Below, one piece after another: positions 1 through 64,000 of a stretch of 64,000 bases of DNA (its first letter is position 1; each line of letters starts with the position of its first letter). The translations under genes and the position numbers were made by a program. Below the pieces are notes generated by a model that made no database searches, was not told where the DNA came from, and saw only the letters and a program-made list of their open reading frames with translations. This stretch comes from Calliopum simillimum (taxonomy: Eukaryota; Arthropoda; Insecta; Diptera; Lauxaniidae), in contig OX638371.1 of assembly GCA_951812925.1 (NCBI GenBank), forward strand, positions 44,986,101 to 45,050,100, given 5' to 3'.

Positions 1-1
1 T

Positions 2-370
2 GATTTAATAAAGTTAGCGGATAATATATGGGAAATTTCTAACAGAAGTGAAGTGTACTCTCTAAATACAGACGTTAAAAACGAAAGTGGCAAACAAATC
101 GAAAAAGTTATAGAGAGTTTAGTTCAAATGACTTCGTCTATGTGCGATAGTTTCAATAGATTATCTCTGGATGTCTGTGCTATGAAACAAAACATGGAGA
201 ACCGGCAATCAAGACCTCAATACAAGCAGTCTAACAACCGGAATCAATTTCGGAACGACAGATCAACGCCTCGCAATTGGCTTTGCCGATATCATTATCG
301 TTTTGGCAACAAGGCTCGAAAATGTGAGCAACCGTGTTCTTTTTCAGGAAGCAATTTATCGGAAAACTAA
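2..370 (+). pseudogene. gag C-terminal part with CCHC-like zinc motif
   Basis: The frame is open from base 2, so the gene begins outside the window. It shows a hydrophilic Arg/Asn/Gln-rich stretch, followed near its end (about 276-345) by a Cys-His motif of the form CRYHYRFG...KC..PC, the variant found in arthropod CsRn1-like gag proteins, which binds RNA. Pol lies in the -1 frame and overlaps the end of this frame from 334, as expected for frameshift expression of gag-pol. The ATG at 53 is internal to the frame. Confidence 0.75.
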
Positions 371-927
371 CTTGTCCCATTATTTTAGCGACAAATATTG
401 GGATTGACAGTTTAAGTCGCCGACTTTTCTTATTTGATAGACAAAACAAACTTAAGTTTTTAATTGACAGCGGTGCAGAAGTCTCAGTATTACCATCATC
501 CAAATTCAAAAATAATCAGAAAGCATCAGATATCTTTTTAACAGCTGCTAATGGCAGCACGATAAAAACTTTCGGCAATAAAACTTTAAACATTAACCTT
601 GGTCTAAGAAGAGAATTTTCTTTCAGTTTTTTAATAGCAGATATTCCAAAACCAATTATAGGAGCAGATTTTTTAGCAAAGTATGGATTACTTATAGATT
701 TAAAGAACAAATGTCTCATTGATCCACTAACGAATTTATCGGTTAACACTATGGGGGTTATCGTGAATCAAGATTCCCGGGGAATTTTCTTAGACTGCAG
801 TGCATTCTCCATTGCAGTTAAAGAAAATTCCCCGGGAATCTTGATTCACGATAACCCCCTATATCTCATTTATGTAACATTTCTCTACCTAAAATTTTTA
901 GTGTCGATAATAAATATACACGATTAA
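334..927 (+). pseudogene. pol: retropepsin protease region
   Basis: The aspartic protease signature LIDSGAEVSVLP lies at about residues 43-54 of this frame (catalytic Asp in D-S-G-A). It is followed by the family's PIIGADFLAKYGLLID block, the second retropepsin motif. The frame is disrupted after residue 139 by a 107-bp palindromic insertion at 753-859. With the insert and one duplicated TAT removed, the text continues toward the reverse transcriptase without a stop. The real protein would be processed from a gag-pol precursor, so the first ATG here is not a meaningful start. Confidence 0.8.
753..859. mobile_element. 107-bp palindromic MITE in pol, TSD TAT
   Basis: Two arms of about 50 bases, beginning GGGGGTTATCGTGAATC and ending GATTCACGATAACCCCC, are near-perfect inverted copies around a loop of a few bases. 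The insert is flanked by TAT on both sides (750-752 and 860-862) and interrupts an otherwise continuous pol frame. This is a non-autonomous DNA transposon. Its superfamily is not clear from a 3-bp duplication alone. Confidence 0.8.
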
Positions 928-1398
928 TTAAAAACTACCCTTCTTTGTTATCAGAACCAGACTACAATATCGCTGATAAACACTCAACAGTTCACAGAAT
1001 CATCACACAAGGTCATTTACCATTTTCTAAGCCTAGACGACTTGACCCTACCATATATAAAATCGCAAAATCTGAATTTGAATTTTTAATCAAATCCGGT
1101 ATTTGTAGACCATCTAATTCACATACGGCTTCACCTCTGCACCTTGTTCCGTAGACTAAATTTTATAACTATTCCAGATAGATATCCACTTCCTCATATA
1201 CACGATCTTAATATTGATCTTAGAAACAAACATATTTTCTCAAAAATAGACTTAATTCGAGCCTACCATCAAATTCCAATGGCACCTGAAGACATACATA
1301 AAACAGCCATTACTACTCCGTTTGGAATGTACGAATTCGTAAGAATGCCTTTTGGACTTCGTAATTCAGCACAGACGTTTCAACGTTTTATAAACGAA
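863..1398 (+). pseudogene. pol: reverse transcriptase, N-terminal half
   Basis: The segment contains the gypsy RT entry HRIITQGHLPFSKPRRL and the motif [20 protein letters not shown], whose Asp is the first catalytic aspartate. [18 protein letters not shown] follows. A frameshift near 1150 separates [11 protein letters not shown]...PLHLVP from [16 protein letters not shown]. The frame is then cut at 1398 by the foldback insertion and resumes at 2908. Confidence 0.85.
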
Positions 1399-2907
1399 GT
1401 GTTTACACGGCGTGCTTGAACCAAGTTTAAATAAAAGTTTCTTGCATATGAGTTTTTTGACTGAATTATGTTACGTAATAACTTCACGAATCAAATGATC
1501 CCAAAATTAAAAAAATCGAATGGGCCCTTTTTGAAATAAGGAGCCTTAAGCAATAACTATAAAAAGTTAATACAACACAAAATTAAAAATATTTGTAACA
1601 TTTTGCAAACCATTTTTTCTAAACTAATTTGAGGTCGCTGAACACGAAAAACGCATTTATTTTTTTTTTTCCTTGGGATCGTTCTCAAGTTATTCGATAA
1701 TTTATAATTTCGAGGTTATAGCTTCATATACATCAATATATTTCTATGACGCCAAGTCCGATCAATTTTATTTTTCCAATCTTACAAAGAGTGATTAACG
1801 GCGCTTCTAACAAGTACACCAATAATTATGCTCCAAACAAAATTGACTGAGTTAAAGCTGGAAAAAGCTTGATATTTCAAAAGTTTTTTAAATTTTTCAC
1901 ATCAACTTCAAATGAAACACTTTGTTTTTGGCAGATATTTTTTTTAAATAATTATTTTTAGAAATGTTATTTAATGGCGCATATAATTGCAAACATTTTA
2001 ACCTATGTTGAGCAAAATCGAATGAAATTTCCAAAAGATATTAAGGTTTTAGTGCAATAGAGAAATTTCGATTTCTTTCAAAAATTAATATTTTTGATAC
2101 AATCCGCAATTTTCTTCTACAGAGAATGATTAGAAGTTACTTAAATCATCTTTAAAGTGTTCAATAAGTGTAGGGTGTCCTATTTGGAGGCTGAAAAATT
2201 GGATCTGTTGACTCAGGCCGAACATTTCGAAAATTCTCACATCTTCCTTATTGCACTAAAGCCTTTATATCTTTTGGAAATTTCATTCGATTTTGCTCAA
2301 CATAGGCTTAAAATGTTTGCAATTATATGCGCCATTAAATAACATTTCTAAAAATAATTATTTAAAAAAAATATCTGCCAAAAACAAAGTGTTTTATTTG
2401 AAGTTGATGTGAAAAATTTAAAAAACTTTTGAAATATCAAGCTTTTTCCAGCTTTAACTCAGTCAATTTTGTTTGGAGCATAATTATTGGTGTACTTGTT
2501 AGAAGCGCCGTTAATCACTCTTTGTAAGCGTGGAAAAATAAAATTGATCGGACTTGGCGTCATAGAAATATATTGATGTATATGAAGCTATAACCTCGAA
2601 ATTATAAATTATCGAATAACTTGGGAACGACCCCAAGGAAAAAAAAAATAAATGCGTTTTTCGTGTTCAGCGACCTCAAATTAGTTTAAAAAAAATGGTT
2701 TGCAAAATGTTACAAATATTTTTAATTTTGTGTTGTACTAACTTTTTATAGTTATTGCTTAAGGCTCCTTATTTCAAAAAGGGCCCATTCGATTTTTTTA
2801 ATTTTGGGATCATTTGATTCGTGAAGTTATTACGTAACATAATTCAGTCAAAAAACTCATATGCAAGGAACTTTTATTTAAACTTGGTTCAAGCACGCCG
2901 TGTTTAC
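1399..2907. mobile_element. Foldback element (about 1.5 kb), TSD GTGTTTAC
   Basis: The body is 1407-2899. The left arm starts ACGGCGTGCTTGAACC and the right arm ends GGTTCAAGCACGCC. The arms stay nearly identical for roughly 660 bases, leaving a loop of about 180 bases around 2154. The same 8 bases, GTGTTTAC, stand at 1399-1406 and 2900-2907, and joining the flanks restores the RT frame. That duplication fits the hAT preference nTnnnnAn, although the termini do not begin with the usual YAGNG. A shorter 6-bp duplication with slightly longer ends is also possible. No transposase is encoded. Confidence 0.85.
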
Positions 2908-5023
2908 CGGACTTGAATTCGTTTTTGTTTATTTAGATGATATCCTAATAGCTAGTAACAATGAAGAGGAACATTTACAACATTTGAAAGCTGTATTTGA
3001 TAGATTAGAAGAATTTGGCTTAAGAAATCAATGTTTGATGCACCAAAAAGACATTTATTGGGTTTAATATTTAAGTTATAATATTTCAAACAAAGATATT
3101 AAGCCCTCTGAAGAAAAGGTCCAAGTGATACGAGATTTTGAAAAACCAAAATCTCTTAAACAAATACAAAAGTTCGTTGGTATGGTTAACTACTACCATA
3201 GATATATACCAAAACTTGCAGAATATCTCAGTCCTATTCACTCATTAATAACAAAAGCAAATAAAAATAAAAATAAATCACTCTGCTGGACAATAGAGGC
3301 CGAACAGTCATTTGTCAAAATTAAAGAAGTTTTCGCCACGAGAATGCTCTTAAATCACTTTGATAGCAAGGCAAAACTTTCAATAACCGTCGATGCTTCA
3401 ACAACAGCTGTTGGAGGTGTATTACAACAAGATTTTAATAATAATTATAGCGAACCATTAGCATTCTTTTCAAAAAAGCTGAGCTCGTCCGAATCAAAAT
3501 ACAGTGCCTTTGATAGAGAACTTTTAGCTATTTACCTTACAATTAAATACTTTAAGTATTTTTTAGAAGGAAGAGATTTTACAGTTTTCACTGACCATAA
3601 GCTATTGACTTATGTTCTTAATTCCAAAACAGACCGTAGTCCTAGACAGACAAGACACTTGGAATATATTTCACAATTTACGAGCGATATACGACATATT
3701 TCCGGAAACTTAAATATTGTAGCAGACTTATTATCTAGAACTCCTGAAATCGATGAGTTAAGAAATGAAACATTTAATCTTATAAAACTAAAAGAAGAAC
3801 AGGACAAAGACATTTTATTACAAACTTTGCTCAAGAACTCAGATAGTCCATATAAGTTTATAAAAATTCCGATTCCCTTTTTAAATACCGAAATATGGTG
3901 CGAAAATTCATATGAATTTGCTAGACCATACATCCCTGAAAGCCTTCAAAAATTTGCTTTTCAAAAAATGCACAACATTTCACACCCAGGTACTCGCGCT
4001 TCACGCAAACTAATTACTTCAAGATATTTTTGGCCTTCTATGAACAAAACAATCAATGAGTGGACAAGAACTTGTATATCTTGTCAGAAATCAAAAGTTA
4101 ATCGCCATACGAAGTCACCAGTCAATAAAATTAATATTCCAAAAGGTAGATTCGAGCATGTTCACATTGATATTGTTGGTCCATTGCCGATCTCTAATGG
4201 TTTCAGATACATTTTGACTATTATCGACCGTACCACACGATGGCCAGAGGCATATCCTATTAAAGACATATCAGCCAAAACAATTTCGCATACTTTTGTT
4301 CGTGAATATATTTCTCGATTCGGAGTGCCACTTCAAATTACTAGTGACCAAGGAGCGCAGTTCACTTCGACCGTATTTAGAGAGTTAATGAAATATATTG
4401 GTTGTCAGCATATTAATACGACTGCTTACCATCCCCAATCAAACGGGATTGTTGAACGGTTGCACAGACAATTAAAAAATTCTTTTCTAGCTCGTGGTAA
4501 CTTAGAAAAATGGTCAGATGAATTACCAATCGTACTTCTAGGTTTGCGATTTTCTTTTAAGGAAGACTTAAATTGTACTTCAGCTGAAATGGTTTACGGT
4601 CAGAATTTACGTCTTCCAAGCCAACTCATTGTGGATACGAATGAAAGCTTTAATTATGATGAATTTTTAAACAACATCAAAGAATATTTTAAACAATTCA
4701 GATCTAAGATGGTTCATCATACAAATTCAAATAAAATTTTTGTACCTAAAAACATAAACGAATGCAAACACGTTTTTGTAAGGGTAGTTAACAAAAATCA
4801 GGTTTACAATATCCATATGAAGGACCATTTGAGGTTATTAAAAGAACACCTAAATATTTCAAGATATTACAACACAACACACAAAAACGTTTCCATAGAT
4901 AGAATTAAGCCAGCATTTATTGAAAATGAAAACACCCAAAATTTAAATCAAAATGAAAAACACAAAAAAAGAGTTACTTTTAAAATATGTTCAGTCACTT
5001 CTATAAAGGGGGGAGTGATGTAG
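2908..5023 (+). pseudogene. pol: RT C-terminal half, RNase H and integrase
   Basis: The RT active site FVFVYLDDILIAS follows directly from the insertion boundary. A frame break near 3030-3070 precedes a long open stretch from 3125. RNase H carries SITVDAS, E (DRELLAIY) and FTDHK. Integrase has the H-H-C-C zinc region (HNISHPGTR...CISCQKSK) and the DDE residues in HIDIVGPLP, ITSDQGAQF and NGIVERLHRQLK. The C-terminus ends with a GPY-like block (VSIDRIKPAF). The 3125-5023 piece is uninterrupted for 632 codons, so decay of this half is modest. Confidence 0.9.
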
Positions 5024-5225
5024 TGTTAACTTGTTTAACTTATACTTGTGAATAATTTTATTATTTCAAGATGTTTTAATCATATTTAAAATATCAAATA
5101 TTTCCAAAAATTGAAATATAATAATTTTACTTTCAATTAATATACACATGATAATGTATATCCTTTAATTTAAATAATTGAATAAATAAATGTTTGTATG
5201 CTAAATTTGTATAAACTATACACTA
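5005..5225 (+). repeat. Polypurine tract and 3' LTR of the 1-5225 gypsy element
   Basis: AAAGGGGGGAGTGA (5005-5018) is a typical polypurine tract that primes plus-strand DNA. The LTR would start at TGTAGTGTTAAC (5019) and overlaps the pol stop codon. It is AT-rich, has no coding content and runs to about 5220-5225, where in-frame LOA-type coding sequence begins. The right LTR edge is uncertain because the 5' LTR is outside the window and cannot be compared. Confidence 0.65.
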
Positions 5226-5587
5226 AAAGAGTACTGTGAGGGGATTGAGTTACTCCCAACAGCTACAAGACTCCAAAAGTCCTTTACGAAAGACCACTCA
5301 AACGGCCTTTCAACACTTGAAAGGGCAAATAGGGATTATACGGAAAGCCTGGAGGAAACTGGACAGCTACTAATGAACACACATTTTCCAGGCTGTGTTA
5401 GGAGCGAAGAGTCTTGTGAACCAACCAGGGATACAAGATTCCTGGTAGCCACCAGACGGAATTTCTCCTTAGCCCGTAGAATCTTTACCATTGAAAGAGT
5501 TAAATGGGCAGTCTCCACTTTTAACTCATTTAAATTTCCTGGGGCAGATAATATTCAACCTTGTCTATTGCAGAGAAGTATAGATAT
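5226..5587 (+). pseudogene. LOA-like ORF2, region upstream of RT
   Basis: The open frame begins at 5226 with text typical of the linker between endonuclease and RT (EYCEGIELLPTATRL...). It includes VKWAVSTFNSFKFPGADNI, which corresponds to the RT block KAPGPDGI. The frame stops making sense at 5587, exactly at the left TSD of the foldback. The matching right half starts at 8350 with LAPTLINIFRLSLELG, in phase once one copy of the TSD is removed. Confidence 0.8.
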
Positions 5588-8349
5588 TAGTGTGTATCGA
5601 AAAACGAACACCCAATTCCACACTCAAATTATGAAAGAAGAGAGATAAAAAAATCAGGGAATATAAATTTTTTTACTTTAAAATAAATTCCTAGCTGGCC
5701 AAATGGCCATTGTTTATAAAAACCCAATGATTTTGCACTGGAGCCTATCTAACGGTAAATTTTTTTCCAAAAAACACCATAGATATCGATTTGTGCTCTA
5801 AAACAACTTATGTGTGCAAATTTTCAGAGAGATCGTATGACGTGCAGGAGCGTCAGCAAAGGAATAAGAAACGATTATCTTTAATGAAATGAATACTTTT
5901 TGTACTGGAGCCTATCTAGCGGCAGATTTTTTTCCAAAAAACACTACAGATCTCAGTTCGTAGTCGAAAACAACTTATGTATGCAATTTTTCAGAGAGAT
6001 TGTATGACATGCATGAGTGTCAGCAAAGAAAAAAAAGCACTTATTTTCAATCAAACGTTTAATTTTTGTACTAGAGTCCATCTAACGATTCATTTTTTTC
6101 AAAAGAAACTTGTGGTACTTGATTCGTCATAAAAAATAAACTATGCACCCAAATTTTAAGATTGGTGGAACGACGTGTGGGAGTGTCAGCGAAGGATTAA
6201 AAAATGGTATACAGCCATTTCATGCCAATCGTAACAAGATCTGGCACACCCCTTCCGATTTCGCTGAAATTTGGTACATGGTTTCGTTTCATGCTTAAAC
6301 TTTGAGAAATGGCAAAAAAAAAAAAATGTTGCGATTTTTTTGTGGCTTGTGGAGGGGTGCAAAAAGTCGAAAAATAGGTAAAATGTAACAAACTCTCCTC
6401 AAATAATTACCAATAACTTGGCCATTTCTTAACCGATTTTCATGTTTAGACCTGTTTTGGAAAGGCATTGAATCAGGCTATAAGCCGCGCTGCAATACGA
6501 TTACGTCCAAAGGGACTTATAGAAAAAATTTGTTTCGACGCACAATGGCACTTTTTAGCTATATCTCACGAAAAAGGGCTATGAGATGGTATTGGTGGCT
6601 CCTTCAAACGAAATTCTTCAAGAGCAAGTTTGCAAAAACCTCACCAAGGCCAAAAAACTGATGCCAGGGCACCTTTCGAATGAGCAAATAGTTAAAAGTC
6701 CGACATAATTTATCGATATTGTGCAATTGCTGAATATGAAGCACCTGCATCGCAACTCTCCAACGCTTTTCAAAATGTAAAAGCCATGCCAGGGACCCAG
6801 AAATTTCATGATTTTGTTCCCTTAGGCCGTAACCGTATTGCGCATTTCATTTTCAAAATCTTTCGAGGAATTCAAAATGATGTAAATTACAAAAAAACCT
6901 ACATTGTACGAAATATTGCATGTACTGAAATGTTCAAAAAATCATTACTCCTATACCATTAATGGTACCATCCAAATTTTAGATTCATTTGAAAGGTAAT
7001 TTTGTCTTCTTTTCTAAAAAAATTTTTTGGAAGGTCGAAAATAGATACTAAAGCGTTTTTAGTAGTTTAGTACTAAAATAGCAAAATTAGTAATTTTTAC
7101 CAAACACAAAAAACTTTTACTTGTGCGCATAGAATGATTCAATCTCTTTCTAAAAATGGTCCAAACATTAAAATGAGATAAGAAATGTTCCAGCTATGGG
7201 CCATTTTCTGATCGGACCTTTTTTTAAATTTCCAAAAAATCATAACTTCTTATCCTCGAGACATACCAATTTTCTCTCTTTTTTGACTGAAAGATTTTTT
7301 TTTTTTTTCTTTCCAAAAAAAAATATTTTGTAAGGTAACAAAAGTGTACTCGGGCACGTTTTTTGTAGTTTAGTACTAAAATAGTAATAAATGTAGTACT
7401 TTTTATCAACTACGAAAAATTTTATTTTGAACTTATAGCCTTATTCAATGCCTTTCCAAAACAGGTCTAAACATGAAAATCGGTTAAGAAATGGCCAAGT
7501 TATTGGTAATTATTTGAGGAGAGTTTGTTACATTTTACCTATTTTTCGACTTTTTGCACCCCTCCACAAGCCACAAAAAAATCGCAACATTTTTTTTTTT
7601 TTTGCCATTTCTCAAAGTTTAAGCATGAAACGAAACCATGTACCAAATTTCAGCGAAATCGGAAGGGGTGTGCCAGATCTTGTTACGATTGGCATGAAAT
7701 GGCTGTATACCATTTTTTAATCCTTCGCTGACACTCCCACACGTCGTTCCACCAATCTTAAAATTTGGGTGCATAGTTTATTTTTTATGACGAATCAAGT
7801 ACCACAAGTTTCTTTTGAAAAAAATGAATCGTTAGATGGACTCTAGTACAAAAATTAAACGTTTGATTGAAAATAAGTGCTTTTTTTTCTTTGCTGACAC
7901 TCCTGCATGTCATGCAATCTCTCTGAAAAATTGCATACATAAGTTGTTTTCGACTACGAACTGAGATCTGTAGTGTTTTTTGGAAAAAAATCTGCCGTTA
8001 GATAGGCTCCAGTACAAAAAGTATTCGTTTCATTGAAGATAATCGTTTCTTATTCCTTTGCTGACGCTCCTGCACGTCATACGATCTCTCTGAAAATTTG
8101 CACACATAAGTTATTTTAGACCACGAATCGATATCTATGGTGTTTTTTGGAAAAAAATTTACCGTTAGATAGGCTCCAGTGCAAAATCACTCGGTTTTTA
8201 TAAACAATGGCCATTTGGCCAGCTAGGAATTTATTTTAAAGTCAAAAAATTTATATTTCCTGAGTTGTTTATCTTTCTTCTTTCATAATTTGAGTGTGGA
8301 ATTGGGTTTTAAAACTCGTCCATATATTTCAATACACACTAATAGATAT
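5580..8349. mobile_element. hAT-type foldback element, 2754 bp, TSD ATAGATAT
   Basis: The body is 5588-8341, starting TAGTGTGTATCG and ending ATACACACTA. The 8-bp duplication ATAGATAT at 5580-5587 and 8342-8349 fits the hAT rule nTnnnnAn, and the terminus TAGTG fits the hAT YAGNG rule. The arms are inverted copies over most of the length; for example, TGGCCAAATGGCCATTGTT near 5697 pairs with 8201-8220, and the MKRNHVP... shadow frame occurs in both arms. No transposase remains. Within each arm, units of about 125 bases recur (5740-6190), each with a form of AGAGAGATYGTATGACRTG and CAGCAAAG. Confidence 0.9.
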
Positions 8350-9244
8350 ACTGGCACCTACTCTAATCAATATCTTTAGGCTAAGCCTAGAACTAGGAAC
8401 AGTACCTGAAGATTGGACTAAAGCCCTAGTTGCTTTCATTCCTAAAGCAGGCAAAAAGGCGGACCACACGACCAAAGCCTATCGGCCTATAAGTCTAACC
8501 TCATTTCTTCTAAAAACAATGGAGAAAATTTTAGATCAGTATCTCAGAAGTGTATACCTTGCGGCTGCACCTCTATATCCTGAACAATACGTTTACTAAT
8601 CGGGTAAATCGACTGAAACCGCCATACATAGCCTCACGACTAAAATCGAGAAGGCTTTAGGGGACAATGAAGTAGCCCTATGTTCATCTATTGACAAACA
8701 GGGAGCGTTTGACAACAAGTCTTTTAAGTCAATTGAGGAATCATTGATTAGAAAGGGAATACCCGAAATGATCATTGATTGGGTCCTCAACATGCTTAAA
8801 AATAGGACAGTCATCTATGAAGCGGGTACAGAAAGACTAACTGTGAGGACAACTAAAGGATGCCCCCAGGGAGGTGTACTGTCACCGCTCTTATGGATAC
8901 TAGTCATCGACCAACTACTAGAAATTCTCGATGATCACAAATTCGAGGTCCAATGCTTTGCTGGCGATCTGATTATTATGGTTAGAGGCAAGTTTGGCTC
9001 TTCCGTAACTGAACGAATGCAACTAGCTCTCAACTTAGCTCTAGGCTGGTGTCGAGAGAAAGGACTCGAAATGTACACTAGTAAAACCACACTGGTGCCC
9101 TTTACCCGAAAGAGGAAGCTAAACCTGAAAGCTTTAAATCTAGGAGAAACTGCACTAATGGTTTCCGAGGAGACGAAATATCTAGGAGTAATCATAGATA
9201 AAAGTCTAACTTGGAATAGTCATCTATCATACATAACATACTAA
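8350..9244 (+). pseudogene. LOA-like reverse transcriptase
   Basis: The RT blocks are recognisable in order: ALVAFIPKAGK, KAYRPISLTSFLLKTMEKI, SIDKQGAFDN (usually SIDIEGAFDN), KGCPQGGVLSPLLW and LKYLGVIID-type text near 9180. The catalytic YADD is FAGD (about 8954-8965), so the second aspartate of the active site is altered. A stop codon interrupts 8597-8599 just before SGKSTETAIHSL. A frame break follows near 9244. The enzyme would prime reverse transcription at nicked target DNA, but this copy cannot be active. Confidence 0.85.
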
Positions 9245-9445
9245 GCCTTAAGAATAACATGTGCTTGTCAAAGGCTATATGGTAAAACATGGGGATTACG
9301 GCCTAAAAATGATGACATGGTCCTATAAAACTATCACCGTACCAATGATCACTTATGCTGCAAAGGTAGACCAAGTAAAGGCTCAGAATGAACAAAACAG
9401 GAACTTCAGAATAACCTGCTTGGGTATTACAGGGGCACTAAGGAC

Positions 9446-10033
9446 GTGCCCGACAGTAGCTCTAGGCATGCTTACGGGTCTCACCCCTCTTCACCTTATG
9501 GTAATCTAACAGGACATGTCAAGATCCTGGATGTATTCTGGGACACACCATGTCTTTCGGTCTCCGATAAGTTAAGTAAAAAGTTTGTTTTCCCTAGAAA
9601 ATTCAAAGTGGTAATCAATGACCGCGCTGAATGGAAGAGGAAGGACATAAATGTAAATCAGGGCTCACAGTTATGGTTCACTGACGGGTCCAAAATGCAA
9701 GATGGCAGCGCGGGAGCTGGAGTTGTGGGACCAAGATTCCAGAAAGCAGTTGCAATGGGAAAAACAGCTTCCATTTCTCAGGCGGAGTTCCACGCTTTGG
9801 AGTTGTGCGCTAGAGAATGTCTAAGAACGGGAACTTCCGGCACCGACATATACATTTATTCGGACAGCCAAGCAACTCTAAAATCACTAATGGCTTTTTC
9901 AATGCACTCCAAGCTTGTCTGGCAGTGTTTTGAACTTCTTCAAGCCCTATCCAGGAGGAATGAAGTTACTCTAGTTTGGATACCAGGGCACGAGGGGCAT
10001 GAAAGCAACGAAAGGGCAGACTGCTTGGCCTAG
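9446..10033 (+). pseudogene. LOA-like RNase H domain
   Basis: The frame carries the complete RNase H set: LWFTDGSKMQDG (first Asp), SQAEFHALELCARE (Glu), YIYSDSQATLKSL (Asp) and WIPGHEGHESNERADCLA (His and last Asp). RNase H domains in ORF2 are a hallmark of LOA, R1 and I-type LINEs. The frame ends at a stop at 10031-10033, where the family normally continues toward the C-terminal finger. Confidence 0.85.
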
Positions 10034-10253
10034 AGGGGCACACTCAATACTTTCATAGGCCCAGAACCCTTCTGCGGGGTAAACAACAGTTTTAAAAATA
10101 ACTTAATACGGGAATAGGAAAAGGAAAGCCTCTCCGATCTCTGGAGAGCCAAAGAAGGTATGCGACAGGCGAAGAGGCTGATCGATCCAAACATATTAAG
10201 GCAGAAGCTGTTTTAATCTCAGTAGATAAGATATAAAAACGTACAGTGAAATA

Positions 10254-10490
10254 ATGACAGGTCACTGTAAACTCGATTATCACCTAAAAAAGATGGGTTT
10301 GGTAGACGATGACTCCTGTAGACTCTGCTTAGAGGACTCTGAAACAGCGGAACATGTACTATGTACTTGCCCCGTCGCGGTGAGACGCAGAGTAAGATAC
10401 CTAGGTGCCGAGATTTTAAATCCAAATGACATAGGTAAAATTAATCCCACGGCAGTGACACGATTTATAGATAGTCTAGAGCTGTTCTGA
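10254..10490 (+). pseudogene. LOA-like ORF2 C-terminal CCHC finger
   Basis: The text TGHCKLDYHLKKMGLVDD is followed by C-R-L-C, then H and C in AEHVLCTCP. This is the conserved C-terminal zinc motif of LOA/R1/I-type ORF2 proteins. It stands about 220 bases after the broken end of the RNase H domain and ends in a stop at 10488-10490. The A- and T-rich 3' flank to about 10560 is probably the element's untranslated end. Confidence 0.75.
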
Positions 10491-10560
10491 CAGGGAAAGA
10501 GGCTGCACAAAAGATCTTTTAGGTCGCAGTGCAATCCAGAGCATTTGAACAATAATAAAT

Positions 10561-10947
10561 AGAAATTAAATTTAATTAATTTAAAAAAGAAAAAGAGGAA
10601 ATAACAACTTAAAGAATTTTTTTTTTAAATTTATCAGCGAAAATTCCATCAGCAGAAAACTGTTATCGGTATTGCAGATTTTATTTATAAATAACGCTGG
10701 CATCGATGCATTTTATAATATAAATGCAAATGTAATTAAATTAAACATGATTGTAGGCAACTTTTTTTTTAGTTAAGTGCATTTATTTTTTTTTTTTTAG
10801 CACTAAACTTTTGTAATTTCATTTTATGTACTTGTTCACAAATTTTAATTTTTTATTTTTTTTAATTTTATTTCATTTGTCTTGCAATAACTTTATTTTT
10901 TTTTTTTTTAATGAAACTTTTCAAACGACTGTCACTAACATTAGTGT
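10561..10947. other. AT-rich stretch without recognisable gene
   Basis: Long T runs (10617-10624, 10763-10770, 10787-10798, 10898-10909) and no coding signal were seen. It lies between the LOA-like 3' end and the next LINE fragment. Confidence 0.5.
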
Positions 10948-11880
10948 GTGTGGACTTTTGTTTTATATTGTTACGAAATTTCCTGTCTCTATGACGAAAA
11001 TTATGATATTTCTTTCCTATTGGAATGGTGTGTTATTAACCAGCTGAACCTTAACTTTGATAAATGTAAGGTTGTTACTTTTGCTAGGAAAGTCACTCCT
11101 ATTGTTTATGAGTATAACCATTGCGCTGGCGATATTTTTTTCAGGGTAAGTCAATATAAGGACCTTGGTGTTTATTTTGAACAAAAGCTTTCGTTTGATA
11201 CGCATTTGGAATATATTATCGCGAAAGCGAACTCTCAGTTTGGGTTTCTGAAAAGTAATTCCAAAGAATTTTTTGATCCCTTAACACCTAGGACTATATT
11301 TTGTAGCCTGGTTAGATCTCTGCTAGAGTATGCGTCTGTTATATGGGACCCATTTTACGAGGTTTCGATTACCCGGATTGAAAATATCCAAAAACGCTTA
11401 ACAAGATTTGCATTGAGAAGACTGTACACTTGGGAAAATATGCCTATCTATTGGGTGCGTTGCCGTCTGCTATGCCTCAGTAGTTTATCTGATAGACGAA
11501 TCTCTAATAATATCATGTTTATTAAAGATATAATTGATGGAAAATTTTATTCTTCTGATTTACCAGCATTAATTCCATTTAATGTCCCTGCACGAAATCT
11601 TAGGGAGTCAAATATATTCTATACTTCTTACCATAGAACAAATTATGGTTCCAATGAGCCTCTTTCTCGATGCCTTTCAAACTGCAATACATTCGCAAAT
11701 GAATTAGATTTTAGCATTAATAGAAATTTTTTCATTATAAGTCTTAAGGACAATATTGTTTACTCTCAAGCTTTAAATTAAGAATCTTTGTTAATATAGT
11801 TTTTAAGTATTGTTTTTGTAATCTGCAAGGGTTTTAGCAAAGTAGATGAAATAAATAAATGAATAAATAAATAAATATTT
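10948..11880 (+). pseudogene. CR1/Jockey-like LINE, RT 3' part and tail
   Basis: From about 10972 the frame encodes the part of an RT downstream of the active site: LEWCVINQLNLNFDKCKVVTF, YKDLGVYFEQKLSFDTHL and SLLEYASVIWDPFYEVSITRIE. The last block is clearly related to the LINE at 37099-38244 (LEYASFIWNPYYGVHITRLE). The frame is intact to its stop at 11781. The 3' end is a simple tail of AATAAATAAATGAATAAATA type (about 11848-11880), as expected of a 5'-truncated LINE insertion. The first residues before 10972 are probably chance coding. Confidence 0.8.
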
Positions 11881-11914
11881 GTATACCGTTAACTACATAG
11901 AAGTTAGATTATAT

Positions 11915-12090
11915 ATTATGGAATAATTTTAAGCTTTTATAATTTTTTTAGAAATACGTTTTATGTATTTTATTCCAATTTTATGAATAAGAAAATTTAT
12001 AAAATTTTCGAAGATCTTTCAAAGAAAGATCAGCATAAAATAATTTTAAATTAAAATTAGCAAAGTAAAATATTGAAGTGTTAACCCACA
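11915..12090 (-). repeat. 3' LTR of minus-strand CsRn1-like element
   Basis: Read on the minus strand it begins TGTGGGTTAACAC and ends with CCATAAT, matching 16028-16209 with a few differences and a small indel. The polypurine tract AAAAGGGGTGTAA (minus strand, 12091-12103) stands directly next to it. Confidence 0.9.
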
Positions 12091-12111
12091 TTACACCCCT
12101 TTTAGCTTAAA

Positions 12112-13093
12112 CTAAATTAAACGATACAGATTTAATTTTCTTGGAAATAACTGATGTGAATAGGAATTCGCGTTTGGATTCATTGTTGAGAAAGACTCAA
12201 AATATGCTGGCTTCAGACGATCGACAGAAACTGTGTCAACCCTTGTGCCAATTTGTACTTTAAAGTATTTCTTATGTCTTTCTATTACTTCATGTGGTCC
12301 TGTGTATTTATAATCCAATGGTTTGCGGACCTCACAGCGAATCCAAACATGGCTACACATTTCCAAGTCCTTATGAATAAAAAATCTTGAATTTGAGTGG
12401 TTACTGGCTCCAATAGGCTTGATTTTTGAATATTATATCTTAATGTGCTTAGAAATTCACTTGGATTATCAAGCTGCTCTTGAGAAATGTCATTGAAAAA
12501 ACATCCAGGTAATTTCAATGCTTCTCCATAAACTAGTTATGCAGCTGATGCATTAATATTTTCTTTGAACGCAGTTCGCAGACCAAGTAACACTGTTGAA
12601 AGAGTTTTTGTCCATTGGCAATTATTGTGCGAAATCAAGGCTGCTTTTAAGGTCCTATGGCATCGTTCCACCATACCATTTGCTTGTGGATGAAAGGATG
12701 TTGTATGATGCACCTCCGCTCCTAATAATTTTGCCAGGTTATGAAAAATTTGAGAAGTAAATTGTGTCTACCTCTATCAGTGTAAATATTGTTGGGACAA
12801 CCAAAGCGTGTTACCCATGAGTCATAAAATTTGCGACAAACTTCTTCAGCAGTTATGGTTTCGAGAGGCTCAGCTTCTATCCATCTCGAAAAGCGATCAA
12901 TCATTGTGAGAATGTATTTATTTCCTTCCGAAGAGGGTAGTGGTCCAACAATATCTAAATGAATGTTTGCAAAACGACATACAGCATTCGGGAAACTTCC
13001 ATGAGGTGACTTTGTGTGTTGAGTTTCCTTAGATGCTTGACATTGCAGGCAAGTTTTCACCCAATTTCTGCAATCTTTTTGATAAAGGGCCAA
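12112..13093 (-). pseudogene. Integrase of CsRn1-like element, frameshifted
   Basis: Reading leftwards, the zinc-binding end WVKTCLQCQASK is followed by the core HLDIVGPLPSSEG (first Asp), then IYTDRGRH (second Asp). After a frame break, NGMVERCHRTLK near 12660 gives the catalytic Glu. The region continues in other frames through a GLRTAFKE block to a C-terminal GPY-type module (YTGPHEVIERHKKYFKV, then DRLKPAY). At least three frame changes separate the blocks, so no functional integrase can be made. Confidence 0.88.
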
Positions 13094-13182
13094 ACAAAAC
13101 GTTGAGTAAGTAGTTGTTGAGTTGCTCGTACACCAGGATGCAAGAGTCCATGAATGTTTTCGAATACTAGTTTACGAAATTG

Positions 13183-14223
13183 TTACGGTATATAAGGACG
13201 CACACGATTTGTTGATAAATCGCAATAAAGTTCCAAATTAGTGCTGGGTATTGAAACAAGTTTGAACTGAAGTGTTGATGAAGTTTGTACAAGCTCCTTT
13301 AATTCATTGTCGTTTTGTTGGGCACGAGCAATTTCTTCATAATTAATTACAGAAATTTCATCAATTCTTGACATGGTGTCTGCGACGAAGTTTAATTTAC
13401 CAGATATATGACGTATATCTGTGGTAAACGGAGAAATGAAATCTATATGCCTTAGCTGTCGAGGAGAAGCTTTTTCTGGTTTCTGATTATAAGCAAAAAT
13501 AAGTGGTTTGTGGTCAGTAAATAATGTGAACTTACGACCTACCAACATATTTCTAAAGTATTTAATAGCACTGTATGCTGCTAGTAGCTCTCTGGCATAA
13601 GTACTGTAGTTGCGTTCCGTTGGAGACAGTTTTTTTGAGTAAAACGCTAAAGGTAGCCAATCCTCTCCTTCGCGTTGTTCCAAAACAGCACCCATTGCAA
13701 AGTCAGAAGCGTCAACCTTAAGGCAGATTTCAGCATCATGATCTGGATGAATGAGAGTTGTGGCATTTGCTAAATCATTTTTACACTTAACAAAATCATG
13801 TTCTAGTTCCTCCGACCAATTAATAGCTGTTTTGTCATTCTTGATGGACCCTGTGATAAGGTCATTTAAATTGGCTTGTGTTGAAGCACCATTAGGTAAA
13901 AATTTCCTATAGAAGTTTAGCATTGCAAGATATCTGCGTAGATCTCTAATGGATTTAGGCTTATTAAGTTGCAATATTGCATCGACTTTGGTTTTCATTG
14001 GTAAAATTCCATTCGAAGTAATATGAAAAATAAGGAAGTCTACGTTTGACATGCCAAAAACACATTTGCTGGGATTTATTAAAATACCAAAATCCTTTAA
14101 GCGTTGGAACAAGATCTTAATATGAGTAATATGCTCTTCTTCAGATTTAGATGCAATGCCCGAGACCTCTGCAGACTTCATCCATATATCGTTGGAAAGT
14201 CTGTGCGGCATTTCGGAGTCCAA
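13183..14223 (-). pseudogene. RT C-terminal part and RNase H of CsRn1-like element
   Basis: The 346-codon open stretch carries RT thumb text (FGILINPSKCVFG, LRRYLAMLNFYRKFLP) and a full RNase H: CLKVDASDFAMGAVL, ARELLAAYSAIKYF, LFTDHKPL. Just upstream, where YVDD should precede IASKSEEEH, the text reads [11 protein letters not shown], so the active-site box was lost by a small rearrangement. Upstream RT blocks lie in scattered frames to about 14650 (for example the region around 14350-14500). Confidence 0.88.
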
Positions 14224-14821
14224 AAGGCATTTTAAGAAACTCGAAAAGTCCGAATGGGGTGATAATTGCTGTCTTTGGTATATCTGAAGGGTTAATACTT
14301 GTCCGGCACGGTACGCTTAGTTAGAAAACGGTAATCTCCACAAGGCCTCCAGTCTCCATTCGTTTTTGGAACCATATGCAGAGGATTCGCCCATTCACTT
14401 TTAAATAGTTGAATTATTCCTTGCTCGAGCATAAATTGGAACTCCTTTTTGGCAATTGTGAGGCGTTTTGGATCTAGTCTACTTGCTTTCGCTGTTACTG
14501 GTGTACCAGTCGTTTCGATGATGTGAAATGTCCAAGTTTGCTTAACTGATTTCAGTGATGAATTGATGCTTACGATCTTAGGAAATTGTTGCAGAAGTTT
14601 TTGATAAATAGAATCATCCTTGATAATGTGAGAAATTGATGGGATGTTGGATTTTGACTAACTAGCTGGAGTACTTATTAATGTTGTGCCGTCAACCAAT
14701 TTTCGATTACGCAGATCAGGCAATAAATAATATTGTTTTAGAAAATCTGATCCGATGATAAATCGAGTGACGTCTGCAATAATGAAAATCCATTGAAATC
14801 TGCGTCGTAGTCGTCCAAGAT

Positions 14822-15240
14822 CTATTCCATCAATTTCATTACAAAAGTCTTAATTGGAGTGCCATTAGCAGCATAAATCTTAAGTGGAGAAATAAGATTT
14901 TTACTAGGTGCAACTCCTATCCTAGGGATTACCGAAACGTCAGCTCCTGTGTCTATGAGATAAGAACGATGTGTTTGACAATCCTTAATGATTAAGCGGC
15001 CAGATATTGGTGATGTTATTTCGGGTGCCGCTGTACCCGAAACTTCACTTAGTTTTTTGATGATGAATAGTTGCATGGTTGAATGCATTTCAGCGCTTTG
15101 GTATCAAAGCGATTATGATACCAACACCAGTCTGCACGTTTACTGGACTTGCTGCAACTTCGTCTGCGTTTAGTATTATTGTTCTCGCGAGTTGAGCTGC
15201 GACTTCGCATTGTCGTCTCTAGTTTCCGATCTAAAGCTTA
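14822..15240 (-). pseudogene. gag zinc motif and protease of CsRn1-like element
   Basis: The zinc motif CWYHNRFDTKALKCIQPC lies at about 15078-15131 on the minus strand. It is followed by protease text with SYLIDTGADVSVIP (catalytic D-T-G-A). The pair mirrors the arrangement at 276-480 in the first gypsy element, which supports a common clade. The frame ends at 14822, before the RT. Confidence 0.85.
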
Positions 15241-15413
15241 TATTTTGGCATCAAGTTGATTGATGACGTTCTCCGGCATAGAAATCGCAGATACCTGAGG
15301 ATTTGCAATATCCATAATTTTATCTGCTTGTTGAGCCAAATCTGATAAATCAGCGTTGCTAGTCGCAAGGATTGAGCGAATATTATCAGGTAATTGATCC
15401 AAGAAAAGCGTAT

Positions 15414-15899
15414 TTAGAACATTATCTCCAACATTGTTGCCAAAGCTTTTATTGACTGAAGAAAATGTGACGGATTTTGATCGCCAATAACAAGTCCACT
15501 AAATAACTTCTTAAGTTTTGCTTCTTCAGAAACAGCAAAAGATGAGATAAGCCGTTGTTTGATGGCATGATATCTGTCTTCTGCAGGTGGTGCCAACAAA
15601 ATATCACCAACAAATTTAAGATATGTTGGATCCAAATTCGCAATAACATACGAATATTTGGTATCATCTCTGGTGATGTGAGAAAGGGAAAAAACTGATT
15701 CCACTTGAATAAACCATAGCCGCGGTTGCTCGGACCAGAAAGGTGGAAGTTTTTGCAATGGAACTGATGCAGCTGCGACTGTTAATGTTGGTGATCTATT
15801 TGTATCGGCTTCTGCAGAACTCTCTGTTGTAATTTGTTGCGTAGTTGAGCCATTTGAGGTGCTTTGTGAACTCCTTGGTGGCGAGTGTGCTAGAGCCAT
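15414..15899 (-). pseudogene. gag N-terminal part of CsRn1-like element
   Basis: The open frame starts with an ATG at 15899, about 110 bases after the primer site. It contains LPPFWSEQPRLWFIQVESVF, the conserved capsid entry of CsRn1-clade gag proteins, followed by the YHAIKQRLISSF and SEEAKLKKLF blocks. It ends in a stop at 15414, while recognisable gag text continues in another frame toward 15240, so one frameshift has broken it. Confidence 0.88.
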
Positions 15900-16009
15900 T
15901 GCAGCAAAATTGAAAAATAAATTCGTCGAAGTTGCAAACGAAAAATTGTGCTACAATTTGCTATATCCAGCAGAAGTCCTTCGAATTTAAACAGAAAATT
16001 CGTATACGT

Positions 16010-16027
16010 GTAGAGTTGGGGTCACCA
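16010..16027 (-). promoter_or_regulatory. Primer-binding site, tRNA-Trp type
   Basis: Immediately inside the 5' LTR the minus strand reads TGGTGACCCCAAC. The 3' end of fly tRNA-Trp would pair with TGGTGACCCCGAC, which is the primer site known for Kabuki/CsRn1 elements. Only one base of the first 13 differs. Confidence 0.75.
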
Positions 16028-16209
16028 ATTATGGAATAATTTTAAGCTTTTATAATTTTTTTAGAAATATGTACGTTTTATATATTTTATTCCAATTTTA
16101 TGAATAAGAAAATTTATAAAATTTTCGAAGATCTTTCAAAGGAAGATCAGCATAAAATAATTTTAAATTAAAAGTAGCAAAGTAACATATTGAAGAGTGT
16201 TAACCCACA
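16028..16209 (-). repeat. 5' LTR of minus-strand CsRn1-like element
   Basis: This 182-bp copy matches the 3' LTR at 11915-12090, apart from a short insertion around 16070 and scattered changes. It would carry the element's promoter and polyadenylation signals. No TATA box could be assigned with confidence. Confidence 0.9.
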
Positions 16210-16235
16210 ATATGTAGTACAGTCATTTGGTAGTT

Positions 16236-19200
16236 TTACCTGGAAAGTTTTGCGGGATTTTTGCAAACGAGTTATTTTATAGATTTCGATGTGCTCTTCC
16301 AGAATTTCAACTTTGCTACCTAGAGTCGTGTTCGCTCGCGCCTTCATATTGGAAAAATGGCGTCCAAAATCAGTTTTTTACAAATATCTCTTTAACGCTT
16401 ACATTTGGAGAAAAATATTGAGGGGCAATATTGTTTATTTTCTATAAAAATGATTTTTTAATTGTTTTCGTACGACTTATAACTCAGGAGAAATTCTCAT
16501 TCAAAATTCGAAAAAAAATTAGTAAATTGAGCATGCCGTTTATGAGTAGGCACAGTGATGTGTTGAGCTTAAAATTAAGATAACTCATGAACGGTGAGTC
16601 ACACGCTTAAAGTTAAAATACCTTTTTATAGGACACTAGCTGGCCTGGTTGAGACTTCGTTCGCCCGTTCCCGATGCCCTTTACGTATAAAGTCCCATCC
16701 ATCTCCATCGTCCCTCTCTTCCAATCACCAACGATTTTAAGATTCATGTATCAACTTTTATAATCATAGTTCACATGAGGAGTTATTTTTCAAAAGGGCG
16801 TAAAACCATGTTAAAGAAATTTTCAGTAATGAGTGCATCAAAAATTATCCTAGATTAAGATCTTAAAACAAAGACTGCATAATTAGTTTTGGTCAAAACC
16901 CCCGAAAGGATGGCCCGTCCGCGGCTTGAATGAAGGTCTAAATGACATTCATAGTTTTTTCACAGATTTTTCAATTTATCTCGAAAACCACAAAATTATT
17001 GGTAGTAATTCATCCTAAATCTTTGAAATGGATTAATTTTCTACATCTTTTGTTTTTTTCTCATCGCTCTACAGTGAAGTTTGCCCTATGGAAGTCCCGG
17101 AAGAAGTTCAAATTTTTTGATTCAAAAAACGGTTTTTTTCCTATAACTCAAGATACAAGAGACGCAGAAAAATTTTAGACCTCAATAAATGTAGGAAATC
17201 TGTTTTCCTATAAAATTTTTATTCCAAAAGTAAACGGTTTCTCGCTAGAGGCCGAAATTTTTTAAAAACAAATTATGTAAAAGCGACCTTTTTATGTTTT
17301 TGTTTTAAAATATACCCAAAATTTTGATAAGAAAATATTAAAAAATCAAAAGCTTTCAAGCATGGGCTTCAAAATGGAAATCGGATTAAAATTGCGCGAG
17401 ATATGACAATTCTTATATACTTCGTATCGTTTGTAAAGGTGTGATTTTGGGAATGTTTGTTTCACAGCGTATTTTGCAACCAAAACTTAAAATTATTTCA
17501 TGCGAGCTACATTACGTCAAAGCGTATTAAACGGCGCATTTTTCAGGACCAAGAACGTCAAAATCAGTCTGTGATTTCCTTGCAAATTTCAGCCTGAGAG
17601 TTTTGATATTTTTAAATTTTTGTCAAAAACGCCTTTTTTTGAGTATGAGAGGCTGTACCTATACCCTAAAAACCGTAAAAAATGTGCAAAATTATATCCC
17701 AAAAATTGAAGAAAATATAATTTGCTATATTTTGTTGCACAAAATCATCTTTCCACAGCTAACGGTTTGTGCGCTTGAGGTTGATTTTTGTGAAAAAAAA
17801 AACCGAATTTTTAAAAACTTTTGTTTTGAAGCAACATTTTTATTTCCAAAATTCACCCAACATTTTAGTAAAAACCTAAAGAAAAAGTTAAGGGCTTTTG
17901 AACGTGGTTTTCCAAGTGGAAATCTGCTAAAATTTACGCAAGGTATAAGAGTTATAAGAGAGAGATATTAGAGTATTTTTTTATTGTAAAGATATGAATT
18001 TTGGTTATTTTTTTGTATCACAGAGTATATATAAACAGTCAGATCTCGCGGAAATTTCAACCGATTTCTATTCTAAGGATCACGTTTGAAAGCTTATGAC
18101 TTTTTCTTGAGTTTCTTACCAAAATTTTGAGAAAATTTGTGAGGAAAAAAATTAAAAGGCCGCTTCAAAATAAAAATTTTTAAAAATTCGATTTTTTTAT
18201 CACAAAAATCGGCCTCTAGTGCACAAACTGTTAGCTGTAGAAACAAGATCTTCAGGAACAAAATATACATCCTACAGTTTTTGGAATATAATGGTGCACA
18301 TTTTTTACGGTTTTTAGGGTACACAGTCACTCATACTCAAAAAAAGGCGTTTTTGACAAAAATTTAAAAATATCGAAACCCTCAGGCTGAAATTTGCAAG
18401 GAAACCACAGACTGATTTTGACGTTCTTGGTCTTGAAAAATGCACCGTTTATCACGCTTTGACGTTATGTATTTTAAGTTTTGGTTGCAAAATACGCAGT
18501 GAAACAAAAATACCCAAAATCACACCTTTACAAAAAATACGAAGAAATGTCATATCTCGCGCAATTTAAATCCGATTTCCATTTTGAAGACCATGTTTGA
18601 AAGCTTTTGATTTTTTAATTATTTTCTTATCAAAATTTTGGGTATATTTTAAAACAAAAACATAAAAAGGTCGCTTTTTCATGATATACAATTGTTTTTA
18701 ACAAATTTCGGCCTCTAGCGGGAAACTGTTTACTTTTGGAATAAAGATTTGAAAGCAAAACTATAGGAAAACAGATTTCCTACATTTATTGTGATCTAAA
18801 ATTTTTGTGCATCTCTTGTTTCTTGAGTTATAGGAAAAAAACCGTTTTTTGAATCAAAAAATTTTAACTTCTTCCGGGACTTCCATAGGGCAAACTTCAC
18901 TGTAGAGCAATGAGAAAAAAATAAAAGATGTATTGTAGAAAATTAATCCCTTTCAAAGATTTAGGATGAATTACTACCAATAATTTCGTGGTTTTCGAGA
19001 CAAGTTAAAAAAACAGTGAAAAAACAATGATTTTTGTCGTTTAGATCTTCATTCAAGCTCCGGGCGGGCCATCTTTTCGGGGGTTTTGACCGAAACTAAG
19101 TATGCAGTCTTTGTTACAAGGCCCGCTCCTAAGATAATCTTTGATCCATCCTTTAATTTTCCCATTATTTCGAAAAAGTGCTGCACCCTACTACATATTG

Positions 19201-20730
19201 TTTTTTTTTTGTACGATTTATAGTTGAAGAGATATTTTATTAACAAACCTGAAATTTAAAAAAAAAACTCTCCAAAACGGTTGGTTTTAGAAAAAAAAAA
19301 TGTTCTCGCATTTTGTAGAACGTTCAATTTCCTATAAGGGTCTCTTGGAACTGTTCATTCAAATTTGAACATTGTGCAAGGCGCACTACTATGTTCAATT
19401 TTGAATGATTTTCAAGTCGCGATATCTCATGAAGGGTAAGTCTGACGAAAAAACAGTTCGAAGAAACCCTTATAGGAAATTGAACGTTCTGCAAAATGCA
19501 TGAACAATTTTTTTTCCTGAAACAAACCGTTTTGGAGCTATTTTGAAAAAACGGTTTTTTTTTTAAATATTACGTTTGTTGAAAAAATAGCTCCTAAACT
19601 ATAGGTGATACGAAAAAAAAGAAGAAATAGCTTGTAGTGCAAGTAATTCCCTACAAAAAGATATTTCTACTTTGAACGTTCACCGTTCATTATCGTAATT
19701 TTAAACTCAACACATCACTGTGCCTTCTCATAAGCGGCATGCACTATTTCCTAATTTTTTTCAAATTTTAAATTAGGATATTTCCTGAGTTATAAGTCAT
19801 ACGAAAACAGTTAAAATGTCATTTTTATAGAAAACTAGCCTTCTTTGCCCGCTTCGCTAGGCATGTTTAATTTGTTTTTTTCCCAATAGCTTAGAAGGTA
19901 TACAGGGATAAAATTTTGATTTACGCCACTGCCACGTCACCAATAAAAATTTAGGTATTTTGAGAAAGTTAATTTTATTTCAAACCATCTTAAAAATTGG
20001 CAATGGCATAGCTGGAGTGTCCCAGGAAACCTTCAATTAAGGCTTGTTGATAGTTTGCCTTAGATGTTTTTCCTGTAGTACATCTAGATATTCTTCGTTT
20101 TGACTATGAAGCCTTCGGGAGACCTTCGGGAAGCATCGGGTATTCCATAAAACTATCAGTTAAAGTTTGTTGATAATTCACCGTGGATTTTTTCCCTCTC
20201 GTGTACCTAGATATTCTTCCCCCTCGTATATCTAGATATTGTTCGTTTTGACTATGAAGCCGTCGGGTGACCTTCGGGTATTCCAAAAAACTATCAATTA
20301 AAACTTGTTGAAAGCTTGCCATAGATATTTTCCCCCTAGTGTACCTAGATATTCTTCGTTTTGACTATTAAGCCTTCGGGTGGTCTTCGGAAAACTTCGT
20401 GTATAGCATAAAAACATTCCCATACCTAATATATACTCATTTCCAAATTTTCAGCTCAATTGGACGAAAAGTTTCTGAGTGATAATGCTTCACACAGACA
20501 CACACATAGTCATTTTTATATATATAGATAAGCTACAAGGTTCACACAATATTTTTCTCTAAATATAAGCGGTAAAGAGATATTTGAAAAAACTAATTTT
20601 GGACGCCATTTTTCCAATATGGCAGCGCGAGCGAACACGACTCGAGGTAGCAAAGTTGAAATTCTGAAAGAGCACATCGAAATCTATAAAAAAACTCATT
20701 TACAAAAATCCCGCAAAACTTTCCAGGTAA
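16236..20730. mobile_element. Large foldback element (about 4.5 kb) with later insertions
   Basis: The termini TTACCTGGAAAGTTTTGCGG (16236) and the inverse copy ending at 20730 are followed inward by long matching arms: 16290-16420 pairs with 20565-20690, 16550-16600 with 19685-19740, 16890-17460 with 18515-19085, and 17520-17700 with 18300-18460. The inner symmetry centre is near 17990. The outer pairing is offset because one arm carries extra DNA (about 19855-20530). No transposase was found. A clean target duplication is not visible, so the superfamily is open. Confidence 0.8.
19855..20530. mobile_element. Unassigned repeat inserted in foldback, with tandem units
   Basis: This extra DNA in the right arm begins with ACTAGCCTTCTTTGCCCGCT and ends in a TATATATAGAT run. 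Such CTAGC...CGCTTCGC starts and TATATAGA ends are common in insect interspersed repeats. Inside, three units of about 120-140 bp (20015-20400) repeat the text TAGATATTCTTCGTTTTGAC and AAGCC(T/G)TCGGG. The left arm has a partly similar start at 16632 (ACTAGCTGGCCTGG). Family unknown. Confidence 0.55.
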
Positions 20731-20885
20731 CATCATTTTATTCTCTAATGTTAAAGTATTTAATATTATATTATACAGGGTGATGCACTGCAAATGTAAA
20801 TGCTACGTATAAGTTCATATTAAAATGTCTTTCTTTTAAAATTGCGAACACCCTTCAACGAGGAGTCGTACAAAAAAAATTACAC

Positions 20886-20984
20886 CCTTCATTCAAGCCC
20901 CGGGAGGGCCATATTTTCGAGGGTTTTGACTAAAACTAAGTATGCAGTCTTTGTTGTAAAGCCTGCCACTAAAATAATCTAATA
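20886..20984 (+). repeat. Extra copy of a 97-bp foldback segment
   Basis: The stretch CTTCATTCAAGCCCCGGGAG onward repeats 19048-19145 in the same orientation with few changes, including ACTAAGTATGCAGTCTTTGT. It lies outside the terminal repeats of the 16236-20730 element, so it is either a remnant of a second copy or shows that the element once extended further. Confidence 0.7.
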
Positions 20985-21182
20985 TTTAAAGATAATTTCG
21001 GTAAAAAAAAATTGACTTGAATTTTTTCGCAGAAAAATTCTAATTCATCATACGTGATGAAGTTATAAATAAACTAATTAATGCCAAACTTTTTAGATTT
21101 CACTGGCGGTTTTTATACCTTTTTCCCTAAATAAACTGTGTTTGCTTTTGTAAGATTCTGTTCAATATATAATTTTACTTAC

Positions 21183-22136
21183 ATTGCTTAAGGACACATC
21201 CACCTTAGACACTACAACAGTACAGGATAATCTTGGTCGTTTTCTAGTACGCAAAGGTAGCTTGCAGCGTTCCCGCTTGCATTGCGCTCGGGCACATATT
21301 GGATATATAACATAATCGTGATTTTTGCTATCACATAATACATTTATACGCTCGAGGAGCTCTTTAGACGTTAAGTTACTACAACAATTTTCATCAGTCA
21401 TCCGGTCCCAGTATACTGCAAAATTATTCAACTCAATTAACTTATACGCAATATCCTTTTCAGTCGGCATTTTAGATCCCAGTGACCATTTCGAATCGCA
21501 ACTCTGAACTGTCAATGAGTCAATTGTAATGCCTGCGGCAAAATTAAAATTCGGAACTGTGATAGAGTCTTCGTAACGAATGTGTACATCACGTATTTTA
21601 AGTTCCAAATTCTCTACAATATTTGTTGCAAGTGCCGTGCCATAATTAAGCCAATTTGTATAAGATGTGGCGTAGTAAAAACTACCCGTTGGGTTATAGC
21701 CCTTTTGTGCTCTCCAGACAGCTTCTTTAGAATCCAGTTCTGACATTTTGTACTGAAGTTCAGCAAAACGTTCAGCATCGTCATTCCAATCATTAGGATC
21801 CTTTGGACTGAATACAACATACACTTGCTCAATAACGACGCACCATGGCGCTGTCTTGAATTGACGAACGGGGATTTGTAATTTAATTTTTCCAATAACC
21901 CCAGACACCGCTTGAACCGGCAAACCAAACGATCGCAACGCGTCTTTCCGTATTGGAACATTTTCCAATTCAACCTCACCTTCAAAAATTTAAATCGTAT
22001 TAGTCGGTGCCAAAATATAATGTTCCAAAGTTTGCTTACCAGATAACAAAGCAACTGATAACTGAGCTGGGTTAAAGTCTTCTAAATATTTCCCCAAGTA
22101 AGTATTTAAGACCCAAGTTATAAGTTCTCTCAACAT
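21183..22136 (-). CDS. Vps13D: Vps13D-like protein, first two coding exons
   Basis: Exon 1 is 22040-22136 (97 nt, ATG at 22136) and exon 2 is 21183-21979 (797 nt). The intron at 21980-22039 is 60 nt with GTAAGC at the donor and AG at the acceptor, and exon 2 ends in a consensus GTAAGT donor. Together they give 298 uninterrupted codons. The start MLRELITWVLNTYLGKYL and the blocks ELENVPIRKDAL, GKIKLQIPVR and IVENLELKIRDVHIRYEDS are the Chorein-N region of VPS13 proteins, closest to VPS13D. These bridge-like proteins carry lipids between membranes at organelle contacts, and VPS13D acts at mitochondria and peroxisomes. There are no stops or frameshifts and the splice sites are good, so the gene looks functional here. 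The next exon was not found in 1-21182. Confidence 0.9.
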
Positions 22137-23290
22137 ATTTCTTTTTTACATAGAAAACTATTACAATAATTCGTAAGGTTCAATCAGGATAATTTGTTTG
22201 TTAATCTGAATCGAAATATTATAATATTATATTAGCACTTTCAAATTGAAATAAAAATAATAAACACTGGAAATTTAACTAATTCCCAATAAAAAACAGC
22301 TGTAATCCAAAGTCAATTCCAACGTTCCACTTTGAAGTACAAAGTCAATTCCAAACGTTCTACTAAAAAAAAAAAGTGCTGCCTCAAAAAATTTTTTTGG
22401 AATACAAAAATTTAATGAAAAAAACCAGGGTATTGTTTTCGATAACAAAAATCACACAGCCAGAAATAATAAATAAATTCTTTTTAACTTTTTAAGAAAA
22501 ACCATAAATCCACAGTGATGCCCACTCATGTGCTTTTCGCACTAGATCTAGTGCTTTTTTGGAATTATTACCCGTAAAATTTTTGGCCTAGTGCTTTTTA
22601 ATTTTTAGTGCTTTTTCTAGTGCTTTTCTTTTCTTCCTGAAGACTTTGTTTTGCCCGTTGAGTAAAGTTGAATAAAATGCTGATATGAACATGCTTTTAA
22701 TTTGGAATTAGAAATATTGCTAAGTCCTTTTGGATTAATGTAAAAGGTTTCAAAGATTCTTTAGGCCTAAGCCCTTTTAAAGATCTAGCAAACTTAGCCC
22801 TACGTGAATTACCTGATAAAACACTGTTAAAAATAAGTAGTCTGCAAGCATACCAGATATAAGAATATTACATAGAAACCGTGTTGTGGCCAGAGGAACC
22901 CGAAAGTAGTGAAAATTATTTAACAGTTTGTTTTAAACTCATAAGCTACAAGTTCGAGTCATCTAAAGCCAAAGAAATGTTGATCTTAATATCATGTATA
23001 TATTATATACTCGTATTCCATTTTTTTTTTTTAGCAAAATAGATTTTAGTGCTTTTTTTGAGAAAAAACGCGTTTTTTTGCCGGATTTGGTGCGTTTTCA
23101 AATTTAACAGTTAGCAACACTGCCCATAAAGTACAAAGTCAATTCCAACGTTCCACTTTGAAGTACAAAGTCAATTCCAAACGTTCTACAAAAAAAAAAA
23201 AAGTGTTGCCCACGACACTTTCGATGCCCACGACACACACTGTTCCGATTAGTACAAGCTAGACGGAATCGAATTTTTACATTTTGAATA
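22137..23290. promoter_or_regulatory. 5' flank of Vps13D, holding a repeat and a hAT-like remnant
   Basis: The region must contain the Vps13D 5' UTR and promoter, but no core promoter motif could be assigned. A direct repeat of about 75 bp stands at 22306-22380 and 23125-23212 (sharing AAAGTCAATTCCAACGTTCC and a second AAAGTCAATTCC copy). Between them lies a segment starting CAGTGATGCCCACTC (22514) and ending GTTAGCAACACTG (23124), whose ends resemble hAT termini. An ATG-led stretch with a good donor, GCGGAGGTAAGT, on the minus strand at about 23335-23360 could be an unrelated or upstream exon. Confidence 0.4.
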
Positions 23291-24024
23291 TGAAAAACTA
23301 TCAGAAAATAAATAACTAACTCATAAGTAATTTTTTACTTACCTCCGCTTTCTGCATAAAATACTAAAAAACGTCAAAGTCGGCCTAAAAAATTATGTTT
23401 TCCAAATTTGTGTCTATGAAATTAGTTGCTATTTTGACAATTTTTTTTTATTCTTCCCAATATCGAAAAGAGTTAAAAATTGGCACACATTACAGCCAAG
23501 ATATTTTTTATGGAAATATTATAGATTCAAAACCAAATCTTTTAAATGTTGGTGCTATAGAATAGAATTTAGGGAGATAAATGTGAAAAAACGTCAAATT
23601 CTGCAAAACATTTTAGAAAAAAAAAAAAAAAATGGCCACTCCATATTTCTGCCAAAAAAATAAAAATAAAAAATAAATTTTTCAAATATTAAATAAAATT
23701 TCCAAAAAAAAAAAAAAATACATATACTAAAATAAATCATACGATAGAGGACATGGAATGCAATCCTAAACATAATTTACCACCTAATAAGGATTTACCA
23801 AATGTGTCGCCGCAATTCAGTGGATCTGATAACGTCATTTTGACTTGAGAGTCTGGTGGCTTACATGCTGAAGAAGATGATGATATTGGTTATACCACTA
23901 TTCCGAATCCGAAAAGAGCAAAAAGGAATAACTTTGCGAAGTTTAAGAAGATCGATATGTCTTCATTTCCTTCCACTACAAACCGGTTTGCTGCTCTAGC
24001 AGAGATTTCAATAGAGACAACGCA

Positions 24025-25088
24025 CAGTGCGTTGAGCCCATACAAAAATGGTCAAAAATAGAAGGAGTGGCTGGATATCGATGAAATTTGGTACTTTAAA
24101 TAATTTGGGGCTGCTAAGCTCAAAAATGATTTCAGATTTGTTGTACACTTTATAGTTTTGCTAAAAACCAGGTGCTAAGGACAATTTTCTGAAGCCCCAT
24201 GTATAACAATTTTTTTATTTATATTTAAAACATGAGTTTTTGTAATACCCCAGTGTGCCAGACGGTTCAAATCTTCGCTTTTTTATCCGTTACGGATCCA
24301 TTACTGATCCGTTGGCGGGAGAGATTCCTAAAAAAAAAGCGAATCGTTTTTTTTTTTTGGAATTTCTCCCGCAAACGGATCAGTAACGGATCCGTAACGG
24401 GTAAAAAAGCGAAGATTTGAACCGTCTGGCACACTGGGACACGTAATAAAAATATTGTTTTATGTACCTTTGAAGCCATTTATGTTAATAAAAACAAAAA
24501 GAAATTTTCAACATAAATTTTATATTTCATGTAAATTTTTAATTTTAAGCAGTTTTTTTAAAAAAAAAAAAAAAATATTTGTAGGACGAAGTAGGAAAAG
24601 TTATTTGCAGTTCCTGGTTATATAGAATCTGTTCTAGAAGACTAAGAAAAAAAACGGCACTTATTTTTATAAGATTTGTCTTTTTTTTTCATCGAAATTT
24701 GTCAATTTCTGAAGTTTTTCATTTGATAATATCATATATTAAAACCACTACAATATATATTAAATTATATATTTTAAAAAATTTTTTAATTCTATTTATT
24801 TACCTAAATATTATTTACAATAAAAAACTTTACTTCGCTGAGTTTAATCAAAACACAAATTTTTTATAAATATTTGTTTAAGAGAACCCAAAACAAATTG
24901 AACAAAGCATGATTTTTTTTGAAAAATATCTCAACTTTGAAGAGTCACAGCATAGCCAAAACTAAGTTTTTCCCCTAAATATTTTGGTTTTATTTTATTG
25001 ATACAATTACCTGTCAATTGATACCAATATTGTTAGGTTTTGAGTCACAAAAAAATTTTGATTTTTGTCTATGGGCCAACGCCTCTAC
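24025..25088. mobile_element. hAT-like non-autonomous element inside Jockey ORF1
   Basis: The left terminus reads CAGTGCGTTGAGCCCATAC and the right terminus, inverted, reads TAGAGGCGTTGGCCCATAG, both of the hAT YAGNG form. Flanks are ACAACGCA on the left and ACAAAATGC on the right, an eroded duplication. Jockey ORF1 text continues on both sides. No transposase frame is present. The nested palindrome at 24249-24438 lies within it. Confidence 0.7.
24249..24438. mobile_element. 186-bp palindromic MITE with CAGTG ends
   Basis: The arms CAGTGTGCCAGACGGTTC and their inverse copy extend almost to the centre (TCTTCGCTTTTTTATCCGTT on one side, its inverse on the other). The ends are hAT-like. No perfect flanking 8-bp duplication is visible. 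It is nested inside the hAT-like insert of the Jockey LINE. Confidence 0.85.
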
Positions 25089-26067
25089 AAAATGCGAGAA
25101 AGGTAGTAAATTCCTGTAAAACTGATTTATAATTTATATATAAAAAATATAAAAAATCCGAAAGTGAAATTTGAAATAATTAATAAATCGCGAAATAAAA
25201 GTAAAATTTATTTTAAAGATCCGATTATTCACTCGGAAATGATGGCTCTTCTAAGAGAAAAAAAAAATTGAATCGTTTTCTTTCACGCCAAAGGAATTAA
25301 GACAGGTAAGTCTGATTTTACGTGGACTTCACTTTTTGTCCGACTTAGTTGAAATAAAACAAGAACTAGAAAAAATTGTTCCAAGTACAGTTGATAAAAT
25401 TGTAAAGTTTACAACTCCAATCATGATTAAAAACAATTTTGATACAGGCCTCTATCTTGTACCCCTTTTCCCAGGTAAAAAATTTAATGACATTGCCAAG
25501 GTAAAAAATGTAATGTAACAGGTAGTTACTTGGGAAGCTCCAAAGTTTTGCAGTAGAGAGGACAGATTGCGAAGAATTGCAACAGATTGTATCGTTGCGT
25601 TAAGTGTGAGAAAGATCACGGTCCGGGTGAATGTGAGTTGACAGTAAATGCAAACGTTAGCCTTTTTTGCATAAATTGTGGTAATTCAGGTCATCCAGCT
25701 AGCTGGAGGGGATGCCCTCCTTATAAGGACTACTTGAAAAGAAAAAAACTTTGATCACTGAAGGAAGAGAAAAAGTTAACTGCTTTTTCAAATGTACAGA
25801 ATACTGTTAACAAGAAATCATTGATAATTTATGGTAAAACCTATGCAAGTAATTTTTATCAATTGCCCAGCATTGATAGACCGATTTACTCGGGAAAGCC
25901 TTCAATAGTAAACGAATTTTTGAAAATTGCAAAACAAATTTTTGAAAGTGAACAACCGTCACTTGAGCTAAGGATTGAGTCTTTTCTCAACAACTTCAAA
26001 AAAATACCAAAGATGAAAGTTAAAAAAGAGTGCACAGCTCTCTTGAAAGAGGTAAGGGCCCGTAATA

Positions 26068-26710
26068 AAACAAATTTATTAACGTTTAATGTGAGATCCT
26101 TAGTGGAAGAAAGTAGATCCATCGAATTAAAAAAAAGTTAGATACTTTTCATGTTGATGTTTGTTTCCTCCAAGAAACTCATTTGTCAAATTCTAAAAGA
26201 GTGTACCTTAACAACTACAATTTTATAAGAGACTTCAGTCCTCAGGGAGTTGCTATTGTTTTGAATAACCGTTTTAGATATTCAGTTGTTACAATAACAT
26301 ATGTTACTTTTCCACACATTTTTGTGGATCTATCTATTTCATTAAACGGTTTAAATAAGCACTTGTTGATGGGATCTGTTTACATTCCTTGCAATTTTTC
26401 GCCTGAAAACTTTTCAGATGGACTGGTAGAAATTGCAAACTGTGCATCCAATTTTGATGGACTTATAATTGGTGGAGACTTCAATTCGAAGCATCGCTCA
26501 TGGAATGACAATATTAATAATTTGAATGGTAACACATTCCACAGTCGGTTAGAAAATCATTCATTAGACTTTGTCAGACTGTGTGACATTAACACTTTTT
26601 ATCCAAACGGTGCTTCTTTTCTTGATCACTTTTTATTTTCAGCTGGCCAAATTATGAAATTAGAACTCTTTCAACATTTTCAGATCATTTTCCACTCTAT
26701 GCTCAAATAG
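26068..26710 (+). pseudogene. Jockey-like ORF2 endonuclease
   Basis: The APE-type endonuclease text begins LLTFNVRSLVEESRS, shifts frame near 26136 and continues VDVCFLQETHLSNSKR (catalytic Glu), LLMGSVYIPCNFSP, LIIGGDFNSKHRSW (Asp and Asn) and ASFLDHFLFSA. The normal final motif SDH can be read shortly after in another frame (FSDHFPLYAQI, about 26676-26706). The enzyme would nick target DNA for priming. Two frame breaks make it inactive. Confidence 0.85.
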
Positions 26711-28790
26711 AATTAAAAGACATTAATTTTCCTTTAAATCAACCAAGGTTTTATACTTCTTTTAAAAATACAGATTGGGATAGCTTTAGATGCCATTTAT
26801 CGACTATTTTTGAAAACAATATACCTCCCAACAATGTAAATTTACAAAATTCTGAAATTGATTTTCATATAGACTTTTTAACGTCAGCTATCAACTCTAC
26901 TAAGGATTCTCATAGTGAAACAATTGAAGTCTAGAATGTTGGTTCTTCAGTACTCCCTGAATCAATCATTAAATTATTCAAAATTAAAAATTGTTGGCAA
27001 AGAAGTTTGAAGAGTATATTCCATTCAAATTACAATAGAACAACATCAGATTACAAACTCCTTGCTAACCAAATCTCGCTCTTGCAAATTATTATAAAGC
27101 AACAAGTAGAAATACATAAAGCTCGAGAATTAAGTGAAAGACTTAAACTTATAAAACCTGGTCCTACAGCATATAAACAAATATATAATTTAATAAAACA
27201 GAAGAGTGGATATTTTTGCTCAAAAATTGTTCAGGATGACTTTGTGATTACCGATGACTTCGAGAAAGTTGAAGTCTTAAGAAGACATCTTGAAAGGGTT
27301 TATGAAGAAACCATCCCAATTAGGTCAGATATCAGTGACTTGGAATCCAATATTAAAACTACTCTTAGTTCATATCCAACTTCAATTTACAATTTCTCTT
27401 CAGAGTTCAACTCTTCTACTAATGTAGATACTCTCCACTTCGTTAAGTCTGATGATATATGTTGTTATGTCCAGCAGCTAAGTGCCAAGAAATCTGCCGG
27501 TCCGGATACCCTTTCGAATTATATTATTAAAAAACTGCCCAAAGTGGTTTTTGCTTTTTTAGCAATAATTTTCAACAATTTTATTAGCAATGGTTATTTT
27601 CCTAATTCCTGGAAAATTGCAAAAGTAATTCCAACTCAGAAGAAACCAAATTGTTATGAAGTCAATAACTTCAGACCGATTTCCTTACTATCAAATATTG
27701 GAAAACTTTTTGAACGAGTAATCTTTTAAAGTTTGAAAATGACTTAATCCTTAACCTTCGGCAGCGGAAATGCACGGTTGCAGTGTCTTTGGATATAGAA
27801 AAAGCTTTTGACAAGGCTTATAATAATGGTATTATCTATAAGCTTATGATGATTGGCATTGATCCGTCGTTCATAAAAATTTTACATAGTTTTTTAAATG
27901 ATAGAAAGTTTTTTGTAAATATAAATCATGGTTCTTCAGAGTTTGGCTTTATAAGAAGTGGAGTCCCACAGGGTTTAATAACGGCTCCTCATCTCTATAG
28001 TACTTTCATTCACGATTTTCCGCATAATTTTAACATGCATTCTTTACGCAGATGATTCGCTGGCTTATGCTCACGGTAACACTCCAGAAGAGGCTTTGAG
28101 TTTGGTACAAGTACACTTAGAAAAAATTAACAGATTTATAAAGATTGGGGGATTAAAATGAATACAGCCAAATCGCAAGCCATTTGCATCAGAAATCCTT
28201 CAGGAAAATGTCACTGGAAAACAGTTCCTCAAAGTAAAAGGTTAAAATTATCACTAAATGCAACAACAATTCCTTTCCAAAATGAAATTAAATATTTAGG
28301 TGTAACTTTCAGCAATCTGTTAAAATTCAATAATCATGCAAATACCATTTTAAAGAAAACACGCCAAATTTCTGGAATGTTTTCCAACTTATTAAGGAAT
28401 AAATATATGCCAATAAGCATTAAATTATTAATTTACAAGGTAAGCATCCGTTCAGTGATGATGTATGGGTTTCCGATTTGATTCACTATCTCACCAAAAG
28501 TTGCACAGAGTCTTGAAAAATTTGAACGTAAAATTTTAAGATTCTGCTTAGAACGCAACTTTGAATCTTTTACGAAAAGATACTCCAATTTCTATATCTA
28601 CAGTCATTCTCGCATTGTCCCTTTGTGTAAATATTTGCTTGTGCATTTAAAAAAATGTGTCAACAAACTTCCCTATATAGAAAACGATTTGATAAATTCG
28701 GTATATAACTCTTAAAAAGCATTCAATTGGTCTAGCTTTGCTTACATATCGCCTGTGGGCATTATAAACGAAAGTCTTGATTTAGAATCT
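26711..28790 (+). pseudogene. Jockey-like ORF2 reverse transcriptase
   Basis: From about 27007 the frame reads through LSAKKSAGPDTLSNYIIKKL, IAKVIPTQKKPN and NNFRPISLLSNIGKLFERVI. It breaks at 27729, resumes with VSLDIEKAFDKAYNNGIIYKL (first catalytic Asp) and RSGVPQGLITAP, and reaches YADDSLAYAHG in another frame at about 28044. The text after 28158 (LKYLGVTFS type) is the RT thumb. Several frame changes and a stop at 28480 mark it as a pseudogene. Confidence 0.88.
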
Positions 28791-28792
28791 GG

Positions 28793-30196
28793 TACACAGA
28801 AAAAAAAACTGACGGTAAAATTAACTAAAATTTTGTATTCTATAGTTTTTCAAATTTTCTATAGGAATCAAAAACAACAATTCAAAATTTCAGAATCAAC
28901 TTTACTTTTCTACAGTTGAATTCAACTGTACATTTTCTATTCCATAAATTTTTTTTTTTTTTTTTCATATGAATAACATTTTCAGTTGAATTTTTAACAG
29001 GTTCATAAAATTCTCACATTGCTTAAGAATAAATCAACATAAGTTTGCTAGAGTTGTACTGATATTTTGCCATTTGAAATGGTGCCGCCGTAGAAGTTGT
29101 TTCCTACAATTTCTACGACTTTTTGGAAACGGCTAGTTACAGCCCTTCTAGGGTGCTAACTATTTCAGATATCCGTTTTTTGAAAGAAATCGATAACTCG
29201 CGTCCATAGCATCTTTCCTTCAAATTTGATGACTGTAAAAAGTACCATTACGAAGTTATAGCGATAGCAATTTTGAATTTTGCACTACAATGTATGCAAG
29301 AAAATTCAAAAAAAGTTCTACTGTGAAATTTGTTTTTGTCAGTTAAGTCGATTTGGCGGTTAAGCCTTGGTATAGTTGCACTAGTTTTGTCATTTTTTTT
29401 AGACGGGTATTTAATTTTGAACTTTGAGTTGTTATATTATTATGATAATGACCGCTTTTCTGGTAAAATTTCCTTTATAAACTACAATCATTAAACTGAT
29501 GGTTTTTCAGTATATCGTTGATGTTTAACGATTCTAAAGAATAACAAATTATGTTTTCAAAATATTTCTTAGTTCACACTGAAAGTGTGTTATAAATTTT
29601 TTATCATTATTTTCGTATGCAAAAATTAAAAAACTAATATTTTTAAAATTGTAATTTGAAGTCATTGGGTAATCAATCATTAAAATTAGTTTTATTTCCG
29701 TACTTTAATTCAACCTAATTGATGAAGCCCCTATTCCGACTAAATTGATGAGGTTGCATCAAATTGAACTATACTGTGGAAGAATACGCGGAATGTAGGC
29801 GAAGCAAATTAAATTTAGAAAAGACCTTTCAGTGGTACCGTAATTTAAGAAATTTAAGAAAAAATCTTTGAAGCACATTTTTCGACCAAATTAATAGAAT
29901 TTGCATCAAATTGAACTGTAGAAGAGTTCACGGAATGTAGATGTAGCAGTTAAAAATCATATTTAAAAAAGTCCTTTCAGTTGCACCGAAATTTAGGAAA
30001 ACGTCACGCGGAACTCGTGTAGCGTTCTAAATTTAAGGCCTCGTTTTCAATTATATTAAATGGAGTTCCATGAAACTAAACTTAAATATGGAAAAACTCA
30101 CGAAATGAAGTTAAGAACACTGTTCAAAAATATATCGTTCGTTTACTTTCTAAAAAATTAAAAAGGAAAGCATTAAATTTATTTTTTTATAATTTC
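28793..30196. other. AT-rich stretch, no gene recognised
   Basis: The stretch starts with CACAGAAAAAAAAACTGACG, a motif type that recurs at several element edges in this window (near 47913, 48843, 49214). No open frame or known domain was seen. Two loosely similar sub-blocks share 'aattgatgaag/aattaatagaa...gcatcaaattgaact' around 29720-29780 and 29888-29925. Confidence 0.4.
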
Positions 30197-31941
30197 ACTA
30201 GTTTACAGCCAAAATTCCCAGCGAATGCCGTTACTCATTTTATATGGAAAATGGGCTGCTGATTCCGAAAATCGCATTTTTTTTTTTTTATTTCGTGTCG
30301 TTTTCGAGATATCGGTCATTTTTGGTTTTTGGACCAAAAAAAAAAGATAGTTCCATTAAAATACAAATATCTCAAGAACCAATGTTTGTATTTAAACAAA
30401 TAATATGTCATATTAAAGGTAATTAAATTACCTACAAATGAAATTCACTTCACTTTTTGGTTGGTTCGTTAGTTTCGGTGAAATAAATTGATTTCTAAAA
30501 AAAAAAATTTTTTTTTTTCGAAAAAATTAAGAAAAAATCAAATTCAACTTCAAATTTATACAAGAAGACATAACTTTTTTATAATATTTTTTTTTTGTAT
30601 CATAGACTATATATTTGTGAAGAAAATAAGATATCATTTAAGAAAATCGATGGAAAAATGCAAAAGTTGTATACAATTCATTGATAAGTTACCAAAATGC
30701 GTTTTTCCCTATTTTTCCGTTTTTTTGTAATAAACTGTTCGAAAATTTGAAACTTTTTGTAAAAGAAATTAGAAAATCCAAAAAATTCTTAAAGAAGGCA
30801 TTAAAAGGAAATACCCGCGCCTCGCCGTTTTTCTCTAGAACGTCAGATTTTTTTTTAATCGATTTTTGAAGTTTTTTAATCCACTGTACATGAAAAAACA
30901 GAAATAACGCATTCTTGTGTTAAATCGATGAATTTAACTATATGATCGTTACATCTGGGGTGTATTATGTGTTCAGTAAACTTATGCAGGATACTGTGAG
31001 GAATATTATTGTAGAAAATTTTAACCCTCTAAAACCCTCACATACGGGTCATTTTGACCCCCACATGAAGGTCATTTTGACCTACATGTGGGGGTTTGAG
31101 AGGGTTAAAATTGTCTACAAAAATATTCCGCGTAGTATCCTGCATAAGTTTGCTGAAGACATGGTACACCTCAGATGTAAGGATCATATAGTTAAATTCA
31201 TCGATTTAACACAAGAATGCGTTATTTCTGTTTTTTCATGTACAGTGGATTAAAAAACTTCAAAAATCGATTAAAAAAAAATCTGACGTGCTAGAGAAAA
31301 ACGGCGAGGCACGGGTATTTCCTTTTAATGCCTTCTTTAAGAATATTTTGGATTTTCTAATTTCTTTTACAAAAAGTTTCAAATTTTCGAATAGTTTATT
31401 ACAAAAAAACGGAAAAATAGGGAAAAACGCATTTTGGTAAGTTATCAATGAATTGTATACAACTTTTGCATTTTTCCATCGATTTTCTTAAATAGTATTT
31501 TATTTGCCTAACAAATTTATAGACTATGATATAAAAATACAAAATGATTTTTAAAATTTTTTTTCTTGTAAAAATCTGCAGTTGATTTAGACATTTTTGT
31601 AATTTTTTCGGAAAAATATACTCTTTTTTTTAGAAATCAATTTATTTCATCGAAAGTAATAAACCACCCAAAAAGTGACGTGAGTATCATTTGTAGGTAA
31701 TTTAATTACCTTTAATATGACATATTATTTGTTTGAATACAAACATTGGTTCTTGAGATATTTGTATTTAAGTGGAACTATCTTTTGTTTTTGGTCCAAA
31801 AACCGAAAATGACCGATATCTCGAAAACGACACGAAATAAAAAAAAAAATTGCGATTTTCGGAATCAGCAGCCCATTATCCATATAAAATGAGTAACGGG
31901 ATTCGCTGGGAAAAAAAATTTTAATCATTTGTAAACTAGTG
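30197..31941. mobile_element. Foldback element of about 1.75 kb
   Basis: The ends are CACTAGTTTAC and its inverse GTAAACTAGTG. The arms match nearly throughout (30220-30420 with 31720-31905, 30660-30900 with 31240-31480, 30905-31020 with 31095-31230). The centre near 31060 carries a compact palindrome around GGTCATTTTGACC. No transposase and no convincing target duplication were found. Confidence 0.85.
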
Positions 31942-32111
31942 TTTTTAATAAATTAATTTAAATGCTCGGGCAAAGGATAAAGGTAAAACCTGAACCAATG
32001 CAGCTAAATTTTGCCACACTTACAAATTTATTTTCAATGACCCCTTAAACCAATTTCTTCAACAAAATTTAAAGTTTACTTTTTTTTAATTTCTCAAAAC
32101 TGTGACAAACT

Positions 32112-33160
32112 CAGTGCTCACGGTGGTTTTTAAAAAATTTTAACTTTTTGAAATACCACCCGCGATTTTTTTCAGGGATAATGTTGGGGGACCCTTCTAG
32201 TATCTAAATCCGCAATCCGCGAAATCGAACGTCCAACCGTTTTTTTTTTTTTCGACCTTTAAGTTTTTTTAACGATTTTTGAGTATATCTCGGTGTGTAT
32301 ATACATATTATGTACACATATATATGTATATACGTACATATATATACTTGTATATGTATGTATGTGTAATATATATATATGGATATATATATACATACAT
32401 ACATGCATGCATATGAAAGGTATCGTTTCCGCACCATTTATTTTTTAAAAAAATCGGTTTTTTCGTATTTAAGAAAAACACAAACAAAAACCGGAAACGA
32501 AAGTAGTAATTCCAGATGTGATTTTTGATTCTTAATCCGATTCCGGTATTAGAATTGCTCTATTACGTCTGGACTTTGAGATATCCTTACATATATGTTT
32601 AAAGAACACCATTTTTTTCCGATTTTTGAAGTTATATAACAAGATAAGATAATATTATGCCGTAAAATCTGGTATGACAGTTAATAGTCCTAATTTTTTC
32701 CTTGAAAACTCAATCAAACCGATAACGATATCTTTTTTTTTGTCGGAGATATCTTTGCCTAAAAAGATGAAAAAGTGCAAAAACACGATTTTTGGCTATA
32801 TTGGATGTTATATGCAGGACACACAAAATTTTTTTGGGAATTTCTATTACCAGAAACATTTGGTACTTTCTTTTGGCTTCAAATTGAGCTATCAAATGTT
32901 TATCTGCAATATTTTTCTGCAAAGTTATGTTAACTTTAAAATCACACCATGAAACTTAAAGCGAAAAATCTCGGTTTTCGGCTATATTTGAGGTTATATA
33001 CAGTACGGACGAAATTCGTCTGCTCTTTTTTAATATCTGAAGCATTTAAAACCATTCTTTATCTTCAAAATAAGCAATCAAGAGGTCTCTTGTGATATCC
33101 CTGAAAAAAATCGCGGGTGGTATTTCAAAAAGTTAAATTTTTTAAAAACCACCGTGTGCT
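32112..33160. mobile_element. Inverted-repeat element of about 1.05 kb
   Basis: The terminal inverted repeats are about 70 bp, running from CAGTGCTCACGGTGGTTTTT on the left to AAAAACCACCGTGTGC on the right, with ACCACCCGCGATTTTTTTCA in both. The inside is not coding and includes an AT/GT-type microsatellite at about 32290-32410. The left CAGTG end suggests a hAT-like element, but the right end is less conserved. Confidence 0.65.
32290..32410. repeat. Microsatellite rich in TATG/TACA/TATA
   Basis: Irregular runs of TATATG, TACATA and ATGTATGTATG alternate over about 120 bases. The apparent minus-strand protein here (repeated Tyr, Ile, Cys, His) is a translation of the microsatellite. Confidence 0.8.
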
Positions 33161-33289
33161 TTAAGGACTGCGTTCGATAAAATTGTCCGATAATTTTCAA
33201 AAACTCTCTTGAACTAGTAGTCCGATTTTAAAAGTTAGACTCATTCTTGACCCGCCATTTTATTTCAATTTTTATAACGTATCTAGAAT

Positions 33290-34480
33290 TTTAATAATAT
33301 TTTTTTTTACAAATTTTTTTGTAACTTTTCTGACATTCCTTCCATTAAGCATTTTATGATATTATTTGATAACTTTCTAGCTGCTAAACACAACTTTTCT
33401 GGAAAATTTTTAGCATCCCTGGCAACTTTTTTTATTGCCTTTATCTCTTTTTTGACCAAAGCCCAGTATCTTTCAATTGGCTAGAGTTCTGGACAGTTTT
33501 GAGGATTTGCTTCACGAGGCACCAAAATCACATTATTTCTTGAGTACCCCTCCAAGGCCAATTTACTATAATGACAAGATGCTAGGTCTAGACAAAAGAA
33601 AGTGGAAACTTCATGTTTTCGTAGGAAAAGCTTAATAGCCTTATCATGTATGACGAACGAATCGTTTTACTGATTTTCAACAACTTATATTCTCCAAGTT
33701 AAAAGATGATTTGAAGTTTATGCTTACAAACTTTATTCTTTGAGCTAAAATTAACGCTTTGGTTATAGTAAGTTCTTAATAAAATGTTTTAATAAGTTGA
33801 TATTAATGAGTGGAAGTCAGTCACTTTATTCATTCGTCATACATGATAAGACCATAAGTTTTTTTTCCAAACATTCCTTCATATAGAATTCGGAGTTTAC
33901 TGCTCCAGTGGTTACAAAAAATTGCTCCTTTTGCCATAACTGCAGAACTTACGAGGAAATTTTGACTGCTTTTTTGACTTAAGCTTTTCGTTCACATTCC
34001 CCGCGAGTCTACAGTGTAAAGTTTTCGAATTCGAATTTTTGGAAAAAAATTAATTTTTAATTTTATGGCGTGCTGTTTTGTTTTCGTGTTCTTCAAAGCA
34101 TTTCTATCAGAAACTTTTTGTACCTTAATTTGCGAACTAAAATCTCGGAACACTTTACCCTCTGCCAGTTTTCTGCATGAAATGTTGGCGTTCTTCTTTA
34201 AAATTGTGACGAAGTTCTTCTTTTTGTTTTGGTCACGGAATCTTTTTTCTTTAGCGGAACCTGGCTTTCGAAAGACATCCAAGTCTTCCTTAAATTTTTT
34301 CAGAACTCTTGATACCAATTTCACATTAACTTTGCTATTCCGAGCAATTCTATTTGTAGTCCACCGCGGGTGGTCTTCAAAAATGTTTATTATTGACTTT
34401 CGAACTTCTAGCTCGTTTGCCATTTTTAAGTAAATATGACTGACTAGGGACAAAATTTGAAAACCATAGTTTTGGTACAT
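33290..34480 (-). pseudogene. Tc1/mariner-superfamily transposase, broken
   Basis: The N-terminal piece (33992-34480) has a helix-turn-helix region (TTNRIARNSKVNVKLVSRVL) and a KPGS-type linker. The middle piece near 33855-33940 reads FFVTTGAVNSEFYMKECL. The C-terminal piece (about 33350-33636) has FFCLDLASCHYSKLALEG, carrying the second catalytic Asp, and CPEL-x-PIERYWALVKKEI, with a stop codon in its middle. These blocks are typical of mariner-like transposases of the DDxD type. A 213-bp MITE interrupts the gene at 33638-33850, and several frameshifts are present. Terminal inverted repeats were not identified. Confidence 0.75.
33638..33850. mobile_element. 213-bp MITE inside mariner-like transposase
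   Basis: The ends CTTATCATGTATGACGAACG and the inverted copy CGTCATACATGATAAG flank a non-coding centre. Transposase text is recognisable on both sides (SEFYMKECLEKK and HDKAIKLFLRKHEVST), so the MITE landed in an existing element. Confidence 0.6.
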
Positions 34481-34639
34481 TTATTTCAAAGCCTACTGCG
34501 AAAAAAAATTTTGGAACAAGTCAAGCGTTGCTCCCACAGCCAAATTTTATTTTTTTGCCAAGATATGGCTTTGGAAATTAATTACAACTACAACAACAGA
34601 AACAAAAAGTGTCGCTCGGACCCGGTTTCAGAAAAATAG

Positions 34640-35070
34640 CCATTGGAAGATCGCGATATATCTTTTGTTAAAATCGGTATAAGTTAAGAACCCCTAGATT
34701 GATTTTAAAAATATTGATGTCATATGAAAGTTATTTTACCGGACTATATAATTGCTTTACAAAATTTTTCAATTTGAGTGATAGTTTTTGAGATATGATA
34801 ATTTTTCAAAAATTCACCCCCTTTTCTCTCAAAAAACTGTGATTTTTCCCTAAAAATTAGAAAGCCCAATTGATTTCCTTTCATTCGATATGCGACATGT
34901 ATCTGAAATTGCATCATTAATAAATTTTTATAGAAAAAAACATAAATGGACCAAATCAATTTTCTTTAAATTAGAAACTTTTAACAACAACAATGCCAGA
35001 ACAGACTACAACAACAACTTTACTACTACTGCAACAACAGTAATTTTTCATAAGAGTAGGGGTAAGTGGG
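34640..35070. other. Non-coding stretch with CAA/ACA-rich run
   Basis: A run of AACAACAACA and CTACTACTG type repeats at about 34983-35045 is the only structure seen. A shorter similar run stands at 34583-34603. Confidence 0.4.
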
Positions 35071-35293
35071 CGATTTGGTTGTCAGAAAAGTATCGTTATT
35101 TGATTTAAAAGGCCGTTTTGACTCTACGAACTTCGAATTAACAATCGCAATATTTAAATTCAATAATTATTGATTATTATTAATTTTTTTCAATAATTAT
35201 TGAATTTAAAAGATTGCGATTGTTAATTCGAAGTTCGTAGAGTCAAAACGGCCTTTTAAATCAAATAACGATACTTCTCTGACAACCAAATCG
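35071..35293. mobile_element. 223-bp near-perfect palindromic MITE
   Basis: The arms start CGATTTGGTTGTCAGA and end with the inverse. They match over about 100 bases each, including CTCTACGAACTTCGAATTAA and AATAATTATTGAATTTAAA around the centre. No clear target duplication is present. A tandem pair of 51-bp units (TAAGAAAATTAGATGTTCTT, at 35299 and 35350) follows directly. Confidence 0.8.
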
Positions 35294-35298
35294 TAAAA

Positions 35299-35399
35299 AA
35301 TTAAGAAAATTAGATGTTCTTATACCTTTGAATAACTTAAGCTAAATTTTAAGAAAATTAGATGTTCTTATAACTTTGAATAACTTAAGTTAAATTTTT
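35299..35399 (+). repeat. Tandem duplication of a 51-bp unit
   Basis: Two adjacent copies share AAAATTAGATGTTCTTATA and TTTGAATAACTTAAG with two or three differences. No function is suggested. Confidence 0.85.
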
Positions 35400-36066
35400 A
35401 GTTTTTTTCTTCTGAAAAATAGGTTATTTTAAACGCCATCCCGTTACGCTTGCGCGAACCCCCCCTCCCCCCTGTGACAAAAAGTGACGCTTGCTCGAAC
35501 CCTTTAGTATTTATAATTAAATTTGTAGTTTGTATGTAGTTATTTAGATTTAAGGTTATTTGATAAAACATCAAAGATACCTCAAAAAGCCTTGAGCAAG
35601 CTTTTGATTTTTCCATCTGTAATAATATTGCTGTCAGCATTTTGCAAGACTCCACTGTAATAGAATATATTATATCAATGGGCGTGATAACAAATTTTTG
35701 AAACTGCGTTTTTTGTGCACACACTCGTCGTCTATTTCTGAAAAAAACATTTTTTTTGCATTAAATTAATGTTAAATAGCAAATTTTTGCATTTATTACT
35801 TACTTTGAAGTTTGAGCCAAAAACGCTGTCAAATATATTATTACGTCATAGTTATGTTACTGTTGCCAGATTAGGGACTTGAAGCCTACATTTAGGGACA
35901 TTTTCTGCTGTAGAACACAAATATTTTATTTTTCCTTTTCTGTTTAAGTTAATCTGCAACACACTAATTTATCATTGTTTTTTTGTGTGTTTTTTTTTTT
36001 AATTTTGAATTCGATTTGGAAAGAAATTTGTACATGTTTTTTTATTTTTTTTTTTTTTTTCAACTA
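35400..36066. other. Non-coding stretch; left part of the tandem block begins at 35898
   Basis: A 79-bp segment at 35599-35677 recurs at 47929-48007. A C-rich run stands at about 35460-35470. From 35898 onward the sequence is repeated at 39841. Long T runs stand at 35989-36000 and 36049-36060. No gene was recognised. Confidence 0.5.
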
Positions 36067-36363
36067 ACTGCCATACTTAAATTGGAGCGTCAGGTGTTGC
36101 GTTATTTAACGTTACACAAAAGCGTCAAGCGCCATACCGAAATAAAGAGCGTTGCGTTGAAGTTATTTGTTTGTCAAAATCAGATAGTTTCTTTTTTTAC
36201 TTTTCTGCAGCTAACTTCACTCCATAACGCTTTGTCAAAATTGGAAATTCGAATAGCTCAGCGTTGAGCGTTGGCAATTTCGGTATGCGCCATACAAATT
36301 GTATGTACATGAGAAATTTTTGACAGTAAAATAACGCTGACGCTCCAATTTAGGTATGGCAGT
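36067..36363. mobile_element. 297-bp MITE, copy 1
   Basis: The ends are ACTGCCATACTTAAATTGGA and the inverted TCCAATTTAGGTATGGCAGT, about 27 bases each side. The interior is non-coding. The second copy lies at 40009-40305. Confidence 0.75.
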
Positions 36364-36482
36364 GAGACACTGCAAGACAAATGTCAAATCAAAATGACAA
36401 CAAACTGCTGTCAACGCGTTGATGCTAAATAAAAGTGAATTTTGTACGGCTATAAGCTATTTTGTCTAATTTCGTGATAAAA

Positions 36483-36674
36483 ATGAATTTCAAAGTTTTT
36501 AAGTCGTGTGGAGTCTCTCTGTGTAAGAACTCATCAATTAAAACTCCTAGCAAATTATTTGTGAACGTTCCAAAAAATAAAATAATAAGAGATAAGTGGC
36601 TAAGTTTTGGAGGATAAGACCCAGCAGTCTTATCCAAAAATGCGATAATTTATTTTTGTGAAGACCACTTTGTT
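36483..36674 (+). pseudogene. THAP-domain exon with an internal stop, copy 1
   Basis: From the ATG at 36483 the frame gives a C-x4-C start (SCGVSLCKN), LFVNVP, RDKWLSF, and after a TAA at 36615-36617 continues in the same frame to YFCEDHF. This is the C2CH zinc pattern of a THAP DNA-binding domain, found in P-element-type transposases and host factors. The exon ends at a consensus donor (GTAAGT at 36675). A possible acceptor TTTTCAG stands near 36862, just before the LINE. The stop in an otherwise complete domain marks a pseudogene or the remains of a DNA transposon. Confidence 0.75.
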
Positions 36675-36987
36675 GTAAGTACTTCAATGTCAGCATTCGT
36701 GATGGCTATCAAAATTCGAAAAACAACTGTCGCAGATTTTTCGGCTTGTCATTTTTGTCGTGTGTATCCATTTAAATATTTTGACACAAAAACAAAAAAA
36801 GATATTTATGTATACATATTTTTCAAATAAATACAGGATTGCGGTTTTTGTAAAACTTTTCAGGGATAAACGATGTCAGATGTAAAGAAAAAAAATACGT
36901 TGATCTGGTAACACACCATTATGTCATCGTCAGCCAATCAAAATCATGTAAAACTAAAAAATTATCTGATTGGTGTTTGACACAATA

Positions 36988-38239
36988 TTTTATTTATTTA
37001 TTTGAGTCTTTGGATAGTAACAACCCTTACAGACTAGAACAATTCAAATTAAATATATGAAAATAATAAATATATACTTAAATATAATGAAAATTTAACT
37101 AAGCTAAGAGCCTAAGCAGTATAGATTTAAATTGAGCTTTATTCAAACAAAAATCAATTGAAATATCTTTATATAATTTATTTAACAATAAAAGAGTTCT
37201 ATTGATGGGCTCATTTATGGCATAGTTCGACCTGTGACATTTAATATTAAAATAGTCTGAAGATCGTAAAGACCTGGAGGGAATGTTAAACGCTATTAGC
37301 TGTAGGATGTCAGGACAATCAATAAAACCATTAATGACGTCATAAATAAACATAATGCTGTGAACAAGACGCCGATTTTCAAGAGTTTCAAGATGTATGA
37401 GCAAACAGCGAGCATTGTATGATGGTAACGGTTCAGTAAAACCCAATGAGTGTAAGGCAAACTTAATAAATTTCCTTTGAACACGCTCCAAACGAGTAAT
37501 GTGAACCCCATAGTAAGGATTCCAAATAAAAGAAGCGTATTCCAAATTGGACCTTACAAACGAAGTATAGAGAAGTTTCTTGGTAAAAGGATCTATAAAC
37601 GCAGCACTATTCCTTTTAATAAATACTAAAAGGGAATAAGCTTTAGGCAAGATATGATTTACATGATTTGTAAAGTTTAAACGTGAGTCAAAGTAAATAC
37701 CAAGATCACGAATTTGGTCAACTCTAGTTAAAGGCACATCTTCTATACTATATAAATGCAACAAAGGATTATTAAGTTTAGAAAAGGTCATACAAGAGCA
37801 TTTACTTAAGTTCAAAGACAAGCAATTGTGACTGAACCAAGTAACAACATTATTCAATTCATTTTGGAGAGTGCAACAATCAGATGTATTACTAACTTTA
37901 TAATAAATTTTTAAATCATCAGCATATAAGGAAAACCGTACCAAAGAAAAACAGGTTGAGATATCATTAATATATAGAATGAATAACAGTGGACCAAGTA
38001 TGCTGCCTTGTGGTACTCCAGAAGTTATTAAGAAAGATTGTGATTTAACATCATCAATGGCTACAAAAGAGAACCTATTCGATAGGTATGATTTCAGCCA
38101 AGAAAGGAACGTTGAATGGAAACCTAGTTTGGATAGTTTAGAAATTAACAAACAGTGCGAAACTTTGTCAAAAGCTTTCGAAATATCCGAATAAATAACG
38201 TCCACCTGATCACCACTTTCAAATGAGTTAATACAATAT
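36988..38239 (-). pseudogene. CR1/Jockey-like LINE 3' half, copy 1
   Basis: A 381-codon open frame (37099-38244) encodes the RT from SDISKAFDKVSHCLLISKL (first Asp) through SGVPQGSILGPLLFILYIND, SLYADDLKIYY (catalytic Asp pair) and YASFIWNPYYGVHITRLERV. It lies on the minus strand with a 3' tail of AAATAAATAAATAAAATA at about 36988-37012. The RT active site is intact here. The missing upstream part of the same LINE is found at 43522-43603 and 45230-47500. The frame begins at the retrozyme insertion point, so it is not a complete gene. Confidence 0.9.
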
Positions 38240-38298
38240 TGCAATTTTTCAATTATAATTAATTTAGTAAAATAAATATAATTATAATTACAACAAAA

Positions 38299-38345
38299 AT
38301 AGTCTGATGAGTCTTTGTGGCGAAAGACGAAACATATGTCACTAT
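38299..38345 (+). ncRNA. Type I hammerhead ribozyme 1
   Basis: Stem I pairs AUAGU (38299-38303) with ACUAU (38341-38345). The core is CUGAUGA, stem II is GUCUUU/AAAGAC with loop GUGGCG, then GAA, stem III AC/GU with loop AUAU, and cleavage follows C at 38340. All conserved core bases are present. Confidence 0.92.
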
Positions 38346-38701
38346 AGCCGTGTTTTTAATCCGTTCCTTGATTTGTCATAATTATGTGTTAGAAAAATGC
38401 ATTGATAGATTTATATGTAAATCGATCTTTGCAAATATATGACTAAAAGTTCAATTAAAAAATCAATTTTCTATATATAAAATGTCATTAAGTAACACAC
38501 TTAAAAATTCTTAAAAAAAAAAAGTTATTTGGGAGAACACGCCCTGATAAGGTGGAAACACCTGCAATCGGTATTGAATTTGTTCCAAAGGAACAACTAT
38601 ACCAAATATCAATAAATAACACAAACAACAATTATGATATATCAATACGTATTAACACACAAACAAAACTGGCAAAAGTCGGCTTCGCAGCAGGGCAAGG
38701 C

Positions 38702-38755
38702 TGGTGTAGTGGTAACGACTGCTGCTACCAACCTGGAGATCCTTGGTTCGACTCC
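38702..38755 (+). promoter_or_regulatory. tRNA-like Pol III A and B boxes in Y unit
   Basis: The A box TGGTGTAGTGGT (38702-38713) and the B box GGTTCGACTCC (38745-38755, a full consensus match) are spaced as in tRNA genes. The flanks GGGC and GCCC could close an acceptor-like stem. The same pair recurs at 39663-39716, 42644-42697 and 43198-43251. It may drive Pol III transcription of the repeat. Confidence 0.8.
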
Positions 38756-38849
38756 CGCCCAGACCAAAAACCACAAAAAGTTTTCAAACTTGCAATTTTT
38801 CAATTATAATTAATTTAGTAAAATAAATATAATTATAATTACAACAAAA

Positions 38850-38896
38850 ATAGTCTGATGAGTCTTTGTGGCGAAAGACGAAGCATATGTCACTAT
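38850..38896 (+). ncRNA. Type I hammerhead ribozyme 2 (A15.1 to G variant)
   Basis: It is identical to ribozyme 1 except that GAAAC reads GAAGC, which turns the closing A-U pair of stem III into G-U. Stem I, stem II and GUC at the cleavage site (after 38891) are kept. Activity may be lowered. Confidence 0.85.
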
Positions 38897-39040
38897 AGCC
38901 GTGTTTTTAATCCGTTCCTTGATTTGTCATAATTATGTGTTAGAAAAATGCATTGATAGATTTATATGTAAATCGATCTTTGCAAATATATGACTAAAAG
39001 TTCAATTAAAAAATCAAATTTCTATATATAAAATGTCATT

Positions 39041-39446
39041 TAGGGCCGTTTTCACAATGTCCAGTTAACGTTTAACTGAAACTTTAACTGTAAGTTTGTA
39101 TAAAATGGTTTTCTCAATGTGAAGTTATTTATTAACTGACGTAAAATAAACTCTAACGATCAGTTAACTTTAACTGGCACAATGTTTTCGGTTAAAATTT
39201 AACTGGCAGATTGAAATAAATTCAAATATTTTTTGAAATTCATATGAAAAAATTTGAAATGTTTACATTTTTTGGAAACATTTTAAGGGGAAATTTGTTA
39301 TTTATTCACAATATATATTTAACCATAGGTTAAAAATTGGAATTTATTGAAATCCAAATAATTTAACGGAAAGTTTATACCAATAGCTTTCGTTAGTAAA
39401 CTTTAGTTTAAAAATATCTTAACTGGACATTGTGAAACCGGCCCTA
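39041..39446. mobile_element. 406-bp MITE in copy 1 only
   Basis: The ends TAGGGCCGTTTTCACAATG and the inverse (CATTGTGAAACCGGCCCTA) enclose a non-coding interior rich in TTAACTG/CAGTTAA. The same place in the other units (for example 42431-42440) reads ATGTCATTAAGTAAC without insert, which gives an empty site. The duplication at the ends is a TA or related short sequence with one extra T. Confidence 0.88.
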
Positions 39447-39810
39447 AGTAACACACTTAAAAATTCTTAAAAAAAAAAAAAAAAGTTATTTGGGAGAACA
39501 CGCCCTGATAAGGTGGAAACACCTGCAATCGGTATTGAATTTGTTCCAAAGGAACAACTATACCAAATATCAATAAATAACACAAACAACAATTATGATA
39601 TATCAATACGTATTAACACACAAACAAAACTGGCAAAAGTCGGCTTCGCAGCAGGGCAAGGCTGGTGTAGTGGTAACGACTGCTGCTACCAACCTGGAGA
39701 TCCTTGGTTCGACTCCCGCCCAGACCAAAAACCACAAAAAGTTTTCAAATTTGCAATTTTTCAATTATAATTAATTTAGTAAAATAAATATAAATATAAT
39801 TACAACAAAA

Positions 39811-39840
39811 ATAGTCTGATGAGTCTTTGTGGCGAAAGAC
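39811..39840 (+). ncRNA. Hammerhead ribozyme 3, truncated after stem II
   Basis: AUAGU, CUGAUGA and stem II are present to AAAGAC at 39840. GAA, stem III and the cleavage site are replaced by the start of the second tandem block. It cannot cleave. Confidence 0.9.
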
Positions 39841-40008
39841 ACATTTTCTGCTGTAGAACACAAATATTTTATTTTTCCTTTTCTGTTTAAGTTAATCTGC
39901 AACACACTAATTTATCATTGTTTTTTTGTGTGTTTTTTTTTTTAATTTTGAATTCGATTTGGAAAGAAATTTGTACATGTTTTTTTATTTTTTTTTTTTT
40001 TTCAACTA

Positions 40009-40305
40009 ACTGCCATACTTAAATTGGAGCGTCAGGTGTTGCGTTATTTAACGTTACACAAAAGCGTCAAGCGCCATACCGAAATAAAGAGCGTTGCGTT
40101 GAAGTTATTTGTTTGTCAAAATCAGATAGTTTCTTTTTTTACTTTTCTGCAGCTAAATTCACTCCATAACGCTTTGTCAAAATTGGAAATTCGAATAGCT
40201 CAGCGTTGAGCGTTGGCAATTTCGGTATGCGCCATACAAATTGTATGTACATGAGAAATTTTTGACAGTAAAATAACGCTGACGCTCCAATTTAGGTATG
40301 GCAGT
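40009..40305. mobile_element. 297-bp MITE, copy 2
   Basis: It is a near-identical counterpart of 36067-36363, with a difference near 40156 (CTAAATTC against CTAACTTC). Confidence 0.75.
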
Positions 40306-40424
40306 GAGACACTGCAAGACAAATGTCAAATCAAAATGACAACAAACTGCTGTCAACGCGTTGATGCTAAATAAAAGTGAATTTTGTACGGCTATAAGCT
40401 ATTTTGTCTAATTTCGTGATAAAA

Positions 40425-40616
40425 ATGAATTTCAAAGTTTTTAAGTCGTGTGGAGTCTCTCTGTGTAAGAACTCATCAATTAAAACTCCTAGCAAATTAT
40501 TTGTGAACGTTCCAAAAAATAAAATAATAAGAGATAAGTGGCTAAGTTTTGGAGGATAAGACCCAGCAGTCTTATCCAAAAATGCGATAATTTATTTTTG
40601 TGAAGACCACTTTGTT
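40425..40616 (+). pseudogene. THAP-domain exon with internal stop, copy 2
   Basis: It is the same exon as 36483-36674, with the same TAA (40557-40559) and the same GTAAGT donor. The stop therefore predates the tandem duplication. Confidence 0.75.
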
Positions 40617-40931
40617 GTAAGTACTTCAATGTCAGCATTCGTGATGGCTATCAAAATTCGAAAAACAACTGTCGCAGATTTTTCGGCTTGTCATTTTTGT
40701 CGTGTGTATCCATTTAAATATTTTGACACAAAAACAAAAAAAGATATTTATGTATACATATTTTTCAAATAAATACAGGATTGCGGTTTTTGTAAAACTT
40801 TTCAGGGATAAACGATGTCAGATGTAAAGAAAAAAAATACGTTGATCTGGTAACACACCATTATGTCATCGTCAGCCAATCAAAATCATGTAAAACTAAA
40901 AAATTATCTGATTGGTGTTTGACACAATATT

Positions 40932-42181
40932 TTATTTATTTATTTGAGTCTTTGGATAGTAACAACCCTTACAGACTAGAACAATTCAAATTAAATATAT
41001 GAAAATAATAAATATAAACTTAAATATAATGAAAATTTAACTAAGCTAAGAGCCTAAGCAGTATAGATTTAAATTGAGCTTTATTCAAACAAAAATCAAT
41101 TGAAATATCTTTATATAATTTATTTAACAATAAAAGAGTTCTATTGATGGGCTCATTTATGGCATAGTTCGACCTGTGACATTTAATATTAAAATAGTCT
41201 GAAGATCGTAAAGACCTGGAGGGAATGTTAAACGCTATTAGCTGTAGGATGTCAGGACAATCAATAAAACCATTAATGACGTCATAAATAAACATAATGC
41301 TGTGAACAAGACGCCGATTTTCAAGAGTTTCAAGATGTATGAGCAAACAGCGAGCATTGTATGATGGTAACGGTTCAGTAAAACCCAATGAGTGTAAGGC
41401 AAACTTAATAAATTTCCTTTGAACACGCTCCAAACGAGTAATGTGAACCCCATAGTAAGGATTCCAAATAAAAGAAGCGTATTCCAAATTGGACCTTACA
41501 AACGAAGTATAGAGAAGTTTCTTGGTAAAAGGATCTATAAACGCAGCACTATTCCTTTTAATAAATACTAAAAGGGAATAAGCTTTAGGCAAGATATGAT
41601 TTACATGATTTGTAAAGTTTAAACGTGAGTCAAAGTAAATACCAAGATCACGAATTTGGTCAACTCTAGTTAAAGGCACATCTTCTATACTATATAAATG
41701 CAACAAAGGATTATTAAGTTTAGAAAAGGTCATACAAGAGCATTTACTTAAGTTCAAAGACAAGCAATTGTGACTGAACCAAGTAACAACATTATTCAAT
41801 TCATTTTGGAGAGTGCAACAATCAGATGTATTACTAACTTTATAATAAATTTTTAAATCATCAGCATATAAGGAAAACCGTACCAAAGAAAAACAGGTTG
41901 AGATATCATTAATATATAGAATGAATAACAGTGGACCAAGTATGCTGCCTTGTGGTACTCCAGAAGTTATTAAGAAAGATTGTGATTTAACATCATCAAT
42001 GGCTACAAAAGAGAACCTATTCGATAGGTATGATTTCAGCCAAGAAAGGAACGTTGAATGGAAACCTAGTTTGGATAGTTTAGAAATTAACAAACAGTGC
42101 GAAACTTTGTCAAAAGCTTTCGAAATATCCGAATAAATAACGTCCACCTGATCACCACTTTCAAATGAGTTAATACAATAT
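40932..42181 (-). pseudogene. CR1/Jockey-like LINE 3' half, copy 2
   Basis: The 381-codon RT frame (41041-42186) is identical in protein to the copy at 37099-38244, including YADD. Its upstream continuation is displaced to 43522-43603 by the retrozyme array. The LINE reads through TTAATACAATAT on both sides of the array, where the text CTFTRYCI joins to NSFESGDQV. Confidence 0.9.
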
Positions 42182-42240
42182 TGCAATTTTTCAATTATAA
42201 TTAATTTAGTAAAATAAATATAATTATAATTACAACAAAA

Positions 42241-42287
42241 ATAGTCTGATGAGTCTTTGTGGCGAAAGACGAAACATATGTCACTAT
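42241..42287 (+). ncRNA. Type I hammerhead ribozyme 4
   Basis: It has the full motif with canonical GAAAC. Cleavage is predicted after C at 42282. Stem I is AUAGU (42241-42245) with ACUAU (42283-42287). Confidence 0.92.
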
Positions 42288-42791
42288 AGCCGTGTTTTTA
42301 ATCCGTTCCTTGATTTGTCATAATTATGTGTTAGAAAAATGCATTGATAGATTTATATGTAAATCGATCTTTGCAAATATATGACTAAAAGTTCAATTAA
42401 AAAATCAATTTTCTATATATAAAATGTCATTAAGTAACACACTTAAAAATTCTTAAAAAAAAAAAGTTATTTGGGAGAACACGCCCTGATAAGGTGGAAA
42501 CACCTGCAATCGGTATTGAATTTGTTCCAAAGGAACAACTATACCAAATATCAATAAATAACACAAACAACAATTATGATATATCAATACGTATTAACAC
42601 ACAAACAAAACTGGCAAAAGTCGGCTTCGCAGCAGGGCAAGGCTGGTGTAGTGGTAACGACTGCTGCTACCAACCTGGAGATCCTTGGTTCGACTCCCGC
42701 CCAGACCAAAAACCACAAAAAGTTTTCAAACTTGCAATTTTTCAATTATAATTAATTTAGTAAAATAAATATAATTATAATTACAACAAAA

Positions 42792-42838
42792 ATAGTCTGA
42801 TGAGTCTTTGTGGCGAAAGACGAAGCATATGTCACTAT
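42792..42838 (+). ncRNA. Type I hammerhead ribozyme 5 (A15.1 to G variant)
   Basis: It is the same as ribozyme 2, with GAAGC in place of GAAAC. Cleavage would follow C at 42833. Confidence 0.85.
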
Positions 42839-43345
42839 AGCCGTGTTTTTAATCCGTTCCTTGATTTGTCATAATTATGTGTTAGAAAAATGCATTGATA
42901 GATTTATATGTAAATCGATCTTTGCAAATATATGACTAAAAGTTCAATTAAAAAATCAATTTTCTATATATAAAATGTCATTAAGTAACACACTTAAAAA
43001 TTCTTAAAAAAAAAAAAAAGTTATTTGGGAGAACACGCCCTGATAAGGTGGAAACACCTGCAATCGGTATTGAATTTGTTCCAAAGGAACAACTATACCA
43101 AATATCAATAAATAACACAAACAACAATTATGATATATCAATACGTATTAACACACAAACAAAACTGGCAAAAGTCGGCTTCGCAGCAGGGCAAGGCTGG
43201 TGTAGTGGTAACGACTGCTGCTACCAACCTGGAGATCCTTGGTTCGACTCCCGCCCAGACCAAAAACCACAAAAAGTTTTCAAACTTGCAATTTTTCAAT
43301 TATAATTAATTTAGTAAAATAAATATAATTATAATTACAACAAAA

Positions 43346-43392
43346 ATAGTCTGATGAGTCTTTGTGGCGAAAGACGAAACATATGTCACTAT
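43346..43392 (+). ncRNA. Type I hammerhead ribozyme 6
   Basis: It has the full canonical motif. Cleavage would follow C at 43387. It sits in the last X unit of the array. Confidence 0.92.
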
Positions 43393-43521
43393 AGCCGTGT
43401 TTTTAATCCGTTCCTTGATTTGTCATAATTATGTGTTAGAAAAATGCATTGATAGATTTATATGTAAATCGATCTTTGCAAATATATGACTAAAAGTTCA
43501 ATTAAAAAAAAATCAATTTTC

Positions 43522-43603
43522 TTAATACAATATCTTGTAAAGGTACAGAGATTTGTAAGGGTAGATCTTCCAAGTAGAAAACCATGTTGGTACGGACAAA
43601 CTA
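43522..43603 (-). pseudogene. CR1/Jockey-like LINE, RT internal piece
   Basis: On the minus strand the text CPYQHGFLLGRSTLTNL corresponds to the conserved Q-x-GF-x-x-GRST block just before the first catalytic Asp. It lies between the retrozyme array on the left and a Tc1 foldback on the right, and joins in frame to both neighbouring LINE pieces. Confidence 0.9.
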
Positions 43604-45231
43604 CAGTAGGTCCAAGCCAAAGTCGTACACCAAACAAACTTTTTTTCAATGACCCAAAACTAAGTACGCAAAAATAATTTATGAAATTTTAAGTACATTT
43701 TTAAATAGCCTATTTAATCCTTCAATTTTAACAAAAAACCAAACTTGAAATTTTCTGTTATTTTTGAAAATAAATAAAAAGTTACAGAAATCAAGCATAT
43801 TCAGTACCAAAGCCAAAATCGTACACCTTAACAAAATTATAATTTTTACATGAGTTCAGTAATTAGTGTACATTATATTGTTTTTATTTGTCATGTTTAG
43901 TCCTTTTGGCATCCTTTGAATTAGTTTTTCACAATAGCTCGGATAAATTTTTTCCCATTTTCCATGAATACCCTTTTCAGTTCAGTTTTTGAAGAAATTT
44001 GTGCTGGCGAACTTTTGCGTCCAGATAATTCCACAAGATTTTAATAGTATTTATATCTGGACCCTGCGCCAGTGTTACGAATATATTGGGACAGTTCTAT
44101 TGAATCCATGATCTCATATTATAAGGAATATGTTTGAGATCGTTTTCTTGGTAATAATACATATCACTACATTGACCAAGTTTATCCTTAAATTGCAGTA
44201 AATTTAGTCTTAAAATGTTCAAATAAATCTTATGATCCTTGCTTCCATCAACAAAATGGAGTATTCCAGGCCTAGCTGCTGAAAAGAGCCCCAAACCATT
44301 AGTGAACCACCTTCATGTTTTACATTTGGTCTAACGTTTTTCTTTAATAAAGAAGAAGCATCAAGAGGCTCGGTTGCTGTTTGCTTAAACTCACTGCTAT
44401 AAAGATTTTTTCTTTTGGAAAAATTTTCTCTTAATACTTTTGGATCAGACGGCAGACCATACATATTGAGAAAACCAACTGAAGCACCTTGTTCGAAAAA
44501 CCTTAAACCATATGTAAAACATGACGGTTGTTCACTAATGGCCCTTTTTCAGCAGCTGGGCCTGGAATACTCCATTTTGTTGATAGTAGTAAGGATCATA
44601 AGATGTATTTGAACATTTAGAGACTAAATTTATTGCAATATAAGGATAAACTTGGTCAATATAGTAATAGGTACTTTTAATAAAATAACGATTTCAAACA
44701 TATTTCTTATAATATGAGATCATGGATTCAATACAACTGTCCCAATGTATTCGTAACACTGGCGCGGGGTCCAGATATAAATGCTATTAAAATCTTGTGG
44801 AATTATCTGGACGCGAAAAGTTCGCCAGCACAGTATTTCTTCAAAAACTGAACTGAAAAGGGTATTCATGGAAAATGGGAAAAAATTTATCCGACCTATT
44901 GTGAAAAACTAATTCAAAGGATGCGAAAAGGACTAAAGATGAGAAATAAAAACAAAATAATGTACACTAATAACTGAACTCATGTAAAAATTATAATTTT
45001 GATAAGGTGTACGACTTTGGCTTTGGTACTGAATATGCTTGATTTCTGTCACTTTTTTATTTATTTTCAAAAATAAAGAAAAATTTCAAGTTTGGTTTTT
45101 TGTTAAAATTGAAGGATTAAATAGGCTATTTAAAAATGTACTTAAAATTTCTTAAATTATTTTTGCGTACTTAGTTTTGGGTCATTGAAAAAAGTTTGTT
45201 TGGTGTACGACTTTGGCTTGGACCTACTGTA
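43602..45231. mobile_element. Tc1-type foldback, TSD TA, with inverted transposase ends
   Basis: The body is 43604-45229 with ends CAGTAGGTCCAAGCC and GGCTTGGACCTACTG, and TA on each side (43602-43603, 45230-45231). The arms are long inverted copies (about 43604-44350 with 44480-45229). Both arms hold the C-terminal half of a Tc1 transposase pointing inwards to outwards: the left arm reads on the minus strand (GLFSAARPGILHFVDG, then the DDE region with QENDLKHIP), the right arm on the plus strand. The block normally reading DLNPIENLW is DINTIKILW, and frameshifts are present, so no enzyme is made. Confidence 0.88.
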
Positions 45232-45855
45232 TATTTTTTACGGCAAAGATAACTTTATCCTTAACTATCTTTTCAAAAAGCTTTGAGATATTAGTGAGCT
45301 TTGATATTGGTCTGTAACGTTATTTTTATTTCCCGATTTAAAGATAGGAGAGATTACAGATATTTTCCATTTATCAATGAAAACCCCACTAGCAAGCGAT
45401 TTATTAAAAATTTGTAAAAGTGGGACAGCTATGGTTTTAACACATTTGATAAGTAAGTAAGAGCTTAGTCCATCAAGATCTGATTTAAAACCATTTTTCA
45501 ATCCAGCTATGCCATTCTCAACGTCATCAATGGTTAAACTGAGGGCGCCAAAATTTATTAAAGAGTTTGCATTATCAGGAACAATTTGACTAATAGAGAA
45601 ATGATCATCAAAATTTGAAACAAAAAATTGTTCAAATAAATCAACAGTATCAGATAAAAAATTTGAAAATTTATCTTTAAAAAACATAGATGAAGGAATA
45701 TATGAAGAACCTTTCTTAGATTGAACATATCTCCAAAACGACTTATGATTGGTTCTAAGCTGACCTTCAAGATTCAATATGTACTGTTTATACAGAAATT
45801 TATTTAAAAATTCAAATTCACGTTTGTAGTGAATAAATTTTTCTTTAAATTCCAA
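45230..45855 (-). pseudogene. LINE ORF2, endonuclease-RT linker and RT entry
   Basis: The frame contains the linker block NHKSFWRYVQSKKGS, the RT entry IAGLKNGFKSDLDGLSSYLL and ISPIFKSGNKNN. It then shifts near 45265 to LTNISKLFEKIVKDK, which leads to the Tc1 insertion site. Compare the related RT at 37099-38244, which supplies the following blocks. Confidence 0.85.
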
Positions 45856-46798
45856 GCAACCCCTGTGATGTTAAACTTTGTACAAAATTTATTGCGAAGA
45901 TTTTTTAGTTTCTTCAGACCATTTGTATACCATGGGAGCTTATGCTTATTTTTCCTTAATGGAATATTAATTAAAACATCACTTACCAGTTTTCTAAGGA
46001 AAACGTCATAGCACTTCTCAATATCAAGCTCTACAAAAAGATTATGCCAATCTATGCCATGAATTAGATCATTCAATAGAGCAAAATTACATCTTTTATA
46101 ATCATAAAAATAGAGCTCAGAGTTCTTATTTTTTTCAAAACAATAAAAATCTATATAAAAATATAGTGCTGAGTGGTGCAAAGTAGCATCAGATATGGGA
46201 GAATCACACTCAATTAATTTAAATTTCAAGGATTTACTAACAAAGATTAAATCTAAAATCTTTGATAACTTATTTTGAACATTGTTAATTTGCGCAAGGT
46301 CAATACTTAAGAAACTATCAATCAGATGGATTTCAAACAATTTATTAACATTTAACGGGATAAATACCATATTATCTTCAGGAGATGGAGCCCAGGCTAA
46401 ATTGCTCAAATTGAAATCGCCAACAACACAAAAATAATCATCGACCCTGACAGAAGACGATAGCGTTATAATATTATCCACGTGCTTGGAGTAAAGATCA
46501 GCAGAACTATTCGGTGGAATATACGATGCACAAACAATGATATTACCACTCGGATGACGAATGTATCAATATCACATAACGATGAACATAAATCGATTCT
46601 GATAGCTATTAAAACACCACCACCTCTCGAGCAACCAGTTTTATCAGCACTCCTATCTTTCCGATATACTTGAAATAAAGACGGATCAGCAACTTCTTCA
46701 TTGTAAAAATCCACATTAAGCCACGTTTCAGTAAAAATGAAGACATCATAATCAGATTCTGCGATAAAATTTCGTATAGTAATTAATTTTGTTCGCAT
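45804..46798 (-). pseudogene. LINE ORF2 APE-type endonuclease
   Basis: The motifs occur in order: DVFIFTETWLN (catalytic Glu), SRGGGVLIAI, then after a frame change VGDFNLSNLAW (Asp/Asn), KILDLIFVSKSL and SDATLHHSAL (the SDH motif with a changed middle residue). One frameshift near 46470-46560 separates the halves. The enzyme would cut target DNA for insertion. Confidence 0.85.
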
Positions 46799-46854
46799 GC
46801 CAGAGAGATTTTGATAGTAAAAATTTAAAGCATTGCGATTAGGACTCAGACCAT

Positions 46855-47500
46855 CTAAGTTTTGAGCTGAGTTTTCTTCGCATCTACTAAAAAAGTAAAC
46901 GGGCGTACCATCACTTTAGGAGGCCATAGCGATGAGTTGAAAACCTCTTTGAAGTAGCAAGCCGGGATAGTTAACTTAAAAGAAATTCTATTCACCTTAG
47001 AAATCTCAACATCTTTTTTTAGTAGATGATGGCACTCTAAGCAAGCTTTATCAATATTAGTGCGTGATGAAATATGCTCAATAATATGATCAGCTGTCAC
47101 TGTTGGTTTGAAATAGGCAATGTGCAGAACTTTTTTCGAAAAAGCAACATCAAGCTCAGAATCAGCGCAGTTACCAACAACCAAGTTTTTATTTTTAGAT
47201 TTGGTTGATTTTTTCCTGCGAACATCACTCCATCCGTTTACTGACACAGAAGACCCACTAGGAGCATCAACATCAGAAGGTGGCACATTTTCCGAAGCAT
47301 CAGAGTCAGAATTTCCAACTACAGGATCTGAAACAGCAGTAGCATAAGCAGTAGCAGAATCAGCAGTAGCGGAATCTCCAACTTCAGCATCAGAGGCAGG
47401 AACAGTAACAGCAGCACCAGCAGCAGCAGAATTTCCATTAACAGCATCAGAAGCAGCAGCAGCAACAGAAGTAGTTGCGGATGTGCATTTTTTAGTGTTT
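46855..47500 (-). pseudogene. LINE ORF1 with Ala/Ser-rich N-terminus
   Basis: The frame is open upstream of the ATG at 47286 to at least about 47480 and encodes a low-complexity Ala/Ser/Val/Asp-rich region from CAG/GCA-type repeats. This is followed by a basic patch (RRKKSTKSKNK) and a globular end with CLECHHLLKKDVEISKVNR and FNSSLWPPKVMVRPF. Such C-terminal blocks are usual in ORF1 proteins of this LINE type. It ends at 46855, close to the endonuclease start. No stop was seen inside 46855-47286. Confidence 0.75.
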
Positions 47501-48045
47501 TATTTTATTGAATATCTTATTAAAACTGACAAGCTTTTTAGAATCCTGTGAACCTTCTTTACTATCTAAAACCATTATATCCGGGATTCTTTGACAGTGT
47601 TATCACGCCTATTCTATGTATCCTTCCACCGTTACTATTTTTATTATGTACTATTGTTATTGATTTAAAGGCTCAATAAATTTACTTACTTACTTACTTT
47701 ATTTAATCAGTGTTATGTCTACTTTAAGCCATGGGAATGCCTAAGTGCGCAAATTTACTTTTGACTTTTTTTCTTAATCTACTTATATGATGGTACTAAA
47801 TATTACTGTATTCATTAGGCTCTGACCGTATTGTCTGAAATGTATATAATTTTAAGTTGATGAGACTTTTTGTCGGGTTTTAATATTTGTAATTCAACAC
47901 ACAATATTTTTACACAGAGAAAAAAAAAGCTTTTGATTTTTCCATCTGTAATAATATTGCTGTCAGCATTTTGCAAGACTCCACTGTAATAGAATATAGT
48001 ATATCAATTCTATGTATCCTTCCACCGTTACTATTTTTTTATGTA
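47501..48045 (+). repeat. LINE-like 3' end with TTAC tail and duplicated segment
   Basis: A non-coding stretch ends in GCTCAATAAATTTACTTACT with further TTAC repeats (47670-47700), the look of a LINE 3' tail. The segment 47614-47935 recurs at 48008-48045 plus 48589-48870. Between the two copies lies the 79-bp piece 47929-48007 that also occurs at 35599-35677. Confidence 0.6.
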
Positions 48046-48590
48046 GAGTAGAACGGGGTAATGTCGTGCAGGGGGTAATGTCGTGCACTGGCTGTTTTAG
48101 CCCAAAGAATTGAATGATTTACCAACTGTTCGTAAGGTAGGGACCTGCTGACCTACTGAGCTTATGCATATAATACTAGCAATTTTCACCAGTTCGTCTC
48201 TACAGAGTAATCTTTTTTTCAAAACGCACGCTTTCGGGACGATAAAAGTGTTTTTTTATCGGGTCAGAAAAATAATTTTCCTTCCGGGAAAATATACCAG
48301 GTAAGTGTTTTCTGAAACGAAATATCCTGGCAAAAAAAATAAGTATTTGGTTTTCGAAAAAAATTTTGGGCTTCACCGAGTTATCGAAGTTGACCTTTAA
48401 AACGACCATTGGGGTAATGTGCACATTCACTTACACAAACACAATTTCTCGCTACACAAATGTTGTTACACATGGATGTAACCAATGAAATTATCTTTCG
48501 ATCGGATGTTTACTCGTTGCATTCGCTTGAGATGTACGGCTTTACGAGCATGTCAAAGTTGAGTGCACGACATTGCCCCGTTCTACTCTA
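48044..48590. mobile_element. 543-bp MITE with TA duplication and a matching empty site
   Basis: The body is 48046-48588 with ends GAGTAGAACGGGGTAATGTC and the inverted GCCCCGTTCTACTC, flanked by TA. The paralogous sequence at 47640-47660 (ATTATGTACTATTGTTATTG) lacks the insert and has a single TA, which confirms the boundaries. This is Tc1/mariner-like behaviour. The interior is non-coding. Confidence 0.92.
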
Positions 48591-48870
48591 CTATTGTTAT
48601 TGATTTAAAGGCTCAATAAATTTACTTACTTACTTACTTTATTAAATCAGTGTTATGTCTACTTTAAGCCCTGGGAATGCCTAAGTGCGCAAATTTACCT
48701 TTGACTTTTTTTCTTAATCTACATATATGATGATACTAAATATTACTGTATTCATTAGGCTCTGACCGTATTGTCTGAAATGTTAAAATTTGATGAGACT
48801 TTTTGTCGGGTTTAAATATTTGTAATACAACACACAATATTTTTACACTGAGAAAAAAAAATACACGAAA

Positions 48871-49860
48871 TAAAAAAAAAACCTATTTTAATGAAGTGTA
48901 AATCAGTTTTAAAAACGAAAAATTTGGTTAAATATTTTGGTAAGTAAAAAAAATGGCCAGTTGATATTTTCACCGAACTTTTTTTTTCAAATGAGTATTA
49001 TGTCTACTTTTAGCACTAGGAGTGCCTAAGTGCGCAAACTTGACATTGTATTTTTTTAACCTATTTGATAGTCCTAAAAATGTTATTAATTTAAATTTTT
49101 AATCCAGGTTCCGAATATTTTTTCTAAATATTATGAATGGTTTTTGGGTAATTTCATTACTTTGAGCTCTAATCCGGGTAACATATTTACAAACACAACA
49201 CGTTATGTTAATACACAGAAAAAAAAATTCAATTATAGAAATAAAAATTATAAAAAATAAACGTAGATAGCCCGAGAAAAGCAATAAATATTATTAATAC
49301 ATAAAAAAAATATAAATAAATTATATTTAATTATATAAATAGTATAAATATGTATAAAAAATAAAAAGTATAAATAATAAAATTTAAATATTATAAATGA
49401 TATGAAGTATATGACATAAACATTGTTATTTATATACATGGCTATGAAATAAATCCTCAAATAGTTTTTTTTTTTTTTTTTTGAAAATCCTTTGTTTATT
49501 ATTTTTGTTATTTTTTTATATAATAAAACTGAAATATATATTTGCATCATTTTCGCATCACTGCACAGAGGGAAATTTTTTTCTATTATTAAATGTGCTC
49601 GATTTCAAAAACAAGAAAATTAACTTGAATTGGTTCAGTGTATAAAAGCCCAGACTTTATGATATGATTATGTTCCTGCCTCTAGAAAAAAATCTATGCA
49701 CTCAAAGAAATATTCTTGATAAATAACTTTTGTTAAACCTCAAAAAAAGTAAATCGTGGAATCAAATAAATTTAAGCAATATTAGTTAGTTATTTATGTT
49801 AATTAGTTCTGTGTTTCATGATTGTTTTTTCTGTGCGGAATGATTAGATTGAATGTTTTC
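48871..49860. other. Very AT-rich stretch with repeated ACAGAGAAAAAAA motif
   Basis: The motif CACAGA(G)AAAAAAAA stands near 47913, 48843, 49214 and, in altered form, 49562. The stretch 49020-49100 is a diverged copy of the 47750-47830 text (GTGCCTAAGTGCGCAAAC). No gene was recognised. Confidence 0.5.
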
Positions 49861-49869
49861 TGAAGCAAT

Positions 49870-50456
49870 ATGCCTATAATACTTTTCAGGTTTATAATGA
49901 AAAACTCAGATTGGTTTGAAATGGAAGATTTTATATTGTGTCGACAGAAAAGTGGTGATGCCTCTGGTCAAAATGTTTTTGAAGAACTTCCTACTACGTC
50001 TAAGGGTACTGGCGGTAGGCTATCAAAAGCTTTTGTAGATTGTGGAGAACGTTTAACGCGTGATAAAGTACGTAATTTACTGCAATCAAGATCTGTGGAT
50101 GAGCTGTCATATGCTGTTCAAATGGCTAAACGGGCAAGTGGGCTCCGTACTGTAGCAGATATTATAAAAACTGTTAGTGAAACTCCCGAAGAGGCACAAA
50201 AAATTAAAAAAGTATCGAATCACAACGTTCTTATTCGGATGTGAAGGCACTGGCAATTTACGTTGATAATAGGTTAACTTCTTATACCTACAACAATCTA
50301 AGGAAGACATCATTAAGAACGGGCCATAATTTATACCCTTCTCTTTACAAACTTGCAAAAGCAAAGGCAGACTGTTTTCCTCCAGAAAGTAGTATCACTG
50401 TAAATCGAATACTACACGACTACTTTAAAATTCGTTATTGCAGATTTTTTCGTTAG
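49870..50456 (+). pseudogene. Unassigned transposon-like ORF fragment, one frameshift
   Basis: The first frame (49870-50244, with a likely start ATG at 49897) and the second (50205-50456) join by a one-base shift near 50205-50210 into a single protein of about 185 residues. It shows MKNSDWFEMEDFILCRQ, SVDELSYAVQMAKRASG and then ALAIYVDNRLTSYTYNNLRK...GHNLYPSLYKLAKAKADCFP. I recall text like this from insect transposon-derived hypothetical proteins but cannot name the family. No catalytic motif is visible. The end is truncated and followed by tandem repeats. Confidence 0.5.
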
Positions 50457-50469
50457 TTATGATGCAAGA

Positions 50470-50950
50470 TATATTTCAGTTCTATGGGAGGTACCACGCC
50501 CACTTGTCCAACAGTACTCAAAAGTTTTATAAATTTAAGAAACTACATAAAATCTGTACATTCAAAATTTTGTAACCATAGCTTGTTCCGTTTTTAAGAT
50601 ATAACCCAAAATATATTCCAGTTGTATGGGAGGTACCACGCCCACTTGTCCAACCGTACTCAAATTTTTAATGGATTTAAGAAACTGCATAAAACCCATA
50701 CACTGCAAATTTTGTAACCGTAGCTTATTCCGTTCTTAAAATATAGCCCAAAATATATTTAGTTGTATGGGAGGTACCACGCCCACTTGTCCAACCGAGC
50801 TCAAATTTTTTATAAATTTAAGAAACTACATAAAACCTGTACACTTAAAATTTTGTAACCATAGCTCGTTTCGTTTTTAAGATATAGCGCACAATGTAAA
50901 TAAGTTGTATGGGAGATGCCACGCCCACTTGTCCAAAATTTCTGAAAAAG
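50470..50950 (+). repeat. Tandem repeat, about 142-bp period, 3.3 copies
   Basis: The marker TATGGGAGGTACCACGCCCA starts at 50483, 50625 and 50766 and returns with changes at 50908. Each unit also has AAATTTAAGAAACTACATAA and TTTTGTAACC.TAGCT. The units are diverged by several percent. Confidence 0.9.
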
Positions 50951-51480
50951 TTTTTTTCGTACTTTCCCATAACTAAAACATAAAAACTGCAAAAAAATAG
51001 TTTTTTCCGTCTAGCATGTACTATTCGCATCACTGTGCGACACTTTCGATGCAATATTCTTTGAAAAATCAGTCAAATGGATTTTTTTATTGTACATGCC
51101 CTCCAAGAAAAATTACGAACTGTGATTTCACCTACTACTGTCAAAAAATTTGCAAATTCTCCTAACCATTTAAAATCTAAAGCCGTCCACTCACGATCAG
51201 ATTTCTCCACAGTTCATTGCAGTCAAGCACGGTCGTCCGTTAAGGCCCAAATACACTACACCAACTTTTGAGCAACACTTTTTATTTTTTTAATTTTACC
51301 ATATTTTTACTCCAGTTATAAGCACTAAAAGCCTTTTCTTTAGTTCACTGTTACTTGTAATAGCTTGTAGCCAAAAATCGTTTATTAAAACGGGTTTGAT
51401 TTTAACTTTGAGAAAAAAAAAAATTTCAAAGAATATTTACTTCGTTTATCAAGAAAAAAAAAAAAATTTTTGGAAATTAT

Positions 51481-52372
51481 GGGCCTTATCGTAAATCTGA
51501 AGTGAGTTCCATTCTCTCCCTCCCGGGGAAGGAGCACTGGAAGTAGTGAATATTTCATGAATGGAAACTCCCCTTCCTGCAGGGATACTTTTTTTATTTT
51601 AATATCGTTGACATTTTCAGAAATAACCAGTTTGCAACGCTGTGGTTTTCCAAGAGCGTTGACATTTTACACAAAAACAACATCTGGCAACACTGAGTCT
51701 TTCCCATATCTTTGACATTTTGCGCAAACAGCTTGTCTGAACGCTGATTTTTTCCAATTTCGTGGACATTTTGCACAAAAAAAAAGCATGCGGCAACGCT
51801 TTTTTCCATAAATCGTTGACATTTTTTTCCATTTTCCACTGGATTTTGACAGCTGACTTAAAAAAAAAAGATAAACAAGAGACAGCAATTGCAAAAGAAG
51901 AAAAAGAAGCAATTGTAACAGTGAAATTGAAGTTAATGCTTTGCTTTTTAAAGTAAAAATGTCTTTAATCATTTTTGTGGATTTGGAAAATTAAAAGTTT
52001 GCACCAAAAAGTTTCAAAAAAAATTTGAGTGAAAAGTAGTTTTAGCAGAACCAGTATAAGTTGAAAACGCTTGGATGAATATTAAAAACTTTAGTGTCAT
52101 ATGAAAGCTATTTCAATAAGCTTTAAAATTGTTGTACTAAAGTTTTTAATTTATCATACGTTATTTATAATTATTCATTTATACATTAGTACTCCCTAGC
52201 AAAAAATTGAGGAGCAAATTTAACAAATAAAAGTGAAAAAACTCGCTCCCAACTTATTGCCGATTACATAATTTTTCCAGTGAATTTTCCCTTTCCACGA
52301 AATTTTTTTTACGATTGCAAACCAGGGAGTTAGCGAATATATTCTCGAGAATATTTATTTACGATAAGGCCC
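51481..52372. mobile_element. 892-bp inverted-repeat element, TSD TAT
   Basis: The ends are GGGCCTTATCGTAAAT and the inverse ATTTACGATAAGGCCC, flanked by TAT at 51478-51480 and 52373-52375. The interior includes the minisatellite at 51606-51840 and a palindrome around TATTCTCGAGAATA near 52340. No transposase was found. Confidence 0.75.
51606..51840 (+). repeat. Degenerate minisatellite of about 57-bp units
   Basis: Four to five units share (C)GTTGACATTTT.CACAAA followed by GCAACGCT and TTTTCCA. The open minus-strand frames here (repeated KNVN/QRFME-type text) are translations of the repeat. Confidence 0.8.
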
Positions 52373-52375
52373 TAT

Positions 52376-53260
52376 ATAATTTTGTAATCTCGTCGCTTTT
52401 GATAAACAAGGTTCTAAGTGAGAAAACAGAGAAACAAAATTTTGATGTCCTTTCATCCGCCTGAGATGGTTTCAATGGTTTGCTAATCAACTTAAAACAA
52501 AATTAATGAAATAATGTATGGACTATACAATGGCTTTTCATCCATTCTTTATTGGTTTTAATAATAAAATGAGTCTCTCAAATTACACAGGTTCTATCTG
52601 TAGTACATGATTCATGTGAAAGTAAGAAAAATTTAAAAATTCAACAAAGTTCTATTTTACGAACCTTGTTGTTGCGAACAATTTGGAAATAACTGTTTTG
52701 TAATGAAATTAAATCAGATCAAAATTGAATTACAATAATGCTTTGGCATTTTTATTAAAAAAAGGAAAAAGAGGTAATTTTAGGAATGTTTAAGATTTTG
52801 TTTTTTTTATTACAAGTCAAAAAAGTAACATAATTACAATTTAAAGCTTAAAGTCTAGCAACAAGCATTTAGGGCCTTTGGCATTCTTAAATTAGTATTA
52901 AAAAATATTATATGTCATAGAGTGTATTAAGTTTAAATAATAGGTTTATAAAATTGCTGATATTGATTTCTGGAGGTGTATTAAGTAGGGAAAAAATTGG
53001 AGGAATTTTGTGCGTAATTCGTATATTTTCTATGAAGTTAGTTTATTGACTGTTTTTTTTTTTGCTTGTATAGTACTAATGAAAGTACCAACGCGCTTTT
53101 TTGAAGTATGATGATTTTATATTGAACTAATTAATCAGTCATTTTTCCAATTTTTCAACAACAGACGCAAGCAAGTGTTAACATGGAAATTGATTACACA
53201 TGTTTCGGCTACTTCTACATACATATTTATATATTTTCATATAAAAAAATGTATATAGTC
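52376..53260. other. AT-rich stretch, no gene recognised
   Basis: No long frame, inverted repeat or known repeat was seen apart from short A and T runs. Confidence 0.4.
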
Positions 53261-53267
53261 TCATCAG

Positions 53268-53395
53268 ATCAGTTTTAGTTAAATCTTGTCAGAAACCGTA
53301 CTCGAACTCGTGACTCCGGTTTTTCTAATGAATGAAAACGCGGTGCTTAAGCGATTGTGCTATCGGTCACGGATAAACTCTCTGAACAGGATCGC
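53268..53395 (-). repeat. tRNA-derived SINE-like sequence
   Basis: On the minus strand an A-box-like segment within GTGACCGATAGCACAATCGC (53351-53370) is followed by a B-box-like GAGTTCGAGTAC (53298-53309). Between them lies text that could form an anticodon arm. It is too diverged for a real tRNA gene and is best read as the head of a SINE. Confidence 0.5.
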
Positions 53396-53519
53396 CATTA
53401 TGAATAAATCATAAGGCTCACTAGCGCCGTCTGTTGTAAAAAATTGCCAAATTGTTAGTTGGTAACACACTCTGTTTTTGAGACATGCTACGCTAGCTGC
53501 AATTAAAAGCTACAAGGTC

Positions 53520-54386
53520 GGATTTGTTTTCTATTTCTGGACAATTGTAGAAGATGTGTTCAATGGAGGCTATTTCTGTTTGACAGTGTTGACATATGGG
53601 TGCTGAATCTCGTGAAAGATAATGTTGGTGAGTAAGTCTGGTGTGTTCTAGGCGGAACCGAGTATAGGCTATTGTTTTTCTTCTATTTATTGCAATCGAA
53701 TAGGTAGGTTTAATTTGATTCGGATTGATGCTTTTGTAGTGGTGAGAATAAGCTGACCAGTGGGATTTATTAATATATAGTATTTTTCCATCAACTGCAT
53801 TCCATATATAGACTAGTAGCTTTATTCTAAAGTATTGAATTGTATCATATTTAACTTATTCAGATAAAAACATATGTAATAATAGCTCAATTTTATATTT
53901 GGTTGTAAGCATTTTTTAGTTCATAAGACCTTTTGGTAGAACTACTGTAAATATTTAAAATTGAATTATTGTATTTATTGTACATCCAAAATAAAAAATA
54001 ATAAAAATAAATATCTTTTTTAAAAGTTGTGGCAAAAGTAAAAGTTGGTGTCTTTGTCGCAAGCTTAGCAGCATTATCAGCAGCTGTGTTTCCTGCAATA
54101 CCAATGTGCCCAGGAACCCAAAGTAGTTTAAGTAGAGGAGAGATAATCAATAAATCCCGTATTTGTGAAATGGTTGAGTTATTGTTGTAAATATTTTTGA
54201 CTGCCTGGATGGTGGATAGAGAATCAGAGCATATGATATATTTTTTGTTTTCCTTGTGAGCTATTTTAATAGCTTGTAGTATGGCTACTGCTTCTGCTGT
54301 AAGAATGGAGGTGTACCGATCTTAAGTGCCAAGGTGGTTCTCGTAAGTGATAATTTTTTCCAATAGATATAATGATGTCGTTATCC
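53520..54386 (-). pseudogene. I-like RNase H and C-terminal finger
   Basis: The RNase H end is clear at 53893-54150 (LLKLLWVPGHIGIAGNTAAD). Earlier motifs are in other frames between 54150 and 54350. Further on, at about 53530-53670, the minus strand reads RLEHTRLTHQHYLSRDSAPI followed by C-x2-C...H...C, the finger that closes ORF2 in I-type LINEs. Several frame breaks are present. Confidence 0.8.
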
Positions 54387-56330
54387 TTAGCAAGTTGCAA
54401 AGCACGATATACTTAGTTTTGATGGCTTTTTTGGTAGTCTCTTTCGTTTCATAATTTTTTTGATTCGTTCATGAATTTGAGAGCCTTCCGAGTTCAAGAT
54501 CTTAAAAGCTAACCTTCCTATGTGTAGTGTGCATCGATTTTCTATAGAAGGAAGACCGAATTCCGTAAGTATATTTAGAATGGGAGTGGATCGAATAGCA
54601 CCCAGTGCTACTCGAAGTGCAGAATGATATTTTGACTTAATTTTTTGCAGATTTCGCCTCGATGTTACTCCAAACATTGGCAGACCATAATCAATTTTTG
54701 AAAGGATAATTGACCTAACAATTCCGATCAGGGAATTTGTGTTGCTTTCTAGCCTTATACTACTTAGGCATTTTATAATATTAAGTCTCTTATTTAAGGT
54801 TTTAGAAAGGTTATTTATGCGGCAATTCCAAAGATGCTTGTTGTTAAAGTAAATACCTAAAATCTTAAGTGATAATACATTTTGAATATTTACATTATTA
54901 GCATTGATTATAAAATTATTACAATTAATTTTCTTACATATATATAAATGTTTAGATTTTGCTACGCATATTTTGTACCCACTATAATCTCCCCATGACA
55001 AGAGATCCTCAAAAAGTTTGTTTGTTTTGTCAATAAACGTTGAAAAGTTTTTTACTTTACAATAAATGTAGAGGTCATCTGCGTAAATAGCATGCTTGAA
55101 GAATTTCTGGCCATCAATTATTTTACTTAGATTGTTGAAAGAAATTAGAAATAGAACGACTGACAGAGGGGATCCTTGAGGAATCCCATTTTGCAATGGC
55201 CAAATATCTGAAAAGGTATTATTAACTTTAACACGTATTTTTCCGTTTGAGAGAAAATTATAAACATAGTTTATTATTTTATTGACCACTTTCCATTCTA
55301 GTAGCTTGTCAATGACAAAATGTACTCCTATGCGATCAAAAGCTTTCTCAGCGTCTATTGATATGAGTGAAAAGTGATTTTTAGATGACAAAGCATCACT
55401 GATATCTTGATCAATAGCAATTAAAGCATCTGTTGTACCTTTTCCCCTTTTATAAGCTGATTGTTTACAAGAAAGAAGATTTTGTTCAGATAGCAGCCAA
55501 AATAGTCTTTAATGCAACAAAAATTTTTCAATGACTTTGCTCATGCATGGAAGCATAGAAATGGGCCTATATCTATATATCATATTGAGTTATTTTCTTT
55601 GTTTGGTTTAAGGATGGGCACAATAGTAGCAACTTCTCATTGCTGTGGTAATCGACCGTTTATAAAGATTTCGTTGTATATACTGCATAGTTTCTTTTTA
55701 GCATTGTTAGGCAAATACTTTAGTATTGGGTAGGATAACTTATCGTGTTCTGGGGTTTTACCTTTTAGACTCTTGAGGCAAAACTGTAGTTCGAGCATAG
55801 TTATTAGAGTTTCAATTTTATTTGCGCGTGCAGACAGGTGATGTGAGGAAATCCTCTCAGGGATACTATGTTTATTTTGAACAAAATTATTAAGCTTAAC
55901 TAATAGTACTCAAAATCAACCTTGGGCATCCATTTGATCATGGCTTTAAGCGACTTAATTTTGTTTGGAGCAAGTTTCAACCTTTCGGTTAAAAGTTTCG
56001 GTTCAGACAAATCACTTAAAAAAGATATTTTATTGTTCTGAGTTTTCATTCTCCCTACATTTTTTACCCAGTTTTATGGCTGCCTGGAACGTATTCTTGT
56101 ATTTTGGCGTTGCTTGGGTCTTCTGTTTACAATATCCCAGTTTTCAGGAACAATTTTTAATGCCATTTTTTGGAACTACCCGGTTTTTTCGTCCTTTCTG
56201 CTTAAATGGTTTTTTTTTTTTTTAAGTGGAATAAGTCCATTTAACGAGGCAAAAGTTATATCATACAGACTATGTGCCATAAAAATTGGTCATTTGACCG
56301 ATATCATTTTTTAACTTAATGCCATCAATT
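54387..56330 (-). pseudogene. I-like reverse transcriptase with upstream linker
   Basis: The 334-codon open part (54387-55391) has SLISIDAEKAFDRIG (first Asp), NGIPQGSPLSVVLFL, AIYADDLYIYCKV (catalytic pair, intact) and LKILGIYFNN. Upstream, in shifted frames to about 56330, are LKSLKGKTPEHDKLSYPILK (55700-55790) and linker text such as KAMIKWMPKVDFEYY (about 55900-55945). Stops and frameshifts upstream of 55391 show decay, while the RT core is still open. Confidence 0.87.
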
Positions 56331-56340
56331 CAACCATTGA

Positions 56341-57025
56341 GTAATTATAATTATATTTATTTTACTAAATTAATTATAATTGAAAAATTGCAATTTTGAA
56401 AACTTTTTTGTGTTTTTGGCCTGGGTGTGAGTTGAACCAAGGAACTCGCGGTTGGTAGCAGAAGTCGTTACCACTGCACCAGCCTTGCCCGGCTGCGAAG
56501 CCGACTTTTGCCAGTTTTGTTTGTGTGTTAATACGTATTGATATATCATAATTGTTGTTTTGTGTTATTTATTGATATTTGGCATAGTTGTTCCTTTGGA
56601 ACAAATTCAATACCGATTGCAGGTGTTTCCATCTTATCAGGGCGTGTTCTCCCAAATAACTTTAAGAATTTTTAAGTGTGTTACTTAATGACATTTTATA
56701 TATAGAAAATTGATTTTTTAATTGAACTTTTTAGTCATATATTTGCAAAGATCGACTTACATATAAATCTATCAATGCATTTTTCTAACACATAATTATG
56801 ACAAATCAAGGAACGGATTAAAAACACGGCTATAGTGACATATGTTTCGTCTTTCGCCACAAAGACTCATCAGACTATTTTTGTTGTAATTATAATTATA
56901 TTTATTTTGCTAAATTAATTATAATTCAAAAATTGCAAGTTTGAAAACTTTTTTGTGTTTTTGGCCTGGGCGTGAGTTGAACCAAGGAACTCGCGGTTGG
57001 TAGCAGAAGTCGTTACCACTGCACC
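56341..57025 (-). mobile_element. Retrozyme-like fragment, minus orientation (partial Y, X, Y, partial X)
   Basis: On the minus strand, a partial Y unit (57025-56938) with a B box is followed by a full X with hammerhead (about 56937-56707), a full Y with A box (56470-56481) and B box (56428-56437), and the start of another X (56390-56341). It is more diverged than the arrays at 38240 and 42182, so it is an older, independent insertion. Confidence 0.88.
56832..56878 (-). ncRNA. Type I hammerhead ribozyme 7 (minus strand)
   Basis: On the minus strand it has AUAGU, CUGAUGA, stem II GUCUUU/AAAGAC, canonical GAAAC, AUAU loop, GUC and ACUAU. Cleavage falls between 56837 and 56836. The core has stayed intact although the surrounding unit is diverged. 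Confidence 0.9.
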
Positions 57026-57153
57026 ACTGTAATTATAATTACAACAAAAATAGTCTGATGAGTCTTTGTGGCGAAAGACGAAACATATGTCACTATAGTC
57101 GTGTTTTTAATCCGTTCCTTGATTTGTCATAATTATGTGTTAGAAAAATGCAT
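57026..57153 (+). mobile_element. Retrozyme-like X fragment, plus orientation, head-to-head with previous
   Basis: The orientation flips at 57025/57026 in the middle of the A box of the minus copy. The fragment contains the X part from just before the hammerhead to GAAAAATGCAT, where a foldback element interrupts it. Confidence 0.88.
57050..57096 (+). ncRNA. Type I hammerhead ribozyme 8
   Basis: It has the full canonical motif with GAAAC. Cleavage would follow C at 57091. Confidence 0.9.
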
Positions 57154-57611
57154 TTTTTAATAAACAAATAGATATTTAAGCTATACCTATAGCAAAATAA
57201 AAACAAATTTTTTATACATGCTCTGAAATCTGCACAATATTTCTGTGAAAAAAAATTGGAGGTACTCATCATTAACAAAAAAGTTTCGCGTACTTAAATG
57301 ACTCTACACAGGTGCCTTGCCTATGCGATTCACACATTTACGCTCGCTGCGCGTTCTTACGTGCATTCTCAATTTCTGCATAAATTATGATTTGTTGTTT
57401 TGAAACGGCATGCAGCGGTGAAATGCGAAAATCACATAGGCAAGGCACCTATGTAGTGGCATTTAAGTACGCGTAACTTTTTTGTTAATGATGAGTACCT
57501 CCAATTTTTTTCACAGAAATGTTGTGCAGATTTCAGAGCACATTTCTGTATAAAAATTTTGTTTTTATTTTGCTATAGGTATAGCTTAAATATCTATTGG
57601 TTTATTAAAAA
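57154..57611. mobile_element. 458-bp foldback MITE inserted in retrozyme fragment
   Basis: The ends TTTTTAATAAAC and GTTTATTAAAAA lead into arms of about 190 bases that match closely (57165-57330 with 57440-57600), with TTTGCCTATGC/CATAGGCAAGGC near the loop. The flanks ATGCAT (left) and GTGCAT (right) may be an eroded duplication. Confidence 0.85.
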
Positions 57612-58500
57612 GTGCATTATTTATAAGAAATTTTAAATATTTTTATGAAAAGTTTATTTCATCTAAATTTTGAATTATTTTTAGTCCCACCACAAAAGTT
57701 TCATAAATTTTCGCTCAATATTTACGGAGAAATCGCAATTTGAAAAAAGACATACATATAAATTCACATGCTTATAACTTTTAAAAAAATTAAAATTTTA
57801 AAAAAAAATATAAGGCAATAATCTAGATCAAAAACTCTTCACAAAACCATCAAAAAAGTTTCAGTTTAACAAGTTTGTTTTTAGTGTGTCCGTTTCAAAA
57901 AATTTAAGTCAGATGTTAAACTTTTGCAAAATTCAAAAACAGCTGATTACTTGCTGTTCGTCATTTTCAAACTTCTTTCATTTAAGCAAGTTTCTATAAA
58001 CATGTGTGGCACTTTCTGTGTCTCTAAAGTTTACTTTTTGTGGTATTTTCTCTCTTCTCCTAATACACAAGGGGAAAAAAGTGCTTCAAAACCCTTTTGA
58101 AGTGCATCTTTTTCACCAATAAGCGCTTCCGCTCCGTAAGAACTTTTCTTTCTTTTTAACATTGCATGTCATAGGATGTAAGCGAGCTTAAGCTTACCGC
58201 TTATTTGTAATGCTGCGGTAAGCGTTTTTTGAATAAAATTAAAAAAAAAAAAAAAACTGGCAGCACCAAGACTTGAATCCACGACCGTCCGTGTGATATA
58301 TAGAAACATATTATTTTTACTTACATTTATTTACCAACTCGCCGCTAAGAGGTATTAAATTTGTACATATATTAAGCAAATGTTGTCCAAACAGAATTTG
58401 ACATTCGAACGATTGCTACAGCCTTACATAGAATCATTGTGCAATATATAAGAGAAAGGAAAATAGAAAAGCGAAATATAAAAATGTTGAATGAAAATTA
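57612..58500. other. No gene recognised; one tRNA-like B box on minus strand
   Basis: At 58270-58280 the minus strand reads GGATTCAAGTC, close to a Pol III B box, followed downstream by a T-rich run. It may be a SINE remnant. The rest shows no coding or repeat signal. Confidence 0.35.
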
Positions 58501-58570
58501 TTTTAACAAAAAAAAAAATAAATAAACCAAGAAAAAAATAAAAAAAAAGGTAAAAAAAAACACACTTGCT

Positions 58571-58582
58571 GGGTTCGAACCC
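58571..58582. promoter_or_regulatory. B-box-like palindrome GGGTTCGAACCC
   Basis: The 12-base palindrome matches a tRNA B box on both strands. Flanking A- and T-rich runs suggest a SINE head on the minus strand, but no convincing A box was found. Confidence 0.35.
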
Positions 58583-58609
58583 ATTTTGCCTTACAAAAAA
58601 AAAATTGTG

Positions 58610-58900
58610 TAACTGCTTCAAGCGCTTTTAAAGAGCTTGGACCAGAAGCACTGGATTTTCTTCCTCTTGGGTACTTCACTTTTTCAAGATCAGGTGCATT
58701 GTTGTGTGTTGCACAGAAGGCCGATAGTGCCCTCCGCGCTTCTAAATTTGTATTTCTTGTTTTGAAATCTGATTTGTGACCGGTTATTCTTGTGCGAAGT
58801 TTGTTTTTTGTTGTTCCAACGTAAACCATGTCGCAAGAATAGGTGTAGCGTGTGACTGCCCTTGGAAAAAAAATTTTACGGCAGGGTTAAGGAATTCGAA
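58610..58900 (-). pseudogene. Penelope-like element, GIY-YIG endonuclease fragment
   Basis: The minus-strand text RYTYSCDMVYVGTTKNKL continues to RTRITGHKSDFKTRNTN. This matches the GIY-YIG nuclease end of Penelope-like elements, with YVG, a following Arg and a His. In that family the RT and the nuclease form one protein that primes on nicked DNA. Only about 90 residues remain: no RT domain was found on the right, and the left end runs into A/T-rich repeats. The start at 58829 is internal. Confidence 0.7.
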
Positions 58901-58929
58901 GACAATTTTGCGCTATACGTAACACCCCG

Positions 58930-59620
58930 TGTTTCCTTATGACATTTCCATTAACATGCACTAATACACTGGCACAAAAGAGAATAAAAGATCGTCAAAT
59001 TTAATTTCACCTTCAAATGACATCGAGATTTCTAGAAACCAATTTTTGGGCGCAATTTTAAAACGTCACCGAAACCTATAAGAATAAGGGAGACCAGAAT
59101 AGGTTAGTTCTTATCTGACGAAAGATTTTGCTTATTGGTATTGGTAAATAGATACCGAAAAATTGGGCTGTTGGCAACGAATTTTTTTTATTCGAGGAGT
59201 TGCGTTGTAGATTTAATGGAGATCGGTCGGTTCCGCAGACGAGCAAAGTAAGAAAAAAGAAAAATGGCGACAAAGAAATATTAGAAGTGTGAGATATGCT
59301 TTTTAAAAGAAAAAAGAAAAGTTAACAGAATAATACGCCAGAAATTCAATAAAAAAAAAAGTAAAAAAAAACAAAATCTGTTTTTTTTTGTGCGATAAAA
59401 AAAAAAAAATTTTTGAATTGCAAAGCCTTCGTGAGCTATAAAAAAGGGTCGTCGAAAATTATAAAAAAAAACCTAAGAGGGTTTCGTTTTGAATTTGGTG
59501 TGGTTTGAGCGATTTTGTGGGAATTATTGAAACTGTGAGAAAAGAGAAGTAAAAATAGGTAAAATAAACTAAGTGTATAGATATATGTATATTTAAAAAA
59601 AAGGGACAAAAATCCAGCCA
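58930..59620. other. A-rich stretch, no gene recognised
   Basis: Long A runs (59348-59358, 59398-59409, 59463-59469) with no coding text were seen. The minus-strand frames here are short and biased. Confidence 0.4.
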
Positions 59621-59639
59621 TAATAATCCGAAAGAATCA

Positions 59640-59870
59640 GCCCCGACAAATCATCGGCTACGACGAAAATCCAGCTACGACTAAGCAACGAAATACCAGC
59701 TACGTCAAAACAACAAAAAACATCATCTACGTTGAAGAAACAAATTGTCAGCTACGGTAAAACACCGAAATAACCAGCTACGACAATACAACAAATAACC
59801 AGCTACGACAAAGCAACAAAGGACCAGTTACGATCAAACACCATCTCACCAACGACGATGAAACACTTGG
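59640..59870 (+). repeat. Minisatellite with CAGCTACGAC-type units
   Basis: Seven to eight units of about 30-36 bases share (C)CAGCTACGACAAA.CAACRAA. They are imperfect and in one orientation. No function is suggested. Confidence 0.85.
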
Positions 59871-59889
59871 CAGTGGATATTGGCGTGAG

Positions 59890-60280
59890 GCATAATTTGT
59901 TTTAAAATAATTATTATTACTTAAGTATAGTTTTTTTTTTTTAAGTATCATCCCTTAAGTAAATTAGGTTTATGTAAGATCTATATTTTATTTAAATGAT
60001 ATTCCATAATTAGTTTTTCGGAAATTTATGCCAGGGGCCTCTTAGGAAAAAAAAGTATTACTTATTATTGTTTATTGATAATTTTTTTTGATTTAAAAGC
60101 CATTTGTTCCATCATTTAAAATGGAATACTTATTTGCTACCAACAATGAAAATACATTGATGGTCGGAGCTTACTGTTCAGTGTTTTTGAGTAAAACAAC
60201 AATAAAAACACAAAAAACAAGGCAAAAATACACATAAATAAAAAAAGCAAAAAAATGTATCGGAAGGCTGGTTGCTGCAT
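59890..60280. other. AT-rich DNA cutting off the BEL/Pao pol
   Basis: The pol text ends at about 60280 (TAKIIMQQ), where DNA of unknown type takes over. A 3' LTR for the BEL/Pao element was not recognised here. Confidence 0.45.
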
Positions 60281-61310
60281 AATAATTTTTGCCGTGATGA
60301 TGATTGGGGCAAGCCAACCAACCGGGTCAAACAATTTTGCAATTGTGGACAAAACTTCACGTTTGGTATAATTTGGTTTATGGATTAGTGGCTGAACATT
60401 GAAATAGAAATAATCAGACTTCGCATTCCATCGAATTCCCAGAGTTTTTGCTAAACTTTTATCTTCTAATGAAAGAAACTCAGCATTTAATAAATGATCC
60501 TGTGGAAGATCAGAAAGCAATTCTTTTGAGTTTGCCGTCTGGCTTCTAGCAATGAATTTCGTTTGGCCTAAAGATTTAGAGCTAGGGAATTCTAGTTTGA
60601 AGGGTAAATTAACAATATATCGACCATTCACATTCCTTTTTGTGGTACTTGAATAAATCTGTTCACAGATTTCATCGGATTTGGAGACTAAATATTTATG
60701 TGGGATTTCTTCGATTTCCCAAAATCTTTTAAGTTGCTCGTTCAGAGTTATTTCTGTAAAATGCGAGACAACTTTTAAGGAGAGCATTGGTTGCCCAGCT
60801 GGCACTGGTCCTGTGAGGATCCATCCAAAAATGGTTTCTTGGCCAATTAGAGATCCAAAAATATTTTTTTGAACTCCACCAAGAAGTATTGTAGGGTAAA
60901 GGTCTCCACCGATAAGCAAATCTAAAACGGAACTACGATTAAAATTCGGATCTGCAAATGCAAAAGAGGGCATTTCTATGAAATTGGAAATGTCGAAATT
61001 AAGCGATGGCAAATTTTCGGTCACTTTTGGAACCACCAGTGCACTCATCTCGATTGGATTTTTTCGGTACAAAGGAGAACCGATGTGAAACAAAGCCCTC
61101 ATAGTTGGTAAGGTGTTGATTGTCCCATTCAGACCCGTTACTTGGGCTGAAATGGGTTTGGTCGAAAGTTTAAGCATACGTTGAATGCGTTCTGACACGA
61201 AGCTGCATTCAGAAGCAGGGTCAATCAAGGCGCGAGCCTTAATAGTTGATCCCAGATGGTAAATGTCAATTAATGCCGTTCCAAGGATAACCTTTTTCGT
61301 GGCTTACGTA
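60280..61310 (-). pseudogene. BEL/Pao protease and RT remnant
   Basis: The protease text begins near 61300 (KKVILGTALIDIYHLGS) and includes ARALIDPASECSFVSERIQR, the BEL-type active site. It is followed by DLLIGGDLYPTILLGG and GSLIGQETIFGWILTGP, conserved in Pao-type proteins. Where the RT should follow, the text jumps from RFWEIEEIP and a short linker straight to LAKTLGIRWNAKSDYFYF and REVLSTIAKLFDPVGWLAP. The part with the YVDD active site has been lost in frame or nearly so. The last 45 residues of the frame ending at 60137 are foreign. Confidence 0.85.
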
Positions 61311-61430
61311 AAATAGGTATTTACTGTACCCGTAGGGTTAATTGTCGTAGACAAATTTTCCGACGTAGTCGGTTTTTCAACAGTGGACTGTATTGTAGAG
61401 GTATAAGTGACTGCAGCTCTATGTGCATTG

Positions 61431-61811
61431 TCACTTCACTTGCTTATTTGCATAACTTTTATGATTAGTAAATTTTTGAGAAGTTGGAATATCTTCCCTA
61501 TGCAACAGTGTATGGTGTTTTTTCTTACATTTGGAACATGTGTGTAAACTTTTGCAATTTTTCACTTCATGGTTAAATGCTAAACAATTTACACACAAAC
61601 TTTGCTTTTTCACTAAGGAATATCGCTCATGAACGTTTAGCTTTAAAAATTTTTCGCATGATCGAAGCGGATGAGCATCTTTACATACTATGCATTTAGG
61701 AACCTGAACGTTGTTATGAAATGATCGCAAAGGATGTACGCGCTTTGAAGTTGTCTCAGTATGCGACTTTTTTTTCCGACTTGGAATCTCCGAAACATTG
61801 CAAGACTTCAA
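61431..61811 (-). pseudogene. BEL/Pao gag C-terminal zinc knuckles
   Basis: The text CIVCKDAHPLRSCEKFLKL, LCVNCLAFNHEVKNC and CSKCKKKHHTLLH gives the three Cys/His clusters that end BEL/Pao gag proteins. This frame is separate from the N-terminal gag frame, with several breaks between 61812 and 62323. Confidence 0.85.
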
Positions 61812-62700
61812 GGGATTGGGAACGGTTTTCCATGAAACGAATCAATTCCTTAAAAGTTGGAACCTCAGAGTCTGACTTAAGCGAAAGCTATCACGCCTTT
61901 CGTGTAGACGAATCCAGCTTTTGGACAGTAATAAAAACTAGCCAATCGTCCTAGTGTGCAACTGGACGCTCAAGTTGCTCCAAAGCACGCACTGCAGATG
62001 TAACTCCATCAAAAAGTTTTTGCAAACTTGATGCACATTCTTTTGGAATTGCAGCTAAATTCGTAATCTCAGTGAGATAAGCATTGATTATAATACGTTA
62101 ATTGTCGTACTTGCGCTCTAATAGTTCCCAATCTGTGGTAAAATTAGCTTCTGTGGTTGAAATATTATCTAAAGCATGACGAGCGTCCCCAGTAAGGCTG
62201 TCTTTTAAATATTGAAGCCGCTGAGTATTAGTTAAAGAATTATTTGACGTGACAATTGAAACAAAAAGATCTTTGAAAGGGTACCACTGAGAATATGTGC
62301 CATTAAATGGCGGAATCTTTATTCACGGCAAACTTGTTGTTGCAGCAATAATTAAAGTTTGGTCAAGTGTGGTGTTTGCCGTGGGTATATGTGGTGGAAC
62401 TTGTGGTGGTTCAAGCGCTTCTAACATGTCGCACAATTCCGACACTGCTTCCACGTAAGAATATTCTACTAAATCAAAATCCTCATTCTCTAGCAGAGCT
62501 TTCACTGAATCTTCCTCTGGATATTCATCAAGTACTTCATCATAAAGCTTTTTGAAATTTCTCCAATATTGTTCAAGAAGAGTCTTGCGTGTTGTTACGA
62601 AACCTTTGGTCTGTTTTGCCTTACCAGTTTTCTTGATATTGGCTGCAAAATTCAAAACGCTCAATTTTTGGCGAGAGTACTTCTGCAATTTTCGTTCCAT
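61812..62700 (-). pseudogene. BEL/Pao gag N-terminal and central part
   Basis: From the ATG at 62700 a 125-codon frame gives a basic N-terminus and TRKTLLEQYWRNFKKLYDEV, then an acidic stretch. Further left, in shifted frames, are the conserved WYPFKDLFVSIV, QRLQYLKDSL and LTGDARHALDNI blocks (about 62170-62290). At least two frameshifts and stops are present. Confidence 0.8.
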
Positions 62701-63009
62701 TTTGATGTTGAAACGTTAAGCCAAAGAACCAAAAGGCAAACAAAATAATCACGCAAAAAACTTTTTGAAGCGGAGATGCACGCAGGTTTAAAGCTTATGT
62801 CGTCACACAAAAACTCATAAAGTGGGGCTCTATTGTTTGAAAAACACGAGAAGCGCTCTGCTATTTACGTCACGAGTCAACAAAATTTCAAAAAAAAATT
62901 ATAAAAAAATTTCTTAAAAAAGGTTTCGAAAGCTGTGTACAGTAGTGTAAAGTAAACGCGTTATACTCTGCGTTTGTTTAGGTTACTTTATAATGGGTAG
63001 TTTGATTTC

Positions 63010-63250
63010 ACCTTGCAATATTTCAAAGGTTAGAAATTTAAAAAAAACACGAGTGTTTGCTTTAACCTTCAGCAACTTTAAAGGTTAAAATACACGATAT
63101 TAGAAAAAAATATCACAATTTGGTTAGAAAAACTCGCGAGTTTGTGTTAACCTTGATCAATTTCAAAGGTTAAGCACACATACAAACTGTCAGTTAGCAA
63201 AATAAAAAACACATGGGTATGTGTTAACCTTGTACACTTACAAAGGTTAA
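63010..63250. repeat. Four AACCTT/AAGGTT hairpins in BEL/Pao leader
   Basis: Short inverted repeats of the form (TTA)ACCTT, 9-11 bases, AAAGGT(TAA) occur at 63010-63031, 63062-63088, 63147-63173 and 63224-63250. Each could form a 6-8 bp stem. The intervals share GTG or TTTG before TTAACC. They lie between the presumed primer site and gag. Confidence 0.7.
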
Positions 63251-63424
63251 ACACGATTACAAAATTTCCGCGGGAAAAATTTCTTATGTAAAATACACAC
63301 GTAAAATTTCTGATAACAAAATGGCCGATGCCGTGCAAAAATTAAAAAATTTTATTTCCAAGGATATAGGTTCTGGCATAAAGAAGGCCGAAGGAACAAA
63401 TGTCTGGTCGGGGACCAAATTTAT

Positions 63425-63813
63425 ATATTTAAATATAATTAAAAAGCCACACAGGTTACCTTTTTCACTCTGCAGCACTGGGGTGCTCCACACAACACGG
63501 CTTCGGTATAGTATACTAAGTATACTTTAGCACCTTTGGGGTTTTCAGGTCACAAAAACAAACACTTTTTCTTTTTAGGTTGTTTAAGTTTTTATTTTTA
63601 CGTTAGTTTTAAGTTAATTCATAAGCAAAGATAGTTTTAAGTTAGATTCATAAGCAAAAATAGTTTTAAGTTAGATTAATTTACTTTTAGGACGAACTCA
63701 CAAAACCGCGCTGTTCTGATGCAGGTTAGAAAAAAAAGTAAAAGGTTTTTTTTCCACGTCATGTACGAATGACATTTTCAGCCAGAACACAGCAAAGTGA
63801 GTGAGACGGCAAC
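63425..63813 (-). repeat. Possible 5' LTR of the BEL/Pao element
   Basis: On the minus strand this stretch starts TGTTGCCGTCTCACTC and ends next to the primer-site-like TTTGGTCC. It includes a threefold repeat of about 32 bp (GTTTTAAGTTAGATTCATAA, 63602-63690). With no second LTR to compare, the edges are a guess. Confidence 0.3.
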
Positions 63814-64000
63814 ACCGCACATATAAAGTCAATACATATTTTAGATTAAAATATGAATTCGCCGTGCGAGTGGGTAGGGTTGCCGTCGTATAAATATCAA
63901 CTTGGGTAATATTTCTAAAACTTTAGAAAAGTAGTTGGGGCCTATTTCATAGTTTACGTTTCCACGTAAACAGTGTCATTCCACTGAAGTGTAAACAACA
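63814..64000. other. Window end, small inverted repeat, no gene recognised
   Basis: ACGGCAACACC (from about 63807) and GGGTTGCCGT (to about 63890) form a loose inverted repeat around an AT-rich loop. Nothing else was seen. Confidence 0.35.

Follow-up and report, generated by a model that had tools for sequence, protein, structure and literature searches.

A hammerhead-bearing tandem repeat inserted into a LINE of Calliopum simillimum, probably of the animal non-LTR retrozyme kind

According to the parts of PMC7229834 that deal with their traits, metazoan non-LTR retrozymes are known by a type I hammerhead, tandem units, a low G+C content and a target-site duplication (TSD) of more than 4 bp, and insects are listed there among the hosts. 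Further marks of the kind are the lack of an LTR, PBS and PPT, expression in the form of self-cleaved circular RNA, and the presence of Penelope-like elements in the same genome. Animal retrozymes are also reviewed in PMC7761336, sections of which describe dimeric hammerheads for animal ribozymes with a weak stem III. In plants, a promoter located in the LTR is reported for a retrozyme, at least at the level of abstracts. The literature compared here does not settle by what route retrozymes are transcribed in animals or what enzyme is responsible for their insertion. Among the matches listed, we noticed no retrozyme of an insect that has Pol III boxes, in a search outside which subscription journals mostly fall, so that absence from print is unproven. 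We present here an insertion, named locus B, in a 64-kb stretch of DNA (the window, meaning the whole stretch analysed). Among the five retrozyme traits tested, four are found at this locus (hammerhead, tandem units, low G+C content and TSD), and the unit size is the one that departs. Locus B is a clean case, with an exact TSD, a restorable target frame, units that can be compared within and between loci, and a candidate promoter, and it can be set beside a second locus whose inverted head is Penelope-like.

The insertion and its copies in the window

The insert of locus B occupies 42182-43521 (1340 bp) and has the structure X-Y-X-Y-X, in which one repeat is present as 551 + 554 + 235 bp, or 2.43 units (1340/551). 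Its features, together with those of two further loci, are as follows.

42170-42181, no strand: left target-site duplication TTAATACAATAT, an exact 12-base match to 43522-43533
42182-42732, plus strand: unit 1 (X1-Y1), 551 bp
42241-42287, plus strand: type I hammerhead of X1, intact, predicted cleavage after 42282
42644-42697, plus strand: Pol III-type A box (42644-42654, TGGTGTAGTGG) and B box (42687-42697, GGTTCGACTCC)
42733-43286, plus strand: unit 2 (X2-Y2), 554 bp
42792-42838, plus strand: hammerhead of X2, A15.1 changed to G at 42825, probably impaired
43198-43251, plus strand: A and B boxes of Y2
43287-43521, plus strand: partial unit 3 (X3), 235 bp
43346-43392, plus strand: hammerhead of X3, intact, predicted cleavage after 43387
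43522-43533, no strand: right target-site duplication, copy of TTAATACAATAT
38240-39840, plus strand: locus A, tandem duplicate of the same insertion, with the left TSD copy at 38228-38239
56341-57026, minus strand: locus C, independent copy of about 1.26 units, 3' end at the palindrome TAATTATAATTA
57027-57154, plus strand: head-to-head inverted piece of locus C with an intact hammerhead (57055), starting at the palindrome TAATTATAATTA

The identity between the two flanking copies of TTAATACAATAT spans exactly 12 bases, and the chance of a 12-base match at a fixed offset is about 2.4e-7 as calculated from the base composition. The target is a LINE reverse-transcriptase frame on the minus strand (RVT_1, E 1.8e-21); the interrupted LINE is presumably jockey-like. 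Once the insert and one duplicate are removed, the LINE frame is restored, with the left flank, one duplicate and 69 right-flank bases joining into one open frame through the site (QHGF..RYCINSFESGDQVDVIYSDISKAFDK), in which the only stop is the frame's own end. Locus B is thus a clean insertion into an older retrotransposon, and both the X-Y-X-Y-X array of 551-554-bp units within a LINE and the perfect 12-bp duplication on its two sides, as put forward in a preliminary description, are borne out. The target site is AT-rich, and any shared sequence at the 3' junction could not exceed 1 nt. No ORF of at least 130 aa lies within the insert, other than the LINE frame entering its left end. The G+C content of the units is 0.32, and since the 64-kb window likewise has 0.32, this trait says little.

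Locus A lies within a segmental tandem duplication (35898-39040 vs 39841-42982, 3143 bp, 99.87% identity) and is not an independent insertion; a MITE-like element of 404 bp interrupts it at 39041-39444, and it ends inside a hammerhead at 39840. The MITE-like insert has inverted ends of the GGGCCGTTTTCACAATG type and is missing from locus B. As a side observation, the duplication spans 35898-43375 with its junction (39840/39841) inside a hammerhead, either as a real duplication or as a misassembly. Locus C is a partly inverted locus (56341-57154) with 94-95% identity to locus B, formed by 686 bp on the minus strand and 125 matching bp head to head on the plus strand. The palindrome TAATTATAATTA, at unit position 52, marks both its 3' end and the start of the inverted piece, whereas its sense part starts at the A box, in the tRNA-like stretch, and not at the palindrome. 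No clean TSD is seen by eye at this locus. The 3' ends are unlike, with unit position 235 in locus B against 52 in locus C. A palindromic MITE-like element (57140-57626, 85% self-inverted) adjoins locus C.

The units within one locus are very similar. Unit 2 of locus B differs from unit 1 by one substitution and three A in one A-run, and unit 3 differs from unit 1 by three extra A in one run, a shift that an ungapped unit listing displays as substitutions. Between unit 1 of locus B and the unit C_b1 of locus C there are 19 substitutions, 13 of them in the 89 positions of the tRNA-like stretch (42644-42732) and 6 in the other 462 (Fisher p 2.7e-7, which counts separately three adjacent differences among the 13 that could be one A-run shift), with none in 52 hammerhead positions. 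In the tRNA-like stretch, the partial unit C_a departs from unit 1 of locus B at 11 positions, and C_b1 has the same difference at every one of them. Compared with each other, the units of locus C differ at 2 of 89 positions and at 2 of 52. This likeness suggests that the units of one locus come from one source unit, which would fit the copying of a circle or of a homogeneous array, and also a later exchange within the locus. Between loci B and C, the tRNA-like module at 42644-42732 diverges far more than the rest, as if it had undergone an exchange.

Among other features of the window, there are large inverted repeats at 1405-2903, 5610-8307, 30215-31912 and 43602-45231 (91-98% identity, possibly foldback or MITE pairs), a frame of a VPS13-family host gene at 21165-21989 on the minus strand (PF12624, E 1.8e-72), and LINE, Pao-type and other retrotransposon frames; the VPS13 exon and these retrotransposon frames are in keeping with an insect host.

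Hammerheads, predicted folding and Pol III-type boxes

The hammerhead cores of locus B are at 42246, 42797 and 43351, and their inspection confirms the parts described before, namely stem I AUAGU/ACUAU, a 6-bp stem II with loop GUGGCG, a short stem III AC/GU with loop AUAU, and GUC. The earlier claim of a complete hammerhead in every X holds for X1 and X3, which are intact, and fails for X2, in which A15.1 is replaced by G (42825, unit position 93), so that a type I descriptor fits two of the three X. On the whole, the 64-kb window has seven cores on its two strands, five of which match the full descriptor (38304, 42246, 43351 and 57055 on the plus strand, 56873 on the minus strand) and all of these within this repeat family, against no match in 150 random second-order Markov windows for a descriptor that was composed after the motif had been seen. 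The X2 cores at 38855 (locus A) and 42797 (locus B) both miss the descriptor by having G for A15.1, and the change, being common to the two loci, probably predates their duplication.

The covariance-model search that had been suggested as a check gave no support at threshold: Infernal with Rfam finds no match in the 64-kb window at the gathering score and reports no type I hammerhead family. Below the threshold, RF00008 Hammerhead_3 appears at three sites of locus B with 24.2, 22.7 and 19.7 bits against a gathering score of 48.5 (E-values 0.024, 0.063 and 0.44 for 1.5 kb), and locus C gives, likewise below threshold, Hammerhead_3 and, at 16 bits, RAGATH-1-hammerhead. We considered a second ribozyme of a known type in Y and rejected it, as Rfam has no match there. 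A possible pairing of loop 1 with loop 2 (GCC with GGC) was spotted by eye and could easily be chance.

The sequence of stem III and its loop, ACAUAUGU, is perfectly palindromic, which would in principle allow a dimeric hammerhead to be built from two units. When two copies are co-folded, however, the minimum (-23.4) is another structure with no recognisable double hammerhead, and it is thus from the palindrome that the idea of a dimer is drawn. For single copies, an 83-nt stretch around X1 adopts another structure, whose energy does not improve on that of shuffled sequences (z 0.94), and 81 nt forced into the hammerhead reach -6.7 vs -9.4 when folding freely. The pairing probability of stems I and II is 0.44-0.63 in stretches of 56-89 nt, drops to 0.03 or less once the local stretch extends 30 rather than 10 nt past the ribozyme, and is back to about 0.5 with 200-300 nt downstream in locus B; it is near zero in the whole circle of B, and 0.09 and 0.26 in the C unit. 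Stem III stays at 0.06 or below in every context. In most contexts, energy models, which leave out tertiary contacts, give the hammerhead no advantage over other folds, and self-cleavage is here a presumed activity. The motif CCACAAA at the end of Y, tried as a specific blocker of the hammerhead, is not supported, because shuffling the last 26 bases of the unit left stem I at 0.053 or less in each of 20 trials, and because stems I and II do reach 0.09 and 0.26 in the C unit. As a circle, the unit RNA is predicted to be strongly paired, with a z of -5.9 relative to 40 shuffles (-3.5 for the antisense and -4.4 for the C unit); among 14 controls of the same length, 12 are between -1.97 and +1.26, and the remaining two (-18.3 and -34.6) overlap inverted repeats.

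In the Y part, TGGTGTAGTGG and GGTTCGACTCC stand 43 nt apart (start to start) in four Y units of loci A and B, and the B box of locus C is degenerate. We identify them as Pol III-type boxes by the usual consensus. No further pair of A and B boxes occurs elsewhere in the window, nor does any in 300 random windows. A tRNA gene in Y is not supported, with no tRNA found there by ARAGORN at default or by the Rfam tRNA model; ARAGORN at -ps80 places five matches in the Y units of loci A, B and C, which say little because there are 29 across the window. Runs of T4 and T5 lie 79 and 94 nt after the A box and might make Pol III terminate prematurely; the boxes could thus be a relic, or could drive only a short RNA.

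Origin of the insert and rival explanations

The element is probably an animal retrozyme of the non-LTR kind, hence a retroelement that is non-autonomous and non-coding, and we infer for it the following route. A tandem genomic copy would be transcribed, by read-through or from the internal A and B boxes; the hammerheads would cut the multimer into units of about 551 nt, singly or as dimers through the palindromic ACAUAUGU; the cut units would be ligated into strongly paired circles; and the reverse transcriptase of a LINE or of a Penelope-like element, priming from a nick in an AT-rich target, would copy the circle or an uncut multimer, where copying beyond one unit would give the X-Y-X-Y-X insert with its 12-bp duplication. 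One end of the insert lies 101 nt ahead of the first predicted cleavage site and the other 134 nt beyond the last, so a single self-cleaved linear monomer is insufficient without end-to-end template jumping. Such jumping between linear monomers may be a further route, and both ends can be explained by about 2.43 rounds of copying on a circle or by an uncut multimer. Insertion by reverse transcription of a circular or multimeric RNA, as proposed earlier, is supported by the exact TSD and the restored LINE frame, and additionally by an insert longer than one unit, ends off the predicted cleavage sites, and near-identical units. The minimum required by the data is the RNA-templated insertion of something longer than one unit. 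Against the retrozyme reading stand the lack of an Rfam match at threshold, the unfavourable folding and the large unit; moreover, there are only two independent loci (B and C), and locus C shows no clean TSD to the eye.

A bolder version of the retrozyme reading, which we put forward tentatively and as rather improbable, would be a composite of a SINE-type internal Pol III promoter and a self-circularising hammerhead unit, providing an endless circular template for Penelope-like mobilisation. Its marks would be head-to-head inverted copies and variable 3' ends, in effect a retrozyme with its own portable promoter, and the tRNA-like module was possibly exchanged between subfamilies.

The strongest competitor is a sub-case of the retrozyme reading with the ribozyme removed from the insertion step, in which an uncut linear multimer of a tandem source is copied by a Penelope-like enzyme with internal initiation, the hammerhead and circles having no part in insertion. 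It deserves serious weight, at somewhat under even chances. As parts of PMC11167929 report for the Anolis Penelope-like element (PLE), mutation of the hammerhead leaves insertion normal, the template in vitro is mainly unprocessed RNA, and reverse transcription begins at an internal site that lacks homology to the AT-rich target; the target of locus B is AT-rich too, with no more than 1 nt shareable at the 3' junction. Likewise, the inverted head-to-head 5' piece that starts from a palindrome in locus C can be compared with several rotifer Penelope copies (passages of PMC3846280). This explanation must, however, let the template RNA keep at least two intact hammerheads uncut, and no Penelope endonuclease (GIY-YIG) domain is present in 10 scanned of the 27 window ORFs of at least 130 aa, which is a weak test. 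Near this subject, TTAAGTAACACACTTAA at 42430-42446 (unit positions 249-265) forms an AC-rich stem-loop 14 nt past the position where the insert of locus B ends, and recalls, possibly by coincidence, the AC-rich stem-loop at which reverse transcription is described to start in part of the Anolis PLE report.

The length of the array could also have been reached in place, by a shorter X-Y-X insert followed by unequal exchange between X copies, which could have added a unit later in a satellite-like growth. X1, X2 and X3 are indeed 235-bp direct repeats that could recombine, and a segmental tandem duplication of the locus exists; yet this history, which we hold to be unlikely, still calls for a first insert of more than one unit flanked by a TSD, and the 64-kb window has no long array. 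We give less credit still to a tRNA-derived SINE moved by a LINE, with an incidental hammerhead. The 43-nt distance between the A and B boxes in four Y units of loci A and B is a tRNA spacing, but the insert starts at unit position 1, 89 nt downstream of the A-box start, which is no Pol III start; the two independent loci have neither a fixed 5' start upstream of the A box nor a fixed 3' tail, their 3' ends being at unit positions 235 and 52; and the T4 and T5 runs at 79 and 94 nt, the lack of a tRNA from ARAGORN at default or the Rfam model, and the degenerate B box of locus C all speak against it. An assembly artefact, with collapsed or falsely duplicated repeats, might be suspected from the 99.87% identity of the tandem copies of loci A and B over 3143 bp; it is very hard to reconcile with the exact TSDs and restored target frame of locus B and with the divergence of locus C, and we hold it to be highly improbable.

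Comparison with known systems

Returning to the retrozyme reading, the repeat resembles metazoan non-LTR retrozymes, as far as the sections cited describe them, in its type I hammerhead with a weak stem III, its tandem units (2.43 in locus B, and 1.26 plus an inverted piece in locus C), its RNA unit predicted to be strongly paired, its low G+C content (the published limit being 45-50%), its TSD of more than 4 bp (12 bp in locus B), and the absence of any coding region seen. It differs in having units of 551-554 bp against about 150-450 bp, or 170-400 nt for expressed animal retrozymes (PMC7229834, in part); this is a usual range and no exclusion, as circRNAs of 150 to more than 1000 nt are mentioned there.

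The SINE-like elements Sm-alpha and Sj-alpha of schistosomes also combine tRNA-related sequence with a type I hammerhead, as stated in portions of PMC2770079 and PMC8490949. Sm-alpha-like elements are counted there among tRNA-Gln-TTG predictions, whereas the repeat of locus B fits no tRNA model, and the Sm-alpha-like W element has 335 bp vs 551 bp here, in different animals. In Dolichopoda cave crickets, the pDo500 satellite, also from insects, has a repeat of about 500 bp whose hammerhead has been suggested to work either alone or in dimers (PMC2837043, in part), and the terms 'polymerase III' and 'SINE' are absent from the main text of that paper. It is described as satellite DNA, whereas locus B is a short insert with a TSD, and the 64-kb window has no long homogeneous satellite arrays. 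Exact-pattern scans for relatives gave 0 in viral contigs and 0 in prokaryotic contigs, which are poor places for an animal repeat.

Penelope-like elements, from what parts of PMC3846280 and PMC11167929 report, share tandem or partial-tandem copies, AT-rich targets, a hammerhead (in Anolis), and TSDs of 8-10 bp in some rotifer copies, and they include inverted 5' copies with a palindrome. The insert of locus B is unlike them in carrying no reverse-transcriptase or endonuclease frame among ORFs of at least 130 aa, and a comparable inverted 5' piece with a junction palindrome is seen in locus C only, one of the two independent loci, with the sense part there starting in the tRNA-like stretch. 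By analogy, the Penelope details would fit loci B and C, and are no proof of the enzyme. Overall, since the traits of retrozymes are mostly present and Sm-alpha already pairs tRNA-like sequence with a hammerhead, this is probably a known kind of element, in which the candidate promoter and the Penelope-like details are the noteworthy points.
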